A stretch of DNA of 64,000 bases. Source: Sulfurospirillum diekertiae. Its GTDB lineage: Bacteria > Campylobacterota > Campylobacteria > Campylobacterales > Sulfurospirillaceae. The translations under genes and the position numbers were made by a program. Under the pieces are notes generated by a model. It saw only the letters and a list, made by a program, of their open reading frames with translations, ran no database searches and was not told where the DNA came from. The DNA lies in contig NZ_CP021416.1 of the NCBI RefSeq assembly GCF_002162315.1, positions 1,500,207-1,564,206 on the forward strand. Direction: 5' to 3'. Within the stretch, counting starts at the first letter, position 1. Every line of letters starts with the position of its first letter. This document shows positions 1-64,000 of the stretch, piece by piece.

Positions 1-1429
1 ATTCAATATAACGAAACCCGTTTTGATAGTTATAATGATTTAACTTTTGGACATGATGGGTTATTAGAAATCGCATATCAACTTTTTAGCTCTTTCCCTA
101 AAATTGGTAAAATTCTTCAAGATAAATTTGATTATATTTTTATCGATGAATATCAAGATACCAATGAAAAAATTATACAAATTTTTTTAAGGCATCTTCC
201 ACAGAACGATAAAACAGTAGTAGGTTTATTTGGGGATGCAATGCAATCAATCTATAAAGATGGAATTGGGGATGTTCAAAACTATATAGCTGATAGTACT
301 TTAGAGGAAATAATCAAAGAAGATAATTATAGATGTTCTGTTCAAGTAGTAGAATTTATCAATAATATTAGAACAGATGGACTAAATCAAGAAGTTCAAT
401 TAAAGCATGATGAATCTACTTTGGATGAAAGACAAGGTATTGTCAGTTTTTTTTATTCTATTGTTGATAGTAAGCCTACGGCATTTTCAACCAAAGAAAT
501 CAAAAAGTCAATATATCGAAAAAATAAACAGTTTAATCGAACATGCAAAGAACAATCAGCCTAATTCAAAATTTTTAATGTTAACAAATAAATCTATTTC
601 AATAGAGGTAGATTTTCAAAATCTTTATGAAACTTTTGCGCAAAGGTATCAAGAGCCAAAAGAATATATTGATGAAGTATTGATAAAGTTACAACTTATA
701 GATTTAGTAGAACTTTGTCAATCCTATGAAAATGGGAATTATAATTTTATATTGACTGAATTGAAAAAAGTTGGATACCCTATAAAAACCATAGCGGATA
801 AACAAAAATTAAAAGAAGATATTGAATATTTATTAAATTTTGAAGGTGGTGCGATAGAGGCACTACATTATGCTTTTAATAATAGGTTAATTAAAAAATC
901 AGAATCCTTTAATGCCTACATATCAAGAAAAGAAGCTTTTTCGTTGAGTTTAGACAATGATGAATATAGAACATTTAAAGAAAATTATATTTCTGGTCAG
1001 AATACATATACAAGAATGACAAGTGCTGGAATTGAAATTGAAGAAGAACAATTTAATGAATTAGAAAAAGAGTTAAAAAAAGAAAAATTATTTGAAGGCT
1101 TGTTTTCACCAATAGTTACTTTTAAAGAAGTGGTCAATTATTGTAATTATATGAGTGAAAAAGTCGAATATATAACAATGCACAAAACAAAAGGCTCTGG
1201 AATTGAAAATGTCATTGTTGTTTTAGATGAGTATTTTTGGAATGAATATGACTTTTGCAAAATTTTCGATACAACTATTAGTGATACTAAAAAAATTGCA
1301 AGCCAAAAACTTTTTTATGTTGCTTGTTCAAGAACAGAAAAGAATTTGACTTGTATAAAGTTAATTACACAAGATGAGGAAAGTTTGATACAGTCTTTTT
1401 TTCAAAGTGCAATAAGAATAGATTTATAA
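1..1429 (+). pseudogene. UvrD/PcrA-like superfamily 1 helicase, C-terminal part, frameshifted and cut by the window edge
   Basis: The reading frame is already open at base 1. Helicase motifs appear in order: IDEYQDT (motif II, about 140-160), GLFGDAMQSIY (motif III, about 225-255), HKTKG (motif V, about 1180) and LFYVACSRT (motif VI, about 1310). This is a UvrD-family ATP-dependent DNA helicase C-terminus. The frame shifts by one base near 515-525, beside an A-run: the first frame ends at 564 and the motif V/VI half continues in the next frame to 1429. It is either a real pseudogene or a sequencing indel. The DNA is much richer in AT than the nuclease gene at 2765. UvrD-like helicases occur in repair and in defence systems such as Gabija; the partner gene that could decide lies outside the window. 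Confidence 0.75.
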
Positions 1430-1450
1430 TTTCTAACAGGAGTAACTTAT

Positions 1451-2087
1451 ATGACTTTATATGAAAATGTAATTATAGGCAATTTTTTTATATGGGTTAG
1501 GACTTGATATAGGGATATCATTGGGCTTAAATAATGAAGATGTAGATTTACCAAGTATTGTAAATTTATTACAACAAACCCCAGCTGATAAAGAATTGGG
1601 AGATATGTTGTTAGAATTTCCTGGGGTTGTAAAAGTACTAGAATTTAAAAATGCAAAAAATCCATCAAAAAAAGAAAAAAAAAGAGTAGAAAAATTAGAA
1701 AAAGCTTTGAAAGATAATGAAAGAATGAAATATGTATCAAGAGAGATTCATTGGTATATAGAAACTGAGCCTTTTAATAAAATTTGTGCAAATAAGATTG
1801 TCCCTTATTTGGATGCATATAATGGAACTATAGGAATGGACACCTTGGAAAATTTTATTAAGAGTATTTCAATTGAAGTAAATAATCCTACATCTGGTAT
1901 TACACATGAAGAGCAAAAACATTATTTGTCTTTGGTATCAACATGTCAAGGTTCTGGAAAAGTTGGCACGGGTGGATTAATTGTATCTGTTTCAAAAAAA
2001 GGTATTAATTATGTAGAATTTTCGCAAATAGAACAACTTCAATTGCAGCATAAAGAATTTAAAAAAAGAAATGCAACACAAATGTGA
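1451..2087 (+). CDS. Hypothetical protein, frameshifted near its start
   Basis: I do not recognise this protein. An ATG at 1451 follows an aggag-like site 16 bases downstream of the helicase stop. That frame closes after 18 codons, but dropping one T from the seven-T run at 1483-1489 joins it to the long open frame starting near 1521, giving about 211 residues with the start MTLYENVIIGNF. The interior has a lysine/glutamate-rich charged helix (about residues 75-95) and a glycine-rich GSGKVGTGG stretch in the C-terminal half, which is not a good Walker A. Its place right after the helicase suggests one transcription unit. Confidence 0.5.
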
Positions 2088-2094
2088 AAGTATT

Positions 2095-2166
2095 ATGAAA
2101 AGTGAATACGAATTAGAACAAAATCGTTCAAGAGATAGAAGTAACAATTTGCATAGGAGCCTTTAA
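2095..2166 (+). CDS. Possible tiny ORF (23 aa)
   Basis: ATG at 2095, stop TAA at 2164-2166, which overlaps the ATG of the next gene (TAATG). The product is highly polar and rich in Arg, Ser and Asn. There is no clear ribosome binding site. It may be a real coupled leader or a remnant of a larger gene; there is little support beyond the coupling. Confidence 0.2.
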   Translation: MKSEYELEQNRSRDRSNNLHRSL

Positions 2167-2760
2167 TGGATAGCGAAGAAAAAGAGAAAATTATTTTTTT
2201 GTTCAAATCAGCATCAAATCTTTTAGACTCAGTAGAAGAAAGTAAAGAAAAATCTTGATAAGTTGATTGAGAATTATAATTTACAGAATAGCAATCTTCA
2301 GCTCAATAATAGAAATCTCAATAAATCAATTCAAGAACTAAATAATAGTGTAGCAAATATAAATGAAAAAATTCAAAAAGAGATTCAATCTAAAAGTTAT
2401 GCAATAGCGGATACTGTGGTAAATCATATAAGCACAAATTTTAAAGAAGCAAATAAATATGCAAATGAAGCTACAGAACTTTATAAAAAGGCGAGTAACT
2501 CTATAATCTATAAAGTTTTTTTTATTAGTCTGATTTCTTTTATGTTTTTTACAGGAATGGCTTATTTTGGATATACATTTTATTTACAAAAAAGTATTGA
2601 AACATTAGAAAATAAAAATATATTGTTAAAAAATATGACAATAGCTATAACTAATAATGACAGATATTTGTTGGTGAAAAGTGTTGATGGAAAACTTCAT
2701 GATGGGAATGATGGAAAATATATAATTGCAGTAGATAAATTAGGTCCTGATTTTAAGTAA
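2166..2760 (+). pseudogene. Coiled-coil membrane protein, frameshifted near its start
   Basis: The ATG at 2166 opens a frame that closes at about 2260. Adding one A in the A-run at 2248-2252 joins it to the frame running to 2760, giving about 198 residues. The protein has an Asn/Gln/Leu-rich coiled coil (roughly residues 35-105), one strong transmembrane segment rich in Phe (about 120-142) and a short C-terminal domain. The layout resembles accessory mobilization or membrane-tether proteins, but I cannot assign a family. It is transcribed in the direction of the helicase and shares its AT-rich composition. Confidence 0.45.
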
Positions 2761-2764
2761 TAAC

Positions 2765-4258
2765 ATGACCCTCTCAAAATCCCTCTACACCCGAGCCATT
2801 CAATGCCCAAAATCTCTCTGGCTGAAAAAGTACAAACCAGAGGTTTTAACCTCACCCGATACCAGTGCCAAAGCACGGTTTGAGACGGGTAATATTGTGG
2901 GGGATTTGGCGTGTAAATTGTTTCCTGATGGGCGTGAGATACCTTTTGATGCACACGATTTTAAAAGCATGGCGAGGCTGACCCAAGCGTATCTTGATGA
3001 GGGTGTGGAAAATATCTACGAGGCGACGTTTATTTACGAGGGTATCGTGGTGATGGTGGACATCTTGCGCCAAACGCCTCTTGGTTTAGAGCTGTATGAA
3101 GTGAAGAGTTCCACCGATGTGAAGCCTATCTATCTGCATGATGTTTCCATTCAGCTGTATGTTTTAGAAGCCCTTGGGTTTAGGGTTGGGGCGTGTCATG
3201 TGGTGCATATCAACTCTGGCTATGTGCGAGAAGAAGCGTTGGAGCTTGAAAAGCTTTTTGTGGTGGTCGATGTCAGTGGTGAAGTGCGCGATTTGCAAGC
3301 TGCAATTCCAAAAAGACTTGAAATGTTTGAAGCGTATCTGGACGATAAAATCCATGAGCCAAATATCGACATCGGAAAACAATGCAATGACCCGTATGAG
3401 TGCGATGCAAAGGCGTATTGTTGGAGGGTTCAGCGAAATATCCCAGAGTACAGCATCTTTAATATCTTCAACCTTGGCAGTAAAAAACAACAAGAGCTTT
3501 ATGCACAAAACATCGTGACTATCGAAGCTATACCCGAAGACTTTGCAATGACACCCATTCAATGGCAAAAGGTTGAGAACTGGAAAAAGCAACACACGTT
3601 CATCGACCATGAGGCGATTGCCGAGTTTTTAAAAACACTCACCTATCCCATTTATCATCTCGACTTTGAGACCTTCCAACAAGCCGTGCCTTTGTGGAGT
3701 GGTGTCAGTCCTTATCAACAAATACCGTTTCAATACTCTTTACATGTAGAACACCGTGATGGCACTTTGGAGCATAAAGAATTTCTAGCAGAGTCAGGAA
3801 GCGACCCAAGACGTGCTTTGGCGGAGAAATTGGTCGAAGACATACCTTTACATGTAAACATTTTGACATACAATATGAGCTTTGAAAAGGGCGTCATCGC
3901 CTCACTTGCCGAGCTGTTTCCAGATTTACATGTAAAGCTTATACACCTACACAACAACATCAAAGATTTGATGATTCCATTCCAAAAAGGACACTACGTC
4001 ACCCCGAGTATGCAAGGTAGTTACTCCATCAAATACGTCCTTCCTGCACTTGTTCCTGAGATGGAATTAGCCTATAAAAAACTTGAGGGCATCCAAAATG
4101 GTGGAGACGCCATGAACGCCTTTGCATCTTTACATGGTAAGAGTTTGGACGAGCAAATGAAAGTGCGTGAGCAGTTGTTGAAGTACTGTGAGTTGGATAC
4201 TTTGGCGATGGTTAGGGTATTGCAAAAATTGAGAGAGGTTTTAAATGATAGATTATAA
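2765..4258 (+). CDS. DUF2779 nuclease: Cas4-like PD-(D/E)XK domain plus RNase H-like exonuclease domain
   Basis: 497 residues. The N-terminal part looks like a Cas4/AddB-type iron-sulfur nuclease: an early Cys in IQCPKSLW, the ELYEVKSS strand with the E-x-K of the PD-(D/E)XK core, and a later cluster of cysteines in CNDPYECDAKAYCW. The C-terminal part starts with YHLDFETF, a DEDD-type exonuclease motif I, and has further acidic residues near the end (YCELDTLAMV). Such DUF2779 proteins are predicted DNA-processing nucleases of unknown biological role. The gene overlaps the next one by 14 bases, so the two are probably cotranslated. It holds two exact copies of the 12-bp palindrome and has higher GC than the DNA before it, so it looks like resident chromosome. 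Confidence 0.8.
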   Translation: MTLSKSLYTRAIQCPKSLWLKKYKPEVLTSPDTSAKARFETGNIVGDLACKLFPDGREIPFDAHDFKSMARLTQAYLDEGVENIYEATFIYEGIVVMVDILRQTPLGLELYEVKSSTDVKPIYLHDVSIQLYVLEALGFRVGACHVVHINSGYVREEALELEKLFVVVDVSGEVRDLQAAIPKRLEMFEAYLDDKIHEPNIDIGKQCNDPYECDAKAYCWRVQRNIPEYSIFNIFNLGSKKQQELYAQNIVTIEAIPEDFAMTPIQWQKVENWKKQHTFIDHEAIAEFLKTLTYPIYHLDFETFQQAVPLWSGVSPYQQIPFQYSLHVEHRDGTLEHKEFLAESGSDPRRALAEKLVEDIPLHVNILTYNMSFEKGVIASLAELFPDLHVKLIHLHNNIKDLMIPFQKGHYVTPSMQGSYSIKYVLPALVPEMELAYKKLEGIQNGGDAMNAFASLHGKSLDEQMKVREQLLKYCELDTLAMVRVLQKLREVLNDRL

Positions 4259-5681
4259 ACAAAAACTAACCACCGATAGAGAATTTTACCCCATTGAAAA
4301 TCTAGAATACTCCATCGAAAGTGATCGTGGGCGCATTCTTTCTTCTCCTGCTTTTCGTAGACTTCAAAAGCGTACTCAGGTATTTGCACTGGAACTCAAT
4401 GCTTCGATTCGCACCCGCTTGACGCACTCTTTGGAAGTTTCGCAGACGGCACGGTTTATTGCTAAAAACATTTTGAGTAAGCTTGAAAAAGAGGAGGGCT
4501 ATGAGCTCAAAGGACTTGAAAATGCCTTTGTTTCTACTGCAGAGATGACCAGTTTACTGCACGACATCGGCAATCCTCCCTTTGGGCATTTTGCAGAGCA
4601 AACCATCAATAAATGGATAAAAGAAAATGCACTACCTTTCATTGAAACATTTCCTGCAAACACTGATAAAACAAAAAAACTCAAAGTGACGCTCTCGCAA
4701 GACCTGTGTAACTACGATGGGAACGCGCAAGCCACTCGTGTCATTACTAAATTACAGCGACTCAATCTCTCTTATACCCAAATAGCCTCTGTGGTTAAAT
4801 ATACACGTGGTGCATACGAAGAAAAGCCTCAAAAAGGTGAGCCGTTTGATTACCTGATGAAAAAACCAGGGTTTTACTACAGCGAGAAAGGTTTCATTGA
4901 AAAAATTCAAGATAAGCTTAATATCAAACATGGTTGTAGATTTCCTCTAACCTACATTATGGAAGCTGCAGATGACATCTCTTATTTAACCGCTGATTTG
5001 GAAGATTCTGTCGAAAAAGGCATTTTGAATCTAGATAAAGTCTATGAGCTTATAAAAGCAGAGTGTGATAAAGAGGGGGAAACCTATCTTTTAGAAGTTA
5101 TTCAAGAGAGATATGACCAAGCAAAGAAAAACGATGAGCCATATCAATTTAGTATGTTTTTTACATTAGTGCGTGCAAAGCTAGTAACCTCTTTGGTTTA
5201 TCACGTAGTTGATATTTACATCAACAATCATGAAGCGATTTTTGAAGGATCATTTAACAGTGCTTTACTTGAATATGACAAAGAGAGTAAATACTACAAA
5301 GCGATAAAAATCTTACAAGCGATTTCTGCGAAGCATATTTATCAAAATAAAGATGTTCAAACGCTAGAGTTGCAAGGCTATACGATTATCAATGGACTTT
5401 TAAATATTTTCAAACCCTTATTGGAGCTTACATGTAAAGATTTTGAAGCACTGCTTCATGATGAAAAAATAGAGTGCTTTATTGCAATGAGGTTGATTAA
5501 GCGTATTTCTTCCAAGCAGATCGTAGCGTATCAAAATGATGTTAAGGCATTGGATCGCGAAGATGAAGAGCAATTTGAACTTCTTGAATGGTATCATAGG
5601 GTACGCCTTGTCATTGACTACATTAGCGGCATGACTGACGATTTTGCATTGCATGAATATCAAACATTGTTAGCACTTTAA
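4245..5681 (+). CDS. dgt: dGTP triphosphohydrolase-like HD protein
   Basis: 478 residues. Typical dGTPase start with FRRLQKRTQVF, then the HD-domain metal ligands in RTRLTHSLEV and LLHDIGNPPFGHFAE, and a further conserved Asp in EAADDISYLTADLEDS. The family hydrolyses dNTPs to deoxynucleoside and triphosphate; substrate preference cannot be read here. The length fits the larger Campylobacterota members. It overlaps the DUF2779 nuclease gene, hinting at a joint role in nucleotide/DNA turnover or in phage defence, where dGTPases are also known. The start at 4245 is internal to the upstream gene and suggests coupling. Confidence 0.88.
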   Translation: MIDYKQKLTTDREFYPIENLEYSIESDRGRILSSPAFRRLQKRTQVFALELNASIRTRLTHSLEVSQTARFIAKNILSKLEKEEGYELKGLENAFVSTAEMTSLLHDIGNPPFGHFAEQTINKWIKENALPFIETFPANTDKTKKLKVTLSQDLCNYDGNAQATRVITKLQRLNLSYTQIASVVKYTRGAYEEKPQKGEPFDYLMKKPGFYYSEKGFIEKIQDKLNIKHGCRFPLTYIMEAADDISYLTADLEDSVEKGILNLDKVYELIKAECDKEGETYLLEVIQERYDQAKKNDEPYQFSMFFTLVRAKLVTSLVYHVVDIYINNHEAIFEGSFNSALLEYDKESKYYKAIKILQAISAKHIYQNKDVQTLELQGYTIINGLLNIFKPLLELTCKDFEALLHDEKIECFIAMRLIKRISSKQIVAYQNDVKALDREDEEQFELLEWYHRVRLVIDYISGMTDDFALHEYQTLLAL

Positions 5682-6620
5682 GATCATAGATTATAGAATG
5701 AAACAGATGAAGTCAATCGCAATCATTATATGGGAACAATAACAGTTGATATCGGCAAAATAATTGCATGATTTTGACAATTATTGACACCTCGTTGACA
5801 CCAGTAAAGTTTAAGGTTTGGAATATCGTATTTTAGGGAGTTAGGGTGGTACTGAGGCCGGACTAAAATATATGCTTCAACTACAGTAATATCAGTCTTT
5901 AATTATTTTAATGTGGACAAGTACTGTCAAAAGTACTGTTATTTTAAAGTGTTTCAACTATCAGCTTATGCGTGATCTAGTTTTTAGGATGGGAACATAA
6001 TTGTTATATTATTTTAATAGTAAAATACAAAAATCACTTCATTCAGTTAAAACAATATAATCTGCGATTCGTTTTATAACCCCAAATTAAATACTTTTTC
6101 TGAACCAATACTCATTTAACTATAAAATATTTTAATTAATAAAAAAAAATTGAAGTATTTAAAACTTATCTACAATTTCCCTACAACTTAAATGTATATT
6201 TACCATGAAAATATATAAATTTAGATTAATAATGATGAAAAATAGTTAGAAGGAGGATTATATAAGTTCGGTTAGTTATTGTTTTGTTGACTTACTGTTT
6301 GTAGTTTGCTCTCTTTAATTTTAGTGTTTTACTATTGATTAAGAGTATTGGTGACGTCTTTTTGTTTTGCTGTATGTTACCAATTGTTAAAAAACGAACA
6401 AGTAACTTTTTTTATGGATCTGTGGTAGTTACAATTATCATAGGTCTTCATGTTAGCGTTAATAAATATTTATTAGCAAATAAATACAAAAATCAAGGTG
6501 CTAGCCCTATTACTTTCAGATATATATCAAAGTAAAGGTTAATTTAAGATTCAAATGAGATTTTAATTAGAATATGTTTTTATACTAGTTGAAACAAAAC
6601 TATTTTTAGGAGGAGTTTAT
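5682..6620. other. Long AT-rich intergenic region with a possible membrane-gene remnant
   Basis: About 940 bases without a convincing gene. From 6305 to 6535 one frame (plus strand) encodes a hydrophobic stretch followed by a short polar tail, but the start would be TTG without a good Shine-Dalgarno site and the frame is closed just upstream; a good AGGAGG-like site at 6250 is not followed by an ATG. This looks like the tail of a decayed membrane protein. The region also holds the porin promoter and the CTACAA repeats at 6170-6191. Confidence 0.4.
6170..6191. promoter_or_regulatory. Two tandem 11-bp half-sites of the CTAYAA type
   Basis: CTACAATTTCC at 6170 is followed directly by CTACAACTTAA at 6181, exactly one 11-bp period. 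The spacing and core resemble the triple CTATAA-type arrays upstream of pceA and of the 30.3-kb operon, so the same regulator family might act here. The distance to the porin start is about 430 bases, which is long, so the linkage to the porin is uncertain. Confidence 0.35.
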
Positions 6621-7878
6621 ATGAAATTAGCAAAGTTAAGTTTGGCGACATTGATCGCTATGAGTTCAGTTGTGTATGGCGCGGATACACTGGAAGATGC
6701 ATTTAAAAATGGTAAGGTTAACGGGGAAATTAGAGCATTTTATTTTGGTCGTGATTATGATGCTGCTGCACATGGTGGTCCTGGAGCAACAGATTCTTCG
6801 TTAATGGCTTTTGGTCTAAGACTAAGCTATGAGGACGGCTGAATTAAAAGGATTTAGAGTAGGATTAGGTTTTCAAGGACAAAGTACTCCATGGGCTGAT
6901 ACTGATACGAAGCTGGACCATATGTTACCATGGGATTTAGGTGCATCAGGTGCTATTTTATCTGAAGCATACCTTTCTTACACTATGAATAAAACAGTCG
7001 TTAAAGTTGGTCGTCAGTACTTTGATAAGCCACTTATGAGCAGCGATAATCATGACGTAATAAAACAAGCAATTGAAGGTGTTACAATTGTTAGCAATGA
7101 CATTCCTGATACAACACTTTATGCAGCGTATGCATGGAGAATGTCTTGGATGAAGGATAATGGGGTTAATAATGATTTTGCAAATTTTGGCAAGTTTGGC
7201 CTTTTGTATAATGTTATTCCTGGTGCTGAAGGTGGCGACTATGCTTATGTGGTGGGTGCGATCAATAAATCACTTCCAGATACAACATTGACATTGGCTT
7301 ATGGTGAGGAAGATAAATCTCATTCTCTTTTTTTAGCACAAGCTGATTATATGCCAAAGATTAATGATAGCGTAACGTTAGTCACAGGTCTTCAGTTCTG
7401 GAATACAGAATTAGATGAAAGAAGTGTGGCTTGGGCAGATTCAACGGTTTACTCAGCCAAACTTGGTCTTAATGTTGGACCTGTTGGGGCTTATGTAGCG
7501 TATGCTAAGATTAATGATGGACGTGGCGCTTGGGGCGTTGGTATGACAGATGATCGCCCAAGACTGTATACTTCAACACTTACAGATGCTGGACAATTTG
7601 AAGCGTCAACTCAGTATGCTGTTGATGTACATGCATTTGTTCCTCAAATCGCAACCGTTCTTGGCGTGCGTTATGTCAATATTGATTTAGATGAAAAAGG
7701 TGCAGCATCATCACAGGTTGGTATTGGAAAGATTGATCAAACAGGTTTCTATGCTATACACAACTTCAGCGGTTCACTCAAAGGTCTCTACTGTATGGGC
7801 TTTTATGAAATTGCAAATAATAGTAATGATGCATATAGCAGAGATGAAATCCGTTTTAGAGTTGGTTACGAATTTTAA
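6621..7878 (+). pseudogene. OprD-like outer-membrane porin, split by one frameshift
   Basis: A signal peptide (MKLAKLSLATLIAMSS...YGA) precedes a start typical of Campylobacterota porins (TLEDAFKNGKVNGEIRAFYF), and the protein ends in an aromatic C-terminus (RFRVGYEF), a hallmark of outer-membrane beta-barrels. The first frame stops at 6842, after SYEDG, and the rest reads on one frame over from 6829 to 7878. Restoring one base near 6835-6840 gives one protein of about 418 residues. AGGAGG precedes the ATG. Natural loss or a sequencing indel are both possible. A terminator follows directly. Confidence 0.75.
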
Positions 7879-7926
7879 TAGCAATATATTTTTTCTAACG
7901 AAACAAGTATAGATCTCCTTGTAATA

Positions 7927-7966
7927 AAATGGGTTTTGCATGTAAGTATGCAACGCCCATTTTTTA
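7927..7966 (+). terminator. Rho-independent terminator after the porin
   Basis: AAATGGGTTTTGCAT pairs with ATGCAACGCCCATTT (one wobble, one mismatch) around a GTAAGT loop, followed by a run of Ts. Confidence 0.75.
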
Positions 7967-7978
7967 TTTACATGTAAA
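7967..7978. repeat. TTTACATGTAAA palindrome (intergenic copy)
   Basis: Exact 12-bp palindrome between the porin terminator and the chemoreceptor gene. A second copy with one mismatch (TTTACATGTAAC) lies at 7995-8006. Confidence 0.9.
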
Positions 7979-8034
7979 GCTTTAAATGTATGGCTTTACA
8001 TGTAACTAAAAATACATGCTCAAGGATTACAGAT

Positions 8035-9921
8035 ATGAAATTGCAACAGAAGATTACACTTTCTATTGTGTTAGGATTGGTCACTGGATTTGTTGTTTTT
8101 TTAGTCATTAACCATTCGATGATGAAAGAAACGACAAGTTCAGAAATTTATGAAAAGCTTAAAGATAAGTCATTTGGGTTGACTCAAAACATACAAAATT
8201 GGTTTGAATCAAAGCAACAAATCGCAAGTGCGTTAGCAGATGTTGCGCAAAAGATTGAAGATAGATCCCCTGAAAATTTACGAAGCTATTTGAATCTTGT
8301 CAATAAATCTGCGAAGATAGATGCTTCTATGGTTTACTATAAAGGTATGCCACTTCGTCATACCGATCCTAACTGGGCACCTTCTCCTGAGCAAGAAGAA
8401 GCCAATATGCCATATCAAATGATGCTCTCCAAAAAATTTAAAGAACAAGCGATCAGTCCTATTATTAAAAGTCCTATCGATAAAGTGACTGATTTGTTGG
8501 TTATTGTCTCTCCTTTTAATGGTGACAGTGAAGTGACCTTGGTTGTTGAGATTAAAGATATTAATGAAAAAGTACGTGAGAGTAAGTTTGAAGGTGGTTA
8601 TGCTGCGTTGATAGGGGCTGATCACAAAATTATTGTTGATCCAAATGTAAAGATGCAAGGGAAGTCACTTTCTGAAAATGCTCCTGAATTAAAGTGGCTG
8701 GAAGAGGAAATTTTTTCTAAAAAATCAGGTTTAGCTGACTATAAAATGGCGGGGAAAGAATGGATAGCAGTATTTGATACCGTTGAAGCTACCGGCTGGA
8801 AAGTTGTCGTGACCGTAGACAAAGAAATTGCTTTTTCTAATCTAAATGCGCAAACTCAAAAATTACTCTTTATTAGTTTTGGCTTTTTCTTGTTAGGTTT
8901 GATTGGAATTTATGCTCTTTTAAAATGGCAGTTTAAACCACTGCACGCATTGCAGACGATGGTGAAAGATTTGTCATCAGGAGAAGGGGATCTCACTCAG
9001 CGTTTGAAAGTGCAAAGCAAGGATGAGTTAGCGGATATTGCTACTTCAGTAAACCTTTTTATTGAAAAGATTCAAATTTTACTTACCAACTCAAAAGAAA
9101 GTAGCAGTGAAAATGCATCGATTGCGCATGAACTTTCTACCACCTCTTTATCGGTAGGGAAACGCTCAGAAGAAGAGAGTTTAATCGTTTCCGCTTCCGT
9201 TACAGAGGGGCGCAATGTTTTGCAAGAAGTACAAAACGCTGTGAGTATTATCAAACATAACAGTGAACAATTAGATTTGGCAAATGTAAATTTTAAAACT
9301 ATTCAAAAAGAGATGGATACAGTCAATTCAATACTACAAGTGGGTTCGAAAAAAGAAATAGAATTAGCAAAAAAACTTCAAGTTACTTCTGAGAATACAG
9401 AAGAAATAAAATATGTCCTAACCGTTATCGCTGATATTGCGGATCAAACCAACTTGCTTGCACTTAATGCCGCCATTGAAGCTGCACGAGCTGGAGAGCA
9501 CGGACGAGGTTTTGCTGTGGTCGCTGATGAAGTTAGAAAATTAGCAGAACGCACTCAAAAAAGTTTGAGTGAAATTAATACCACCATTAATGTTGTTGTT
9601 CAATCAATTGCTGATGCAAGTGGAGAGATGGATTTTAACTCTAAAGAGATATTTAAACTTGCAGAGTTATCCTCAGAGCTCAAAACTATTGTAGGTGATA
9701 ATGCAAAAATACTTGAATCTACAATTGCGAACAATCGTCAAAGTGTTCAAGACTTTGTACACGTCAATGAATCAGTCGATACTATGATTAAAAAAATACA
9801 AGAAGTAGATACTATTGCAAGTGCTAATGCTAGAAGTATTGAAGAGGTAGCAAGTGCTAGTGATCACCTCTCTTCGATGACTAATAAACTCGATAATGAA
9901 CTTAAAAAGTTTAAAGTTTAA
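8035..9921 (+). CDS. Methyl-accepting chemotaxis protein with Cache-type periplasmic sensor
   Basis: 628 residues from the ATG at 8035, preceded by AAGGA; an earlier in-frame ATG at 7990 lies in the palindrome region, and alignment with the kinase at 11295 (MKLEKKIILSIM) supports the later start. TM1 is about residues 7-29, then a roughly 250-residue periplasmic Cache-like domain, TM2 about 277-300, HAMP ([12 protein letters not shown]) and the methyl-accepting domain with the near-invariant tip [20 protein letters not shown]. It would signal to CheA/CheW. The periplasmic domain is strikingly like that of the histidine kinase downstream, so both probably sense the same ligand, plausibly a substrate of the nearby flavoprotein reductase. 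Confidence 0.93.
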
Positions 9922-9923
9922 GC

Positions 9924-10556
9924 ATGTCAGATATGTCTTCATTTTTGTGTCAAGACTGTATTGTTGATTTTAAGCAAGATGTGATGAATATGCTAATTCA
10001 CACCATAGAACTAAAAGATATCTATACATCAGGCCATTCAGAGCAAGTGGCTCGTTATTGTTGTTCAATTGGTAATGCTCTTAACTTAGGGTTAAAGGAT
10101 ACAATTCTTTTATACCAATCTGCTTTTATGCATGACATAGGAAAAATTCTTATTGATCCTAAAATTTTGCAAAAAAATGATTATTTGACGAAAGAAGAAT
10201 ATGAGAGTGTTAAAAAACATTCTACTTTTGGAGCTCAAATGCTTCAAAATATCAATTTATTTCAAGAGCATGCTCAAATCGTTAAACATCATCATGAAAG
10301 ATGGGATGGAACAGGCTATCCAGATGGTCTTACAAATAAAAAGATACCATTTTTTTCCAGAATCATTGCGATAGTTGATGCTTTTGATGCTATGACATCT
10401 ATGCGAAATTATAAAAATAAATGCACATTTGATGAAGCTCTTAATGAGTTGGATCGTTGCAGTGGAACGCAGTTTGATCCGGAACTTGTTTCAATTTCCG
10501 TGAAAGTCCTCAGTGCATTTATTAACAACAACGCATTCAATAAAAAAATATGTTAA
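9924..10556 (+). CDS. HD-GYP domain protein (probable cyclic-di-GMP phosphodiesterase)
   Basis: 210 residues, starting two bases after the chemoreceptor stop. Motifs: HSEQVARYC, MHDIGK (the HD pair) and HHERWDGTGYPDGL (the GYP motif). HD-GYP proteins hydrolyse cyclic di-GMP. There is no sensor or receiver domain, so the protein is almost a bare catalytic domain, and its close coupling to the chemoreceptor suggests a link between taxis and second-messenger signalling. Confidence 0.88.
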   Translation: MSDMSSFLCQDCIVDFKQDVMNMLIHTIELKDIYTSGHSEQVARYCCSIGNALNLGLKDTILLYQSAFMHDIGKILIDPKILQKNDYLTKEEYESVKKHSTFGAQMLQNINLFQEHAQIVKHHHERWDGTGYPDGLTNKKIPFFSRIIAIVDAFDAMTSMRNYKNKCTFDEALNELDRCSGTQFDPELVSISVKVLSAFINNNAFNKKIC

Positions 10557-10602
10557 AGTTTAATAATGACATATAATAAAGTTTGATGAATAAAGGAAGA
10601 CT

Positions 10603-11256
10603 ATGTTAGATGAAATAAGAACAATTACCATCAAAGAATTAAAAGAAGAGATCAAAGAAAATCTAGAATATGCTCATCCCGAAAAAAATGAAAGTGTAGC
10701 TGCTGCCAATGCCTTTGGTGTACACTATGGATTTAAACCCTATGTAAATGATATTTTTTTTGCAACAGAAGATGAAGCGGTTGCCTATACGTTTAACACA
10801 GAAACAATCTATCAAAACATTAAAGAGCTTAATGATAGTGCAAAAGTTATTGAAAGTTATGATGATACAGAAGATACCTTGTGCTATGCTATTTTTAATG
10901 ATATTGATAAAATTGCTCTTAAACAAGTCTTTTTTAGCCCCAAATCACAAAATGAAATTACAATCAAATTTCTCTTTGAAGAAGAGCAACTTTGTGTCTC
11001 TGATGAGAGTTCTCTAATGTTTACATGTAAACTAATGGATAGCGGTGAGACTGTATGGAACGAGGAAGAAAGTATTGAATTAATGTTCGAAAAAGAAGGG
11101 ATTTTATACCCTGAGAATATTCGTAAGTTAGTAGAGGGCTTGTGGCTTTCTTGGAGAAACTATGAAAGAACTCTTGAAGAACTTGAAAAAGATCTAAATG
11201 CTTTAGTAGCATGGATTAATGCAATGACAAAAACAAAGCCCAATTTTATAGAATAA
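10603..11256 (+). CDS. Hypothetical acidic cytoplasmic protein
   Basis: 217 residues with no family I recognise. There are no signal peptide or membrane segments. It is rich in Glu and Asp; the C-terminal part (GLWLSWRNYERTLEELEKDL) looks helical. AAAGGAAG precedes the ATG. It sits between the chemoreceptor/HD-GYP pair and the kinase, so a role in the same signalling block is possible but unproven. An exact TTTACATGTAAA copy lies inside it at 11020. Confidence 0.75.
   Translation: MLDEIRTITIKELKEEIKENLEYAHPEKNESVAAANAFGVHYGFKPYVNDIFFATEDEAVAYTFNTETIYQNIKELNDSAKVIESYDDTEDTLCYAIFNDIDKIALKQVFFSPKSQNEITIKFLFEEEQLCVSDESSLMFTCKLMDSGETVWNEEESIELMFEKEGILYPENIRKLVEGLWLSWRNYERTLEELEKDLNALVAWINAMTKTKPNFIE
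11020..11031. repeat. TTTACATGTAAA palindrome inside a gene
   Basis: Read in the TTT-ACA-TGT-AAA frame (Phe-Thr-Cys-Lys) of the hypothetical gene. Confidence 0.9.
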
Positions 11257-11294
11257 GTTGAAAGTTTTTATAATTCATGAGAAAGGAAAGCTAA

Positions 11295-12978
11295 ATGAAG
11301 TTGGAAAAAAAGATTATCCTTTCTATTATGGGAGGTATGCTCTTAGGATTTACGGCATTTCTTAGTATCAACTATTCTATGATGTATGAAACAACCAGTA
11401 CAGAAATCTATGATAAACTTAAAGGTAAATCTGCTGATTTAACACGAGATATTGAAGAATGGTTGGGAGATAAGCAGCGAACAGCTCTTGCTTTGGCTCG
11501 GCGTGCACAGAATCTTCAAGATAGATCACCTGCTAATGTACGAAACTATCTCTACCTCGTCAATCAATCTGCCAATATTGATGCTTCTATGGTTTACTAC
11601 AAAGGTCAAACCCTCATTCATACAGAACCTGACTGGGCACTTACTCCACAAGAGGAAGAAGCCAATATGCCTTATCAAACGATGTTGGCTAATGGTTTTA
11701 ATCCTACAATCAGTAAAGTTTTTAAAAGCCCTATTAATAAAATTGATAATATGGTTGCGGCGATTGCTCCTTTTAATGGAGATAGTGTGGCAACGTTGGT
11801 TGTTGAGATTAAAGATGTGGAAGAAAAAGTTTCTTCGAGTAACTTGGATGGAGGTTTTGCAGCACTTATCGATGTAGACCGAAGACTTCTTGTTGATCCA
11901 AATCCTAATTTTATCGGTAAGAAAATTTCTGAATTTAATCCAGAACTTGGCTGGATGGAAGAAAAAATATTTGCACTAAAGTCAGGATATATTGAATACC
12001 TTGTAAAGGGGAAAGTTTATTTGGCTTTTTTTGATACGATTGAATCTACAGGATGGAAAGTGGTACTCACGTTAAAAAAAGAAACTGCTTTTGCAAATTT
12101 GACGGTGCAAACAAAGAAGTTGATCTTGATTAGTGTAATCTTTTTTATTCTAGGTGCTATATTTATTGTTATCATTAATATTTTACATGAATATTGGAGA
12201 CGCGAAATTGAGCTGAAACGAGATGAATATGAGTTTATTTTAGCACATCGTTCTCGCATCAGTGAGATAGGTGAACTCATCTCTGGGATTAATCATCAAT
12301 TGCATCAACCTTTGAATTCTTTAAGTCTTTTATCCTCTTCAATGCTTTCCAAATCAAAAAATAAAACACTGACTTCTGAAGTTTTAGAAGAGAACCTTAT
12401 CATGTCTCAAAAAGCTATTGCGCTTATGTCTACGACTATTGGGATGTTTCGAAACTTTTATAGGTTTGATGGAAATGCCACTACTTTTTGCTTAAAACAG
12501 TGTATAGACGGGGTTTTACAAGTTCTTTTATATTGATTTTTCTCGTCACAATATCAGTGTTGAGATTGACTGTGATAGATGTGACATGTTAAACATTACT
12601 TCTGTAGATAACTTCATTCAACAAGTATTACTGGTTCTGCTTCAAAATGCAAAAGAAGCATTACTGATGACGAATGACAGAATAGATAATAAAATACAAA
12701 TCCATGTTTCTCTTGATGGTGAATTAGTCAACGTTGATATTGCAGATTGGGGAGAGGGAATTAGTAAAGCGATTGAAGAAAAACTTTTTGACAATATTAA
12801 AAGTTCTAAAAAAACTTTAGGCAGTGGTATTGGGCTTTATTTTGCAAGAAAATTAGCCAGAGAAAAACTCAAAGGTGATCTTGTATTGGTGCAATCTTCA
12901 ATGCCAACAATATTTAGATTTTCTTTTAAAAATTATTTATCTCCAAAGGAGCAAAACGATGCATCTGCAAACGCTTAA
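11295..12978 (+). pseudogene. Sensor histidine kinase with the same Cache-type sensor as the chemoreceptor, frameshifted before the ATPase domain
   Basis: The first frame (11295-12536, 413 residues) has TM1, a periplasmic domain closely matching the chemoreceptor at 8035 (shared [21 protein letters not shown] or [22 protein letters not shown] or ATGWKVV), TM2 and an H-box with NHQLHQPLNS around residues 332-341. It stops at 12536. The N-box (LLQNAKEAL) and G-boxes (DWGEGIS, GSGIGLYFARKL) follow one frame over to 12978. One base fewer in the T-rich stretch at about 12523-12530 restores one protein of about 560 residues. If the break is real the kinase is dead. The regulator gene overlaps its end. 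Confidence 0.8.
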
Positions 12979-13648
12979 TTTACTTAATGATATCTGTGTA
13001 CTTATAGTCGAAGATGATGAGATTGCAAGAACGACGATTAAACAAGATATTAAGCCCTATTGCAAAGCTTGCTATGAAGCGGCAGATGGACTAAGTGGAT
13101 TGCAAAGTTTTAAAGAACATCATATTGATGTTATTATCACGGATATTCATATGCCTGGTATTAATGGACTGGATATGATTAAAGAGATATTAAAACTCAA
13201 ATCCGAACAATTGTTTATCGTTATGACTTCTTATGATAATGATAAAAACTTGATTGAGAGTATGAAAGAGGGAGCGTGTAGTTTTTTGCGTAAGCCTTTA
13301 GATATAGAAGAGTTACAAACAGCTCTTATAATGAGTTTAGGAAGAATCAAATATACGACAAAAATTCTTAGTGAAAGTGTTTATATTGATTACCAAAAAG
13401 AGATTATATATATAGATAATCAACCTGTTTTTCTCTCACATACAAGCAATAAAATATTTTGGTTATTGTCTTACAATATAGGTCGTTTGGTTTCTTATAA
13501 TATGATAGAAGATTACATTTACGATGGCGAATCTGTTAATAAAAATATCTTACACAATGCTATCCTGAGAATTAAAAAACAACTTCACTCTATTGATATT
13601 GAAAACATCCCAAGTGAAGGATATATTTTAAAAGTTAAAACATTGTAA
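12959..13648 (+). CDS. Response regulator (receiver plus winged-helix DNA-binding domain)
   Basis: 229 residues from the ATG at 12959, which has AAAGGAG upstream and overlaps the kinase gene by 20 bases. The receiver domain has acidic VEDDE, the phosphoacceptor Asp near residue 62 (IITDIHMPG), Thr/Ser in VMTSYD and Lys in FLRKPL. The C-terminal part (about 140-229) has the OmpR-like winged-helix pattern ending in NIPSEGYILKV. It is the partner of the kinase just upstream and probably controls the cytochrome/flavoprotein operon that follows. Confidence 0.88.
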   Translation: MHLQTLNLLNDICVLIVEDDEIARTTIKQDIKPYCKACYEAADGLSGLQSFKEHHIDVIITDIHMPGINGLDMIKEILKLKSEQLFIVMTSYDNDKNLIESMKEGACSFLRKPLDIEELQTALIMSLGRIKYTTKILSESVYIDYQKEIIYIDNQPVFLSHTSNKIFWLLSYNIGRLVSYNMIEDYIYDGESVNKNILHNAILRIKKQLHSIDIENIPSEGYILKVKTL

Positions 13649-13907
13649 TTAGTTTTAGCGAGTCAAATTAACTATCAAAAAATTTATTTCTGAAGCAAAT
13701 GATTAAATGTACAGGACAGAATAGTGTTTTTGTTTGTGTACAAGGATATTTTATAAAGTAAAACTACTTCATTACATGGTTTACATGTAAGCATTTTCTA
13801 TCTTCAACACCTCCTTTAATTTTAAGTTTTTTTTAATTTTCAGATGAGTTCTCTGATAGTGTATTGCTTTATACTTAAACTTAGAAATTAAAAAGAAAGG
13901 TTGTAAC

Positions 13908-14372
13908 GTGAAAAGAGTTTTTCCAATACTTGGCATCTTTCTTTTTTCCATTGTGTTACTGTGTATCTCTGTACAGGCTGTTGACAATGCTATGTCACCT
14001 ACTACTACAGCCAAAGAGGCTACACCTGTGATAGAAGTAAGCAAGGAATTAAGAGACCAATACCCAATCAAATCGCACCATGCGAAGTTATCCATAGATT
14101 GTATTCACTGTCATGATGACCAAGGACGTGTTCCTGCTAAATTTGAATACATTGGGGATAAAGGGTGTCTTAGCTGTCATGGAAGTAAAGAAAAAATGGC
14201 CAAACGAACAGGATTTATGGATATGTTCCATACCAATCCTCATAATTCCTATCATGATGGCCCAACATTATCATGTGATGAGTGTCATAAAGAACATGAA
14301 CCTTCACAAAATAGATGTATGGAGTGTCACGAAAAAGAGGTTCCTAATTGGATGAAGAAGGTAATGCCATGA
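13908..14372 (+). CDS. Periplasmic tetraheme cytochrome c
   Basis: 154 residues, GTG start with AGAAAGG upstream. A hydrophobic N-terminal signal/anchor is followed by four CxxCH heme sites: CIHCH, CLSCH, CDECH and CMECH, plus additional His residues suitable as distal ligands. It would carry electrons in the periplasm. The gene overlaps the NrfH/NapC-type gene by ATGA, and the flavoprotein gene follows; this three-gene set resembles the Wolinella FccABC type of periplasmic flavocytochrome reductase, where a small tetraheme cytochrome passes electrons to the flavoprotein. Confidence 0.85.
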   Translation: MKRVFPILGIFLFSIVLLCISVQAVDNAMSPTTTAKEATPVIEVSKELRDQYPIKSHHAKLSIDCIHCHDDQGRVPAKFEYIGDKGCLSCHGSKEKMAKRTGFMDMFHTNPHNSYHDGPTLSCDECHKEHEPSQNRCMECHEKEVPNWMKKVMP

Positions 14373-15007
14373 TAAAAAATATTTTTACGTCTATTAAAAA
14401 GAAAATTCCACTTCTTTTAGTTGTAGGAATTGTTGTAGGCTTTATCGTTTCTTATACATCCTATGAAGCAATATCAAGAACAGGAACGCCTCAGTTTTGT
14501 GTTGTTTGTCATGAAATGGCGCCGATGAGAGCATCATATGATAACGATGTTCATGGTGGCAACGGTAAAACAGGCATAAGAGTCAATTGTGTTGATTGCC
14601 ATCTTCCTCATAATAATCTTGTCAATTATGTTTTTACAAAAGCAAAAAATGGAATGTCTGAAGTAGGTACTCATTTTTTTGGAAATCCAGATGCTATAGA
14701 CTGGCAACAAAAGAGAGAAGAGCGAGCTAAATTTGTTTATGATGATGGATGTATTAAGTGTCATAGCAATTATGCAACAAATGAAAAAATAAGTCCAAAA
14801 GCTCGACAAATGCATGAGCATTATAATGGACTTCTTGGTACAAATAAAGAATTGGGTTGTGCAAGTTGTCATGCAGAGATAGGACATAACGGACTTAATA
14901 ATATGTTAAATATTTATAAGCCAGAACACGCTCTTTATGAAAAAGGCTCTGCAAAAGAAAAAATTAAAATAAATGAAAAATTATACGGAAAAGGAAGTTC
15001 TAATTAA
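14369..15007 (+). CDS. NapC/NrfH-family membrane-bound tetraheme quinol dehydrogenase
   Basis: 212 residues starting at the ATGA overlap. One N-terminal transmembrane helix (IPLLLVVGIVVGFIVSY) anchors a periplasmic domain with CVVCHEM, CVDCH, CIKCH and CASCH heme sites. The first site with a following Met matches the NrfH pattern. The family oxidises menaquinol and hands electrons to periplasmic cytochromes, here presumably to the tetraheme protein upstream and the flavoprotein downstream. Confidence 0.88.
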   Translation: MIKNIFTSIKKKIPLLLVVGIVVGFIVSYTSYEAISRTGTPQFCVVCHEMAPMRASYDNDVHGGNGKTGIRVNCVDCHLPHNNLVNYVFTKAKNGMSEVGTHFFGNPDAIDWQQKREERAKFVYDDGCIKCHSNYATNEKISPKARQMHEHYNGLLGTNKELGCASCHAEIGHNGLNNMLNIYKPEHALYEKGSAKEKIKINEKLYGKGSSN

Positions 15008-15098
15008 CAAAGTATCCCCTAAAACAAAAATAAAAAACAGAACAGAATAAGGTGCTCGCAAGAGTCAATACATACGAAAAATCAAAAAAGGAAAAAAG

Positions 15099-16808
15099 AT
15101 GACAAATCAATCAAGACGAAATTTTTTTAAGACCAGTGCAATTGGTACAGGAGTTGTGGCATTAGGTGCAACAGGAATTGGTTCAAGTTTGAGTGCTGCA
15201 GAAAAAGGTCCAGATTTAGATAAAGCAGCTGCGCAACCTTTTATCACTGAAAGAGGAATTGCTCCTTCAAAAAATCCTGCATATCCAAATACTTTACCAA
15301 AAGTTGATGCAAGCCAAGTTAAAGAGACTGTTGAAGCTGATATTATCGTCATTGGAGCTGGTTTTGCAGGTATGTGTGCAGCTATTTCTGCTGTAGAAGT
15401 TGGTGCAAAAGTAATTGTGTTGGAAAAATATAAAAGACCAGGTGCCCGTGGTGGCCATATTACTGCATTTGGTTCAGATTTTCAAGATAAACACGGAATC
15501 ACTAAAGATATTCATCCAAGACAAATCGCGAAAGAACTTGAACGATGGGGACAAGGACGTGTTGATGAAGACTTACTAAGACTCTTTATTGAAAAAAGTG
15601 GCGCATGTATGGATTGGCTCGATAACACATTGAAAACAAAAGGCTTTCAAAATGGTCAATGGTTTGAAGGTTGTAAAGATCCATTCTATTATGAACACCC
15701 AGTAACACATATGTTTAGAGATAAAAATGGCGTACCTGGTAACGCACCTGTGGTTGATGCTCTTGTTGAAATTGCAAAAGAGAAAGGCGTAGATGTAGTT
15801 TTTGAAGCGAGAGCACTTAAACTTGTTAAAGATGGTAATAAAGTTACAGCAGTTATTGCTAAAACCAAAAAAGGTTATGTTCAATATGCAGCTAAAAAAG
15901 CTGTTATTATAGCATCAGGCGATTATGCTTCAAATCATGATATGGTTTCTTACTACTCTCAAACATCATCACTTGCAGATGCTCAAATTTATTTTCCAAG
16001 TAAATCCAATACCGGTGATGGTCATATGATTGCTATGGATATTGGTGGTGCTATGCAAAGAGATGCAAACCATGCTGCAGTTATTCACTTAGAAGCAGGT
16101 GCAAAAAGTTATAACTTTTTACATGTAAACGCATATGGTAAACGTTTTAAAAATGAAGATATCAATACACAATCAATGAGTTGTGGTAAATTGTATCAAA
16201 AAGATGGCATTGCTTGGTCTGTTTATGATGCAAACGGTCTTAGCTATGCAGAAGAGATGATGAAGAAAAAAATTGGTGGTGGTTTATTCTTTGGCCAACA
16301 AGATAAAATTGTAGGCGTTAAAGAATGGAGCATGGACGATGAAAAACATATGCTTGAAAAACATATTTCTGAGGGAAAAGTTGTTGTTGCTAACACTCTC
16401 GAAGAACTTGCAGATAAAATGGGTGTTCCAAGAGCAGAATTTGTTAAAACTGTTAAAAGATACAATGAAATTGTCAAGGTTAAGAATGATACAGATTTTG
16501 GTAAAAGATCTGAATGTCTTTATCCTGTTGAAAAGGCACCTTTTTATGCTGGTAAGCTTTTGGCAACATTACTTACAATGTGTGGCGGTCTTAGTACGGA
16601 TGATAGAATGCTTGTTCTTGATAAAGATGATAAAGCATTTGATAACCTCTATGTTGCTGGTGCTGCACAAGGTAACTTCTTTGCAGGCGATTACCCAACA
16701 ATCTGTCCAGGTATTGGTCATGGACGTTGTATGACATTCGGACGCCTTACTGGTCTAGTTGCTGCAGGTAAGAGTGTTAATGATGTTAAAACAAAAATGA
16801 CACTATAA
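15099..16808 (+). CDS. Tat-exported FAD-dependent reductase of the flavocytochrome c/fumarate reductase superfamily
   Basis: 569 residues. Tat signal SRRNFFK at 5-11 with cleavage likely after LSAAE or nearby, a Rossmann FAD site IIVIGAGFAGMCAA near residue 83, and the C-terminal FAD site NLYVAGAAQGN. The family reduces unsaturated acids in the periplasm (fumarate, methacrylate, urocanate and others). The usual fumarate-reductase end signature with GGVH and HGxNRLGG is not present; instead the region reads CGGLSTDD and DYPTICPGIGHGR. Substrate therefore probably differs from fumarate. There are no CxxCH sites, so electrons must come from the two separate cytochromes upstream. A Shine-Dalgarno AAAGGAAAA precedes the ATG. 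Confidence 0.85.
   Translation: MTNQSRRNFFKTSAIGTGVVALGATGIGSSLSAAEKGPDLDKAAAQPFITERGIAPSKNPAYPNTLPKVDASQVKETVEADIIVIGAGFAGMCAAISAVEVGAKVIVLEKYKRPGARGGHITAFGSDFQDKHGITKDIHPRQIAKELERWGQGRVDEDLLRLFIEKSGACMDWLDNTLKTKGFQNGQWFEGCKDPFYYEHPVTHMFRDKNGVPGNAPVVDALVEIAKEKGVDVVFEARALKLVKDGNKVTAVIAKTKKGYVQYAAKKAVIIASGDYASNHDMVSYYSQTSSLADAQIYFPSKSNTGDGHMIAMDIGGAMQRDANHAAVIHLEAGAKSYNFLHVNAYGKRFKNEDINTQSMSCGKLYQKDGIAWSVYDANGLSYAEEMMKKKIGGGLFFGQQDKIVGVKEWSMDDEKHMLEKHISEGKVVVANTLEELADKMGVPRAEFVKTVKRYNEIVKVKNDTDFGKRSECLYPVEKAPFYAGKLLATLLTMCGGLSTDDRMLVLDKDDKAFDNLYVAGAAQGNFFAGDYPTICPGIGHGRCMTFGRLTGLVAAGKSVNDVKTKMTL
16118..16129. repeat. TTTACATGTAAA palindrome inside a gene
   Basis: Lies in the flavoprotein gene, read as TTA-CAT-GTA-AAC (Leu-His-Val-Asn). 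Confidence 0.9.
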
Positions 16809-16825
16809 GTTACATTTTTGAGATA

Positions 16826-16890
16826 GGTCTGCTTGTAATAAGCAGACCTTGTATGTACCCTTGCGAGGTTATATACAAGGTCTTTTATCT
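16826..16890 (+). terminator. Two overlapping hairpins between the flavoprotein gene and ribA
   Basis: Hairpin A pairs GGTCTGCTT (16826) with AAGCAGACC (16840). Hairpin B pairs AGACCTTGTAT (16844) with ATACAAGGTCT (16873) and is followed by TTTATCTTAT. They share the AGACC bases, so both cannot form fully at once. This may be a simple double terminator or a switch in front of the rib genes. Confidence 0.6.
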
Positions 16891-16936
16891 TATATCTCTA
16901 CATAGCAATAGATAAAACGTTATTAAAGGATATGGA

Positions 16937-17500
16937 ATGAACATTAAAATCTCAAATATTGCTAATCTTCCATCCAAATTTGGAAATTTAAAAATCCAAT
17001 CTTTTCAAGAAGGTATTAAAGAGCATTTAGTGATTTTCAAAGAACCTCTTGGGCAGATTCCATTGGTTAGAATTCATAGTGAATGTTTAACAGGGGATGC
17101 ACTTGGCTCTTTAAAATGCGATTGTGGTGAACAGCTTGAGTTTGCATTGCAGAATATCTCATCACTTGGTGGAATGATCATTTACTTACGTCAAGAAGGA
17201 CGCAATATTGGTTTGTTTAATAAAGTAAATGCCTATGCGCTACAAGATCAAGGGTTCGATACTATTGAAGCAAATCATCAGTTGGGTTTTAAAAGTGATG
17301 AACGTAGTTATGAAGTGGTAGAAACTATTTTAGAGCATTTTAAAATTGATAAAATTCGTTTGCTTACGAATAACCCTAAAAAAATGAGTTGTTTAAAAAA
17401 CATTATGATTATTGAAAGATGGCCAATTATTATACCTTCAAATAATCATAACGTTGATTATTTGAAAACTAAAAAAGAAATGATGGGTCATTTACTTTAA
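16937..17500 (+). CDS. ribA: GTP cyclohydrolase II
   Basis: 187 residues. It opens the imidazole ring of GTP, the first step of riboflavin synthesis. Visible features: the zinc-binding region HSECLTGDALGSLKCDCGEQL and the LRQEGRNIGL substrate-binding motif. AAAGGATATGG precedes the ATG. It is nine bases from ribB; ribH follows. The group would supply FMN/FAD to the flavoproteins around it. No classical FMN riboswitch is recognisable upstream. Confidence 0.93.
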   Translation: MNIKISNIANLPSKFGNLKIQSFQEGIKEHLVIFKEPLGQIPLVRIHSECLTGDALGSLKCDCGEQLEFALQNISSLGGMIIYLRQEGRNIGLFNKVNAYALQDQGFDTIEANHQLGFKSDERSYEVVETILEHFKIDKIRLLTNNPKKMSCLKNIMIIERWPIIIPSNNHNVDYLKTKKEMMGHLL

Positions 17501-17509
17501 AGGAAAAAC

Positions 17510-18580
17510 ATGAATGCAATATTAAGCGATCAAAAAACATTCCAGGCTATTATCCGCGTTAATCAAGCGATTGAGGATATTAGACAAGGCAAGATGGTTG
17601 TTATGGTAGATGATGAAGATAGAGAAAATGAAGGTGATTTAGTTTATGCTGCTTCTTTTTCTACACCACAAAAAGTTAATTTTATGGCAAGTCATGCAAA
17701 AGGGCTTATCTGTGTTGCTATTTCAAAAAAGATAGCAAATAGATTGCAATTAGAGCCTATGGTCAAAAAAAATGATTCATCATATGAAACCGCTTTTACA
17801 ATTACAGTCGATGCAAGAACAGCAGCAACGGGTATATCTGCAGGTGAGCGTGATATGACCATAAAAATTTTAGCAGATGGTGGATCGCATGAATCAGAAC
17901 TCGTTCGTCCCGGCCATATTTTTCCATTGATTGCTAAAGAGGGTGGTGCATTAGTAAGAATAGGTCATACTGAGGGTTCTGTAGATTTATGTCGTTTAGC
18001 AGGACAGGGTGACTCTGCCGTTATTTGTGAAATCATGAAAGAAGATGGAACAATGGCTAGACGTCCTGATCTGGATATCTTTTGTGCGAAGCATGAATTA
18101 AATATTGTCTATATTTCTGATATTGTAGAGTATCGCATGATGAATGAATCACTTATTCGTGTTATTGCCGAATCAACAACGCAATTTTTAGGCAAAGATG
18201 CCAGACGTTATGACTTTGTGGATCATAATGATAACCATCATATAGCCTATGCGTTTGGAAATATTAAAAATAGATCAGCAGTAAAATTTCATAGTATTAT
18301 GCCTGATAATGAACTTTTAGCTGATACAAAAAAATATAATAGCTTAATTCAAGCCATACACTATCTGCAAAAAAGTGGTGGAGTATTGATTTTTATGGAT
18401 AATGGAACACAAGATATGTCTAAAATTCGTGAATACGGTATAGGTGCGCAAATAATTAAACATCTAGGTATAGAAAATATAGAACTTTTAAGTGATAGTA
18501 AGAATAAAGAGTTTGTTGGCATTAGTGGGTTTGGCCTTAGCGTCATTAAAAGTACGAATGTTAATGAAACTGTTGCTTAA
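17510..18580 (+). CDS. ribB: 3,4-dihydroxy-2-butanone 4-phosphate synthase with a degenerate GTP cyclohydrolase II-like tail
   Basis: 356 residues. The N-terminal ~205 residues are RibB: DDEDRENEGDL (acidic metal loop), SAGERDMT, RPGHIFPL and GHTEGSVDL. The C-terminal ~150 residues have the fold length of RibA but lack its Cys zinc site, as in other Campylobacterota RibBA-like proteins where the second domain is not active; the separate ribA gene upstream fits. It converts ribulose 5-phosphate to the four-carbon riboflavin precursor. AAAGGAAAA precedes the ATG. Confidence 0.92.
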   Translation: MNAILSDQKTFQAIIRVNQAIEDIRQGKMVVMVDDEDRENEGDLVYAASFSTPQKVNFMASHAKGLICVAISKKIANRLQLEPMVKKNDSSYETAFTITVDARTAATGISAGERDMTIKILADGGSHESELVRPGHIFPLIAKEGGALVRIGHTEGSVDLCRLAGQGDSAVICEIMKEDGTMARRPDLDIFCAKHELNIVYISDIVEYRMMNESLIRVIAESTTQFLGKDARRYDFVDHNDNHHIAYAFGNIKNRSAVKFHSIMPDNELLADTKKYNSLIQAIHYLQKSGGVLIFMDNGTQDMSKIREYGIGAQIIKHLGIENIELLSDSKNKEFVGISGFGLSVIKSTNVNETVA

Positions 18581-18601
18581 AATAACAAGTATTTATTGTC
18601 A

Positions 18602-18727
18602 ATGAAAATAAAGAGTAAAAAAGGTATCAGTGTAATGGGTTTCTATCTTGTAGCGTATGGTTTAAGTTGTGTTGTGTTGGGAATGATGATTGGCACATGC
18701 ATTCAATTCTCTAAAATTAATAAATGA
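18602..18727 (+). CDS. Possible small membrane protein (41 aa)
   Basis: An open frame with one long hydrophobic segment (FYLVAYGLSCVVLGMMIGTC) and a basic N-terminus. There is no clear Shine-Dalgarno site. It lies between ribB and ribH. It may be a real small protein, but support is weak. Confidence 0.3.
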   Translation: MKIKSKKGISVMGFYLVAYGLSCVVLGMMIGTCIQFSKINK

Positions 18728-18788
18728 GTCTGCAATGGATTATATCAGTATATCCATTTTGTTAAAATGTATGATATGAAGGATAATA

Positions 18789-19259
18789 ATGAATATTGTA
18801 GAAGGTAAATTGTCCCTAAATGGTGACGAAAAAGTTGCTATTATTAATGCACGCTTTAACCATATCATCACAGATCGTTTGGTAGAAGGAGCGCGGGATG
18901 CCTATTTGAGACATGGTGGCAAAGATGAAAATTTAGATCTTGTTTTGGTACCGGGTGCATTTGAAATTCCAATGGCACTTAATCGTCTTTTGGCTTGTAG
19001 TAAATACGATGCAGTATGTTGTTTAGGTGCAGTAATACGTGGTTCAACGCCACATTTTGACTATGTGTCTGCAGAAGTGACCAAAGGTGTGGCCAATGTA
19101 GCACTTCAATTTGCTAAACCAGTCGCTTTTGGTGTCCTGACAGTGGATAGCATTGAACAAGCAATTGAACGAGCAGGTAGTAAAGCAGGTAATAAAGGTT
19201 TTGAAGCAATGGTTACTGTCATTGAACTATTAAGTCTATACTCTGCATTAAAGAATTAA
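18789..19259 (+). CDS. ribH: 6,7-dimethyl-8-ribityllumazine synthase
   Basis: 156 residues, the usual length. It condenses the RibB product with the ribityl pyrimidine. Motifs: [41 protein letters not shown] and [21 protein letters not shown] precedes the ATG. Riboflavin synthase and ribD are not in the window, so the pathway needs genes elsewhere. Confidence 0.95.
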
Positions 19260-19453
19260 GAAAAAGTTATAGATGTAGATATTGATAGAATTGATGGTGT
19301 TTTTTTGAGCATCGAGATAGATAGAAATACTACTGAATATTATTTAATGATTAAAGAATTAGTAGAAAAATTATTATTATCTACAAACAACCTATAATTA
19401 TTTTCTATACTTACATTTATAATAATTAAATATTTTAAAAATAAGGATAGAAT

Positions 19454-19987
19454 ATGGCACACATAGCACTTTGCGTCTATGAAAATATGAGTGATTCTGT
19501 TAAAAAACATGCGGATAAGAAATTGGAAAAAACGGGTAGCTTGGGTGAGATATTTCAGCTACTTGCATTAAATGAAGACGTTTATTTTGCTACAGATACT
19601 ATGGTTTCCAAGTTTCTCTTGAAAGAAACATTACTCCCTTATGTCACCAAACAAAGAATTGCAATATTAGTATCATTGGATAATGGGTGTAAAATGTGTG
19701 CAGGTGTACACAAGCAACTTGCACGGGCTTTAGGTGTGAGTGAGGTTGAAATTGAAGAAATAGCATTAGGTATTGATGCCCTAAGTTGTAGTGAAGCTGA
19801 AAAAAGGTTACTTCATTTTTGTATTCGTGCCTCAAAAAAAGATAACTATAAAATCATGAAAGAAGATATAGAAGTTATCAAGGCGTTTGGATACAGTGAA
19901 AAAGAGATCTTTGAAGCGGTTTGTATTGTTGGATATTTTAATTATATCAATACCTTATCTAATACATTTGGTCTTGGAAGCGAATAA
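19454..19987 (+). CDS. AhpD-like carboxymuconolactone decarboxylase family protein
   Basis: 177 residues, all helical in outlook. The motif CKMCAGVH fits the CxxCxxxH redox site of AhpD-type proteins, which act as small thiol peroxidases or disulfide reductants. A Shine-Dalgarno AAGGATAG precedes the ATG. It stands directly before the pceA regulatory region and may protect against oxidants or take part in thiol chemistry; no direct link to dehalogenation can be shown. Confidence 0.75.
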   Translation: MAHIALCVYENMSDSVKKHADKKLEKTGSLGEIFQLLALNEDVYFATDTMVSKFLLKETLLPYVTKQRIAILVSLDNGCKMCAGVHKQLARALGVSEVEIEEIALGIDALSCSEAEKRLLHFCIRASKKDNYKIMKEDIEVIKAFGYSEKEIFEAVCIVGYFNYINTLSNTFGLGSE

Positions 19988-20170
19988 AACATAAAATATT
20001 AGGGACGACTTTTTATCTTACTTTTTTTTTTAAAAGCGTTCCTTTAACACAAATTATTGTCTGATATATTGACAAAATCTTTATAAAATCTCCAAAAATA
20101 TAAAAAAAAGAAAAGTATTTACTTATTACTTCGTAAATATTATTAACTTTCATTATTTTAAAATTAAAAT
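19988..20170. other. AT-rich region upstream of the pceA regulatory array
   Basis: No gene. A T-rich stretch around 20020-20035 follows the AhpD-like gene and may act as a terminator, but no strong stem is visible. The stretch 20080-20170 is extremely AT-rich, as expected for curved promoter DNA. Confidence 0.4.
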
Positions 20171-20203
20171 CTATATCTTTCCTATAACAAAGCTATAACT
20201 TTT
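20171..20203. promoter_or_regulatory. Triple 11-bp tandem half-sites upstream of pceA
   Basis: CTATATCTTTC at 20171, CTATAACAAAG at 20182 and CTATAACTTTT at 20193 follow one another without gap. The same order of cores (CTATAT, CTATAA, CTATAA) occurs at 30196-30228. OmpR/PhoB-type regulators bind direct repeats with this period, and two such regulators are encoded nearby (24854, 29428). A possible -10 element TAAAAT lies at about 20215. Confidence 0.6.
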
Positions 20204-20258
20204 GTATATCATTCTTAAAATGTGAAATTAATTCATAAACACATTAAAAAATAAATAA

Positions 20259-20347
20259 CTGTACTTGGGGTTATTTATAAAAGGTTACAAGAAGGTTTGA
20301 ATACCACTGTGTAAGTTGTTACTCTTGGTATTTTTTAAGGAGGAAGT
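20259..20347 (+). promoter_or_regulatory. pceA leader: conserved box plus hairpin abutting the ribosome binding site
   Basis: The segment GTACTTGGG and, 10 bases on, AAAGGTTACAAGAAGGTTT are shared with the leader of rdhA2 (25677-25764). Then AATACCA (20300) pairs with TGGTATT (20326), followed by four Ts and AAGGAGG. In rdhA2 the arms have different sequence but pair again. This could be an attenuator or a translation-controlling hairpin. Confidence 0.6.
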
Positions 20348-21850
20348 ATGGAAAAGAAAAAAAAGCCTGAACTCTCAAGAAGAGATTTTGGTAAGTTGAT
20401 TATCGGAGCTGGAGCTGCAGCAACGATAGCTCCATTTGGTGTACCAGGTGCAAATGCAGCTGAAAAAGAGAAAAATGCAGCTGAAATTCGTCAACAATTT
20501 GCAATGACTGCAGGTTCTCCCATCATAGTTAACGACAAATTGGAAAGATATGCTGAAGTACGAACAGCGCTTACTCATCCAACCTCAATGTTTAAACCAA
20601 ACTACAAAGGTGAAGTGAAACCTTGGTTTTTATCAGGATTTGATGAGAAAGTACGTCAGATTGAAAATGGTGAAAATGGTCCTAAGATGAAAGCTAAAAA
20701 TGTAGGAGAAGCTAGAGCAGGTCGTGCACTTGAAGCTGCTGGATGGACCTTAGATAATAACTTTGGAGGTAACTTTGGAGGTTATCCAAATAGATTTTCT
20801 ATGTTATGGTCTGGTGAGACTATGCATAACACCCAAATGTGGGCACCAGTAGGGTTAGATAGAAGACCTCCAGATACAACTGATCCTGTGGAACTTACAA
20901 ATTATGTAAAATTTGCTGCACGTATGGCAGGTGCTGATTTGGTAGGTGTTGCAAGATTAAATCGTAACTGGGTTTATTCTGAGGCAGTAACTATACCAGA
21001 TGAACAATCTTGGCCTAAAGAGATTGAAAAGCCAATCGTTTTCAAAGATGTTCCACTACCAATAGAAACTGATGATGAATTAATTATCCCTAATACTTGT
21101 GAAAATGTTATCGTTGCAGGTATCGCTATGAACCGCGAAATGATGCAAACAGCTCCTGCCAGTATGTCATGTGCAGCAGCAGCATTTGGTTATTCACGTA
21201 TGTGTATGTTCGATATGTGGTTATGCCAGTTTATTCGTTATATGGGTTACTATGCAATTCCATGCAGTAATACTCTTGGACAATCAGTTCCCTTTGCTGT
21301 TGAAGCAGGTTTAGGACAAGCTAGTCGTATGGGTCTTTGTATTACTCCTGAATTTGGACCAAACGTAAGACTTACAAAAGTCTTTACAAATATGCCTTTA
21401 GTTCCAGATAAGCCTATCGACTTTGGAGTAACAGAATTTTGTGAAACATGTAAAAAATGTGCACGTGAGTGTCCTTCAAAAGCAATTTCTGAAGGTCCAA
21501 GAACTTTTGAAGGACGAAGTATTCATAATCAATCAGGTAAATTACAGTGGCAAAATGACCATAGTAAATGCTTAGGTTATTGGGTGGAATCTGGTGGATA
21601 TTGTGGTATATGTGTAGCTGTTTGCCCCTTTACAAAAGGCAATATTTGGATTCATGATGGCGTTGAATGGCTTATTGATAACATAAGATTCTTAGACCCA
21701 TTAATGCTTGGTATGGATGATGCATTGGGCTATGGTGCAAAACGAAATATTACAGAAGTTTGGGATGGAAAGATTAATACATATGGTCTAGACGCAGACC
21801 ATTTTAGAGACGCTGTAAGCTTTAGAAAGGATAGGGTTAAAAAATCATGA
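20348..21850 (+). CDS. pceA: Tetrachloroethene-type reductive dehalogenase catalytic subunit
   Basis: 500 residues. Tat signal SRRDFGK at 10-16, cleavage expected after GANA (residue 37). Catalytic residues equivalent to S. multivorans Tyr246, Asn272 and Arg305 are present at Tyr282, Asn308 and Arg341. Two [4Fe-4S] sites: C365, C368, C371, C375 and C408, C419, C422, C426. The corrinoid would be a norpseudo-B12-type cobamide. Compared with the S. multivorans enzyme as I remember it, residues lining the pocket differ: Phe38 to Leu75, Tyr102 to Phe139, Leu186 to Trp (residue 222) and Thr242 to Ala278 (first numbers are mature numbering), with a three-residue insertion near 140 and a four-residue deletion near 217. 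A strong AAGGAGG site precedes the ATG. The pceB ATG overlaps the stop. Confidence 0.95.
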   Translation: MEKKKKPELSRRDFGKLIIGAGAAATIAPFGVPGANAAEKEKNAAEIRQQFAMTAGSPIIVNDKLERYAEVRTALTHPTSMFKPNYKGEVKPWFLSGFDEKVRQIENGENGPKMKAKNVGEARAGRALEAAGWTLDNNFGGNFGGYPNRFSMLWSGETMHNTQMWAPVGLDRRPPDTTDPVELTNYVKFAARMAGADLVGVARLNRNWVYSEAVTIPDEQSWPKEIEKPIVFKDVPLPIETDDELIIPNTCENVIVAGIAMNREMMQTAPASMSCAAAAFGYSRMCMFDMWLCQFIRYMGYYAIPCSNTLGQSVPFAVEAGLGQASRMGLCITPEFGPNVRLTKVFTNMPLVPDKPIDFGVTEFCETCKKCARECPSKAISEGPRTFEGRSIHNQSGKLQWQNDHSKCLGYWVESGGYCGICVAVCPFTKGNIWIHDGVEWLIDNIRFLDPLMLGMDDALGYGAKRNITEVWDGKINTYGLDADHFRDAVSFRKDRVKKS

Positions 21851-22071
21851 AATTATTAAATATTTTAAATTATAAAGCGCTTGGTTTGAGTTTACTTTAT
21901 TTGGCATTGATTTTGGTTACTTTCCAAATTTCAATGGGAAGTTATGGAGAGGATGAGCCACAAGCTGGTAGTATATTAATGGTTGCTGGATTGATTTTTT
22001 CGATCATCGGCGTTTTTCTTTTAATGAAGTTCAAGCCAACATATATTTTATGGGAAAAGCTTAAGCGTTAA
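21847..22071 (+). CDS. pceB: Reductive dehalogenase membrane anchor
   Basis: 74 residues with two transmembrane helices (about 12-32 and 45-60) and a conserved acidic loop GSYGEDEPQAGS between them. The ATG overlaps the pceA stop (ATGA). PceB proteins are thought to hold the mature dehalogenase at the outer face of the cytoplasmic membrane. It differs from the second copy at 27243 at only five residues, and the DNA is nearly identical over the first 180 bases. Confidence 0.92.
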   Translation: MKLLNILNYKALGLSLLYLALILVTFQISMGSYGEDEPQAGSILMVAGLIFSIIGVFLLMKFKPTYILWEKLKR

Positions 22072-22090
22072 TTTCTAAATCTATGCATAA

Positions 22091-22135
22091 AGTAGGGTTT
22101 ACATCATTACATGTAAACCCTACTTTTCTCTTTTT
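22091..22135 (+). terminator. Rho-independent terminator after pceAB
   Basis: AGTAGGGTTTACAT pairs with ATGTAAACCCTACT around a six-base loop, followed by TTTTCTCTTTTTC. The right arm includes an 11/12 match to the TTTACATGTAAA palindrome. Confidence 0.85.
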
Positions 22136-22209
22136 CTAAGTCATAAATATGCTTAAATATACAGCACGTTTAGCTTGACATTCCCATTATTTTGGAGTGA
22201 CTCCAAAGC

Positions 22210-22368
22210 GCTGATGAAGTGGCTGACTTGATTATGACATTTATGCAGGGATTACGAGTTCAATCACGAAATCAATACTCTGGTGATGCAATCAAGCGAG
22301 CCATAAAAACATTTTTGGCTTTGATAAAGTCAATGGAAAAGAAAAAAAGTATATTTTTAGGTTTGTAA
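22210..22368 (+). pseudogene. Remnant of a TetR-family regulator C-terminus
   Basis: An open frame of 52 codons with no start encodes IMTFMQGLRVQSRN and then IKRAIKTFLALI, which match the end of the ligand-binding domain of TetR-type regulators. The frame is closed upstream and no DNA-binding half is left. It indicates that a regulator gene next to pceAB was lost or scrambled. Confidence 0.5.
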
Positions 22369-22467
22369 TTGATATAAGAAAACGTTATAACTTTTTTTTC
22401 AGTTTTAAGAGAGATGACTTGGTAAATAACTCTCTTTTGAGCTAGATCGCCAATTATCTCTCTTGTT

Positions 22468-22884
22468 TTAAAAAGTTAGAGTCGTAATGCGCTCTTCTTT
22501 CTCTTTTTCATAATAAGCTTCTACGCACTCTTTATACGCTGTTAAAAATAACATGCTGCATCGTGATTCTTTAGAATCGTCATCTTTGATTTGTTTCAAA
22601 ATATTACCAGCTAAAATGTAAGTCTCTGAAAGCGTAGCATTAAAAGCAGAATCTAAATAAAGCGAAGCTTGTGCAAGCAGTGATGGGCAACCTTTGATTT
22701 CAAAACCACATCTGACAGTCTTATCATCTTCAATTTGCATAGTAAGGACAACTTTACCTTTTCCATCGGGGTGAAGGCATGTCGCTTTGGCATTGTAATT
22801 ATCTAATAGTCCATAAAAACGAGGGTTTTTCATATGGTCTTCTAATTGGCTTATGAGCCCTGTGTAGTCAAAATCATCACGCAT
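22468..22884 (-). CDS. IscU/NifU-like iron-sulfur cluster scaffold protein
   Basis: 138 residues. NifU N-terminal type fold: KNPRFYG near the start, and conserved cysteines in ATCLHPDGKGKV, IKGCPSLLAQAS and SRCSMLFLTA, which would hold a nascent [2Fe-2S] cluster. It lies convergent with pceAB, between the two dehalogenase units, so a role in loading the iron-sulfur clusters of PceA or of the NapGH-like proteins is plausible. The first Cys is shifted from the usual IscU position. Confidence 0.75.
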   Translation of the reverse strand: MRDDFDYTGLISQLEDHMKNPRFYGLLDNYNAKATCLHPDGKGKVVLTMQIEDDKTVRCGFEIKGCPSLLAQASLYLDSAFNATLSETYILAGNILKQIKDDDSKESRCSMLFLTAYKECVEAYYEKEKEERITTLTF

Positions 22885-23033
22885 AGTGTTTATTCCTTTA
22901 GTTATAATTTTAATTATGGCAAAAAAGTATAGGACGTTTATAGGTAAAATATAAGTTAATTAGACGAAAAAACCTATTATCTCATACTGCGCATTCCTAA
23001 TGTCTAGAAGTATTTTCATACAAATATAGCATA

Positions 23034-24857
23034 TTAATTAACATGGCTAAGATCAATGATAAATTTTGCGCCTTTTTTAGAATTCTTTACATGTAAAGAA
23101 CCACCGATGTTTTTTTCTATGATAATTTTTGCCATATAAAGCCCCAAACCAGTGCCATTTTTTTCTTTTTTAGTGCTAAAGTATGGGTCAAATATCTTCT
23201 CAATGATCTCAAGATCAATTCCTTCTGCATTATCTTCTATGAATATTTCTTTGTTTTTGATAGTAATCCATATCTGTTTGTCTTCTTTGGTTTTCAAGGC
23301 ATCTTTGGCGTTGCTCATGAGAATGGTTAAGACTTGAATGAGTTCATTTTTACATCCAATGATAGTACTTTCATCGCTCTTTACATGTAAAGAAATTTGT
23401 TCTTGTTTAAAAGGTGTTCGGAGTAATACCATGGCACTCTCAACGGCGCTTTTAAGGAGAAAAACACGCTCCTCTTTTTTTGTAGAAAAGAAATTTAAAA
23501 AATCATTGATAGTATTTGACATGTATTTTATCTGTGTATTGGCTTCATGGACCTTTGTTTTCAATTTTTCATGTGAAAGCATTTGAAGTTCACTGGTCAT
23601 TTCAATGTTGGCCAAAGTTGTTGAGACATTGTTAAGAGGTTGTCGCCATTGGTGAGCGATACTTGCAATCATCTCGCCCATTGCAGCAAGGCGTGATTTG
23701 GCTAAAAGCTCTTTTTGAAAAGAGAGTTTTTCATAAAAGAGTTTACTCAACCTGATATAAATAGAAAAGCACAGTAAAATTGCAGCAATAGTATTGGTGA
23801 CCTGCATATTGTTGATGTAGGTGCCCTTGTTTAAGTAGGTATCAAAGAATTTGATATCAAATGAAGAAAAATAGAAGATAAATGGGTAGTAGATAAAGGC
23901 TGAGCTGATGATGTATAAAACGGAGACTGTGAAATCTTTTTTGAGGTTGACAATACCAACCATGAAAAAAAAGGGTAGAATTAATGCTGCTATAATGTAG
24001 CTGTAGTGGTCAAAGATAAAATTGTAGATATTTAATATTAAAGAGAAGAGAAGGCTTATATTGATAAATTTATCAACCCAAAGATAATTATTTTCTGTTT
24101 CAAAAAAGTATTTAGTAAAGAGTAGAAAAGTGATAATGTGAAGGGCAGGGAAGAAGATATTAAAAAGGACAATGATATTTTTATTGGAAAAGTTTAACCA
24201 CTCTAATAAGACGACAATATCAGGAGAACAGTAGAGTGTTGGGGGTAAAAGTACCAAGCAATAGTATCCCAAACTTTTTTCTTTGATAGAAAAAAATACG
24301 ATTAAGTTAAAGAAAAATATACTAATTAAAATTCCGAAAAAGAATCCATTGTCAAAATAAGACTTATCTGTTGAAATAACACTAAAGGTTTTTTCTTGAT
24401 TAACTATTTTTATGGATTTAAAGACATCATACCCTTTTTTTTCATTAGATTTTACATATAGGGTTAAAGTTTCATTGGGGCTAATGATAAAATTATCAAA
24501 TACAAACCCAGTGCGATCTTGGTCATAAAGTGAAGAATGTTTTAGTATTTGATTATGTTTAACATAATAAAGATCCAATTTGGCGTTGTACCAAAAGAAG
24601 ATAATGCTTTTTTCAAGTTGTTGAACATTATTATTGGACATAGGTATTTTTATCCAAAAATTTCTGTTATCTAAATTTCGCATATCAGAGTATTGTAGAT
24701 TTACTTTCGAAAAACTAGGATTATTAATAGCTTCATCAATAGATATATCTTTTTTAAGGAGATACGTTGATGGATTTTCTAAATTAATATAAGGCAAAGC
24801 ACAAGCAGGAGAAAGTATTAATAAATAAACAATCAAAAAAGAGCGTAGTAGTTTCAT
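23034..24857 (-). CDS. Membrane sensor histidine kinase with 7TMR-DISM architecture, partner of the regulator at 24854
   Basis: 607 residues. A signal peptide leads into a periplasmic beta-rich domain (about 25-165; WIKIP and ETLTLYVKSN resemble 7TMR-DISMED2), then about seven transmembrane helices (about 175-370), an H-box (IAHQWRQPLNN, His near 399), N-box (LMSNAKDAL) and ATP-lid motifs (DNAEGID, GTGLGLYMAK). The start overlaps the stop of the regulator gene. The kinase probably senses a chlorinated ethene or a related cue, but no ligand can be read from sequence. It contains two exact 12-bp palindromes, so it has the usual genome signature. Confidence 0.88.
   Translation of the reverse strand: MKLLRSFLIVYLLILSPACALPYINLENPSTYLLKKDISIDEAINNPSFSKVNLQYSDMRNLDNRNFWIKIPMSNNNVQQLEKSIIFFWYNAKLDLYYVKHNQILKHSSLYDQDRTGFVFDNFIISPNETLTLYVKSNEKKGYDVFKSIKIVNQEKTFSVISTDKSYFDNGFFFGILISIFFFNLIVFFSIKEKSLGYYCLVLLPPTLYCSPDIVVLLEWLNFSNKNIIVLFNIFFPALHIITFLLFTKYFFETENNYLWVDKFINISLLFSLILNIYNFIFDHYSYIIAALILPFFFMVGIVNLKKDFTVSVLYIISSAFIYYPFIFYFSSFDIKFFDTYLNKGTYINNMQVTNTIAAILLCFSIYIRLSKLFYEKLSFQKELLAKSRLAAMGEMIASIAHQWRQPLNNVSTTLANIEMTSELQMLSHEKLKTKVHEANTQIKYMSNTINDFLNFFSTKKEERVFLLKSAVESAMVLLRTPFKQEQISLHVKSDESTIIGCKNELIQVLTILMSNAKDALKTKEDKQIWITIKNKEIFIEDNAEGIDLEIIEKIFDPYFSTKKEKNGTGLGLYMAKIIIEKNIGGSLHVKNSKKGAKFIIDLSHVN
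23086..23097. repeat. TTTACATGTAAA palindrome inside a gene
   Basis: Within the kinase gene (minus strand), near its 3' end. Confidence 0.9.
23380..23391. repeat. TTTACATGTAAA palindrome inside a gene
   Basis: Second copy in the same kinase gene, read as Leu-His-Val-Lys. Confidence 0.9.
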
Positions 24858-25525
24858 TTATAGAGTTTCAATTTATAACCAAGTCTTGCTACATTAATAA
24901 TAGTCTCTGGAGGCAAATGTTTTCGGATATCTCGTACTAACGAACGAATAGCGGCACTACTCATACCTTCTTCCCAGATATTATTTTCAAACTCTTGATA
25001 ACTAACAATTTCATTAACACGTTTTAGTAAATATTCTAAAAAAGTGATTTCACTTCTTCTCAAAATTACATCTTTCTCATTGACAAAAAGAGCACGTTTA
25101 ATAGTGTCATAATAAACTATATCAGAAAAATAAATTTTTTCATTTTTATTGTTTTTAAGATTAGCAACACATTTTTTAAGAGCATTTTTGAGATCAATCG
25201 CGGTGACAGGTTTTAGGATATAAGCTGCTAGATTAAGTTCAACGGCTTTTAAAAAATACTCAGTGTCTGTATAAGCAGTAGCAATGACAAGAGGTATTTT
25301 TTGGTTAAATTCACGAATTTGTTCACACACTTCAAGTCCATTAAAGTAGGGCATTTCGATGTCAAAAATAGCAATATCAATAGTATTGTTTTGAAAGATT
25401 TGAAGAGCTTCTTTCCCATCTTTGGCTAAATATACTTTTTTGCAAAAAAGAGAAAGTATTTCTCCTATGTTTTCACGAGTTTGTTCTTCATCATCTGCAT
25501 AGAGTATTGTATAAGAAGCGAGCAT
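24854..25525 (-). CDS. OmpR-family response regulator
   Basis: 223 residues. Receiver domain: acidic pair ADDEE, phosphoacceptor Asp55 (AIFDIEMP), Thr in IATAYT, Lys in YILKPV. The C-terminal winged helix (about 135-223) ends in NVARLGYKLKLYK. It closely resembles the regulator at 29428 (shared YADDE/YAEDD, EMPYFNGLEV/EMPYLNGLEV, EEGMS). It is divergent from rdhA2 and likely binds the 11-bp repeats near the dehalogenase genes. Confidence 0.9.
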   Translation of the reverse strand: MLASYTILYADDEEQTRENIGEILSLFCKKVYLAKDGKEALQIFQNNTIDIAIFDIEMPYFNGLEVCEQIREFNQKIPLVIATAYTDTEYFLKAVELNLAAYILKPVTAIDLKNALKKCVANLKNNKNEKIYFSDIVYYDTIKRALFVNEKDVILRRSEITFLEYLLKRVNEIVSYQEFENNIWEEGMSSAAIRSLVRDIRKHLPPETIINVARLGYKLKLYK

Positions 25526-25606
25526 GTTAAATCCCTGAAATTTTATGAATAATGTACGTATTATAAAAAAGAAATATAGAACTTGTAGATAAAAAATATT
25601 TTCCTT

Positions 25607-25639
25607 CTATTTTAGTTATACAACGGTTGCATAAGTTTT
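25607..25639. promoter_or_regulatory. Degenerate 11-bp half-sites upstream of rdhA2
   Basis: CTATTTTAGTT (25607), ATACAACGGTT (25618) and GCATAAGTTTT (25629) keep the 11-bp period but match the CTATAA core poorly. If the triple array at pceA is an activator site, rdhA2 has lost much of it. Confidence 0.3.
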
Positions 25640-25676
25640 AAATACAATTTTCATAATAAGTCAGATGTTAAATGGT

Positions 25677-25764
25677 TGTACTTGGGATCATTTAATTAAA
25701 GGTTACAAGAAGGTTTAAAATCATTATCATGATTGTATGGTAGATGATTTTTTAAGGAGTAAAT
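25677..25764 (+). promoter_or_regulatory. rdhA2 leader: conserved box plus hairpin abutting the ribosome binding site
   Basis: Shares GTACTTGGG and AAAGGTTACAAGAAGGTTT with the pceA leader. AAAATCAT (25717) pairs with ATGATTTT (25744), followed by Ts and AAGGAG. A competing pairing of AATCAT with the nearer ATGATT (25729) is also possible. Confidence 0.6.
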
Positions 25765-27246
25765 ATGGAAAAGAAAAAACCTGAACTTTCACGTAGAGAT
25801 TTTGGAAAGATAGTTGCTGGCGTTGGTGTTGCGGTTACTATTGCACCATTTGGGGGCACAGATGCTCATGCAAAAGAAAAAGCATCGCAAGAGATTCGTC
25901 ATCAATTCGCGATGCCAGATGGGGTATCTCCTATCAAAATCAATGAAAAGTATGAAAGATTTAATGAGGGGCATGTGGCATTTTATCATCCCTCTTCAGT
26001 GATGATTCCAAACTTCAAAGGAGAAACTAAGTTTTGGGTGTTTTCTATGATGGACCAAAAGCAAAATTTGATTAATACAGCACAACATGCACCTGGCGTT
26101 AAAGCTCCAAGTGTTGCTGAGGCAAGATCTGCTAGAGCATGGGAATCAGCTGCGTGGACACTGAATGAAATGCTAGGATATGGAAAGCCAAATAGAAAGA
26201 TGCATTTATGGGATAATTTTAAAGCAGCAAAGGATTGGCCACATATCTATAACAAAGCACCAGATGAAAAAGATCCTGCCATATTAACAAATCAGATTAA
26301 ATACGTTACAAGATTAGCAGGGGCTGACTTAGTGGGTATTGCAAGATTGAACCGAAATTGGATCTTTAAAGAGGCTTTTACTACAGTATCAGATAAGCCT
26401 GAGGATGATAATAACTTTATCACAAAGCCAATTAACTTTAAAGATATTGAAAAACCAACGGAAACAGAAGATGAATACATTATTCCAAATAGCTTTGCCA
26501 ATGTTATCGTTTCTGCTTTTGCGATGAACCGTGATATGATGCAGTGTTTGGCTACTTCTATGGCACATGCAGCTGCGGCACTTTGTTACTCTCGTATGGT
26601 GGCGCATGATATGTGGATTTGTCAGTTTATTCGTAACCAAGGCTACTATGCAATACCAAGCTGTAATGGTGTTGGACAATCAGTTGCCTTTGCTGTTGAA
26701 GCAGGTTTAGGACAAGCTAGTCGTATGGGAACTATCATCACCCCTGAGTATGGACCAATGGTTCGTCTTTCTAAGATCTTTACCAATATGCCTCTTATTC
26801 CCGATAAACCAATTGATTTTGGTGTTACAGAGTTTTGTGAAACATGTAAAAAATGTGCAAGAGACTGTCCTTCCAAGGCAATCTCAGAAGGGCCACAATC
26901 CTATGAAGCACGAGATATTCATAATGCAAATGGCCGCTACCAATGGCACAATGACCATAAAAAATGTTTACAGTATTGGGTTGAATCGGGCGGAGACTGT
27001 GGCATATGTGTAGCTGTTTGCCCCTTTACAAAAGGCAATATTTGGATTCATGATGGCGTTGAATGGTTGATTGATAAAACAAGATTCCTTGATCCTGTAA
27101 TGCTAGGTATGGATGATGCACTGGGTTATGGTAAAACACGAAATGTAGAAGAAGTATGGAAAGGTAAAATCAATACCTATGGTTTAGATACATCTCACTT
27201 TAAAGATACGGAGACAACAGGAAAGGATAGGGTAAAAAAATCATGA
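25765..27246 (+). CDS. rdhA: Second reductive dehalogenase catalytic subunit
   Basis: 493 residues, Tat signal SRRDFGK at 9-15, cleavage likely after DAHA (36). Residues matching the PceA catalytic triad are intact: Tyr275, Asn301, Arg334. [4Fe-4S] sites: C358, C361, C364, C368 and C401, C412, C415, C419. The N-terminal half is well diverged from PceA, while the C-terminal half and the downstream rdhB are nearly identical in places, which suggests gene conversion. It looks functional on paper; the weaker regulatory array upstream may mean low expression. The substrate is unknown. AAGGAG precedes the ATG. Confidence 0.92.
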   Translation: MEKKKPELSRRDFGKIVAGVGVAVTIAPFGGTDAHAKEKASQEIRHQFAMPDGVSPIKINEKYERFNEGHVAFYHPSSVMIPNFKGETKFWVFSMMDQKQNLINTAQHAPGVKAPSVAEARSARAWESAAWTLNEMLGYGKPNRKMHLWDNFKAAKDWPHIYNKAPDEKDPAILTNQIKYVTRLAGADLVGIARLNRNWIFKEAFTTVSDKPEDDNNFITKPINFKDIEKPTETEDEYIIPNSFANVIVSAFAMNRDMMQCLATSMAHAAAALCYSRMVAHDMWICQFIRNQGYYAIPSCNGVGQSVAFAVEAGLGQASRMGTIITPEYGPMVRLSKIFTNMPLIPDKPIDFGVTEFCETCKKCARDCPSKAISEGPQSYEARDIHNANGRYQWHNDHKKCLQYWVESGGDCGICVAVCPFTKGNIWIHDGVEWLIDKTRFLDPVMLGMDDALGYGKTRNVEEVWKGKINTYGLDTSHFKDTETTGKDRVKKS

Positions 27247-27467
27247 AATTATTAAATATTTTAAATTATAAAGCAATTGGTTTGAGTTTACTTTATTTGG
27301 CATTGATTTTGGTTACTTTCCAAATTTCAATGGGAAGTTATGGAGAAGATGAGCCACAAGCTGGTAGTATATTAATGGTTGCTGGATTGATTTTTTCGAT
27401 CATCGGTGTTTTTCTTGCAATGAAGTTTAAGCCAAACTATATTTTATGGGATAAACTTGAGCGTTAA
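27243..27467 (+). CDS. rdhB: Membrane anchor for the second dehalogenase
   Basis: 74 residues, two transmembrane helices, start overlapping the rdhA2 stop as in pceAB. Differs from PceB at five positions (Ile12, Ala59, Asn64, Asp69, Glu72 here). Confidence 0.92.
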   Translation: MKLLNILNYKAIGLSLLYLALILVTFQISMGSYGEDEPQAGSILMVAGLIFSIIGVFLAMKFKPNYILWDKLER

Positions 27468-27488
27468 TCTTTGAATTGATTATTAAAT

Positions 27489-27535
27489 AAAAGGTACAAA
27501 GTCTACCATTTTTTGGAAGTAATGTACCTTTTTTG
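27489..27535 (+). terminator. Rho-independent terminator after rdhA2/rdhB2
   Basis: AAAAGGTACA pairs with TGTACCTTTT across a loop of about 24 bases, followed by a T-run. Confidence 0.65.
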
Positions 27536-27603
27536 TTTTGTATTTCTGTTAAAGCGATATTTTTGGGAGTAATGGCGATAGTACTATTTTAAAAAACAAG
27601 AGA

Positions 27604-29431
27604 CTATGGAAGTTTTAAGATAAACTCGGCTCCTCTTTTATTGTTTGCAACTTGAATACTCCCTTTTATATTATTTTCCATAATGATTTTTGCTGTGTAG
27701 AGTCCAAGTCCTGTTCCATTCTTTTCAAGTTTTGTTGAAAAATAAGGCTCAAAAATTCGATGAATAATTTTGCTATCAATTCCCCCTGCATTATCGCTAA
27801 TGGATATCTCATTTTTACTTGTTTTAAAATAAATCTTTCGATCTTCTTCAGGATTATCTTTGAGTGCATCTTTTGCATTCGTTAAGATGGTGATAATGAC
27901 TTGTATAAGTTCATTTTTATATGTATTGATTTCAAACATTGCATCGCACTGTGTGTAAATTTGAATATGATTGCTTTCAAAGGATGTGCGCATAAAAGAG
28001 AGTGAATCATCAATGATTTCTTTACATGAAAAAGTAGATTTTTGCTTTTTCTGAGAAAAAAAGTTCATGAAATCTTCTATGGTATTGGTCATATGACGAA
28101 TCTGCAAATGCATCTCATTGAGTTTGTCTTGTAAGGTTTTTGGTGAGAGTTTATCAAGCTGGCTGTGCATGTCTATATTGACAACGATAGAGGAAAGATG
28201 ACTCAGTGGTTGCCTCCATTGATGGGCAATATTGGCAATCATTTCTCCCATCGCACTAAAGCGTGAGCGTGCAAGTATCTCTTTTTCAAATTGCCTTTTT
28301 TCTTCTAAGATCGAGAGTAGCTTTATATAGGTTACAATGCTTAGGCATAAAGAGCATAGTGTGCTGGTGACTTGAAGGTAATTGTTCATATTTTGTACAC
28401 CATCAAAATTGAATATTCTAATAAAGGACTCCATAAATAGAGGGTAGATTAATAAAATCATCGCGATAGAATAAAGGGAAGCTTGCAGTTTGTCTTGTTT
28501 TAACATAATGAGACCAATTAAAATAAAACCTGGTAATAATATACCTGGATAAAAAATAATCAAAGATCCATTTGAAAAGATGAACTGTATAATTACCATT
28601 AGTATACAAGAGAGCATGTAAAAATTTAAAATGCTATTAATCGTGGCATGCTTATATTTGAGATCAAAAAACTCTTTGGTGAAAAGGGTAAGTGTCATCA
28701 AAATACTAAAAGGATTAGCCACTTTCATAATGTTATAGAGTATTGACTTTTCAAGGTATGGACTCAGTGCTGAGTAAAAGCTCCAGTGTAAGTTTGAGGT
28801 AATGAAGATAATGGACATTACAAACAAGACATAATAAAAGTAGCTTTTTAAGGATGTCATAAAGTACATAAATAAACTTGCAAAAAGAATGGTAAGTAAA
28901 ATACCAAATAAAAGACCATGTTTATAAACGCTCTCATAGTTACTAATTTCTGATATAAGTTGTTCAGTATTGATGATATAAGCAGCAGAAAAATCATCCA
29001 CTAATGGGTGATCATTGACTTTGATATAGATGGTACTTTCTTCATTAGGTCCTATAATGAAAGAGTAGTAAGAAATACCATTGTTTATGCCATCACTTAC
29101 AGACTTAGTTTCGATGATTTTATTGTCTTTGCTATAGTAAACTTGGAGGTTGATATTCTTCCAGTAAAAAAGAAGTGTTTTATCTAGCTCTTTATTGAGT
29201 GTGTTTTTGAGAGGTATTTTTAACCAATAGTTCTTTGTAAATTGCTTTCTTAAAAAAACGGAAAGGTTATTGTTTTTGATGAAATCGCTATGCTTGAGAG
29301 CATCTTCTATAAAGATATTTTCATTTAAAAGATACGTATTTCGATGTAATAAGAGTTTCTCTTCATTTAAAGTAATTACGCCACTAAATAAAGAGAGTGT
29401 CAAAAGAAAAAAAAAGAAAGAAGAACTTCAT
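27604..29431 (-). CDS. Membrane sensor histidine kinase with 7TMR-DISM architecture, paired with the regulator at 29428
   Basis: About 608 residues if read from the ATG at 29431, which overlaps the regulator stop exactly as in the other kinase/regulator pair. That frame needs eight rather than the nine As at 29407-29415; then the start is a good signal peptide (MKFFFLFFLLTLSLFSG). As printed, only a TTG start at 29403 is in frame and the signal peptide is lost. Periplasmic domain, seven-helix region, H-box IAHQWRQPLSH, N-box LTNAKDAL, DNAGGID and GTGLGLYTAK follow the layout of the 23034 kinase. It probably controls rdhA2 or the adjacent genes. Confidence 0.85.
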
Positions 29432-30099
29432 TTTTGAAGAACCAGCTTGTATCCAACTTTTGGAATATTTTGAATGCTCTCTTTGGTTAGGTGCTTTCTT
29501 AGATCTTTGACAAGGGTTCGAATAGCTGGACCACTCATCCCTTCTTCCCAAATATTATACTCAAATTCACTATAGTTGATAACTCTATTAGGATTTTTCA
29601 ACATATATTCAAGAAATTGCATTTCAATATTCGTTAATCTGACTTCACTATTATTGATATACAGTGTTCGTTCACCTACATTATAATATGCGCTCTGATT
29701 GATGTGAATTTCGCTATTTTTAGAATAACTTAATTGCTCTTCACATTTTTTAAGTGCTTTTTTCAAATCAGAAGTTTCTATTGGTTTTAAAATATAAGAG
29801 GTTAGATTTAATTCAACTGCTTTTAAAAAATATGCCGTGTCTGTATGAGCTGTAGCCATGACAATCGGGATATTTTTATTGCTTTTTCTGATTTTTTCGG
29901 CCACTTCTAAGCCATTAAGATAGGGCATCTCAATATCGAGTACCATGATATCTGGAGACTCATTTTGATACAATTCATATGCCTTTTCCCCATCTTGTGC
30001 TAGAAGTACATCATCAAAAAGAAGAGAAAGAATTTCTCCAATATTTTTACGAATTCCTGCATCATCTTCTGCATAAAGTACTTTATAGTTTTTAAACAT
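29428..30099 (-). CDS. OmpR-family response regulator
   Basis: 223 residues. Receiver domain with YAEDD, phosphoacceptor Asp55 (MVLDIEMP), ATAHT and YILKPI; winged helix at the C-terminus ending in NIPKVGYKLVLQK. It is a paralogue of the regulator at 24854. It is divergent from the DUF4405/NapGH genes, whose upstream region carries the second triple array of 11-bp half-sites. Confidence 0.9.
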   Translation of the reverse strand: MFKNYKVLYAEDDAGIRKNIGEILSLLFDDVLLAQDGEKAYELYQNESPDIMVLDIEMPYLNGLEVAEKIRKSNKNIPIVMATAHTDTAYFLKAVELNLTSYILKPIETSDLKKALKKCEEQLSYSKNSEIHINQSAYYNVGERTLYINNSEVRLTNIEMQFLEYMLKNPNRVINYSEFEYNIWEEGMSGPAIRTLVKDLRKHLTKESIQNIPKVGYKLVLQK

Positions 30100-30195
30100 G
30101 TGTGAACCTATCCTATAGTTTATAACTATGATTCTATCAGATATTTTGTTAAAAATTAACTTAAAAGAGTAAAAATTATCTATTTAATAGTTACC

Positions 30196-30228
30196 CTATA
30201 TTTCACCTATAAGTTACCTATAAATATT
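30196..30228. promoter_or_regulatory. Triple 11-bp tandem half-sites between the regulator and the DUF4405/NapGH genes
   Basis: CTATATTTCAC (30196), CTATAAGTTAC (30207) and CTATAAATATT (30218) reproduce the array of pceA: same three cores, same order, same 11-bp period. Together with pceA this suggests common control of the dehalogenase and of its putative electron-transfer partners. Confidence 0.6.
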
Positions 30229-30340
30229 CATAAAATTCAAGGTTCTCTCTTTATTGCACACAAAGTTACTACAAGTTTTATGTACTATGGAGTTTTAGTG
30301 TTGAATGTTGATTGTATTAATACAAAAATAAAGGAACGAC

Positions 30341-30678
30341 ATGTTTAGACAAGTAGTATCGTTGACGTTATTGGTTTCATTGCTGGCAGTTGGGAGCTCT
30401 GGTATTTTGATGATTATACTGAATAGTTTTGAGTTTCAGTTTCAGATGCATCCTGTTCATAAGATTTTTGGAGTCTTGATGGTTTTATCCGGTAGTCTAC
30501 ACCTGTATCTTAACTTCGGTTCAGTAAAAAAAATACTTGAATATAAAAAAAGATGGCACTTTTTACAGGAGTATTGAGCATAATAATGGTTTTACTTTAT
30601 GGTGTAGGTATTAATAAACCATTAAACATAGAAAAAATAAAGCAGATGGAAAATATTGCAAAAACATTAGAAGAGTAA
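30341..30678 (+). pseudogene. DUF4405-like small membrane protein, frameshifted
   Basis: The first frame (30341-30577) has one N-terminal helix and then MHPVHKIFGVL with SGSLHLYLNF, the His pattern of DUF4405 membrane proteins that may bind heme b. It stops after an A-run at 30545-30551; losing one A continues as MALFTGVLSIIMVLLYG to 30678, giving about 112 residues with three helices. A Shine-Dalgarno AAAGGAACG precedes the ATG. It opens the operon-like unit with NapG/H-like genes, so it might be the quinol-facing membrane partner. It may be intact in the organism if the indel is an error. Confidence 0.65.
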
Positions 30679-30730
30679 ACAAAATTTCCTCAGAACTGGG
30701 TTAAAACTTCTCTGAATATCTACACATAAT

Positions 30731-30766
30731 GAAGGACTTTATGATAAAAGTCCTTCTTCTATCTTA
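30731..30766 (+). terminator. Hairpin/terminator after the DUF4405-like gene
   Basis: GAAGGACTTT pairs with AAAGTCCTTC around ATGATA, followed by a T-rich stretch. It may partially separate this gene from the NapGH-like pair. Confidence 0.7.
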
Positions 30767-30838
30767 TTTGATTTTATGACTACAAAGAGATAAAACTTTA
30801 TGTTGTATTAAAAAAAAAAGGTAAAATTTTTTATTCAT

Positions 30839-30910
30839 CTATTTTCTCCGCACAACTTATCTATTTTTTTTTCTTATCATTACATAGCAATAAAAATAAG
30901 TAATGATAAG
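30839..30910. promoter_or_regulatory. Inverted repeat and weak 11-bp repeats upstream of the NapG-like gene
   Basis: CTTATCATTAC (30873) and GTAATGATAAG (30900) form a perfect 11-bp inverted repeat with a 16-base spacer, ending 40 bases before the ATG; no T-run follows, so an operator is likelier than a terminator. Just upstream CTATTTTCTCC (30839), GCACAACTTAT (30850) and CTATTTTTTTT (30861) keep an 11-bp period with poor cores. Confidence 0.4.
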
Positions 30911-30949
30911 AGAGTCTTAGTGCTAGGACAATCTTTAAGAGAGAAAAAG

Positions 30950-31597
30950 ATGAATTTTAATCGAAGAAAATTTTTAATTTACAGCGCAGAAGCAGGAGCG
31001 ATGTTCGGTCTTGTTGGAGCTGTTCCGTTAATGTCAGGAGAACATCACTACTTACGACCTCCAGGCGCCATTAAAGACGATACTTTTTATAAAGCATGTA
31101 TTAAATGTGGTGCTTGTGTTTCAGCATGCCCCACTAAAGCGGTGACACTTATTGATCTTTGTTGGGATGTTAAAAATATCGGCACACCTATAATTGATAT
31201 CAAAAATGGTGGCTGTATTGCTTGGGGAAAAGAGTGTCTTTTATGTGTTAAAGCTTGTCCAACAGATGTTTTGAGTGTAGTTAAAGATTTAAAAGAAGAA
31301 AAGCTTGGTCTTGCCATTATAAAAGAAGAAGAGTGTGTGAATTGTATGGTTTGTTTTTTACATTGCCCCATTGAGGGAGTAGTACTCTTTCCAAATCCAG
31401 AAGTTCCTGATAAACCTTATACTAAAGAACGTGATATACCTACAAAAATAAAACTCAAAGATTCCCCGTTAAAGCCTTATATTGTTAAAGATAAATGCAT
31501 TGGGTGTGGATTGTGTGCTCATTATTGTCCTCCACGGTGCATTGATATGATTCCTATAGCAGACGTAAAAAAGGTAGCAAAAAATGAATCAAATTAA
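30950..31597 (+). CDS. NapG-like periplasmic ferredoxin with four [4Fe-4S] sites
   Basis: 215 residues from the ATG at 30950 (a GTG at 30920 is in frame but would bury the Tat motif). NRRKFL is a Tat-like signal. Four CxxCxxCxxxC sites: CIKCGACVSACP, CLLCVKACP (with an earlier Cys in GGCIAWGKEC), CVNCMVCFLHCP and CIGCGLCAHYCPP. In nitrate respiration NapG works with the membrane protein NapH to oxidise quinol. Here the pair is next to the dehalogenase genes, which fits the proposed route from menaquinol to PceA. It overlaps the next gene by 14 bases. Confidence 0.85.
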   Translation: MNFNRRKFLIYSAEAGAMFGLVGAVPLMSGEHHYLRPPGAIKDDTFYKACIKCGACVSACPTKAVTLIDLCWDVKNIGTPIIDIKNGGCIAWGKECLLCVKACPTDVLSVVKDLKEEKLGLAIIKEEECVNCMVCFLHCPIEGVVLFPNPEVPDKPYTKERDIPTKIKLKDSPLKPYIVKDKCIGCGLCAHYCPPRCIDMIPIADVKKVAKNESN

Positions 31598-32441
31598 TAA
31601 AGTTATTAATGTAAAAAAATTACAAATCATTAGAAAAAGTGTACATAACTTTTCTATGCTAAGCATTATACTAGGTGCATTTGGCATCATAACTGTTGCC
31701 GGAACATGTTATGTAAGTATTGGTTATTTTAGGCTTATTTGTCCAGTTGGTTTTATAGAGCTCTCTCTAGCAACACACACTATTAATACAAAACTTATCG
31801 TACCTTTTTTAACAATTTCAGTTCTTCTTTTTTTAGCGGGAAGATCGTTTTGTTCTTGGGGTTGTCCTACGTCTTATATGGGCGGAATTATACGTAAAAT
31901 GACATCTAATGAGACCTATAAAAAATACACTAAAGTAAAAAATAAAGTGCAAAAGTATGTACCGCAACCTGGTATGGATGATATCTTTGTCATGATGATA
32001 GGTACATTAATAGGAATATTTGTATTTCAGTATCCACTACCTTGCACAATTTGTCCATTAGGAATCATTTCACGGGCTCTTATTGAAACAGTCAATCATT
32101 CTACAATTACGCATTTTCACATTGCACTACGTTATGACACTTTATTGTTAATAATTCCTATCGTATCTATGTTTTTATTTGTAAGAGGTTGGTCACAAGT
32201 TTGCCCTGTCGGTTCATTGAAAGGGCTTATGTCAACGTATAACAAGACAATCGTTCCTTCAACAACAGAAGCATGTGTCAACTGTAAGTTATGTGAACAA
32301 GTATGTCCTGTTAATATTGGACATCGTAGAGGGCTTCCTGATATGAGTATTTGTATCAAATGTATGCTATGTGCAGAATATTGTCCGCAACATGCCATAG
32401 ACATTGTTGCTTTATACGAGCATAAAAAAAACAAAATTTAA
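31584..32441 (+). CDS. NapH-like polyferredoxin membrane protein
   Basis: 285 residues with four membrane helices. CSWGCPTSYMGG and CTICPLGII are the conserved Cys-Pro motifs of the NapH membrane part, and CVNCKLCEQVCPV plus CIKCMLCAEYCPQ are two cytoplasmic [4Fe-4S] sites. NapH oxidises menaquinol and delivers electrons outward through NapG. It is the best quinol dehydrogenase candidate of the dehalogenase block. Confidence 0.85.
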   Translation: MNQINKVINVKKLQIIRKSVHNFSMLSIILGAFGIITVAGTCYVSIGYFRLICPVGFIELSLATHTINTKLIVPFLTISVLLFLAGRSFCSWGCPTSYMGGIIRKMTSNETYKKYTKVKNKVQKYVPQPGMDDIFVMMIGTLIGIFVFQYPLPCTICPLGIISRALIETVNHSTITHFHIALRYDTLLLIIPIVSMFLFVRGWSQVCPVGSLKGLMSTYNKTIVPSTTEACVNCKLCEQVCPVNIGHRRGLPDMSICIKCMLCAEYCPQHAIDIVALYEHKKNKI

Positions 32442-32527
32442 AGAAGTAAAAGATGTGAATGTACTGAATACATCCATTGAAACAATGAATAAAACAGCTT
32501 AATTAACTTTACAAAAGGGATTATAAA
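32442..32527 (+). other. Intergenic start of the cobamide region
   Basis: No gene. No B12-box (GCCACTG type) or other riboswitch signature is recognisable here or between 32690 and 32802, so the cobamide genes seem not to be under an obvious B12 riboswitch. Confidence 0.4.
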
Positions 32528-32689
32528 ATGGGCGTAACCAATGGTTACAAGAAAAAGTATATAAGTTTGGCGGCTATTCTCACTTGTGCCGTTAGAACAA
32601 TATTTTTTTCTGAAGAGGTTAAAGTGAATAATATTGAAACTATATCGGTTCTTTCCTTTTTGAGAAGAGATGATTATGTGTGTTATTGA
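32528..32689 (+). pseudogene. Truncated TonB-dependent receptor N-terminus (btuB relic)
   Basis: 53 codons with AAAGGGATTATAAA upstream of the ATG. The product starts with a basic region and signal peptide (KKKYISLAAILTCAV) and then SEEVKVNNIETISVL, which resembles a TonB box/mature N-terminus. The barrel is missing. Its position before cbiB and the btuCDF genes in the same operon suggest the remains of a cobamide receptor, though assignment rests on a short piece. Confidence 0.45.
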
Positions 32690-32802
32690 AGATACTTTTA
32701 ATATCACAAGCGCTCTATCTCACGTTGCATTAATACAATGTCTTAAATTGTTTAACTAAAGAGGTTATCTCTTTGATTAAACTCAAGAAAAAAGGATAAA
32801 GA

Positions 32803-33714
32803 ATGAATACCGCATTAATAGCTTTTTTTGCGTATATCGTCGATAAATTTGTTGGTGAATTTACAGTTATAACGCATCCAGTCATTTTTATTGGGCGTTA
32901 TATAAGTTGGTTTGAAAAAAAATTTTATAAAAATACTTTTCAACGAGGCTTAGTGCTTGCTGTGAGTACATTAGGACTTACATACGTAGCTATTTGGCTG
33001 TTAGAAACTCTTTTATCTTCTCTTCCACATGGTATTTCAATATTTATTTCAATCGTGATTGCTTCGATGTTTTTGGCGCATCATATGCTCTATCATTCTG
33101 TTTTGGACGTCATCAATTCTTCTGTTCCAAAAGAAAAAATAAAGTATTTAGTCAGTCGTGACACTGAAGATATGGATGACCACGAAATCTACAAGGCATG
33201 TATAGAAACGTATACTGAAAATATTAATGATGGGGTTATAGCACCTTTATTTTATCTTCTTCTTTTTGGACTAAAGGGGCTTATTATTTTTAAAGCGATT
33301 AGCACATTAGACTCCATGGTGGGTTATAAAAATGAACGTTACTCTCATTTTGGAACTGCAGGAGCAAGGTTGGATGATATTGTAGGATGGATTCCTGCTC
33401 GTATTAGTGCATTACTTATTTATTTAGCTGCTAAAGGATCGTACAGCTTTAATACGTTAAAAAAGTATGCTTCAGGGCATGAAAGTCCTAATTCAGGCTG
33501 GCCCATTGCAGCAGCTGGATTGGCATTTCATTTAAAACTTGGTGGTCCTACACGCTATTTTGGTGCAATCAAAAATAAGCCTTATCTTGGGGATGGTTCC
33601 CTTCCCTTAACACAGCAAGACGTATGTAATGTACTCACGCTGCATTCAAAGATTGACTATATTGTATTGGGAAGTATGGCAGCAATGATTACATTTCTAT
33701 GGTTGATACAATGA
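32803..33714 (+). CDS. cbiB: Adenosylcobinamide-phosphate synthase
   Basis: 303 residues, an integral membrane protein. It attaches the aminopropanol or ethanolamine arm to adenosylcobyric acid. Motifs: HPVIFIGRYISWFEK near the N-terminus, RDTEDMDDHEI, and ENINDGVIAPLFY, TLDSMVGYKNERY. AAAGGATAAAG precedes the ATG. It overlaps the PLP enzyme gene by ATGA, so the enzyme making the aminoalcohol phosphate and the enzyme that uses it are cotranslated. Confidence 0.93.
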   Translation: MNTALIAFFAYIVDKFVGEFTVITHPVIFIGRYISWFEKKFYKNTFQRGLVLAVSTLGLTYVAIWLLETLLSSLPHGISIFISIVIASMFLAHHMLYHSVLDVINSSVPKEKIKYLVSRDTEDMDDHEIYKACIETYTENINDGVIAPLFYLLLFGLKGLIIFKAISTLDSMVGYKNERYSHFGTAGARLDDIVGWIPARISALLIYLAAKGSYSFNTLKKYASGHESPNSGWPIAAAGLAFHLKLGGPTRYFGAIKNKPYLGDGSLPLTQQDVCNVLTLHSKIDYIVLGSMAAMITFLWLIQ

Positions 33715-34877
33715 ATGCACGTAACACTCAATTTACGAAAGCGTTTCATGCGTTAAAACAGAATGCGGGAAGTCATAGTCCAAGTATGGAAGACTTGAAA
33801 AAAATGTTCCCAACATTGGAAATCAAGATCGATGCATGCTATTTGTCAAATCCTTATGCTTCTGAGCTAGTACTTGATTATATTGACCGTGAATTAATTC
33901 AAACCAATGCCTATAAAAAGGTACTGACACACTACCCATCACAGCAACGTTCTTTGCAAAAAGTTATGGCGGAGTCTTTACATGTAAAGCCTGAAAATAT
34001 ATTTATCGGGAATGGTGCCACTGAAATTATTCAGATGCTTCTACAACAAGAAGAGGTTCAAAAAGTTGCCTTAATGATTCCTACTTTTTCATCGTATTAT
34101 GAGTTTGTGGGCAAAGGGTGTGAAGTTGTTTATTTTCCATTGAATGAACGTGATGATTATAGCTTTGATGCGGATAAATACTGCCAATTTATTGAAAATG
34201 AACAACCCGATACCGTTGTGTTGATTAATCCAAATAATCCAAATGGTGCCTATCTTTCTTTAGAAAAGATGCACATTTTATTGAAACGCTTAGCCTTTGT
34301 GCCGCGCATTATTATTGATGAAAGTTTTATTCATTTTGCCTATGAAGACGAGGCATTGACATGTCTTAGCTCAACTGTTTTATTTGATATGTATCCTAAT
34401 GTCATCATTGTTAAAAGTCTCTCTAAAGATTTTGGCATAGCAGGGGTTCGCCTTGGGTATGCCTTGATGGATTCACGTAAGATTGATGCACTTTTAGAGC
34501 ATGGATTTTTATGGAATATCAATGGTATTGGTGAGTATTGTCTTCGACTTTTTGTAAGGGAAGATTTTTTAAAGCGCTATGAAGAAGCTAGAAAGCAGTA
34601 TATCAAAGAGATGTGCAGATTTAAAGAAGCGCTTTTAGGGATAGAAAATGTGTATGTCTATCCTTCGATGGCTAACTTTGTGATGCTCAAACTTCCGTCT
34701 AGAATAAAAGCAAGTTTTGTGATTAGTGCACTCCTTGTTGAGTATGGAATTTATGTTCGCACCATGGCAGATAAAATTGGTGTTGAGGGCGAATGTATTC
34801 GTATTGCAGGAAGAACGCGTGAAGAGAATAACTGCATCGTTATGGCGCTCAAAAGCATACTAAAGGATAGTAAGTGA
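33711..34877 (+). CDS. cobD: CobD-like PLP-dependent decarboxylase
   Basis: About 388 residues from the ATG overlapping the cbiB stop; an ATG four codons earlier (33699) is also possible. Aminotransferase fold type I with NPNNPNG, IIDESF and the PLP lysine in KSLSKDFG. In Salmonella CobD makes aminopropanol phosphate from threonine phosphate; the S. multivorans homologue is known to act on L-serine O-phosphate and give ethanolamine phosphate, the arm of norpseudo-B12. I infer the same here from context only. An exact 12-bp palindrome is at 33977. Confidence 0.88.
   Translation: MNARNTQFTKAFHALKQNAGSHSPSMEDLKKMFPTLEIKIDACYLSNPYASELVLDYIDRELIQTNAYKKVLTHYPSQQRSLQKVMAESLHVKPENIFIGNGATEIIQMLLQQEEVQKVALMIPTFSSYYEFVGKGCEVVYFPLNERDDYSFDADKYCQFIENEQPDTVVLINPNNPNGAYLSLEKMHILLKRLAFVPRIIIDESFIHFAYEDEALTCLSSTVLFDMYPNVIIVKSLSKDFGIAGVRLGYALMDSRKIDALLEHGFLWNINGIGEYCLRLFVREDFLKRYEEARKQYIKEMCRFKEALLGIENVYVYPSMANFVMLKLPSRIKASFVISALLVEYGIYVRTMADKIGVEGECIRIAGRTREENNCIVMALKSILKDSK
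33977..33988. repeat. TTTACATGTAAA palindrome inside a gene
   Basis: In the cobD-like gene, read as Leu-His-Val-Lys. Confidence 0.9.
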
Positions 34878-35425
34878 TTACATTTATCACCGGTGGTGGA
34901 CGTAGCGGGAAAAGTCTGTTTGCAGAAGATAGGGCTAAACGCTATAAAAATAAATGCTACGTAGCAACCGCCATTGCTTTTGATGACGAAATGAAATACC
35001 GCGTTAAAAAACATTTAGAGCAGCGTGGAAGTGATTGGGTTACTATTGAACAATACGAAGGTATCGCAAAAGCTTTACATGTAAAGGCAAAAGATGCACA
35101 GGTTGTCTTGGTAGATTGTTTAACAAATTTGGTCAGCAATATGATGATTATGAACCGCGATGTGGATTGGGAAACGCTCAGTGATGAAGCAGTTTATGAA
35201 ATTGAACAAGAGATATTAGAAGAAGTGAATGCATTGGTGCTGTTTGGGCATGAGTTTGCTGGTGAAATGATTATCGTGTCCAATGAAGTAGGTATGGGAC
35301 TCATTCCTGAATATCCCTTAGGACGTCGCTTTAGAGATATTGCAGGACGAATGAATCAGCACGTAGCACGTGCAAGTGATGAAGCATACTTGGTAGTCGC
35401 AGGATTACCGATGAAATTAAAATAG
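34874..35425 (+). CDS. cobU: Adenosylcobinamide kinase / adenosylcobinamide-phosphate guanylyltransferase
   Basis: 183 residues, GTG start overlapping the upstream stop. P-loop GGGRSGKSLFAE, then VLVDCLTNLVSNM and SNEVGMGLIPEYPLGRRFRD. It activates cobinamide for nucleotide-loop assembly by CobS. Confidence 0.93.
   Translation: MITFITGGGRSGKSLFAEDRAKRYKNKCYVATAIAFDDEMKYRVKKHLEQRGSDWVTIEQYEGIAKALHVKAKDAQVVLVDCLTNLVSNMMIMNRDVDWETLSDEAVYEIEQEILEEVNALVLFGHEFAGEMIIVSNEVGMGLIPEYPLGRRFRDIAGRMNQHVARASDEAYLVVAGLPMKLK
35074..35085. repeat. TTTACATGTAAA palindrome inside a gene
   Basis: In cobU, read as Leu-His-Val-Lys. Confidence 0.9.
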
Positions 35426-35433
35426 AGACACTA

Positions 35434-36918
35434 ATGAAACATAAAAATTTAATGGTTTACGGTACAGGTTCGGATGTTGGTAAGAGCGTTATTGTGGCAG
35501 GATTATGCCGTATTCTTAAGCAAGATGGTGTGCGAGTTTGCCCTTTTAAATCTCAAAATATGGCCTTAAATTCTTATATCACCAAAGATGGAAAAGAGAT
35601 GGGACGTGCCCAAGTGGTGCAAGCAGAAGCCGCAGGGCTGGAGCCTGATGTGATGATGAATCCTATATTGCTGAAACCTTCAACAGACCGCAAGGCACAA
35701 GTCATCTTGCATGGAAAAGCTTTACGCAATATGGATGCTCGAGAGTATTTCACCAATCGTGGTGCTATGAAAATAGAGGTTATGAAGGCTTATAACAAGA
35801 TACGCGAAAACTATGATGTATCTATTATCGAAGGAGCTGGAAGTCCTGCTGAGATTAATTTGAAAGTAGATGACTTGGTCAATACCGGTATGGCAGAAAT
35901 GGCTGATGCGCCAGCTGTTTTGGTTGCAGACATTGATAAAGGAGGCGTTTTTGCCTCAATATATGGAACGATAAAACTTTTGGAAAAACATGAAAGTGCT
36001 CGTATCAAAGGGGTTATTATCAATAAGTTTCGTGGTGATGTAACCTTACTTGAACCAGGGCTTCGTATGATTGAAGAAAAAATCAATATTCCTGTTCTTG
36101 GCGTTATCCCTTATATACAACTGGGTATTGAAGAAGAAGATGGTTTTGGTGATAGGCATTTAGAAAAAAAAGCACGTGGGGCAATTGATATCGCCGTTAT
36201 TGTACCTAAGCGCATTTCAAATTTTACCGACATGGATGCCCTTTTGAGACACAGTGATGTAACCGTGCGTTATGTTCGAAAAGTACATGAGATTGAAAAT
36301 CCAGATGTTATTATCTTGCCAGGGTCAAAAAACACTATCGAGGATATGCTGGATCTTCAACAAAGAGGCATGGCCGAAGCGGTGATTAAACATGCAAAAA
36401 ATGGGGTGATTATCTTTGGTATTTGTGGTGGATTTCAGATGTTAGGTCAAAAAATTCAAGATGAATTTGGAATTGAATCTTCCATTCAAGAAATAACCGG
36501 ACTGGGTCTTTTAGATATCGAAACAACGATGTTAAAAGAAAAGACAACGACGCAATTTGAAGGCTTACTCAGTTGTAATACAGGTTTTCTTCAAGGAATG
36601 ACTAAATGCCGTATCAAAGGATATGAAATCCATCAAGGCATCACGTATGGCAATGAAGCCAATTTATTTGAAGGTACTGAGGCATTACTCGGGGCAATAC
36701 GGGACAATGTTATAGGAACCTATATCCATGGGGTGTTTGATAATTCTGACTTTACCACTGAATTTTTAAATCGTATTCGTGAGAAAAAAGGCATTACAAA
36801 AGTCGATGAAGTCTTTGACTATGACGCTTATAAACAAGGTGAGTACGACAAGTTGGCTTTATTGTTACGTGAAAATCTAGATATGAGAGCTATTTACAAC
36901 ATTATAGGAGTTGAATGA
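35434..36918 (+). CDS. cbiP: Cobyric acid synthase
   Basis: 494 residues. It amidates carboxylates b, d, e and g of the corrin using glutamine and ATP. N-terminal dethiobiotin-synthetase-like ATPase domain (GTGSDVGKS, FKSQNMALNS), middle DIDKGGVFAS, C-terminal glutamine amidotransferase with the nucleophile Cys in GICGGFQMLG and the late His in YIHGVFD. It overlaps cobT by four bases. Confidence 0.94.
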   Translation: MKHKNLMVYGTGSDVGKSVIVAGLCRILKQDGVRVCPFKSQNMALNSYITKDGKEMGRAQVVQAEAAGLEPDVMMNPILLKPSTDRKAQVILHGKALRNMDAREYFTNRGAMKIEVMKAYNKIRENYDVSIIEGAGSPAEINLKVDDLVNTGMAEMADAPAVLVADIDKGGVFASIYGTIKLLEKHESARIKGVIINKFRGDVTLLEPGLRMIEEKINIPVLGVIPYIQLGIEEEDGFGDRHLEKKARGAIDIAVIVPKRISNFTDMDALLRHSDVTVRYVRKVHEIENPDVIILPGSKNTIEDMLDLQQRGMAEAVIKHAKNGVIIFGICGGFQMLGQKIQDEFGIESSIQEITGLGLLDIETTMLKEKTTTQFEGLLSCNTGFLQGMTKCRIKGYEIHQGITYGNEANLFEGTEALLGAIRDNVIGTYIHGVFDNSDFTTEFLNRIREKKGITKVDEVFDYDAYKQGEYDKLALLLRENLDMRAIYNIIGVE

Positions 36919-37949
36919 TGCATCTATTAGAAGAGACTTTACTTGCTATAACCGGAGTAAATGAAGAAAACCAAAAAAACCAAAAAGAATATATTGCGAC
37001 ATTATTGAAGACGCCTGATGGGCTTGGTAAATTAGAAAAGATGAATATTCAACTGAGTGGAATAGAAAAAGAGTACCGCGTTAAGAAAAAAGCAGTCGTC
37101 GTGATGGCTGCAGATAATGGTGTTGAAGAAGAGGGCGTGAGTGCTTCTAAGCGTGTGATAACACAATATGTCGTTGAAGCGATGGTTGCGGGGGAAGCGT
37201 CTATTAGTTCACTGTGCAAATCATTGGGCAGTGAACTTTTTGTGATTGATCTTGGCATTGATTCGACACGTGTTTTCAAAGGGGCAATTACGCATAAAAT
37301 TATGCCTACAGGGACATATAACATTCGAAAAGGCCCAGCAATGAGCCGTGAACAGGCCATTGAAGCTATTGAAGTTGGTATTGATATCGTTCGTGAACTC
37401 GTAGAAAAAGATTACAACCTTTTTGCTGTGGGTGAAATGGGTATTGGCAATACAACAACTAGTAGTGCCTGCTTAAAAGCCTTAACGAATCTTCCGTTAG
37501 TTGAACTTGTGGGATATGGCAGTGGTATTGATGAGCGAACATTAGGATTGAAAATAGCCGTTGTAGAGGATGCCGTTCGTATCAATAAGCCTGATGTGAA
37601 TGACCCTATCGACATCATCCAAAAATTGGGTGGTCTTGATATCGCCGCCATGACGGGGGTCTATTTGGGTGCGGCTAGGTATAAAGTACCTATTGTTTTA
37701 GATGGCCTTATCTCAGGCGTTTCTGCCTTGCTTGCATACCGCATGAACGCGCATGCAAGAGATTACATGATTCCTTCTCACATCAGTGAAGAGCCTGGTG
37801 CAAAGTGGATAATGGAAGCACTTTGCTTTAATCCGATGCTTCATATGAACATGAAACTTGGTGAAGGTAGTGGTGCGGTACTCGTGTTTCCTTTGGTTGA
37901 AGCGGCTAGTAATCTAACACGCGATATTCGTGTCTACCCAGAGGTATAA
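36915..37949 (+). CDS. cobT: Nicotinate-nucleotide:base phosphoribosyltransferase
   Basis: 344 residues. Motifs: MAADNGVEEEGVSA, GEMGIGNTTTSSA, KLGEGSGAVL. It activates the lower base. In this genus adenine is used, giving pseudo-type cobamides; the window has no 5,6-dimethylbenzimidazole synthesis genes, which agrees. Base choice cannot be seen in the sequence itself. Confidence 0.93.
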   Translation: MMHLLEETLLAITGVNEENQKNQKEYIATLLKTPDGLGKLEKMNIQLSGIEKEYRVKKKAVVVMAADNGVEEEGVSASKRVITQYVVEAMVAGEASISSLCKSLGSELFVIDLGIDSTRVFKGAITHKIMPTGTYNIRKGPAMSREQAIEAIEVGIDIVRELVEKDYNLFAVGEMGIGNTTTSSACLKALTNLPLVELVGYGSGIDERTLGLKIAVVEDAVRINKPDVNDPIDIIQKLGGLDIAAMTGVYLGAARYKVPIVLDGLISGVSALLAYRMNAHARDYMIPSHISEEPGAKWIMEALCFNPMLHMNMKLGEGSGAVLVFPLVEAASNLTRDIRVYPEV

Positions 37950-37950
37950 G

Positions 37951-38208
37951 ATGAGCTATAAATTTGTACAAAATAAAGCGTGTGAGTATTTTCCTTGTCA
38001 TAAGATAGAAGAGGACACTACCTTTAATTGTCTTTTTTGCTATTGCCCTTTGTATGCTTTGGGTGAGCAGTGTGGCGGAAAATTTACCTATACAAAAAAT
38101 GGAATCAAAAGTTGTGTGGAATGTGATGTTGTTCATCATAAAGATACGGGCTATGAATACGTCCAAGCGAAAATGCATTACATCATAAAACTGGCAGTAC
38201 AGAAATGA
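37951..38208 (+). CDS. Small cysteine-rich protein of cobamide clusters
   Basis: 85 residues, start ATG at 37951 just after the cobT stop. Nine cysteines, including CEYFPCHK, CLFCYCPLY and CVECDVVHH, match the 'cysteine-rich small domain' family that often lies next to cobamide genes. A metal- or cluster-binding role is likely. It overlaps cobS by four bases. Confidence 0.75.
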   Translation: MSYKFVQNKACEYFPCHKIEEDTTFNCLFCYCPLYALGEQCGGKFTYTKNGIKSCVECDVVHHKDTGYEYVQAKMHYIIKLAVQK

Positions 38209-38927
38209 ACGGGATACTGTTATTAATTCAATTTATGACACGCCTTCCTGTATTTAGTAAAACAACCTATGACCCTATTGCGATTGGGCGTGCTATAAAG
38301 TTTTTTCCCTTCGTTGGTTTGCTTATCGGTTTAATTTTATGTGCGGTGTTTATGGTCATCAATCCTTTGATTGACAATAAATTAATTGTTGCCTTAATCA
38401 TTGTTGTAGTTGAGATTTTACTCACGGGAGGGCTTCATCTTGATGGTTTATCGGACAGTTTTGATGGCTTGTTTAGTTACAGAGATAAAGAGCGCATCTT
38501 AGAGATTATGAAAGACTCTTGTATCGGGGTCAATGGGGCGTTAGCGCTTATTGTCTATGTGGTTGCCAAAATTTTATTTCTGAGTGAACTTGGCTGGGAA
38601 TATATCGTTTTTATACCTGTCGTGGCACGTTTAAATACTGTTCTTCATGCAGGCTTAGGAAGGTATGCAAGAGAAGAAGGCATGGGAAAAAGTATTGTGG
38701 ATGAAACGAGTATCCAAGGCGTATTTTTTGCCATTTTGAGTGTCTTAGTCATAGGCTTTATCCTCCTAGGTTTAGATGCGCTTTGGCTTGTTGTGGGTGC
38801 TTTGAGTTTTGGTTTTATGAGCCTTTATTATATTCAAAAGCGCATTGATGGCATCACAGGTGACACGATGGGAGCAGTATTAGAATTAACATCTTTAGTT
38901 GTGTTATTTATAGGAGTACTTTTATGA
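38205..38927 (+). CDS. cobS: Cobalamin (cobamide) 5'-phosphate synthase
   Basis: 240 residues, a membrane protein with six or seven helices. Conserved FMTRLPV, GGLHLDGLSDSFDG, KDSCIGVNGALAL. It joins the activated lower base to adenosylcobinamide-GDP. ATGA-type overlap with cobC. Confidence 0.93.
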   Translation: MNGILLLIQFMTRLPVFSKTTYDPIAIGRAIKFFPFVGLLIGLILCAVFMVINPLIDNKLIVALIIVVVEILLTGGLHLDGLSDSFDGLFSYRDKERILEIMKDSCIGVNGALALIVYVVAKILFLSELGWEYIVFIPVVARLNTVLHAGLGRYAREEGMGKSIVDETSIQGVFFAILSVLVIGFILLGLDALWLVVGALSFGFMSLYYIQKRIDGITGDTMGAVLELTSLVVLFIGVLL

Positions 38928-39565
38928 AAACAGAAATTTACCTTCTTCGCCATGGAGAGACAGGATTAAATAGGCAAAAAGTTTATTTTGGCCATTTAGA
39001 TGCTGCTATGAATGAGTTAGGCAAAGAATGTATTGCGCATGTGGCAAATAACTTTTTTGGGCCATTAGATGTGATTATTTCTAGTGATTTGGAGCGTTGT
39101 GCCGAGTCAGCAAGAATATTTAGTCGCTCAAAAAAGATTAAGGTCACCTATGATCAGCGTTTACGTGAATTGGACTTTGGTGTCTTTGAAGGACGAACCT
39201 ATGCGTCATTAATGGAAGAGTTTCCCAAAGAAGCTGAGCAGTTTTTTAGTGGCGATTATGATTTTGTGATACCCAAAGGTGAAAGTGTCAAAATGCTTTT
39301 TGAACGCACATATGAAGCGTTTGAAGAAATCATAGCAAACCATGCTGGTAAGCATATTCTTATCTCAACACATGGTGGCGCGATAAGGGCAATTCTTTCT
39401 CGCTACCTTGCAGGCAATAAAAAAGCTTACTGGAAGTTTGCCGTTGAACATGCTTCTTTGACAAAGCTCGTCCATGAAGATGGCTTTGTGTACCTGGAAT
39501 ACCTAGGAAGAGGAGAGAAAATTCAACAATTAGCCGTGAGTACAAAGATGAAAAAAGGAGCATGA
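38924..39565 (+). CDS. cobC: Alpha-ribazole phosphatase-like histidine phosphatase
   Basis: 213 residues. LLRHGETGLN is the RHG motif, with SSDLERCAESA, LRELDFGVFEG and STHGGAIRA completing the phosphatase core. It removes the 5'-phosphate after or before loop assembly. Confidence 0.9.
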   Translation: MKTEIYLLRHGETGLNRQKVYFGHLDAAMNELGKECIAHVANNFFGPLDVIISSDLERCAESARIFSRSKKIKVTYDQRLRELDFGVFEGRTYASLMEEFPKEAEQFFSGDYDFVIPKGESVKMLFERTYEAFEEIIANHAGKHILISTHGGAIRAILSRYLAGNKKAYWKFAVEHASLTKLVHEDGFVYLEYLGRGEKIQQLAVSTKMKKGA

Positions 39566-39566
39566 A

Positions 39567-40469
39567 ATGAAAAAAACTATAATGCTGATCTCTATGATGA
39601 TGATAGTGTTTATATTTAATGGGTTTACGCTGTTTCAAAACAAAGACAAAAAAGCGATTCTTTTTGTTAATTTTGGAACGACATATAATGATACAAGAGT
39701 CGCTACAATTGATACGTTGCAGAAAAAAATAGCAGATACCTATAAAGACTATGATGTTAGATTGGCGTATACATCAAGACAAATCATTCGAAAACTCAGT
39801 GAGCGTGATGGTATTCGAATCGATACGCCCGAAGAGGCTCTTAAAAAGTTAAAAGCTGATGGATACGGTACGGTTATCGTTCAAGCAACGCATATCATTA
39901 ATGGTGAGGAAGCGGATTATCTTAAACGCGAAGTTGCCTCCCTAAAAGATGATTTCTATGTCATTAAATTAGGTCATCCACTTTTGACGCATATTAAAGA
40001 TTATGAGTTGACAATGAAGGCGCTTCAGTTGCAATATTCTGAATTAAAGGCAGATGAGGCTGTTGTGCTTATTGGACATGGTACACATCATCCTTCTACC
40101 TCTGCGTATGCCATGATTGATTATTTCTTCCAAGACGCATCTCAAAATGTCTATTTTGGAACCGTGGAAGGGTTTCCCTCTTATGACAATGTTCTCACAA
40201 GACTTAAGAAAAATGGTATTAGAACAGTAACTTTGATGCCGTTTCTATTTGTAGCAGGCGATCATGCAAACAATGATATTGCCGGTGACGAAGAAGATTC
40301 TTGGAAAAGTATGCTTTTAAAAGAGGGTTTTAACGTCAATGTTTATCTTCATGGCTTAGGTGAAAACGAAGCGATTCAACAGATTTTTATTGAGCATATT
40401 GAACATGCAATTACGAATAAAGAAATAGATATGAAACGAAAGAAAGCAGGTTATGCACTTGGCAAGTAA
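39567..40469 (+). CDS. cbiK: Sirohydrochlorin cobaltochelatase with an N-terminal signal or anchor
   Basis: 300 residues. It inserts Co(II) into sirohydrochlorin. Family motifs: VNFGTTYNDT, ERDGIRIDTP, THIINGEEA, LIGHGTHHPS and FVAGDHANND hold the conserved His residues. Unlike the Salmonella enzyme, which starts directly with the first strand, this one has about 28 extra residues with a hydrophobic helix (IMLISMMMIVFIFNGFTLF), that is, a signal peptide or membrane anchor. Periplasmic CbiK forms are known from Desulfovibrio, but in a strain with one visible chelatase this is odd. AAGGAGCATGAA precedes the ATG. Confidence 0.9.
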   Translation: MKKTIMLISMMMIVFIFNGFTLFQNKDKKAILFVNFGTTYNDTRVATIDTLQKKIADTYKDYDVRLAYTSRQIIRKLSERDGIRIDTPEEALKKLKADGYGTVIVQATHIINGEEADYLKREVASLKDDFYVIKLGHPLLTHIKDYELTMKALQLQYSELKADEAVVLIGHGTHHPSTSAYAMIDYFFQDASQNVYFGTVEGFPSYDNVLTRLKKNGIRTVTLMPFLFVAGDHANNDIAGDEEDSWKSMLLKEGFNVNVYLHGLGENEAIQQIFIEHIEHAITNKEIDMKRKKAGYALGK

Positions 40470-41484
40470 AACACATTTTCTATCATCCGACACCAAATTT
40501 TTAGTTTGGACGCTTGGTGGAATTTTATTAACGCTTAGTGGCGTGATTGCATTTGCCGGAATGGGATATATCGATATCCCCTTCTTTGATGTCTGTAAAA
40601 TCATGATAGGCAGTAAAGAAAATGTAATAGGTTCTACGGAGTGGTTTGTCGTGCATGATATACGATTGCCACGTATTTTAACAGCGATTTTAACCGGCGT
40701 TGCATTAAGTTTAAGTGGGCTTGTCTTTCAAGGGGTTCTCCTTAACCCTTTGGCAGACCCTTATACTTTAGGTATCTCCTCAGGTGCATCATTTGGTGCC
40801 GCATTAGCGTTGTTATTAGGATTGAGTGGCGTGATGATTCAAGGAAGTGCTTTTTTCTTTGCGATAATCAGCCTTGGAATTGTGTTGCGTTTGGCAACGT
40901 TTGAAGGGCGCATCATTCCTGTATCGTTGATTCTATCCGGTGTTATCATTGGAGCTTTTTTCTCCGCAGGGCTTAGTTTTTCAAAATACCTAGCAGGGGA
41001 TGAAATAGCGTCTATTTTCTTTTGGTTATTAGGTAGTTTTCAAGGTAAAACATGGATGGAAGTGATGATTCTTTTGGCTGTTGTTTCCTTTGGCTCTATG
41101 GTGATTTACTTTTATGCCGAGGAAATCAATATTTTGTCATTGGGAGAGAAAAATGCTAGCTCAATGGGCGTAGATACACACCGTGTACGTCTTATTTTAC
41201 TCGTTGTTGCCTCATTGATGTCCTCAGTGACCGTATCTATTTGTGGGATTATCGGTTTTGTGGGATTGATAATCCCTCATATGATGCGATTTTTAGTGGG
41301 AACGGACAACAAAAAACTCATCATTGTTTGTTCTTTGTGGGGCGGAATTCTTCTCTCAATGGCTGATAATGTTTCTCGTGCGTTACTTCCACATGAAGTC
41401 CCTATTGGGATACTCACAGCGCTTTTAGGTGCACCATTCTTTGCCATAGTTTTTAGAAATAAGATGCGAGGGAAAAAGAGATGA
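40453..41484 (+). CDS. btuC: Cobamide/iron-type ABC transporter permease
   Basis: 343 residues with about nine or ten membrane helices. FecCD-type motifs: RLPRILTAILTG, GLVFQGVLLNPLADPYTLG, ISSGASFGAAL, GLIIPHMMR. It overlaps cbiK by 17 bases. With the ATPase and the binding protein it would salvage cobamides or import corrinoid intermediates. Confidence 0.88.
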   Translation: MHLASKTHFLSSDTKFLVWTLGGILLTLSGVIAFAGMGYIDIPFFDVCKIMIGSKENVIGSTEWFVVHDIRLPRILTAILTGVALSLSGLVFQGVLLNPLADPYTLGISSGASFGAALALLLGLSGVMIQGSAFFFAIISLGIVLRLATFEGRIIPVSLILSGVIIGAFFSAGLSFSKYLAGDEIASIFFWLLGSFQGKTWMEVMILLAVVSFGSMVIYFYAEEINILSLGEKNASSMGVDTHRVRLILLVVASLMSSVTVSICGIIGFVGLIIPHMMRFLVGTDNKKLIIVCSLWGGILLSMADNVSRALLPHEVPIGILTALLGAPFFAIVFRNKMRGKKR

Positions 41485-42248
41485 GTGCTTTACATGTAAA
41501 GAATCTTGGCTATAAAAGTGGGTCTACTTCTATCTTAGAAAACATCAACTTGAGCCTTGAGGTGGGAAAATTCTATGGAATTTTGGGGCCTAATGGCAGT
41601 GGTAAAACAACACTATTGGATTGTTTGGCTGGTTTAGTACCAAAATCACATGGTGAGATTGAAATATTTAATGTGCCTTGTCATACCTATTCTCGTAAAG
41701 AGTTCGCCCAACAAATAGCACTTGTTCCTCAAAATTTTGATATTTCCTTTCCCTATAAGGTTCAGGAAATCTTAGAAATGGGACGTTATCCCTTTAAAAA
41801 AAGAATGCATGGGCTTTCAGCAAAAGAGTATGCCTTAATTGATCAGATTAAGGATGTTTTTGAATTGAACTTTTTGGTAGATAAAGAGGTTACAAACCTC
41901 AGTGGTGGAGAAAAGCAACGCGTGGCTTTCGCTAAAGCATTAATTCAAGATACGCCTATTTTATTTCTGGATGAATCAACATCAAACATGGATCCTTATT
42001 TTGCACATTTTGTTTTAAAAGAGGTGCAAAAACGAACGAAGAATGAACAAAAAACAGTTCTTGCGGTCTTTCACGATATGAATCTTGCCTCACGTTATTG
42101 TGACGAGATCATCATGCTTAAAGATGGAGGACTTTTAGAAATGGGTACTACAAAAAAAGTATTAACACCGATCAATATCAAAAGACTTTTTGGTATCGAA
42201 AGTATTGCCGTTCATGATAACGACAAGAGCTATATTATTCCAGTTTAA
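41481..42248 (+). CDS. btuD: Cobamide/iron-type ABC transporter ATPase
   Basis: 255 residues. Walker A GPNGSGKTT, signature LSGGEKQR, Walker B LFLDESTS, switch His in VFHDMNLA. It begins four bases inside the permease gene and has an exact 12-bp palindrome in its first codons. Confidence 0.9.
   Translation: MSALHVKNLGYKSGSTSILENINLSLEVGKFYGILGPNGSGKTTLLDCLAGLVPKSHGEIEIFNVPCHTYSRKEFAQQIALVPQNFDISFPYKVQEILEMGRYPFKKRMHGLSAKEYALIDQIKDVFELNFLVDKEVTNLSGGEKQRVAFAKALIQDTPILFLDESTSNMDPYFAHFVLKEVQKRTKNEQKTVLAVFHDMNLASRYCDEIIMLKDGGLLEMGTTKKVLTPINIKRLFGIESIAVHDNDKSYIIPV
41489..41500. repeat. TTTACATGTAAA palindrome inside a gene
   Basis: Codons 3-7 of the btuD-like gene, read as Leu-His-Val-Lys. Confidence 0.9.
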
Positions 42249-42257
42249 GGAGCGAAA

Positions 42258-43166
42258 ATGAAAATATTATGGTTAGTGGCTTTGCTGATATCAAGCCATC
42301 TTTATGCGCTAGAAATTGAAGATCAGAATGGAAACAAAATTATTTTTGACAAACCTTTTAAACGTGTTATCTCTTTATATCCTGCACATACAGATCTTAT
42401 CGATGATTTAGGAGCAGGAGCATTATTAATAGGTGTTTCTATTGATTTAGATAATCCTGATAAATTCAAAGATATACCTACGTACTCCTATTATGATAAT
42501 GCAGAAAAGTTCATTAGTGCAAAGCCTGATCTTATCTTGATTCGACCAATGATTGCCAATAAATTCAAAGGTATGATAGACCTTTTAAAATCACGAGGAA
42601 TTGAAGTTGTTTCACTCCAACCTTCAACCTACCAAGAGTTACCAACGTATTGGAATAAGATTGGAAAATTAGTAGGAAAAGAAGAAGCTTCCACTCGATA
42701 TGTAGAATCTTTTGAGAATGAAGTTGCAAAGATTAAAGCTAAGGTAGCTTCCATTCCTAGTGAAAATAAAAAAGGACTTTTCTTTGAAACGCGTCATAAA
42801 GATTTTTTGACAACCAGTCCTGGAAGTATGCCTTATACAATCATTGAGATTTTAGGTGTAAAAAATATTGCGAAAGATGCTAAATCAATCAGAAATGGTT
42901 CCACTGTTGCGCCCTATGAGATTGAAAAAATTCTTTCTCATGCGCAGGATATTGATGTTTATATCGCACAGAATGGAGCGATGAACCGTGTTAGTGAAGA
43001 AGATATTTATAATACACCTGGTTTTAAAGCAATTAATGCCATCAAAAATAAACACGTCTATTTAATTCCTGAAGAGATCGTTTCAAGGCCCACAAAAAAA
43101 TTGCTTGACGGAATGTGGGCACTCGGTCAGATTATCTATCCCAATTATTTTAAAGAAAGGATTTAA
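42258..43166 (+). CDS. btuF: Periplasmic cobamide-binding protein of the ABC importer
   Basis: 302 residues. Cleavable signal peptide (MKILWLVALLISSHLYA), then the helical-backbone binding fold with RVISLYPAHTDLI and PDLILIRPMI. No lipobox Cys, so it is probably a free periplasmic protein. AAGGAGCG precedes the ATG. Confidence 0.85.
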   Translation: MKILWLVALLISSHLYALEIEDQNGNKIIFDKPFKRVISLYPAHTDLIDDLGAGALLIGVSIDLDNPDKFKDIPTYSYYDNAEKFISAKPDLILIRPMIANKFKGMIDLLKSRGIEVVSLQPSTYQELPTYWNKIGKLVGKEEASTRYVESFENEVAKIKAKVASIPSENKKGLFFETRHKDFLTTSPGSMPYTIIEILGVKNIAKDAKSIRNGSTVAPYEIEKILSHAQDIDVYIAQNGAMNRVSEEDIYNTPGFKAINAIKNKHVYLIPEEIVSRPTKKLLDGMWALGQIIYPNYFKERI

Positions 43167-43168
43167 CC

Positions 43169-43813
43169 ATGTCGTATGAAAGACGGCCAATGAGTATTGA
43201 ACAAAAGAGTTTTGAGATTATTACCCAAGAGATGGGAAGTGCTATTGATGCCTTTGATGCTACGTTGCAACCTGTTGTTAAACGTGTCATTCATACCACG
43301 GCTGATTTTGAGTATACCGATCTTTTAGATTTTTCTGATGATGCAGTCCAGAGTACGTTTGATGCCCTCAAAAGTGGATGTAAAATCTATTGTGATACCA
43401 ATATGATTGTTAATGGCCTCAGTAAAGTTGCCTTAGGGAAATTTTCTTGCAAACCGTACTGCCTTGTGAGTGATGAAGATGTCAGTAAAGAAGCTAAAGA
43501 ACGTGGTGTTACAAGATCAATTGTAGGCATGGAACATGCGGCAAAAGATCCAGAAACTAAAATATTTTTAATCGGCAATGCCCCAACAGCACTTTATACT
43601 CTATTGGAGATGATTAAATCAGGTGATTGTGCAAAACCTTCCCTTATCGTCGCTGTACCTGTTGGATTTGTGGGAGCGGCTGAATCTAAAGAAGAAGTTC
43701 TAAAATATGATGTTCCTTATATTCGAGTAAGAGGTAGAAAAGGTGGAAGTACGGTTGCCGTTGCTATTTTACACGGTCTTATCTACCAAATTTTTCAAAG
43801 AGAAGGCATCTAA
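43169..43813 (+). CDS. cbiC: Cobalt-precorrin-8 methylmutase
   Basis: 214 residues. It moves the C11 methyl group to C12, giving cobyrinate. Catalytic His in KRVIHTTADF; IYCDTNMIVNG, GNAPTALYTL and PVGFVGAAESKE are family motifs. AAAGGATTTAACC precedes the ATG; it lies two bases after btuF. Confidence 0.94.
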   Translation: MSYERRPMSIEQKSFEIITQEMGSAIDAFDATLQPVVKRVIHTTADFEYTDLLDFSDDAVQSTFDALKSGCKIYCDTNMIVNGLSKVALGKFSCKPYCLVSDEDVSKEAKERGVTRSIVGMEHAAKDPETKIFLIGNAPTALYTLLEMIKSGDCAKPSLIVAVPVGFVGAAESKEEVLKYDVPYIRVRGRKGGSTVAVAILHGLIYQIFQREGI

Positions 43814-43816
43814 AAA

Positions 43817-44935
43817 ATGCAAAAGTATGTGATTCATGAGGGAAAGAAGCTTCGATACGGTTTTACGACTGGCTCATCCGCTGCAGCTGCTACAAAAGCG
43901 GCATGTATGTTATTAATGAATGCGCCTTTAAAAAAAACCGTTGCAATCACTTTACCAACAAATGAAATATTACACATACCTATTTATACGGCAAAGAAAG
44001 AAAAAGAGTTGGCAATTGTTACTGTTATTAAAGATGGTGGTGATGATGCAGATGTGACGAGTGGACTAGAAATAGGAGCACGCGTCTCTTTTTCTGAGGA
44101 GAGAGGCATTCATATCAAAGGAGGCGAGGGTGTTGGTGTGGCAACTAAAAAAGGCTTACCTATTGGTGTAGGCGAACCCGCTATCAATCCAGTCCCTCAA
44201 GTGATGATTAAACAAAGCGTGATTGAGGTGATAGATATTTTAAAGCAAGGGATTGAAGTAGAAATTTTTGTTCCAAAAGGTGAAGAGATTGCCAAGCGAA
44301 CGCTTAATTATAAATTAGGAATTCACGGGGGTATTTCCATATTGGGATCAACTGGTATCGTTAAACCTATGTCTGAAGAAGCATATAAAGACTCTTTGTC
44401 TATTGAGTTAAAAGCAATGTACCAACAGCAAGATACCGATACCTTTGTCTTTACCTTTGGTAATTATGGACGCAAATTTGCCACAAACAATCTTGGATTA
44501 GTGGATGAAAATATCATCATTATCAGTAATTTTGTAGGATTTATGTTGGAGAAGGCCTGTGAGTTTGGTATCAAAAAAATACTGTTTGTTGGCAATATCG
44601 GAAAGATTGTCAAAGTAGCTGGAGGTATATTTCATACCCATAGTCGCGTATCGGATGCAAGGCTTGAAATTATGGCGGCAAATGCAATAAAAGCAGGAGA
44701 AAAACTTGATGTTATTCAAAAAATACTCAAAGCCAATACCACAGAAGAAGCAGTGGAAATGTTAAACAGAAAAGATACGTTTGACATAATGGCACAAGAA
44801 ATACGAGAAAAGTGCGAAACTCATGTGAGACGTAGTGGATATGAGTTAGAGGTGGCTGCATTGATTTATTCAAGTGAACAGGGAGAATTAGCGCGAACGG
44901 ATAATTTTTATGTTGGAAATCATACCAATGCTTAA
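43817..44935 (+). CDS. cbiD: Cobalt-precorrin-5B C1-methyltransferase
   Basis: 372 residues. LRYGFTTGSSAAAATKA, KDGGDDADVTSG and FVGFMLEKA are family motifs. Used only in the anaerobic, early-cobalt route. It overlaps cbiE by eight bases. Confidence 0.94.
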   Translation: MQKYVIHEGKKLRYGFTTGSSAAAATKAACMLLMNAPLKKTVAITLPTNEILHIPIYTAKKEKELAIVTVIKDGGDDADVTSGLEIGARVSFSEERGIHIKGGEGVGVATKKGLPIGVGEPAINPVPQVMIKQSVIEVIDILKQGIEVEIFVPKGEEIAKRTLNYKLGIHGGISILGSTGIVKPMSEEAYKDSLSIELKAMYQQQDTDTFVFTFGNYGRKFATNNLGLVDENIIIISNFVGFMLEKACEFGIKKILFVGNIGKIVKVAGGIFHTHSRVSDARLEIMAANAIKAGEKLDVIQKILKANTTEEAVEMLNRKDTFDIMAQEIREKCETHVRRSGYELEVAALIYSSEQGELARTDNFYVGNHTNA

Positions 44936-45575
44936 GATTCATATACTTGGAATGGGTCCTGGAAGTATAGATTTTATTGCACCTTATGTGCTGACATGTA
45001 TAAAGGACGCAGACATACTTATTGGTGGAAAAAGACATTTTCAAGAGATAGAAGTGGAAGCATCAGGAAAAGTCTGTCAATACATAAGTAGTGATTTATT
45101 AGGACTTGTGGATTACATCAAAACAAACAGAAATAAAAAAATTGCGGTATTGGTCTCTGGTGACCCAGGATTTTATAGTTTTTTAGTGTATTTAAAAAAG
45201 CATTTTAGCAATGAGGAGTTAGTGGTAATACCAGGACTTTCTTCTATGCAGTATATGTTTTGCAAGATTGGGTTACCTTGGCAAGACGCTGTGATTAAAA
45301 GTCTTCATGGTAAAACGTTTGATTTTATTGAAGCTTTAAATGATTCTGGACTTGTAGGGGTGCTAACGGATAGTGCTTTTACACCTCAATTGATCGCAAA
45401 AGAGTTAGTAACTCACGGACTAGGAAACGTATTAGTATATGTAGGAGAAGAACTTTCTTATGCGGAAGAAAAAATAACAACGATGATAGCAACGCAAATG
45501 GCTAATAATGAACGAAATTTTGGCATGAATGTTGTGGTTATTGAAAGGACTGAAAATGTTTCATATAAAAGATAG
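44928..45575 (+). CDS. cbiE: Cobalt-precorrin-7 C5-methyltransferase
   Basis: 215 residues from the ATG at 44928; an ATG at 44910 is in frame but lies deep in cbiD. N-terminal SAM-binding pattern HILGMGPGSIDF, then VSGDPGFYSFL and IPGLSSMQY. It overlaps cbiT by 20 bases; the two act together on the same intermediate. Confidence 0.92.
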   Translation: MLKIHILGMGPGSIDFIAPYVLTCIKDADILIGGKRHFQEIEVEASGKVCQYISSDLLGLVDYIKTNRNKKIAVLVSGDPGFYSFLVYLKKHFSNEELVVIPGLSSMQYMFCKIGLPWQDAVIKSLHGKTFDFIEALNDSGLVGVLTDSAFTPQLIAKELVTHGLGNVLVYVGEELSYAEEKITTMIATQMANNERNFGMNVVVIERTENVSYKR

Positions 45576-46134
45576 TGAATTTATTAGGGGCAATGTGCCT
45601 ATGACAAAAGATGAAGCACGTGTTGTTTGTATATCAAAACTTGAACTTGATAGCAATAGTGTCTTGATTGATGTGGGTGCAGGAACAGGTAGTGTCGGTA
45701 TAGAGGCTAGTAGGTATTTAAGCTCTGGTAAAGTCATTGGTATAGAAGTTAATGAAGAAGCCAATGCTTTGATAGAAGCAAATCTAAAAAAATTTGACAT
45801 AACGAATTACGAGTTATACAAAGGTTATGCTCCACAAGAACTACCAACTATTGCCTTCGATGCCATGTTTATTGGTGGCTCTAAAGGGAAACTTGGTGAT
45901 ATATTTCAGTATTTTGATGATCATGCCAAAGTAGGCGCTAGGTTGGTTATTAATGCCATTGTCCTTGAAACTTTTACTAAAACACTTAGTTTGATGAAAG
46001 AGTATGGCTTTCATGACATTGAGGTTGTTTCATTAAATATCTCAAAAAATAGATTACTTGGTCAATATAACATGATGATGGCTGAGAATCCTATATTTAT
46101 TTTAAGTGCGAAAAAAGGAGAAAAAAATGTCTAA
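45556..46134 (+). CDS. cbiT: Cobalt-precorrin-6B C15-methyltransferase (decarboxylating)
   Basis: 192 residues from the ATG at 45556 with AAAGGACTG upstream. SAM motif LIDVGAGTGSVGIEAS, then GIEVNEEA and MFIGGSKGKLG. It has the class I methyltransferase fold, unlike the other cbi methylases. Confidence 0.93.
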   Translation: MFHIKDSEFIRGNVPMTKDEARVVCISKLELDSNSVLIDVGAGTGSVGIEASRYLSSGKVIGIEVNEEANALIEANLKKFDITNYELYKGYAPQELPTIAFDAMFIGGSKGKLGDIFQYFDDHAKVGARLVINAIVLETFTKTLSLMKEYGFHDIEVVSLNISKNRLLGQYNMMMAENPIFILSAKKGEKNV

Positions 46135-46831
46135 ATTAATAGGAATTGGTGTAGGAGTTGGCGATCCTGAAATGTTAACCATCAAAGCAGTGAATGCTTT
46201 AAGAGAAGCAGATGCGGTCATCTTACCAAGGGCTAATACGAAAACGTATAGTACGGCTTTTGAAATTGCAAAGCAGTATATGAAAGATGATATTGAAAAA
46301 ATCTATGCAGATTTTACAACGGTTGATGATGATAAGCTTAGAGAAGAAGATAGATTACTGTATGCCAAGGTAGTCAATGATTGTATTAAAGCTGGAAAAA
46401 CAGTAGCGTTTATCACCATTGGTGATCCTATGACGTTTAGTACTTTTGTTTATGTCATGGAACTTTTAGAAAAAGATGTAGAAGTCCAAACTATACCAGG
46501 GATAACATCATTTGCTTCCATTGCTGCACGTCTGAATACTCCACTTGTTATGGGTGATGAAACACTCAAAATAGTACCTATTTCAAAAGATACAGATATT
46601 GTAAAAGAGATTAATAGCTCTGATAACGTTGTTTTTATGAAAGTTACACGTAACCTTGAACGACTCAAAGATGCTTTTAAAAAAACAGGCAACATGGATA
46701 ATGTCGTACTTGTTTCTAATTGTGGAAAAGCGGATGAAAAAGTAATTTATGATCTTGAAAATATAACGCGTGAGGATATCTCTTACTTCTCAACCATTCT
46801 CCTTAAAAAAGGAGGGCTGAGTTATGTCTAA
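46127..46831 (+). CDS. cbiL: Cobalt-precorrin-2 C20-methyltransferase
   Basis: 234 residues from the ATG at 46127, which has a strong AAAGGAG eight bases before. Motifs: GIGVGVGDPEMLTIKA, ITIGDPMTFSTFVYV, IPGITSFASIAA. The start overlaps the cbiT stop by eight bases. It acts on the first cobalt intermediate after CbiK. Confidence 0.93.
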   Translation: MSKLIGIGVGVGDPEMLTIKAVNALREADAVILPRANTKTYSTAFEIAKQYMKDDIEKIYADFTTVDDDKLREEDRLLYAKVVNDCIKAGKTVAFITIGDPMTFSTFVYVMELLEKDVEVQTIPGITSFASIAARLNTPLVMGDETLKIVPISKDTDIVKEINSSDNVVFMKVTRNLERLKDAFKKTGNMDNVVLVSNCGKADEKVIYDLENITREDISYFSTILLKKGGLSYV

Positions 46832-47588
46832 AGTTTATTTTATAGGAGCAGGGCCGGGTGATCCTGAACTTATTACTATCAAAGGTCAGCGCCTTGTAAG
46901 GGAAGCAGATATCATCATATATGCGGGCTCGCTTGTTCCTATAGAAGTTATTGCATGTCATAAGGAGGGAGCAGAAATTTATAACAGTGCCAGTATGGAT
47001 TTGGATGAAGTGATGGATATTACTATTGCAGGTGTTAAAGAAGGAAAAAGTGTTGCAAGAGTTCATACAGGAGATCCTTCTATCTATGGGGCTCATCGTG
47101 AACAAATGGACATTTTGGAGAGTCATGGTATAGATTTTGATGTCATACCAGGTGTTAGCTCATTTTTAGCATCAGCAGCAGCCCTTAAAAAAGAGTTCAC
47201 GCTTCCAGATGTATCGCAAACGGTTATTTGCACACGATTAGAAGGTCGCACTCCCGTTCCAGAAGCAGAATCCTTAGATAAATTAGCCTCTCATCAAGCT
47301 TCTATGGCTATCTTTTTATCCGTTCAAATGATTGATAAAGTAGTGGAAAAACTTGTGCTTCATTACCCGCCTAATACTCCAGTAGCAATTATTCAGCGTG
47401 CTAGTTGGCCGGATCAAAAAATTGTTGAGGGAACGCTTGAGACTATTGAAGAAAAAGTCAAAGAAGCCAATATCACTAAAACAGCGCAAATTCTTGTGGG
47501 ATGGTTTATGGGAAATGAGTACTCTAAATCTAGGCTATATGACAAGTATTTTACCCATGAATACCGAGAAGGTATGGCACGCTCATGA
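46824..47588 (+). CDS. cbiF: Cobalt-precorrin-4 C11-methyltransferase
   Basis: 254 residues. FIGAGPGDPELITIKG, RVHTGDPSIYGAHREQ, PGVSSFLASAA and QRASWPDQ are the CbiF signature. A ribosome site AAAGGAGGGC precedes the ATG; it overlaps both neighbours by a few bases. Confidence 0.94.
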   Translation: MSKVYFIGAGPGDPELITIKGQRLVREADIIIYAGSLVPIEVIACHKEGAEIYNSASMDLDEVMDITIAGVKEGKSVARVHTGDPSIYGAHREQMDILESHGIDFDVIPGVSSFLASAAALKKEFTLPDVSQTVICTRLEGRTPVPEAESLDKLASHQASMAIFLSVQMIDKVVEKLVLHYPPNTPVAIIQRASWPDQKIVEGTLETIEEKVKEANITKTAQILVGWFMGNEYSKSRLYDKYFTHEYREGMARS

Positions 47589-48577
47589 AAAAAGAACTTG
47601 CCATTATTAGCGTAAGTAAGCAAGGATTAGAGAAAGCAAATTCTTTACATGTAAAGAACGCAGACATTTATGCCTTGCCAAAATACAGTGATGGCAAGTG
47701 CATAGAGATGATAGAGGGTTTTACACTTACAGTAGAGCGAATTTTTTCTCAATACAAAACGCTTTTGTTTATCATGGCTAGCGGGATTGTGGTTCGTACC
47801 ATTGCGCCACTTCTTAAAGGTAAAGATATAGACCCCGCTATTTTGGTGATGGACGAACAAGGTATCTTTGTAAACTCTTTGCTTAGTGGCCATTTAGGTG
47901 GAGCAAACGAGATGGCAGAAATCATTGCCAAAGCATGTGATGCAATTCCTGTGATATCAACAGCCTCTGATGTCAGTCATAAAATAGCCGTTGATACGAT
48001 TGCTATGAAATTAAATGCAAAAATAGATTCTTTGAAAAAAGCAAAGAATGTGACTGCTTTGATACTTAATGGGCAGAGAGTAGCGCTATGTTTACCTGAG
48101 AATATAGTCGTTGAGAATAAAAATATATCAGGGGTTATTGTGGTGTCAAATAAGTTACATGTAGAGATGAGTCAAATTATTCCACAAAATATCATAGTGG
48201 GTATTGGGTGCAAAAAAGATATCCCAAAAGAGGCGATTATTGAAGCTGTCAAAAAAGAGTTTAAAAAATTAAACCTTAGAGAAGATTCGATTAAACATTT
48301 TGCGACAGGATGGGTAAAAGCAGAAGAAAAAGGTCTGCTTGAAGCCGTTAACTATTTTGAGCGAGAGCTAAAAATAATAGAAAAAGAAGAAATAAGAGCA
48401 GTACAAGATAAATTTTGTGGATCAGATTTTGTAGAAAAAACCATTGGTGTACGCTCCATCTCAGCACCTAGTGCCTATGTAAGTTCTAGTAAAAAAGGAG
48501 TGTTTTTGTTAGAAAAAAATAAAAATTGCGGAATTACCATTTCGATTTATGAAGAGGAAGTTGGAAATGAAAAATAA
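47585..48577 (+). CDS. cbiG: Cobalt-precorrin-5A hydrolase
   Basis: 330 residues. It opens the delta-lactone with loss of acetaldehyde. FIMASGIVVRTIAPLL, DEQGIFVNSLLSGHLGGAN near the N-terminus and VGIGCKKD plus SISAPSAYVSS in the C-terminal domain fit CbiG. It contains an exact 12-bp palindrome. Confidence 0.93.
   Translation: MKKELAIISVSKQGLEKANSLHVKNADIYALPKYSDGKCIEMIEGFTLTVERIFSQYKTLLFIMASGIVVRTIAPLLKGKDIDPAILVMDEQGIFVNSLLSGHLGGANEMAEIIAKACDAIPVISTASDVSHKIAVDTIAMKLNAKIDSLKKAKNVTALILNGQRVALCLPENIVVENKNISGVIVVSNKLHVEMSQIIPQNIIVGIGCKKDIPKEAIIEAVKKEFKKLNLREDSIKHFATGWVKAEEKGLLEAVNYFERELKIIEKEEIRAVQDKFCGSDFVEKTIGVRSISAPSAYVSSSKKGVFLLEKNKNCGITISIYEEEVGNEK
47644..47655. repeat. TTTACATGTAAA palindrome inside a gene
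   Basis: In cbiG, read as Leu-His-Val-Lys. A weaker GTTACATGTAGA match lies in the same gene at about 48154. Confidence 0.9.
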
Positions 48578-49295
48578 TATTTATGTTGTAGGTATCGGGC
48601 CAGGCTCATTGGAACATTTGAGTTTTAGAGCATATCATGTTTTAAAAGAGGTAAATGTCATCATTGGGCATAAAACCTATGTCAATTTAGTAAAAGAGTA
48701 TTTTCCTGAGAAAGTGTTCATTAAATCAGGAATGAAAAGAGAAGTGGAGCGTTGCCTCGAGACTTTGGAAATAGCCAAGAGTGGTAAAAGTGTCGCCCTT
48801 ATCTCTAGTGGTGATGCCGGAGTTTACGGCATGGCGGGCATTATGCTAGAAATTGCTCTTGATAATGGCTTTAATGTAGAAATTATCCCAGGGATTACCT
48901 CTGCCAATGCCTCCGCTTCAGTCGTAGGTGCACCCATTATGCATGATCATGCGACGATTAGTTTGAGTGATTTATTGACGGATTGGGAGCTCATCAAAAA
49001 GCGTGTTGATTTGGCATCACAAGGAGATTTTGTGATCTCTTTTTACAATCCTAAAAGTAAAAGTCGTCTAACTCAAATTGCTGAAGCAAGAGAAATTATG
49101 CTGAAGCATAAAAATAAAGATACGGTTGTTGCCATTGTGCGAAACACGGGACGAGAGGGCGAAAATCACGTTCTTACATCATTGGAAAATATGTTAGAGC
49201 ATGAAATTGACATGTTTACGACGGTAATCGTTGGAAACTCAAAGACGTTTATCAAAGAAAACAAAATGATCACTCCTCGTGGGTATCACTACTAA
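48567..49295 (+). CDS. cbiH: Cobalt-precorrin-3 C17-methyltransferase
   Basis: 242 residues from the ATG at 48567 (GAGGAAG upstream), overlapping cbiG by 11 bases; the in-frame ATG at 48549 is less likely. VVGIGPGSLEHLSFRA, SSGDAGVYGMAG, PGITSANASASVVGAP and SFYNPKSKSR are typical. It also closes the ring by contraction. Confidence 0.93.
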   Translation: MKNNIYVVGIGPGSLEHLSFRAYHVLKEVNVIIGHKTYVNLVKEYFPEKVFIKSGMKREVERCLETLEIAKSGKSVALISSGDAGVYGMAGIMLEIALDNGFNVEIIPGITSANASASVVGAPIMHDHATISLSDLLTDWELIKKRVDLASQGDFVISFYNPKSKSRLTQIAEAREIMLKHKNKDTVVAIVRNTGREGENHVLTSLENMLEHEIDMFTTVIVGNSKTFIKENKMITPRGYHY

Positions 49296-49308
49296 AACAG
49301 GAAAAAAG

Positions 49309-50826
49309 ATGAAAACAGGAAAAGTATATATCGCAGGTGCAGGTTGTGGAGATTTTGAATTGATGACATTAAAACTCAAGATGTTGATTGAAGAAGCAGA
49401 GTGTATTATTTATGATCGTCTTGTTAATAAGGAAATTCTTGCGTTAGCACCCAAAAGTGCCGAACTTATTTATTATGGTAAAGATAATTGCGAAGGCGGC
49501 CTTATCCAAGAAAAAATTAATGCAACATTAATCGAAAAAGCCAAAGAGGGCAAGAATGTTTTACGCCTTAAAGGAGGACACCCTTTTGTCTTTGGACGAG
49601 GTGGGGAAGAGGCCTTGGACTTAGTAGATGCAGGCATAGAATTTGAAATTATTCCAGGTGTTACTTCTGCTATTTCAGTACCCGCTTATGCAGGCATTCC
49701 TATAAGCCATAGAGGTATCAATACATCATTTCATGTTTTTACAGGACATAGTAAAGATGATGGAGAAAAAATTGACTTTGAAACAGTATCCAAGCTGAGT
49801 GGCACTTTAGTTTTTTTAATGGGTATTAAAAATATAGAGATGATCACTTCAAATCTTGTAAATTTTGGAAAAATATCATCCACACCTGTTGCAGTAATTG
49901 AAAATGGATCGACATGTCATCAACGAACGGTTGTCGGAAACCTAGAAACTATTTCAAAGATTGTTGAAGAAAATCATATTCAGTCACCTTCTATCATTAT
50001 TATAGGTGATGTAGTAAATTTACGCGAAAAACTTGCTTGGTTTGAGCATAAAGCATTGCACGGGCATAAGGTTCTGGTAACATCAGAAAAAACCCAAGCA
50101 AAAGTGACTTCACGGTTGGTCCGAAGTTTAGGTGGAGAGAGTGTAGAATGTCCTTTTTTTACATTAGATAAAAAATCGTTTACTATTCCAAGACTTATTA
50201 ATTTTGATACTGTGCTCTTTACAAGCCCTCAAAGTTTACATGCTTTTTTTGAAAAAATAGAAGATATACGCCAGTTACTTCATTTGCGTATTGGTGTGGC
50301 CGGCGAAAAAACTAAAGAAGCATTAAACACGTATAAATTACAAGCCAATATTTATTCGAACAGCTATCGCACACAAGAGTTGCTTAATCTCTTAACTGAA
50401 AAAGAAGAGAAAGTACTTTTAGTCAGATCTACCTCAATTTCAGCAGAACTTGCTGTATATTCTCAATCTATTACTGAACTTGAGACCTATTATGTTGATA
50501 AAGTTTTGCGAAGTGATGAAGAAGTAATTGCTTATATCAATGATGTCGATATTATCGCTTTTCCTAATGCATGTACGGTTAAAACATTAATAGATAGTGT
50601 AGGGCGTGAAATATTAGCCACCAAATTAATTATTGCTTCAAATGAAAATACAGCATTAAAAATCAAGTCTTATGGTTTACATGTAAACGCTTTTGGCAAT
50701 GGTGAAATCACAGAAGAAACATTTAAAACATGCATGGAAACAGAGCATTGTATCAAAGGGAAAAAAGATGGTGTGGTTAATCGGAGGAACAAAGGATTCA
50801 CGCATTCTGCTCGAGCAGCTAGTTGA
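49309..50826 (+). CDS. Fused uroporphyrinogen III methyltransferase (SUMT) and uroporphyrinogen III synthase (HemD)
   Basis: About 505 residues from the ATG at 49309 (a GTG at 49279 is also in frame). Residues ~5-250 are SUMT: VYIAGAGCGDFELMTLK, DRLVNKEI, RLKGGHPFVFGRGGEEAL, PGVTSAISVPAYAGIP. The familiar GAGPGDP and GGDPF motifs are varied here (GAGCGDF, GGHPF). Residues ~255-490 are HemD-like (KVLVTSEKTQAK, FTSPQSLHAFF, IAFPNACTVKTL). The fusion makes precorrin-2 from hydroxymethylbilane. The last ~20 codons overlap cbiJ by 59 bases, and the polar tail there may be an artefact of a small indel in the A-run at 50761-50766. An exact palindrome copy is at 50676. Confidence 0.88.
   Translation: MKTGKVYIAGAGCGDFELMTLKLKMLIEEAECIIYDRLVNKEILALAPKSAELIYYGKDNCEGGLIQEKINATLIEKAKEGKNVLRLKGGHPFVFGRGGEEALDLVDAGIEFEIIPGVTSAISVPAYAGIPISHRGINTSFHVFTGHSKDDGEKIDFETVSKLSGTLVFLMGIKNIEMITSNLVNFGKISSTPVAVIENGSTCHQRTVVGNLETISKIVEENHIQSPSIIIIGDVVNLREKLAWFEHKALHGHKVLVTSEKTQAKVTSRLVRSLGGESVECPFFTLDKKSFTIPRLINFDTVLFTSPQSLHAFFEKIEDIRQLLHLRIGVAGEKTKEALNTYKLQANIYSNSYRTQELLNLLTEKEEKVLLVRSTSISAELAVYSQSITELETYYVDKVLRSDEEVIAYINDVDIIAFPNACTVKTLIDSVGREILATKLIIASNENTALKIKSYGLHVNAFGNGEITEETFKTCMETEHCIKGKKDGVVNRRNKGFTHSARAAS
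50676..50687. repeat. TTTACATGTAAA palindrome inside a gene
   Basis: In the HemD part of the fusion gene, read as Leu-His-Val-Asn. Confidence 0.9.
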
Positions 50827-51526
50827 ATATCACGACCAGTTTATCGTGAGCATTACTACGAGTTATGGAAAAAAACTTTTAGAAAATTATAACGTTAAAA
50901 TTATTGATAAACGTCTCAGTAAAGAAGAAAAAAAAGTATTGATAGAAAATGAATGTATAACTTTAATTCTTGATACGAGCCATCCTTATGCGGAAGGAAT
51001 TTCGCATAGTGCTATGGAAATAGCAAAAGAGTGTGGTGTTGAGTATTTACGCTTTGAGCGCAAAAATCTTGAATATGAGGGTGCTAAACATTTTGAGGAT
51101 ATTACGTCATTGGTAGACTATATTAATCTTACATGTAAAGGTGAAAAAGTGCTGAGTACGTTAGGCATAAAAAACTTGGAAGACCTTCAAAAAATCAAGG
51201 ATCAAGAAAACCTTTTTATTCGTCTTTTACCCGTCGTTATATCAATACAAAAAGCAGAAACTTTGGGTTTTTTAGCCAAAAATATTATCGCGATACAAGG
51301 ACCTTTTAGTAAAGAGTTTAATACTGCAATAATTAAAAACTATGGGATACAATATCTTATAACAAAAGAGAGTGGTGATGAAGGAGGAGAGATGGAAAAA
51401 GTTTTAGCGTGCAAGGAAGAGGGAGTTCAACTTTTAGTACTAAAACGTCCTTTTATCAATTATCTAAAGACATGGGACTCTCTTCAAGAGATTGTTGACG
51501 AATTAAAGTGTAGATTGAGTTTATGA
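50768..51526 (+). CDS. cbiJ: Cobalt-precorrin-6A reductase
   Basis: 252 residues from the ATG at 50768 (MVWLIGGTKDSRILLEQL, the usual start of the family). Further motifs: DTSHPYAEGIS, YLRFERKNL, LSTLGIKNLE, IAIQGPFSKEFN, and TKESGDEGG near the end. It reduces the macrocycle with a nicotinamide cofactor. Confidence 0.92.
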   Translation: MVWLIGGTKDSRILLEQLVEYHDQFIVSITTSYGKKLLENYNVKIIDKRLSKEEKKVLIENECITLILDTSHPYAEGISHSAMEIAKECGVEYLRFERKNLEYEGAKHFEDITSLVDYINLTCKGEKVLSTLGIKNLEDLQKIKDQENLFIRLLPVVISIQKAETLGFLAKNIIAIQGPFSKEFNTAIIKNYGIQYLITKESGDEGGEMEKVLACKEEGVQLLVLKRPFINYLKTWDSLQEIVDELKCRLSL

Positions 51527-53250
51527 TGCGCTATATTTGGAGCTATTATCAAAATCACTTATCATTGTTTTATACAACGGTGGCCAGTACTTTTCTTTTA
51601 GCTTTTTTGGATATTTTATTTCCTTATATTGTACAATTAATGATATCTGAGGATTTCATTGCTTCCAATGGAATGAAGATGACATTGATGTTTTTACTTT
51701 TGGGTGGGATTATTATTTTACGCTCACTTGCCGTATGGGTACGGAACTATTGGGGAAGCTTGCTTGGGATAAATGTTGAATTCGATATGCGCAATGATTT
51801 GTTTAAGCATATCAATACGCTTTCCTTTTCGTATTTTGATAACACCAAGACGGGTTCATTAATGTCTCGAGTGGTGAGTGATATCGCTGAAGTTTCCAAA
51901 GTTGTTACGGAGATTCCTAGAGATTTATTGCTTATTCCTATTACGTTAATTGGGGCCATTGGTGTGATGCTTAGCCTTAATTTAAAACTGGGAATGGTTG
52001 TACTGTTATTGATGCCTGTTTTGATTTTCTTTACATACTATAAAAACACCAAGTTACGACATGCGTATATGTCCTCAAAGCGTAAAATTGCACATCTAAA
52101 CGCTCAGTTAACAGATAGCTTTGAAGGCATTCGTGTCGTTCAAGCGTTTAGCAACGAAGCCCATGAGATGCATAAGTTTAAGCAGAGCAATCAAGCCTAT
52201 AAAGAGATGACAGCCAAAGCGTTTAAGGCATTGGCAGACTTGCGAAGTATCAGTAACTTTTTCTCGGGAGCCTTGCAAGTTATCATTATCGCTTATGGTA
52301 TTTACCTTGTGCAGTACGAACACATGTCTATAGGTGTACTATTTGCCTTTGTCCTTTATATCGATCGTTTTATGCGCCCCATTCGAAATTTTATCTCATT
52401 GACAGAGGTTTATCAAAAAGGTTTAGTTGGCATGGATAGGTTTCAAGAGTTGATGCAAATAAAGAGCACTGTGCGAGATGATGCAAAAGAAGAGATGGAA
52501 TCCGTTAAAGGGCATATCGCCTTTAATAATGTAAATTTTACATATGAAGAACAAGGGGAAGGTATTTTAAAAGATATCAATTTTACTATCACTCCTCAAG
52601 AGCATATTGCATTAGTGGGAGGTACGGGTAGTGGTAAAAGCACCTTGTGTGCGTTGATTATGCGTTTTTATGAGCCTCAAATTGGCTCCATAAAGATTGA
52701 TGGTAAGGATATCAAAGAGGTGTCTGTTAAGTCATTAAGAAGGCAAATCGGCATTGTACAACAAGATGTTTTTTTATTTAATGGAACTATCAAAGAAAAT
52801 ATTTTATACGGACGTTTAGAAGCAAGCGAAGAAGAGGTCATAGCAGCCGCTAAAAAAGCAAATATTCATGAATTTGTGATGGGATTAGCAGAGGGGTATG
52901 AGAGTGTTGTTGGGGAGCGTGGGATAAAACTTTCAGGTGGTCAAAAACAGCAACTTTCTATTGCCCGTATCTTTTTAAAAGATCCGGCTATTTTGATTTT
53001 AGATGAAGCAACCTCTGCCCTTGATAATATCACAGAACATTATGTGCAAAAATCACTTGATGCCTTGGCTCAAAATAGAACGGTTATTACCATCGCTCAT
53101 CGATTAAGTTCAGTGAAAAATGCATCAAAGATTTTGGTCATGAAGAATGGAAGGATTGCAGAAGAGGGGACACATAAAGAATTACTTTCTTTTAATGGGG
53201 TATATCAAACACTGCATGACTTACAGTTTCGGGAAGGAAAAGAGCGTTAA
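51523..53250 (+). CDS. ABC exporter half-transporter (MsbA/lipid-A or drug type) inside the cobamide operon
   Basis: 575 residues. Six membrane helices in the first ~310, then an ATPase domain: Walker A GGTGSGKST, signature LSGGQKQ, Walker B ILILDEATSALD, switch His in IAHRLSS. It is cotranslated with cbiJ and cbiA (overlap of four bases and one base). Its substrate is unknown; an exporter is not a standard part of cobamide operons, so it could move a corrinoid, a heme-type intermediate or something unrelated. Confidence 0.85.
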   Translation: MMRYIWSYYQNHLSLFYTTVASTFLLAFLDILFPYIVQLMISEDFIASNGMKMTLMFLLLGGIIILRSLAVWVRNYWGSLLGINVEFDMRNDLFKHINTLSFSYFDNTKTGSLMSRVVSDIAEVSKVVTEIPRDLLLIPITLIGAIGVMLSLNLKLGMVVLLLMPVLIFFTYYKNTKLRHAYMSSKRKIAHLNAQLTDSFEGIRVVQAFSNEAHEMHKFKQSNQAYKEMTAKAFKALADLRSISNFFSGALQVIIIAYGIYLVQYEHMSIGVLFAFVLYIDRFMRPIRNFISLTEVYQKGLVGMDRFQELMQIKSTVRDDAKEEMESVKGHIAFNNVNFTYEEQGEGILKDINFTITPQEHIALVGGTGSGKSTLCALIMRFYEPQIGSIKIDGKDIKEVSVKSLRRQIGIVQQDVFLFNGTIKENILYGRLEASEEEVIAAAKKANIHEFVMGLAEGYESVVGERGIKLSGGQKQQLSIARIFLKDPAILILDEATSALDNITEHYVQKSLDALAQNRTVITIAHRLSSVKNASKILVMKNGRIAEEGTHKELLSFNGVYQTLHDLQFREGKER

Positions 53251-54512
53251 TGAAAAAAGCAATTTGTATTGGTGCAACGAAATCTAATGATGGTAAAACA
53301 CTTCTAACAACGGCACTCTTGCACCATTTCAAGAAAGATGTATCAGCGTTTAAATGTGGACCAGATTATATCGATCCACAGTTTCATGATGCCATTACAG
53401 GAGGCCATAGCGTCAATCTTGATGGTTATTTGATGAATGAAGAACAACTTCGATGGACATTTGAGCATTATCATCACAACTCTTTCGCAGTTATCGAAGG
53501 TGTCATGGGTTTTTACGATGGCATGGATAAGGGTGCTAGTGCGTACGATGTGGCAAAATCTTTACACGTTCCAAGTGTCATTGTCGTGGATGCCAGTGGA
53601 AGCTATATCACTATTGCCGCGGTCATCAAAGGATTGTTAACCTTTAGAGACGATCATACCATCAAAGGAGTGATTTTAAATAAAGTTAGTTCATCCATGC
53701 ATTTTTCACTTTTAGAAAAAGTAATAGAAGAAGAATTGCCTCACATCGCCGTTCTTGGTTGGATAAAAAAAGACCTCATTACTTTAGAATCAACGCATCT
53801 AGGGCTTGATCTCGAACATTTGGATAGGGAGCTTTTAGCACTCGTTTCAAAAGAAGTTTTAGAACATATCGATTTGGAGCTTCTGATGAGTTTAGCTACG
53901 TTTGAGCCTTTACATGTAAAGATTTATCCATTTGAAAAAATACCAAAAATACCACAAAAATTAGCCATCGTTCATGATGCAAATTTCTCTTTTTTATACC
54001 ATGATAATGTAAATTTTTTAAAAGAGGTCTTTGATGAGGTTGTGATGGTATCTGCTGTGAATGACGAAAAATGTGAAGCAGATGTTTTATATATCCCTGG
54101 AGGGTATGTCGAAACCAAAGAAGCGTATAAACGCATCGAAAATTCTCACACCTTTAAACACAGTGTGCTAGAGCATGCAAAAAACAAGCCAATTTATGGT
54201 GAGTGTGCAGGACTTATTTTTCTTGGAAAAAAGATTGATGAAAAACCAATGCTTGGGCTTTTAGATGTTGAGTTTAGTTTGCAAAAACGTTTTAAACGCA
54301 TGGGGTATTATGATGCTGATTTTGATGGCATAAACACCAAAGGTCATGCTTTTCATTATAGTAGCCCCCATGATTTAGCAAACGGATATTTTCCTCTAGT
54401 TAAAAGAGATAACGGAGAGAATGGCGTATGGAAAAAAGATAAAGTATTTGGAACTTATTTACATACTTTTTTTAGAACGAATCCCCATTTGATCAAACAA
54501 TATTTTAGTTAA
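53250..54512 (+). CDS. cbiA: Cobyrinic acid a,c-diamide synthase
   Basis: 420 residues. ATPase domain with GATKSNDGKTL and FKCGPDYIDPQFH, EGVMGFYDGMD, DASGSYIT; glutaminase domain with Cys in YGECAGLIFLG and late YLHTFFR His. Its first base is the last of the exporter stop. It uses glutamine to amidate groups a and c. Confidence 0.94.
   Translation: MKKAICIGATKSNDGKTLLTTALLHHFKKDVSAFKCGPDYIDPQFHDAITGGHSVNLDGYLMNEEQLRWTFEHYHHNSFAVIEGVMGFYDGMDKGASAYDVAKSLHVPSVIVVDASGSYITIAAVIKGLLTFRDDHTIKGVILNKVSSSMHFSLLEKVIEEELPHIAVLGWIKKDLITLESTHLGLDLEHLDRELLALVSKEVLEHIDLELLMSLATFEPLHVKIYPFEKIPKIPQKLAIVHDANFSFLYHDNVNFLKEVFDEVVMVSAVNDEKCEADVLYIPGGYVETKEAYKRIENSHTFKHSVLEHAKNKPIYGECAGLIFLGKKIDEKPMLGLLDVEFSLQKRFKRMGYYDADFDGINTKGHAFHYSSPHDLANGYFPLVKRDNGENGVWKKDKVFGTYLHTFFRTNPHLIKQYFS
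53909..53920. repeat. TTTACATGTAAA palindrome inside a gene
   Basis: In cbiA, read as Leu-His-Val-Lys. It is the last exact copy in the window; none follow in 54-64 kb. Confidence 0.9.
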
Positions 54513-54536
54513 TATTTTTTAAAGTAAAGTGGCATT

Positions 54537-54737
54537 ATGAATAATAAAGATGAAAAAATTTGTCCATTGTGTGGAGAACGTAATGCTTGTCAGGTTGGAA
54601 CTTCAAATCAATGCTGGTGCCATACTATTAAAGTGCCACAGGATTTATTAGACAAAATACCGCAAGAGAAAAAAGGTAAAGCTTGTATTTGTTATTTGTG
54701 TATTAAAGAATATTTACAACATCAAAAAATAAAATAG
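54537..54737 (+). CDS. Cysteine-rich CWC-type small protein
   Basis: 66 residues with CPLCGERNACQVG, CWCHTI and CICYLCIKEYL. This is the 'cysteine-rich CWC' pattern, a likely metal-binding protein of unknown function. It lies between cbiA and the sirC-like gene, at the end of the cobamide operon. Confidence 0.7.
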   Translation: MNNKDEKICPLCGERNACQVGTSNQCWCHTIKVPQDLLDKIPQEKKGKACICYLCIKEYLQHQKIK

Positions 54738-54753
54738 TAGACTAGGACTAAAA

Positions 54754-55360
54754 ATGACATACATGCCTCTTTTATTTTCTCTGGAAGGAAAAAAAGTTTT
54801 GTTGATAGGTGCTGGTGCTATTGGACAACGAAAATTGGAAAAACTTTTGAATTATACTAGCTCAATTACTATTATGACAAAAGAGTGTTCTCACTCAATG
54901 GAAAAAAATCATACATGAAAACAAGCTAATATTAATTACTAAAAGTTATGAACCAAATGATGTAAAAGACTATGATATTATCATAGCCACTATCGATAAT
55001 CTTGATCTTCAAAAAAGCATCTATCAAGAGGCTAAGAAGTACTCAAAGCTCTATAACTGTGTTGATTTCCCAGAATATTGTGATTTCATGTTTCCTTCTA
55101 TTGTACAAAAAGGAGATTTACAAATAGCGTTTTCAACAGGAGGGTATTCTCCTGGATTAGCAAAAGCGTTACGTGCGTTATTTGAGAGGATTATTCCTGA
55201 TGCTGTAATTCCATTTTTAGAGGAAATGAAAGTGTTACGAAAAATGCATCCGAAAGGAGAAAATAGGCAAAAAATTTTTCATGATAAAGTTAATGTATTT
55301 GTAAAACAGCACTTTATAATGCCTACTAATGGAGAAGATTTAAATGGCAAGACCCGTTAA
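54754..55360 (+). pseudogene. Precorrin-2 dehydrogenase/sirohydrochlorin ferrochelatase-like gene (SirC/CysG N-terminus), frameshifted
   Basis: It starts MTYMPLLFSLEGKKVLLIGAGAIGQRKLEKLL, a Rossmann motif with the ligand-binding pattern of SirC-type enzymes, and stops at about 54918. One A fewer in the A-run at 54902-54908 continues as KIIHENKLILITKSY and on through ATIDNLDLQ, VDFPEYCDFMFPSIV, STGGYSPGLAKALR to 55360, giving about 200 residues. The enzyme oxidises precorrin-2 to sirohydrochlorin, the substrate of CbiK, so it should be needed. An indel error is more likely than real loss, unless another copy exists elsewhere. Confidence 0.75.
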
Positions 55361-55904
55361 ATACGATTTAATAAAAATACTTGATGATGCAATGGAACTT
55401 TTTTGGGAAAAAGGGTTTGAAAATGTATCAATTGTAGACTTGATTCTACATACAGGTATCAATCGAAGTACAATGTACTCTTTATTTTCAGATAAAGAGG
55501 CGTTATTTAAAGAAGCACTCCATCACTATTATGCAAAAAGAGCTTCAATGATGATAGGAATATTGCAAACGAATACCGGTAAAAAAGGTGTAGAACTATT
55601 TTTAGGTAAGTTCATTTTTCGTGAAGAATTTAGAGCTTGTCTTTTTAGCATCTGTATGGGAAAAGGCGACTTTATGCGAGAAGAAGTATTTGATGTTCCA
55701 AAGAAGTTTTTTTTAGATTTAAGACAGCAACTTGAAAAAAATTTAATGGATGCCTCTGCAAATGGTGAATTTAATGGTAATGCAAAAGCAATAGCACTTA
55801 CCATCGTAACTATAGTTCATGGCTTTAGCATTCATGGTAAATATAACCACCAAAAAGAAGATGGCGAATTAATTATACAAACCATACTAGCACTGCTCAA
55901 ATAA
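55344..55904 (+). CDS. TetR-family transcriptional regulator
   Basis: 186 residues. N-terminal helix-turn-helix: DDAMELFWEKGFENVSIVDLILHTGINRSTMYSLF. The ligand domain ends with AIALTIVTIVHGFSIHGKYN, typical of the AcrR-like group. The start overlaps the sirC-like gene. It probably controls the redox operon from 56050 onward. The fragment at 22210 in the dehalogenase block shows the same family once was present there. Confidence 0.88.
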   Translation: MARPVKYDLIKILDDAMELFWEKGFENVSIVDLILHTGINRSTMYSLFSDKEALFKEALHHYYAKRASMMIGILQTNTGKKGVELFLGKFIFREEFRACLFSICMGKGDFMREEVFDVPKKFFLDLRQQLEKNLMDASANGEFNGNAKAIALTIVTIVHGFSIHGKYNHQKEDGELIIQTILALLK

Positions 55905-55978
55905 TCACACAACTCCTAACTAAGTTTAAATTATCTTAAATAGTATTTTGGAACAAATATTCCAGAATACGTGATTAT

Positions 55979-56011
55979 CTACTTTTACTCCACAAGTTAC
56001 CTATATATTTT
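55979..56011. promoter_or_regulatory. Possible 11-bp half-sites upstream of the redox operon
   Basis: CTACTTTTACT (55979), CCACAAGTTAC (55990), CTATATATTTT (56001) keep the 11-bp period. The stretch AAGTTACCTATA here is shared with the 30.2-kb array, and both are followed by TTCAT plus AAAAT. It may be part of the same regulon, or it is chance in AT-rich DNA. Confidence 0.3.
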
Positions 56012-56049
56012 CATTAAAATCTTCAAATATAACAAAGAAGGAAGAACAA

Positions 56050-56700
56050 ATGAAAGTTTTAGGAGTATCCGGCTCACCGATTAAAAATAGTAATAGTGAT
56101 CGTGCTTTGCAAGCTGTGCTCGACGCAATTGGATTGGAATCAGAATTTATTAAATTATCAGACTATACCGTTGGACCATGCAACGCCTGTTTGGGATGCG
56201 TGACAACGAATCGTTGCGTTATAAAGGATGATGGAAATACATTGTGCGATAAAGTTAAAGAAGCGGATGTTCTAGTGGTATCAGGATTTACTCCCTATTC
56301 AACATTAGATTCAAGAACAAAAGCCTTTATGGAGCGGCTCTACCCTTTGCGCCACAACAATGGATATTTGGCCGGTAAACTCGGTGCTGCTGTTATTACT
56401 TCGTGCGTAACTGCACCAAGTGAAATGTTGCCTCCTGCTGCACAATTGGGTGCAAATGCTATTCATTATTTTATGATGGAAGAAGGAATGAACTTTGTAG
56501 GATCACTTCTAGTCCACGGTAATGTCCCTTGTGTTAAGTGTGGGAATGGCGATGTATGTCAAATGTCTGGATTTAAAATGCTCTATGGTGCTGAGGCTAC
56601 GGTTGATTCTGTGGGTATTCATGCGTTTGAAAATCAACTAGAAATCATACAACAAGCAAAAGATTTGGGAAAAAAACTACGAGAATCATTAGTATTTTAA
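56050..56700 (+). CDS. NADPH-dependent FMN reductase-like / flavodoxin-fold oxidoreductase
   Basis: 216 residues. GVSGSPIKNSNSD is the flavodoxin-type phosphate-binding loop; a cysteine-rich insert (C44, C47, C50, C56) and further cysteines near 160-170 (CVKCGNGDVC) suggest a cluster or disulfides, as in iron-sulfur flavoproteins. AGAAGGAAG precedes the ATG. First gene of a four-gene operon of redox-type proteins. Confidence 0.75.
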   Translation: MKVLGVSGSPIKNSNSDRALQAVLDAIGLESEFIKLSDYTVGPCNACLGCVTTNRCVIKDDGNTLCDKVKEADVLVVSGFTPYSTLDSRTKAFMERLYPLRHNNGYLAGKLGAAVITSCVTAPSEMLPPAAQLGANAIHYFMMEEGMNFVGSLLVHGNVPCVKCGNGDVCQMSGFKMLYGAEATVDSVGIHAFENQLEIIQQAKDLGKKLRESLVF

Positions 56701-56710
56701 AGGATTATAT

Positions 56711-57130
56711 ATGGATAACATTACATTTTTAAAGAGAGGATTTTTTGAAAGAGTTTCAGGAAAACCTGCAACACATGAGCCTAAAGATAGTAGTTGTTGG
56801 GGATATTTAGATGGGAAAATTTGTATTGACCTAAATAAGGCTGATGAATTAAAAATACGTGGTGGTGCAGTTCGTCTTGAAGGGAAAAGCCTTCCTTTAA
56901 GAGTGTTGGTAATACAGAGTAAAAGTGGAGAATACAAAGCATATCAAAATAAATGTACACATATGGGAAGGCGGTTAGATTTAGTGCCTGGTACGGATAC
57001 AGTGCAATGCTGTAGCTTGAATAAAGCGACCTTTGATCTTTATGGAAATAAACTTTATGGTCCTGTTTCAAAATCTATCAAGTGTTATACTGTGATAAAG
57101 GAGGATGACAATCTTATAATTTCAATTTAA
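56711..57130 (+). CDS. Rieske-like protein with one histidine ligand replaced
   Basis: 139 residues. It has C82-x-H84 (KCTHMGRR), the first Rieske pair, but the second pair reads QCCSLNKATFDL: aligned to the usual C-x-x-H, Cys101 is present and the His is Asn104 (codon AAT, one base from CAT). The cluster would have only one His. It may be a variant cluster protein or a decayed one. It is soluble, so likely the electron carrier of the upstream flavoprotein. Confidence 0.7.
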   Translation: MDNITFLKRGFFERVSGKPATHEPKDSSCWGYLDGKICIDLNKADELKIRGGAVRLEGKSLPLRVLVIQSKSGEYKAYQNKCTHMGRRLDLVPGTDTVQCCSLNKATFDLYGNKLYGPVSKSIKCYTVIKEDDNLIISI

Positions 57131-57208
57131 AATCATTACTTTAGGCGTAGGTGGACGGTGTATAAAACTTGTCTCAAAATGATAAAAAAATTAAAAAAGG
57201 AAAATAGT

Positions 57209-57607
57209 ATGATCACAATACCAGATAATGTAGCAACTTTGCTCAATGACGACGGAGCATCAAAAGTTTTAACAACAGTAGCTGAAGACGGTGTACCACA
57301 CTCTATTGTTGTAGGCAGCATCATGGCGCCAGATAGTCAAACAATTTGTGCAGCTGAAATATTGATGAAAAAAACTGCTAAAAATCTAGAGACCAATAAA
57401 AACATCGCAGTTTTATGTCTTAAAGGAACAGAGTCTTATCTTGTAAACGCTACTGTCGTTGAAAGACAAACTGAGGGCGAGTTATTTGAGAGCGTAGCTG
57501 CGCAAATGAAAAAAGCAGGATTACCAATGAGTGCTTTATGGATATTTAAACCAACAGCTATATTTGATCAAAGTGCCGGAGAAAATGCTGGTACACAAAT
57601 CGCATAA
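57209..57607 (+). CDS. Pyridoxamine 5'-phosphate oxidase-like split-barrel flavoprotein
   Basis: 132 residues from the ATG at 57209 (AAAAAAGGAAAA upstream); an earlier in-frame ATG at 57158 gives a basic extension with weak support. The split-barrel pattern is visible: VLTTVAEDGVPHSIVVGS, KKTAKNLETNKNIAVLCLKG and SYLVNATVVER. Such proteins bind FMN, F420 or heme. Role unknown; third gene of the redox operon. Confidence 0.7.
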   Translation: MITIPDNVATLLNDDGASKVLTTVAEDGVPHSIVVGSIMAPDSQTICAAEILMKKTAKNLETNKNIAVLCLKGTESYLVNATVVERQTEGELFESVAAQMKKAGLPMSALWIFKPTAIFDQSAGENAGTQIA

Positions 57608-57638
57608 TCAATACAATAAATTTTAGAGGATGTATACT

Positions 57639-57998
57639 ATGAGTTCATTTCAAATTGATTTTTTAGGTATGTCAATTATGAATAATACACCTGGTCACTT
57701 TTTTCTTTCAGGGATAATGATAGGTTTATTCGTTTGGGCAACATTTTTTGCAAATGAAGAGCAAAAAGTAAAAGCAGTAAAAATAATGAAAGTTTGGTTT
57801 GCTTTGGTCTTGTTATCTGGATGTTACGTGTGGACGCTTGTTCCTTTTAGCATTCCATTACTCATCAAAAGCGTTGGTGGAATATTCTTGTTTTGGTTTA
57901 TGCTACAAATTGTTAAAGATCCAACAAGTAAACCATTTTGGGGTCTTGCTGTGCTTACAACAATTGTCGGTCTAGGGTTAGCATTCACTGTTATTTAA
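57639..57998 (+). CDS. Four-helix membrane protein of unknown function
   Basis: 119 residues from the ATG at 57639 with TTAGAGGATG upstream; an ATG at 57630 is also possible. Four hydrophobic helices, no heme His pairs visible. Last gene of the operon; might be a quinone or small-molecule partner of the redox proteins. No family recognised. Confidence 0.6.
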   Translation: MSSFQIDFLGMSIMNNTPGHFFLSGIMIGLFVWATFFANEEQKVKAVKIMKVWFALVLLSGCYVWTLVPFSIPLLIKSVGGIFLFWFMLQIVKDPTSKPFWGLAVLTTIVGLGLAFTVI

Positions 57999-57999
57999 A

Positions 58000-58213
58000 G
58001 CACAGAAAATTTATAATAAAAGAGTTTCCCTATAATTTTATATTGAAGCTATAAACCTTTCATCTTTTCATAAACGAAGAGTGAGACTATCGATTTAAAA
58101 TAGATAGTCTCTTTAAATAATCTTAAGGTATTGTCTTTTGTCATACGAATAGCAATATTAAACGTATTATTAAAAACATATGCTTAATTTAGGATTTAGT
58201 GTAAATTTATCAT
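58000..58213. other. Intergenic region between two convergent operons
   Basis: About 210 bases between the plus-strand redox operon and the minus-strand array of small membrane proteins. AT-rich; no gene seen. The drop in gene order and the lack of the 12-bp palindrome from 54 kb on suggest that the island begins near here. Confidence 0.35.
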
Positions 58214-58700
58214 TTATAAAATTGAACTTCGTCTGCTATTTGGTTCTTTTTTTACGTGTTTGTCGTGAGTTTTAGCCCTTTTTTCATTTAAAATTTTCAT
58301 CATTTCCTCATGAAAAATAAAGTGATCTTTGTTGGCTTTATTTTTGAGGCGCTCTTCAATCAAAGGGGGCAAGCTCTTTAGCCTCTTCTTTGTCATAACA
58401 CTCTTGTAATATCTTATACTCCGCATAAGGCAGTAAAACACATTGAGGAATTTCTTTTTCATCGGTGATAATCACACTTTGAATTTTATACGAAGCCACT
58501 TTGTCTAAGATTGTCCATAGATGTCGTTCAAACTTGACACGGGTGGTGGTGAGAAACATAACATAATCCAGTAATGCCTTTTCTTCCTGACGGCGTTGTG
58601 CACGCTGTTTGGATTCCTCTTTTTCAATCTTGTATAACCAGTAGGCTACAGCCATCATAAATAGGCATATAATCGCTTTCCCTAGTGTTGTTTCACCCAT
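58214..58700 (-). pseudogene. Membrane-anchored Phd/YefM antitoxin-like protein, frameshifted near its C-terminus
   Basis: Start ATG at 58700 (AAAGGAGAAGAAATA upstream). One N-terminal helix, then a segment VIITDEKEIPQCVLLPYAEYKIL that resembles the core of Phd/YefM antitoxins, followed by a charged tail. The first frame stops at 58356 after KELAPFD, but a one-base change in the five-G run at about 58364-58369 joins it to the overlapping frame to 58214 (LIEERLKNKANK ... KRAKTHDKH), giving about 160 residues. A toxin is not obvious nearby. Its use as a membrane protein with a Phd-like domain is unusual. Confidence 0.5.
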
Positions 58701-58783
58701 TATTTCTTCTCCTTTATTTGCCTTAAATAATAGACCCATAGAGCCAACGCGGTTACGAATATCATTGTTGGTGTTATTTCCAT
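58700..58783 (-). CDS. Very small membrane protein (27 aa)
   Basis: One membrane helix (MIFVTALALWVYYL) and a basic tail. AGGAGAAATATA precedes the ATG; the stop TAA overlaps the ATG of the Phd-like gene (TAATG), so coupling is likely. Too short for most gene finders; fits the spacing of the array. Confidence 0.5.
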   Translation of the reverse strand: MEITPTMIFVTALALWVYYLRQIKEKK

Positions 58784-58793
58784 TATATTTCTC

Positions 58794-59162
58794 CTATTTT
58801 CTCCATGCCGAAAAAAGCCATCGAGTGCTTTTACGTATCGTTTGTATCAGCTGCATCTGTTGAAGGATGCGTTTTGCGGTGAAATAATCCCATAAGAGCC
58901 AAGCAAGTACCATGACCACCAAAGCAGCATAGATTGAAACAAAGCAGAGCATGTATAAGGCAACTGCATAGATTCCTGCTACAAGAGTGGCAAAAGGGTA
59001 TTTAAACACCTTCACATCCCAAATCCTAACAGCCCAATACCATCCTAACCAATAAGCAGGTATCAGGATTATCATTACAAGTATGAGTCCTAGAATAAGT
59101 GCGATACCACCTCCTGCTTCTTCATTGTTAATACACCACTGTGGTCCATAATTATCGGACAT
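58794..59162 (-). CDS. Three-helix membrane protein, unknown
   Basis: 122 residues with three membrane helices and a basic C-terminus (RKSTRWLFSAWRK). Starts MSDNYGPQWCINNEEAGGG. AAGGAGAAAAAGCT precedes the ATG. It is part of an array of six small membrane genes on the minus strand. No family recognised. Confidence 0.65.
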   Translation of the reverse strand: MSDNYGPQWCINNEEAGGGIALILGLILVMIILIPAYWLGWYWAVRIWDVKVFKYPFATLVAGIYAVALYMLCFVSIYAALVVMVLAWLLWDYFTAKRILQQMQLIQTIRKSTRWLFSAWRK

Positions 59163-59177
59163 AGCTTTTTCTCCTTC

Positions 59178-59363
59178 TTAAAATAAACGATCCAGCCATT
59201 TCTTCACCCAAGGATGATGACCAAATAGCACAAGCCCTAAAGCAACTATGCCTAAGAACACACAATAGAGTAAAAAGACAACCATCTCTGTTTTCATCCC
59301 TGGTTCATAGAGCACGTAAGAGCCCAAAAACAAGAACAGTGCTAGTGCACTGTTGTTAAACAT
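59178..59363 (-). CDS. Two-helix small membrane protein, unknown
   Basis: 61 residues, two helices (SALALFLFLGSYVLY and VVFLLYCVFLGIVALGLVLFG). Its ATG overlaps the stop of the upstream array gene. Ends basic, KKWLDRLF. Confidence 0.6.
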   Translation of the reverse strand: MFNNSALALFLFLGSYVLYEPGMKTEMVVFLLYCVFLGIVALGLVLFGHHPWVKKWLDRLF

Positions 59364-59560
59364 TAAGACTCCTCTTTTAGTGCTTGAATGGGATGGCTAT
59401 CAGCAGCCACTAAACGCCTAAACTCTTTAAGCGCACTCTGTAGCATTAAGTCCTCTTTAGCTTCTCTTTGTTCATGATAGTTAGAGGAGATAAAAAGTAT
59501 CCAGAAAATAAAGAGAGCTGGCCACACTAGCGCAAGGGTAGGGAAATCAAAGCAGCTCAT
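59363..59560 (-). CDS. Single-helix small membrane protein, unknown
   Basis: 65 residues: one N-terminal helix (LALVWPALFIFWILFI) followed by an acidic/helical cytoplasmic tail (EAKEDLMLQSALKEFRRL). The ATG overlaps the stop of the next upstream gene. Layout like its neighbour at 59557. Confidence 0.6.
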   Translation of the reverse strand: MSCFDFPTLALVWPALFIFWILFISSNYHEQREAKEDLMLQSALKEFRRLVAADSHPIQALKEES

Positions 59561-59754
59561 ATCTTTTTCTCCTCTTTAAGACTTTCATAAAGTTTTCGGG
59601 CTATGGTTTTAGCCAATAGAACATCTTCAATATGTGCTTGCCTTCTCTCTAAGCGGTGTAATATCCCGTATACAATAGCGCCAATACTGATTCCCACGAT
59701 AATGGTGATTAGAAACGGTGTGTTAACACAGATGAGATGGTTTAAATCCATCAT
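59557..59754 (-). CDS. Single-helix small membrane protein, unknown; first gene of the array
   Basis: 65 residues: one helix (FLITIIVGISIGAIVYGIL) and a charged coiled tail. AAAAAGGAGAAAGC is a strong site before the ATG. With 59363 it forms a pair of like design (helix at N-terminus, amphipathic tail). Confidence 0.6.
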   Translation of the reverse strand: MMDLNHLICVNTPFLITIIVGISIGAIVYGILHRLERRQAHIEDVLLAKTIARKLYESLKEEKKI

Positions 59755-60171
59755 GCTTTCTCCTTTTTTTAGGCATAGTTTTATCCTTGTTTTTTTTCTA
59801 AAAACCTGTTTTTTTAGACAGAACTAGGGTAGGGTGGTTTTTACATAATGCTCAAATGGTTAGGAAATATTCCCTTAAAGAATAAGGGCTAAGAAGGCAG
59901 TGATCCACGAGGGAGATGCGAAAAGAAAAAAGCTTGGTATCTAAAAAGCACCATGGTTTTACAAATGAACTTGATGGTTAAACACATGGTCTTTTACTCC
60001 TTTTTTCTTTTTTTACACATCATATTATAATCCTAAAATAATGCAAAGTCAAGCGGGTAAATGCCGATAGAATAGGGCTTAGATGCATTGTTGAGCGCTT
60101 TGATTTTTGAATAATTTTAGCTATAATGGCGCACGCACGCACTCCTGCTAAGAGAAATTTAAGCTCTTTTT
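59755..60171. other. Intergenic region before the small-membrane array
   Basis: A possible 32-codon ORF at 59889-59987 (minus strand) has AAAAGGAGTAAAAGACC before its ATG but a product with no helix typical of the array; support is weak. T-rich and A-rich runs flank both ends, with a CTAAAAA/TTTTTAG hairpin around 59795-59820. The promoter of the array should lie here. Confidence 0.3.
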
Positions 60172-60471
60172 TCATTTTTTCAAAAGGGTATCATTTAAAT
60201 TCTCTTGTTTTTTATCACCTAAATCGTAAGAGGGTGTTATAACACTATGATAAAGCCCATGGCTTTTTACCCAATCGTATAAACACTTTTCACAAATATC
60301 CATGTTGAGTCTACTTATATCTTCCAATAAGGCACCGTCATACCCAAAGGTATGCTCACTGTGTATCAACTCTTTATGCAAGCTATTACTTTCATAATGT
60401 TCACCACAGACATCACACCGTATTTGGTTTAAGACATCCACTTCTTGTAACTCTTTTTTAAAATAATGCAT
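60172..60471 (-). CDS. Small zinc-finger-like protein
   Basis: 99 residues with CDVCGEHY and CEKCLYDW, two CxxC pairs that could bind one zinc. Starts MHYFKKELQEVDVLNQ. No family recognised. It follows the 34-residue ORF at 60484 and lies opposite the helix-turn-helix gene. Confidence 0.55.
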   Translation of the reverse strand: MHYFKKELQEVDVLNQIRCDVCGEHYESNSLHKELIHSEHTFGYDGALLEDISRLNMDICEKCLYDWVKSHGLYHSVITPSYDLGDKKQENLNDTLLKK

Positions 60472-60483
60472 GAGCTCTTCTTG

Positions 60484-60588
60484 CTACAGAGCATGCACAA
60501 GATGCACAATAAACTCAACACTAATGACAAACAGTGCATAATGATGCTCTCTAGTAATCAGTTTTCGCTCGTTTATTTTTTGTTTCAT
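60484..60588 (-). CDS. Possible small protein (34 aa)
   Basis: AAGGAGAATACGAAC gives a strong site before the ATG at 60588. The product starts MKQKINERKLITREHHY and has a weakly hydrophobic C-terminus. Missed by length cut-offs; could be coupled to the zinc-finger-like gene. Confidence 0.4.
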   Translation of the reverse strand: MKQKINERKLITREHHYALFVISVEFIVHLVHAL

Positions 60589-60735
60589 GTTCGTATTCTC
60601 CTTGTGTTTTAGTACAGTAATTATAAAATAAATTCGAAAAAAATACAAGAGCCTAAATATTTAAATAAATACAAAGAATAATTATAATATAATTATATAA
60701 GCATAAAAAGCACTAAAAGTCAAGCAAGGAAAACC

Positions 60736-60954
60736 ATGGAGCGAGAAAAACTCAATACACTTTTTAAACACGCAGGCCTCAGTAAAAAAGAGTTTGCTCA
60801 AAAGCTATCAATGAATTACCAAAGTGTTAACCAATGGGAATCTACCCAAAACGCTCCTTTATGGGTATGGTCTTGGTTAGAGAACTATGCTAAAGCGAGA
60901 AAGTTTGATGAAATGATGGCATTAGGGAAAAGTATGGAGGAGGGTAAGCGATAG
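60736..60954 (+). CDS. Small helix-turn-helix protein
   Basis: 72 residues. HAGLSKKEFAQKLSMNYQSVNQWES is a helix-turn-helix of the XRE/Cro type, with a short C-terminal helix. AAGGAAAACC precedes the ATG. It is divergent from the small-protein genes at 60172-60588 and probably their regulator. Confidence 0.7.
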   Translation: MEREKLNTLFKHAGLSKKEFAQKLSMNYQSVNQWESTQNAPLWVWSWLENYAKARKFDEMMALGKSMEEGKR

Positions 60955-61852
60955 ATTTCTTTATTGCTCGTCGTCTGTCAATAATACTATTAAAGCTTTT
61001 TATAGAACACAAAATCCCATATTAATGCAAAATGCTTTGATGCTTTAAAAGCTGAAGCGAATAGTTATAAAGAATATTCATTTATAGTAAAAACATTATT
61101 GAAAAACAAAGAAATTCTATAACAAAACCTAGCAGTGAACGCATGGCGTCACTGAAGTAAAACATTAAATGATAAAACTACTATCACATCATAAAAAATC
61201 ATAACTCTCCTTATGTTGTATTAACTACACTCTGCGGTTGTAGTGACCGAAAACTCAGTTGAATATAGTCTGCACTTTTATAGCATTGCATCGTGCTTGA
61301 TAGAAGCTTTCTATCCCCTTTGAGAGCGAAGGTTGGCGCGTTATGTAACGTAATGTACATAAATGATACGCGTGTAGGCTATGCGCGTAACACCTAATAG
61401 CTAATTTGTAGCTATATAACAAGAATAGTAAAATAATAAGATAGTGAAAGTATAGCATGTAAATAAGTCTCTCTTTGCCTTTTTACCGTTTTGGTATAGA
61501 AATAAAAATGCGTTTATAAAGATAATAAATGCTTATTGGCGGGCTTTAAAACAAAAAAAATACAATCACAATTTATAATTATTCAATACTAAAATTCAAT
61601 TATTTTTTCAACGTTTTATATCGATTGAACATGCTATTACAAAAATATTATTAAATATATCAGTAAGAAGACTAAGTACTATATCTTAAAACAAACAATG
61701 CAAAAGTAAAATAAAAATTACAAAATTCAATTTGGAGTATTTTAAATTTGCAAGTAAAAAAAGTTTTTTGACTTTATAATAACTATCAATATGACATTGA
61801 GTATCTTAATAATACAATGTAAGTAAATATATTTATCAGGAATAGGTACAGT
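60955..61852. other. Gene-free AT-rich region in the island
   Basis: No convincing gene in ~900 bases. A minus-strand ORF at 61255-61458 has no ribosome binding site and an unlikely composition (His, Tyr, Cys rich). A GC-richer patch with inverted motifs (GCGCGTTATG, ACGCGTGTAGG, ATGCGCGTAAC) at about 61335-61390 stands out and may be structural or an integration relic. Confidence 0.35.
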
Positions 61853-62361
61853 GAACTTTGTACGAGTGCCGATGAACTTCAAGGCAGAATGGATGCAAGT
61901 GAGTATAAAAATTATATATTTACTTTACTATTTTAAAATATTCACAGATAAAAAAAGATGATGCAAGCAGTTTAATAGAAGTGCCAGAAAGTGCAAGTTT
62001 TATGATATGGAAAAGCTTGTAGTTGACAAGATCAACAAAATCATCTCAGCTCTTGCAGAAGCAAATAACTTAAAATGTGTCATCGATAAAGCTGATTTTA
62101 ATGACAAAACTAAGCTTGGCGATTGCAAGAACTCTATCAAAATATTTAACAATCTTGAGCTTGATGGCAACACCGCAGAAGGCAATGATATACTTGGTAA
62201 TACGCTACTTTGCAACAGAATGTGGCAAAAGTAAAAGACAGTTTTATAGACCATCTGAAGTCTCCAATATTATATCGCAAATTATCGTCATAAAGAAAAA
62301 TACCACTCAAAATCAAACGATTTATAAAACAAAACATGTGGAAGTGTGTCGCTCTTTTTAA
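61853..62361 (+). pseudogene. hsdM: Remnant of a type I restriction-modification DNA methylase (HsdM)
   Basis: Pieces in all three frames match the N-terminal region of HsdM in order: SADELQGRMDASEYKNYIF, KYFTDKKDDASSL, DKINKIISALAE, DFNDKTKLGD, and FATECGKSKRQFYRPSEV. Several indels break the frame, and the catalytic NPPF part is missing. This is a real decayed gene rather than one error. It shows that a type I restriction system once stood here. Confidence 0.7.
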
Positions 62362-62472
62362 AAGCCTTTTCTAATTCTTTTAAATTTAAGTTTATTTTAA
62401 CATTCCTATGAGACATTGGTTAGTTCTTTTATCTAAAATACTATTGATAAAATTTATTTAAAGGAACTTACC

Positions 62473-62949
62473 ATGAAAAAGACGCTTAGTCTGCTTGTTA
62501 GTAGTGTTGCGCTATTGGCTGTAACAGGAGGTGCATTAAACGCATCTGAACAAATTGCAAAATATGACAATTTAAATCATGTTGTCAACCCGGATGGCAA
62601 AAAGGCATATGTCTTAAACTATGTTGAAACAGCGGATGGAAAGCCTGATAAAAAACTAACAATTAATATTCCAGAACTTCCCTACAAAGCCAGCTTCAAT
62701 TTATGTCCAAATGTTGAAGAAGCAGATAAATGCAAAGGGTCTGTCTTTGTTAGAAAAAATGACGCTGAATTTTTAGTAGACTACAATGTAGTATTTTTAG
62801 ACAGCATGAAAGACAAAAAACCAGCTATAACACAAATTGAGAGTACAGAGGTCCCAATGGCTCTAAATGTCAAAAGCGATGAAGAGGAATTGTTTCTTTA
62901 CCAAACATTGAGCGTTCACAACCGTTATTGGATGTTAAAAAACAAATAA
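62473..62949 (+). CDS. Exported protein of unknown function
   Basis: 158 residues. Signal peptide MKKTLSLLVSSVALLAVTGGALNA, mature part with two Cys (CPNVEEADKC) that may form a disulfide, no known domain. AAAGGAACTTACC precedes the ATG. It lies inside the decayed restriction locus. Confidence 0.7.
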   Translation: MKKTLSLLVSSVALLAVTGGALNASEQIAKYDNLNHVVNPDGKKAYVLNYVETADGKPDKKLTINIPELPYKASFNLCPNVEEADKCKGSVFVRKNDAEFLVDYNVVFLDSMKDKKPAITQIESTEVPMALNVKSDEEELFLYQTLSVHNRYWMLKNK

Positions 62950-63194
62950 AACCTTGTGAAGAAGTGGGTTTTAACAAGAAAGAGCCTGCTTCTTTTTAAA
63001 ACATTGCTCTTACCTTTCTATTTTTCTATTTTAACATCGTTTTTAAGCCATAAAACTTAATCAAAAGTGCCGTCCCTCTTTTTGAAGACTTAATATATCA
63101 ATACATTCAGATTATGATTGTGTACTTGAAGATGAAATACTCACGCTTGAGAGTTACAGATTTATTATGCGTTTAAACTTTAAAGCTTGAAATT

Positions 63195-63473
63195 TTGAAT
63201 CAATGGATAAACAACTCATCAGAAACTATTTCATCATTAGCGGCAAAAGAGCGATTGATTAGCAAAAAGTGTATTAAAAAGAAAAAAATACTCTTAAATT
63301 TTGAGCTTGCAAAACAGCCTATTGAGTGTATAAAATATATCATCGTTCATGAGATGATTCATCTACTTGAGCGATACCACAATGATAATTTTAAATCTTT
63401 GATGGATAAATATATGCCAAATTGGATTGAGAGAAAAAAACTCCTTGAATATTATCCTCTTTGTTGCTGTTGA
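63195..63473 (+). CDS. YgjP/SprT-like metallopeptidase C-terminal fragment
   Basis: 92 residues. The zinc site HEMIHLLE with a later conserved His and the end MPNWIERKKLLEYYPL match YgjP (DUF45) proteins, but their N-terminal half is missing and the start here is unclear (TTG at 63195). YgjP-type genes often follow hsdR in type I restriction operons, so it is probably a remnant of that locus, perhaps not functional. Confidence 0.55.
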   Translation: MNQWINNSSETISSLAAKERLISKKCIKKKKILLNFELAKQPIECIKYIIVHEMIHLLERYHNDNFKSLMDKYMPNWIERKKLLEYYPLCCC

Positions 63474-63496
63474 TTGAAATAATTATACTGGAGTTT

Positions 63497-64000
63497 TTAC
63501 CCTAAATAATGCTCTGAGATATTAGCTCTTTCATGTTTCATGGCCCAAGAAACCTCCTGAAGAGCTTGTACGTAAGAAAGCCCACCAATAACTTGAATTT
63601 TAAAAAATCGCTCTTGTGCGTAATTCCATCGTAATCCATGAGTCGCATCATATTTTTGCCCTGTCTGATTTGCTGCTTTTTTAAGAGCTAATCGATACTT
63701 ATTTTTATTAATAATGAATTTTGAGTGTTGTATAAGATAAGCTTTTAGCTCTTGATAAGTTTCAACTTTAACCGATAAGTTCCCTGGCTTTCCTCCTTTC
63801 TCAACATCAAATATTCTTCCTTTTTGCATAGCCTCATATGTGTCGTATTCGTAGCCTTGCAGTTGAGGCACGCTAGAGTATGTATCATCTACTCTTGCAT
63901 ACTCAATAGTGTCACTTAGCGTATTATCTTTTAACTTATGCGTTTGCACTCTCATATATTCATCAATACGTAAGACCCCTTCTAATCTAGCCCCTGATTC
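63497..64000 (-). CDS. Tyrosine recombinase/integrase-like protein, C-terminal part (runs off the window)
   Basis: About 168 residues, open to base 64000 on the minus strand. THGLRWNYAQERFF fits the HxxR box and KHERANISEHYLG the final (H/K)xxR...Tyr box of tyrosine recombinases, Tyr being the nucleophile. The N-terminal arm- and core-binding parts lie outside. It marks the island at the right end as mobile-element derived. The first Arg cannot be assigned from the part visible. Confidence 0.65.
   Translation of the reverse strand, partial: ESGARLEGVLRIDEYMRVQTHKLKDNTLSDTIEYARVDDTYSSVPQLQGYEYDTYEAMQKGRIFDVEKGGKPGNLSVKVETYQELKAYLIQHSKFIINKNKYRLALKKAANQTGQKYDATHGLRWNYAQERFFKIQVIGGLSYVQALQEVSWAMKHERANISEHYLG

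Follow-up and report, generated by a model that had tools for sequence, protein, structure and literature searches.

The organohalide-respiration (OHR) region of Sulfurospirillum diekertiae raises the question of why the same three contiguous 11-bp repeats stand before the dehalogenase gene pceA and before a DUF4405 gene, and which regulator reads them. We analyzed a window of 64,000 nt (the whole stretch of DNA studied) and the complete 2,876,536-bp genome. The triple CTATAT/CTATAA/CTATAA reported in the preliminary description was found in the same order and period at 20171 and 30196, which are the only two matches to the exact pattern CTATATNNNNNCTATAANNNNNCTATAA in the genome; the reversed pattern has none in the same scan. 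From the base composition of the window, about 0.0015 matches to CTATAT-N5-CTATAA-N5-CTATAA would be expected per genome, a value that applies to a pattern picked after being seen. With two matches found, the exact triple is not equally common at random AT-rich intergenic sites. The degenerate form (three CTATW units, up to two mismatches) is not special, with 96 matches versus 74 in the reversed control.

The looser arrays previously noted at 25607, 30839 and 55979 do exist and share the 11-bp register, each with a −10-like hexamer beginning 14 bp past the start of the third unit. Three further sites had been missed, before the NifU gene (22954, minus strand), the TCS1 operon (25601, minus strand) and ahpD (19370, plus strand), all of them published members. 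Direct half-sites at 0, 11 and 22 are found in pceAB, TCS2/1504 and NifU and are degenerate in the remaining sites (Table 1). The NifU site is one mismatch from the three-unit pattern. At the TCS1 site, a CTACAA misses the register of unit 2 by 2 bases, and the ahpD site has lost its first unit and carries CTACAA and CTATAA as units 2 and 3. Both regulators, PceP and RR1, have PF00072 and PF00486 above the cut-off, that is, a receiver and a winged-helix domain. For rdhA2, the domain scan at E ≤ 0.001 returned Fer4 domains alone.

Table 1 PceP sites, regulators and target genes within the window.
Feature	Position	Strand	Units and remarks
PceP site before pceAB	20171..20203	+	CTATATCTTTC CTATAACAAAG CTATAACTTTT; −10 TATCAT at 20207-20212
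PceP site between divergent pceSP (minus) and DUF4405 gene (plus)	30196..30228	+	CTATATTTCAC CTATAAGTTAC CTATAAATATT
PceP site before IscU/NifU-like gene	22922..22954	-	TTATATTTTAC CTATAAACGTC CTATACTTTTT
PceP site before pceMN and long norcobamide operon	30839..30871	+	CTATTTTCTCC GCACAACTTAT CTATTTTTTTT
PceP site before flavoprotein/Rieske/FMN operon	55979..56011	+	CTACTTTTACT CCACAAGTTAC CTATATATTTT
Weak site before rdhA2	25607..25639	+	CTATTTTAGTT ATACAACGGTT GCATAAGTTTT; third unit degenerate
Weak site before TCS1 operon (second response regulator)	25569..25601	-	third unit CTATAT good
Weak site before AhpD/CMD-domain gene	19370..19402	+	found as held-out site
PceP (RR2), OmpR/PhoB-type response regulator	29428..30099	-	Response_reg and Trans_reg_C
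PceS, cognate histidine kinase	27604..29403	-	ORF; name by gene order from PMC7755780
RR1 of TCS1, PceP paralogue	24854..25525	-	55% identical to PceP; similar recognition-helix segment
pceA, PCE reductive dehalogenase	20348..21850	+	Dehalogenase and Fer4 domains
rdhA2, second reductive dehalogenase gene	25765..27246	+	64% identical to PceA
DUF4405 gene, counterpart of SMUL_1540	30341..30577	+	frameshifted in this assembly

The repeats are the operator of PceP, and the regulon is already known and in print, although the preliminary description knew of no published motif. Esken et al. 2020 (PMC7755780), from which the name PceP is taken, reported binding of RR2/PceP to these sites, gave the consensus CTATW-N17-CTATW, and described CTATA repeated three times at pceAB, with gaps of 6 nt, and a threefold CCTATA at TCS2/1504. 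Their EMSA, performed with RR2 from S. halorespirans, covered all OHR promoters, negative controls included, and most genes of the regulon are PCE-induced. Complexes were barely visible for ahpD, rdhAB and TCS1; rdhAB was not transcribed, and the fragment shared by rdhAB and TCS1 was weakly bound. The earlier proposal of a single regulon, in which an OmpR-type regulator on direct repeats with helical-turn spacing joins pceA to electron-transfer genes, matches these dRNA-seq and EMSA data (PMC7755780), and the sites before pceM (30839) and the redox operon (55979) belong to its members. The suspected decay of the rdhA2 site rests on its third unit, GCATAA, together with the published weak binding and missing transcription. 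Two OmpR-type regulators had been put forward; the one encoded at 29428, PceP, is the sole regulator of the pair shown to bind in the published EMSA (PMC7755780).

We consider it very probable that, taken as a whole, the following explanation holds: the repeats would form the operator through which PceS/PceP, the PCE-sensing two-component system of the OHR region, acts. A good operator would consist of three 11-bp direct half-sites in a row, each CTAYAW plus five AT-rich bases. Before pceAB, NifU, pceMN/B12, the flavoprotein operon, ahpD, TCS1 and probably rdhA2, the row would overlap the −35 region, its spacing from the −10 box being constant; given this arrangement, PceP probably acts as an activator through contact with RNA polymerase there. 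One further row, about 85 bp from the start sites of both pceSP and the divergent DUF4405 operon, would give autoregulation. PceP may also occupy the middle half-site, head-to-tail, and the row would therefore have a polarity, towards the DUF4405 gene.

In comparison with the S. multivorans transcriptional start sites (TSSs), the operator overlaps the −35 box at five promoters, with match ends extrapolated from partial profile matches for three of them, or lies about 85 bp from both starts of the divergent pair (89 and 81 bp from the centre of the 30196 site). The published TSSs of the five promoters are 5–9 bp past the modelled −10, with that of pceAB 8 bp past the −10 end (PMC7755780, Table A10); the pceMN entry in Table A10 does not fit, and rdhA2 has no TSS. 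The published consensus CTATW-N17-CTATW is exact at 20171, 30196 and 30839, has one mismatch at 22954 (minus strand) and 55979, and is weaker at rdhA2, TCS1 and ahpD.

We then searched with a profile trained on seven sites, a small set that it matches by construction, and obtained 72 matches at E ≤ 10 in the window. Among 24 genomes of the genus, with 150 first-look candidates scored per genome, every listed match with E < 0.02 fell into the OHR region of the five genomes having one, and the best listed match outside it had E = 0.0235; strong profile matches are confined to OHR regions. The held-out ahpD site was the best in its own genome after the seven training sites (15.1 bits versus 12.8 for the next), with E = 0.10 at genome scale. 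The TCS1 site reached E = 0.33–0.37 in four of the five genomes, no better than matches elsewhere. In leave-one-out scoring with a 33-position matrix, the seven sites ranked 6 to 26 among 127,918 window positions. Leave-one-out scores followed the published induction of seven promoters, with rho of 0.96 for 42 positions (exact one-sided p = 0.0014) and 0.89 for 33 positions (p = 0.006), as did the published two-block positions (rho 0.82). Taken by themselves, neither the −10 hexamer nor the two-block consensus singled out the sites, and the degenerate three-block pattern did not do so either.

The number of half-sites depends on how the middle unit is read. It carries 5.0 bits and the outer units 4.3 and 5.6; being as informative as these, it suggests, on sequence grounds, an operator of three 11-bp half-sites in fixed register with the −10 box. 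The model stays suggestive because middle unit and −35 region coincide in seven of eight sites, so sigma70 alone could explain the conservation. Compared with CTAYAW, the middle unit fits at 4/6 positions in pceMN and 3/6 in TCS1. The published reading, which seems to us possible without being favored, places one PceP dimer on the outer CTATW blocks, 22 bp apart, and takes the central CTATA at −35 promoters as the sigma70 −35 box. It accounts for the loss of EMSA binding in truncations lacking either outer repeat and for the overlap of the middle unit with an ACAA −35 box in most promoters (PMC7755780), and once the −10 is included, dropping the middle unit costs little in leave-one-out ranking (ranks 1, 9, 9, 7, 7, 19, 10 without it; 2, 7, 7, 7, 6, 9, 16 with it). 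However, the two-block consensus alone is non-discriminating, with 30 exact genome matches, three of them at OHR promoters, versus 40 in the reversed control. If the −10 is left out, four of the seven sites gain in leave-one-out rank from the middle unit (47 to 7, 18 to 9, 18 to 7, 163 to 17); two move from first to second place, and TCS1 worsens (105 to 202). At TCS2/1504, where no −35 is near, the middle unit is nevertheless intact, and the authors regard it as available to RR2 there (PMC7755780); moreover, family members bind adjacent 11-bp half-sites (PMC3798270, PMC4415409).

A regulon with two inputs, in which RR1 would bind the same operators alone or with PceP, appears rather unlikely. 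The identity of the two proteins, recognition-helix segments (SGPAIRTLVKDLRKHLT and SSAAIRSLVRDIRKHLP) differing mainly by conservative changes, and the intergenic region with two weak sites that TCS1 shares with rdhA2 speak for it. Yet TCS1 transcripts are low with or without PCE, and strains N and JPD-1, in which RR2 is disrupted, do not dechlorinate (PMC7755780), although RR1 is present in the JPD-1 genome. Still less can be said for a porin gene starting at 6621 as a further member through a site at 6170, and we rejected this candidate as very improbable. The two CTACAA units claimed earlier do exist, 11 bp apart, and the place scores 16.0 bits with the 33-position matrix (rank 10 in the window); regulon membership did not hold up. 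The third unit is ATGTAT, and no −10 stands in register. Simulation predicts four to eight sites with such a score in each genome, which puts 6170 within chance, and 15.8 bits are reached within a 165-aa ORF. Position 6170 is absent from the profile matches in the window at E ≤ 10, the distance to the porin start is 451 bp in two of the five genomes and 1.37–1.39 kb in the other three, and in each of the five a stop closes the first frame of the porin after 73 codons. The table of most regulated genes in PMC7755780 names no porin, an absence qualified by an insertion that separates the 6170-type site from the porin gene in S. multivorans. An origin of the arrays by chance in AT-rich intergenic DNA would fit the two-block and degenerate three-block matches, about as common as their controls, and the intermediate scores of single places such as 2621 (minus strand) or 6170. 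We give this virtually no credence, given that the exact triple far exceeds its expectation and stands both times before induced operons; EMSA binding with negative controls refutes it for the main sites (PMC7755780).

In a search for RNA elements, no Rfam family reached the gathering threshold in the window, and relaxed searches of the pceA and rdhA2 leaders gave weak matches only, far below gathering scores. A contig search with the leader pattern yielded 24 stretches, from which near relatives may be left out; the JPD-1 record, a Sulfurospirillum, has two matches.

The OHR regions of the five genomes are nearly identical, hence their agreement is not independent and cross-genome conservation was set aside as evidence. 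The 200 bp before pceA are 100% identical in all five, with pceA coding sequences 93–99% identical pairwise. We collected 30 loci of PceP-like regulators (L003–L032), 29 of them with a protein (all except L032); L007, L019, L022 and L026 are short. A 15-position three-unit pattern (up to two mismatches) lies near the upstream end of the frame in nine of ten OHR loci, the exception being L004, the PceP locus of genome G005, and in none of the 19 non-OHR regulator loci. Judged by their 36–48% identity, these 19 are probably different regulators, and the absence of the pattern there says little about an ancestral motif beside PceP-like regulators.

In G005 (probably strain ACSDCE), pceP is intact, while a 23-bp deletion has cut the pceSP/DUF4405 site down from three half-sites to one. 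Through this allele, the relevance of pceP autoregulation to induction, and to the published long-term memory of PCE respiration, could be examined in a natural strain. The 30196 row might be the feedback element behind this memory, by which PceP would raise its own level and hold the regulon on for many generations; we regard this as a long shot. If true, pceA would remain inducible in G005 while the slow decay would be gone, which makes the question testable by comparing natural strains.

Our separate computation confirms one operator family linking the dehalogenase, its electron-transfer partners and norcobamide synthesis in PCE-respiring Sulfurospirillum. The three-unit register, the confinement to the OHR region among the searched genomes and the loss at one site in a relative were computed here. 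The element of Esken et al. 2020 (PMC7755780) is the thing itself, with the same regulator, promoters and repeats. That work assigns PceP two outer half-sites separated by N17, sigma70 taking the centre at −35 promoters, whereas our analysis suggests a three-unit 11-bp row; this row with its −10 register, and the deletion allele in G005, go beyond it and may amount to a sharper operator description. In E. coli, the OmpR/PhoB-family regulator ArcA binds arrays of two to five direct repeats whose centres are mostly 11 bp apart (PMC3798270). Three-repeat sites are common, 92 of 158 sites having between three and five repeats, mostly at this spacing, and 22-bp gaps are also seen (PMC3798270). The PHO box of PhoB comprises two 11-nt direct repeat units of seven conserved and four less conserved positions, on which the DNA-binding domains lie head to tail (PMC4415409). 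ArcA differs from PceP in being a global redox regulator, and PhoB answers to phosphate, PceP to PCE. The half-sites also differ in sequence, both that of ArcA and that of the PHO box, CTGTCAT, being unlike the CTATAW of PceP.

By sequence, we found eight rows of three 11-bp direct repeat units (CTATA-type blocks) in the window, before genes of the organohalide-respiration (OHR) region. The triple repeats initially described for two of these, the pceAB row and the row in the divergent pceSP/DUF4405 intergenic region (TCS2/DUF4405), are real and exact at both places. The pattern CTATATN5CTATAAN5CTATAA matches only these two positions in the 2,876,536-bp genome and its reversed control none; about 0.0015 matches per genome are expected from the window base composition, for a pattern picked post hoc. 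The looser arrays reported for rdhA2, pceMN and the flavoprotein operon are likewise among the eight. The NifU, TCS1 and ahpD rows are additional to the preliminary description, and all three are already contained in PMC7755780.

Rows of three 11-bp units and other features, in window positions, with log2 induction from the appendix tables of Esken et al. 2020 (PMC7755780)
Feature	Position	Strand	Basis	Log2 induction
ahpD row	19370		sequence	ahpD 2.29
pceAB row	20171		sequence	pceA 7.96
NifU row	22954	minus	sequence	NifU-like gene 6.20
TCS1 row	25601	minus	sequence	RR1 2.18
rdhA2 (rdhAB) row	25607		sequence	rdhA 1.59
TCS2/DUF4405 row	30196		sequence	DUF4405 gene 4.09; pceS 1.69; pceP 0.89 (not significant)
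pceMN row	30839		sequence	pceM 6.19
Flavoprotein operon row	55979		sequence	flavoprotein gene 9.02
Porin array (rejected)	6170			
OprD-family porin gene	6621-7878			
pceA leader	20251-20347			
PceA	20348-21850			
RR1	24854-25525			
rdhA2 leader	25667-25764			
PceP (RR2)	29428-30099			
DUF4405 gene	30341-30680			
Inverted repeat, pceMN promoter	30873-30910		read by eye	
ORF before flavoprotein operon	55344-55904			
Palindrome before flavoprotein operon	55943-55970		read by eye	

The operator of the PceP regulon is already in print: a consensus, CTATW-N17-CTATW, was given for the response regulator RR2 (PceP) by Esken et al. 2020 (PMC7755780). The same work maps start sites of eight units by dRNA-seq and tests purified RR2 by EMSA, including negative controls, on promoters throughout the region; for the ahpD, rdhAB and TCS1 fragments, the complexes could barely be seen. 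It describes in words CTATA repeats separated by six nucleotides at pceAB and three CCTATA repeats in the TCS2-DUF4405 intergenic region, and already notes that transcript levels are in line with the sequence variation. The single regulon proposed from sequence alone is supported and corresponds to the published one; as binding, repeats and induction are all found in PMC7755780, a known regulon was recovered without tools.

Specificity is quickly lost when the pattern is loosened, as three CTATW units at 11-bp spacing with up to two mismatches give 96 genome matches versus 74 for the reversed control. The two-block consensus CTATW-N17-CTATW has 30 exact matches, 3 of them at OHR promoters, versus 40 in its control and therefore cannot pick out regulon members alone. 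We used a sequence-only profile (R1, 42 positions), trained on seven rows (pceAB, TCS2, NifU, pceMN, flavoprotein, rdhAB, TCS1) with ahpD held out. In the window, the training sites scored 18.0-25.6 bits, followed by ahpD (15.1) and then 9.0. The own genome yielded ten matches at E ≤ 1: the seven training sites, which match by construction, ahpD (E = 0.10) and two further matches, neither above 12.8 bits. The scan was extended over 24 Sulfurospirillum genomes with 150 candidates scored per genome, and the listed matches with E < 0.02 were confined to the OHR region of five genomes (the own genome, G004, G005, G006 and S. multivorans, G007). Outside this region, the best of the matches listed had E = 0.0235 (G015). 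The TCS1 site, with 13.5-13.6 bits (E 0.33-0.37) in four of the five OHR genomes, was no better than matches elsewhere. In a sample of 397 genomes from the phylum, PceA homologs (E ≤ 1e-10) were limited to these five.

The suggested porin array was rejected as a member of the regulon: both CTACAA units are good, yet the third is poor, no -10 lies in register and the score is within chance. It reached 16.0 bits with a 33-position matrix, and simulated DNA contained 0.7-1.3 sites of this score per megabase and strand, equal to 4-8 per genome; a spot within one of the window's ORFs (165 aa) scored 15.8 bits with the same matrix. The distance to the porin start is 451 bp in the own genome and G006 and 1,370-1,389 bp in the other three OHR genomes, where insertions of ~0.9 kb separate the upstream region from the gene. 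In each of the five genomes, the first reading frame of the porin ends after 73 codons, and the gene goes on in a different frame.

The start sites published for S. multivorans (PMC7755780) fit the coordinates of G007. Five promoters had start sites that could be used (ahpD, pceAB, NifU, TCS1, flavoprotein); in these, unit 1 begins between -46 and -50 and the modeled -10 ends between -5 and -9, with site ends extrapolated from partial profile matches for ahpD, NifU and TCS1. The center of the divergent row lies 89 bp from one of its published start sites and 81 bp from the other. The ppceMN/B12 start site in Table A10, 1531093, misfits the S. multivorans numbering (site at 1501802 in G007) and lies exactly 48 bp after the site start in the numbering of the own genome (1531045), perhaps a coordinate mix-up. 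For seven promoters, we compared left-out site scores with published induction of the first or main gene per unit, with TCS1 represented by RR1 and the long operon by pceM. Spearman coefficients (exact one-sided p, n = 7) were 0.96 (0.0014) for 42 positions, 0.93 (0.0034) for the first six bases of three units, 0.89 (0.006) for 33 positions and 0.82 (0.017) for the published two-block positions.

The contribution of the middle unit was assessed by omitting each of the seven sites in turn and ranking it among 127,918 window positions, where rank 7 means that just six training sites score higher. In the order pceAB, TCS2, NifU, pceMN, flavoprotein, rdhAB, TCS1, the 33-position matrix gave ranks 7, 7, 6, 7, 7, 19, 26. 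Using the first six bases, units 1 and 3 gave 1, 1, 47, 18, 18, 163, 105 and all three units 2, 2, 7, 9, 7, 17, 202; with the -10 added, the respective ranks were 1, 9, 9, 7, 7, 19, 10 and 2, 7, 7, 7, 6, 9, 16. Unit 2 thus improves four sites and hurts TCS1 when the -10 is excluded, and the ranks are close when it is included, which makes the case for the middle unit suggestive, not decisive. Over the eight sites, the first six bases hold 4.3 (unit 1), 5.0 (unit 2) and 5.6 bits (unit 3). This pattern suggests a three-unit operator layout as an addition to the published description.

A second addition is an allele in G005, a natural operator mutant. Its pceP-DUF4405 intergenic region differs from that of the others only by a deletion of 23 bp, which lies between two AGTTACC words and takes away the CTATA block of both unit 1 and unit 2. 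Its pceP is intact (full length, identity 100% as rounded), and the remaining seven sites of the OHR region are all among the listed R1 matches. G005 is probably strain ACSDCE: it has two contigs, a plasmid is described for ACSDCE, and its PceA identity to that of G007, 97.2%, matches the ACSDCE value in PMC8865925. The identities of G004 (94.0%) and G006 (92.1%) likewise equal the values there for JPD-1 and S. halorespirans. We found no report of such a deletion in the open-licence literature searched, and the main text of PMC8865925 does not contain the words promoter, intergenic or deletion.

The pceA and rdhA2 leaders share an identical loop, TGTACTTGGG, in a stem with compensatory changes between them, followed by AAAGGTTACAAGAAGGTTT, which is also the same in both, compared with 68% identity between the coding sequences. 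Upstream of the ribosome site, the rdhA2 leader is predicted to form a hairpin with a terminal T run; its counterpart in the pceA leader was recognized by eye and differs from the predicted fold. These two sequences, with weak fold z-scores (-0.5, -1.3) and no Rfam match, are candidate leader RNAs. PceA of the own genome has G, S and P at positions occupied by C, C and A in the other four; allowing for a numbering offset of 4, these are three of the four positions linked to PCE-to-TCE strains (PMC8865925). The window may come from an SL2-1-like strain. The own genome also has a frameshift in the DUF4405 gene, where two A runs each exceed those of the four relatives by one base and the frame stops after 78 codons (published length 111); this could be an assembly error or real. 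A perfect 11-bp inverted repeat, CTTATCATTAC/GTAATGATAAG, spans the -10 of pceMN and is possibly the operator of another regulator, e.g., a TetR-like protein. Between the flavoprotein operon and the ORF at the tetR position in the gene order of PMC7755780, the near-perfect palindrome GTATTTTGGAA/TTCCAGAATAC may be a TetR operator or a terminator.

In the most likely mechanism, PceS senses PCE, and PceP acts as an activator through direct half-sites; its binding and the induction have been demonstrated in PMC7755780. The divergent row is oriented toward the DUF4405 gene, which is more induced than pceS or pceP; this fits a row read with polarity, and basal pceSP expression also accounts for part of the gap. 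RR1, a PceP paralog with a similar recognition-helix segment, may bind the same rows. We infer that PceP would fill three half-sites, not two with sigma70 between, by analogy to ArcA of the same family, for which three half-sites are occupied at many sites (PMC3798270).
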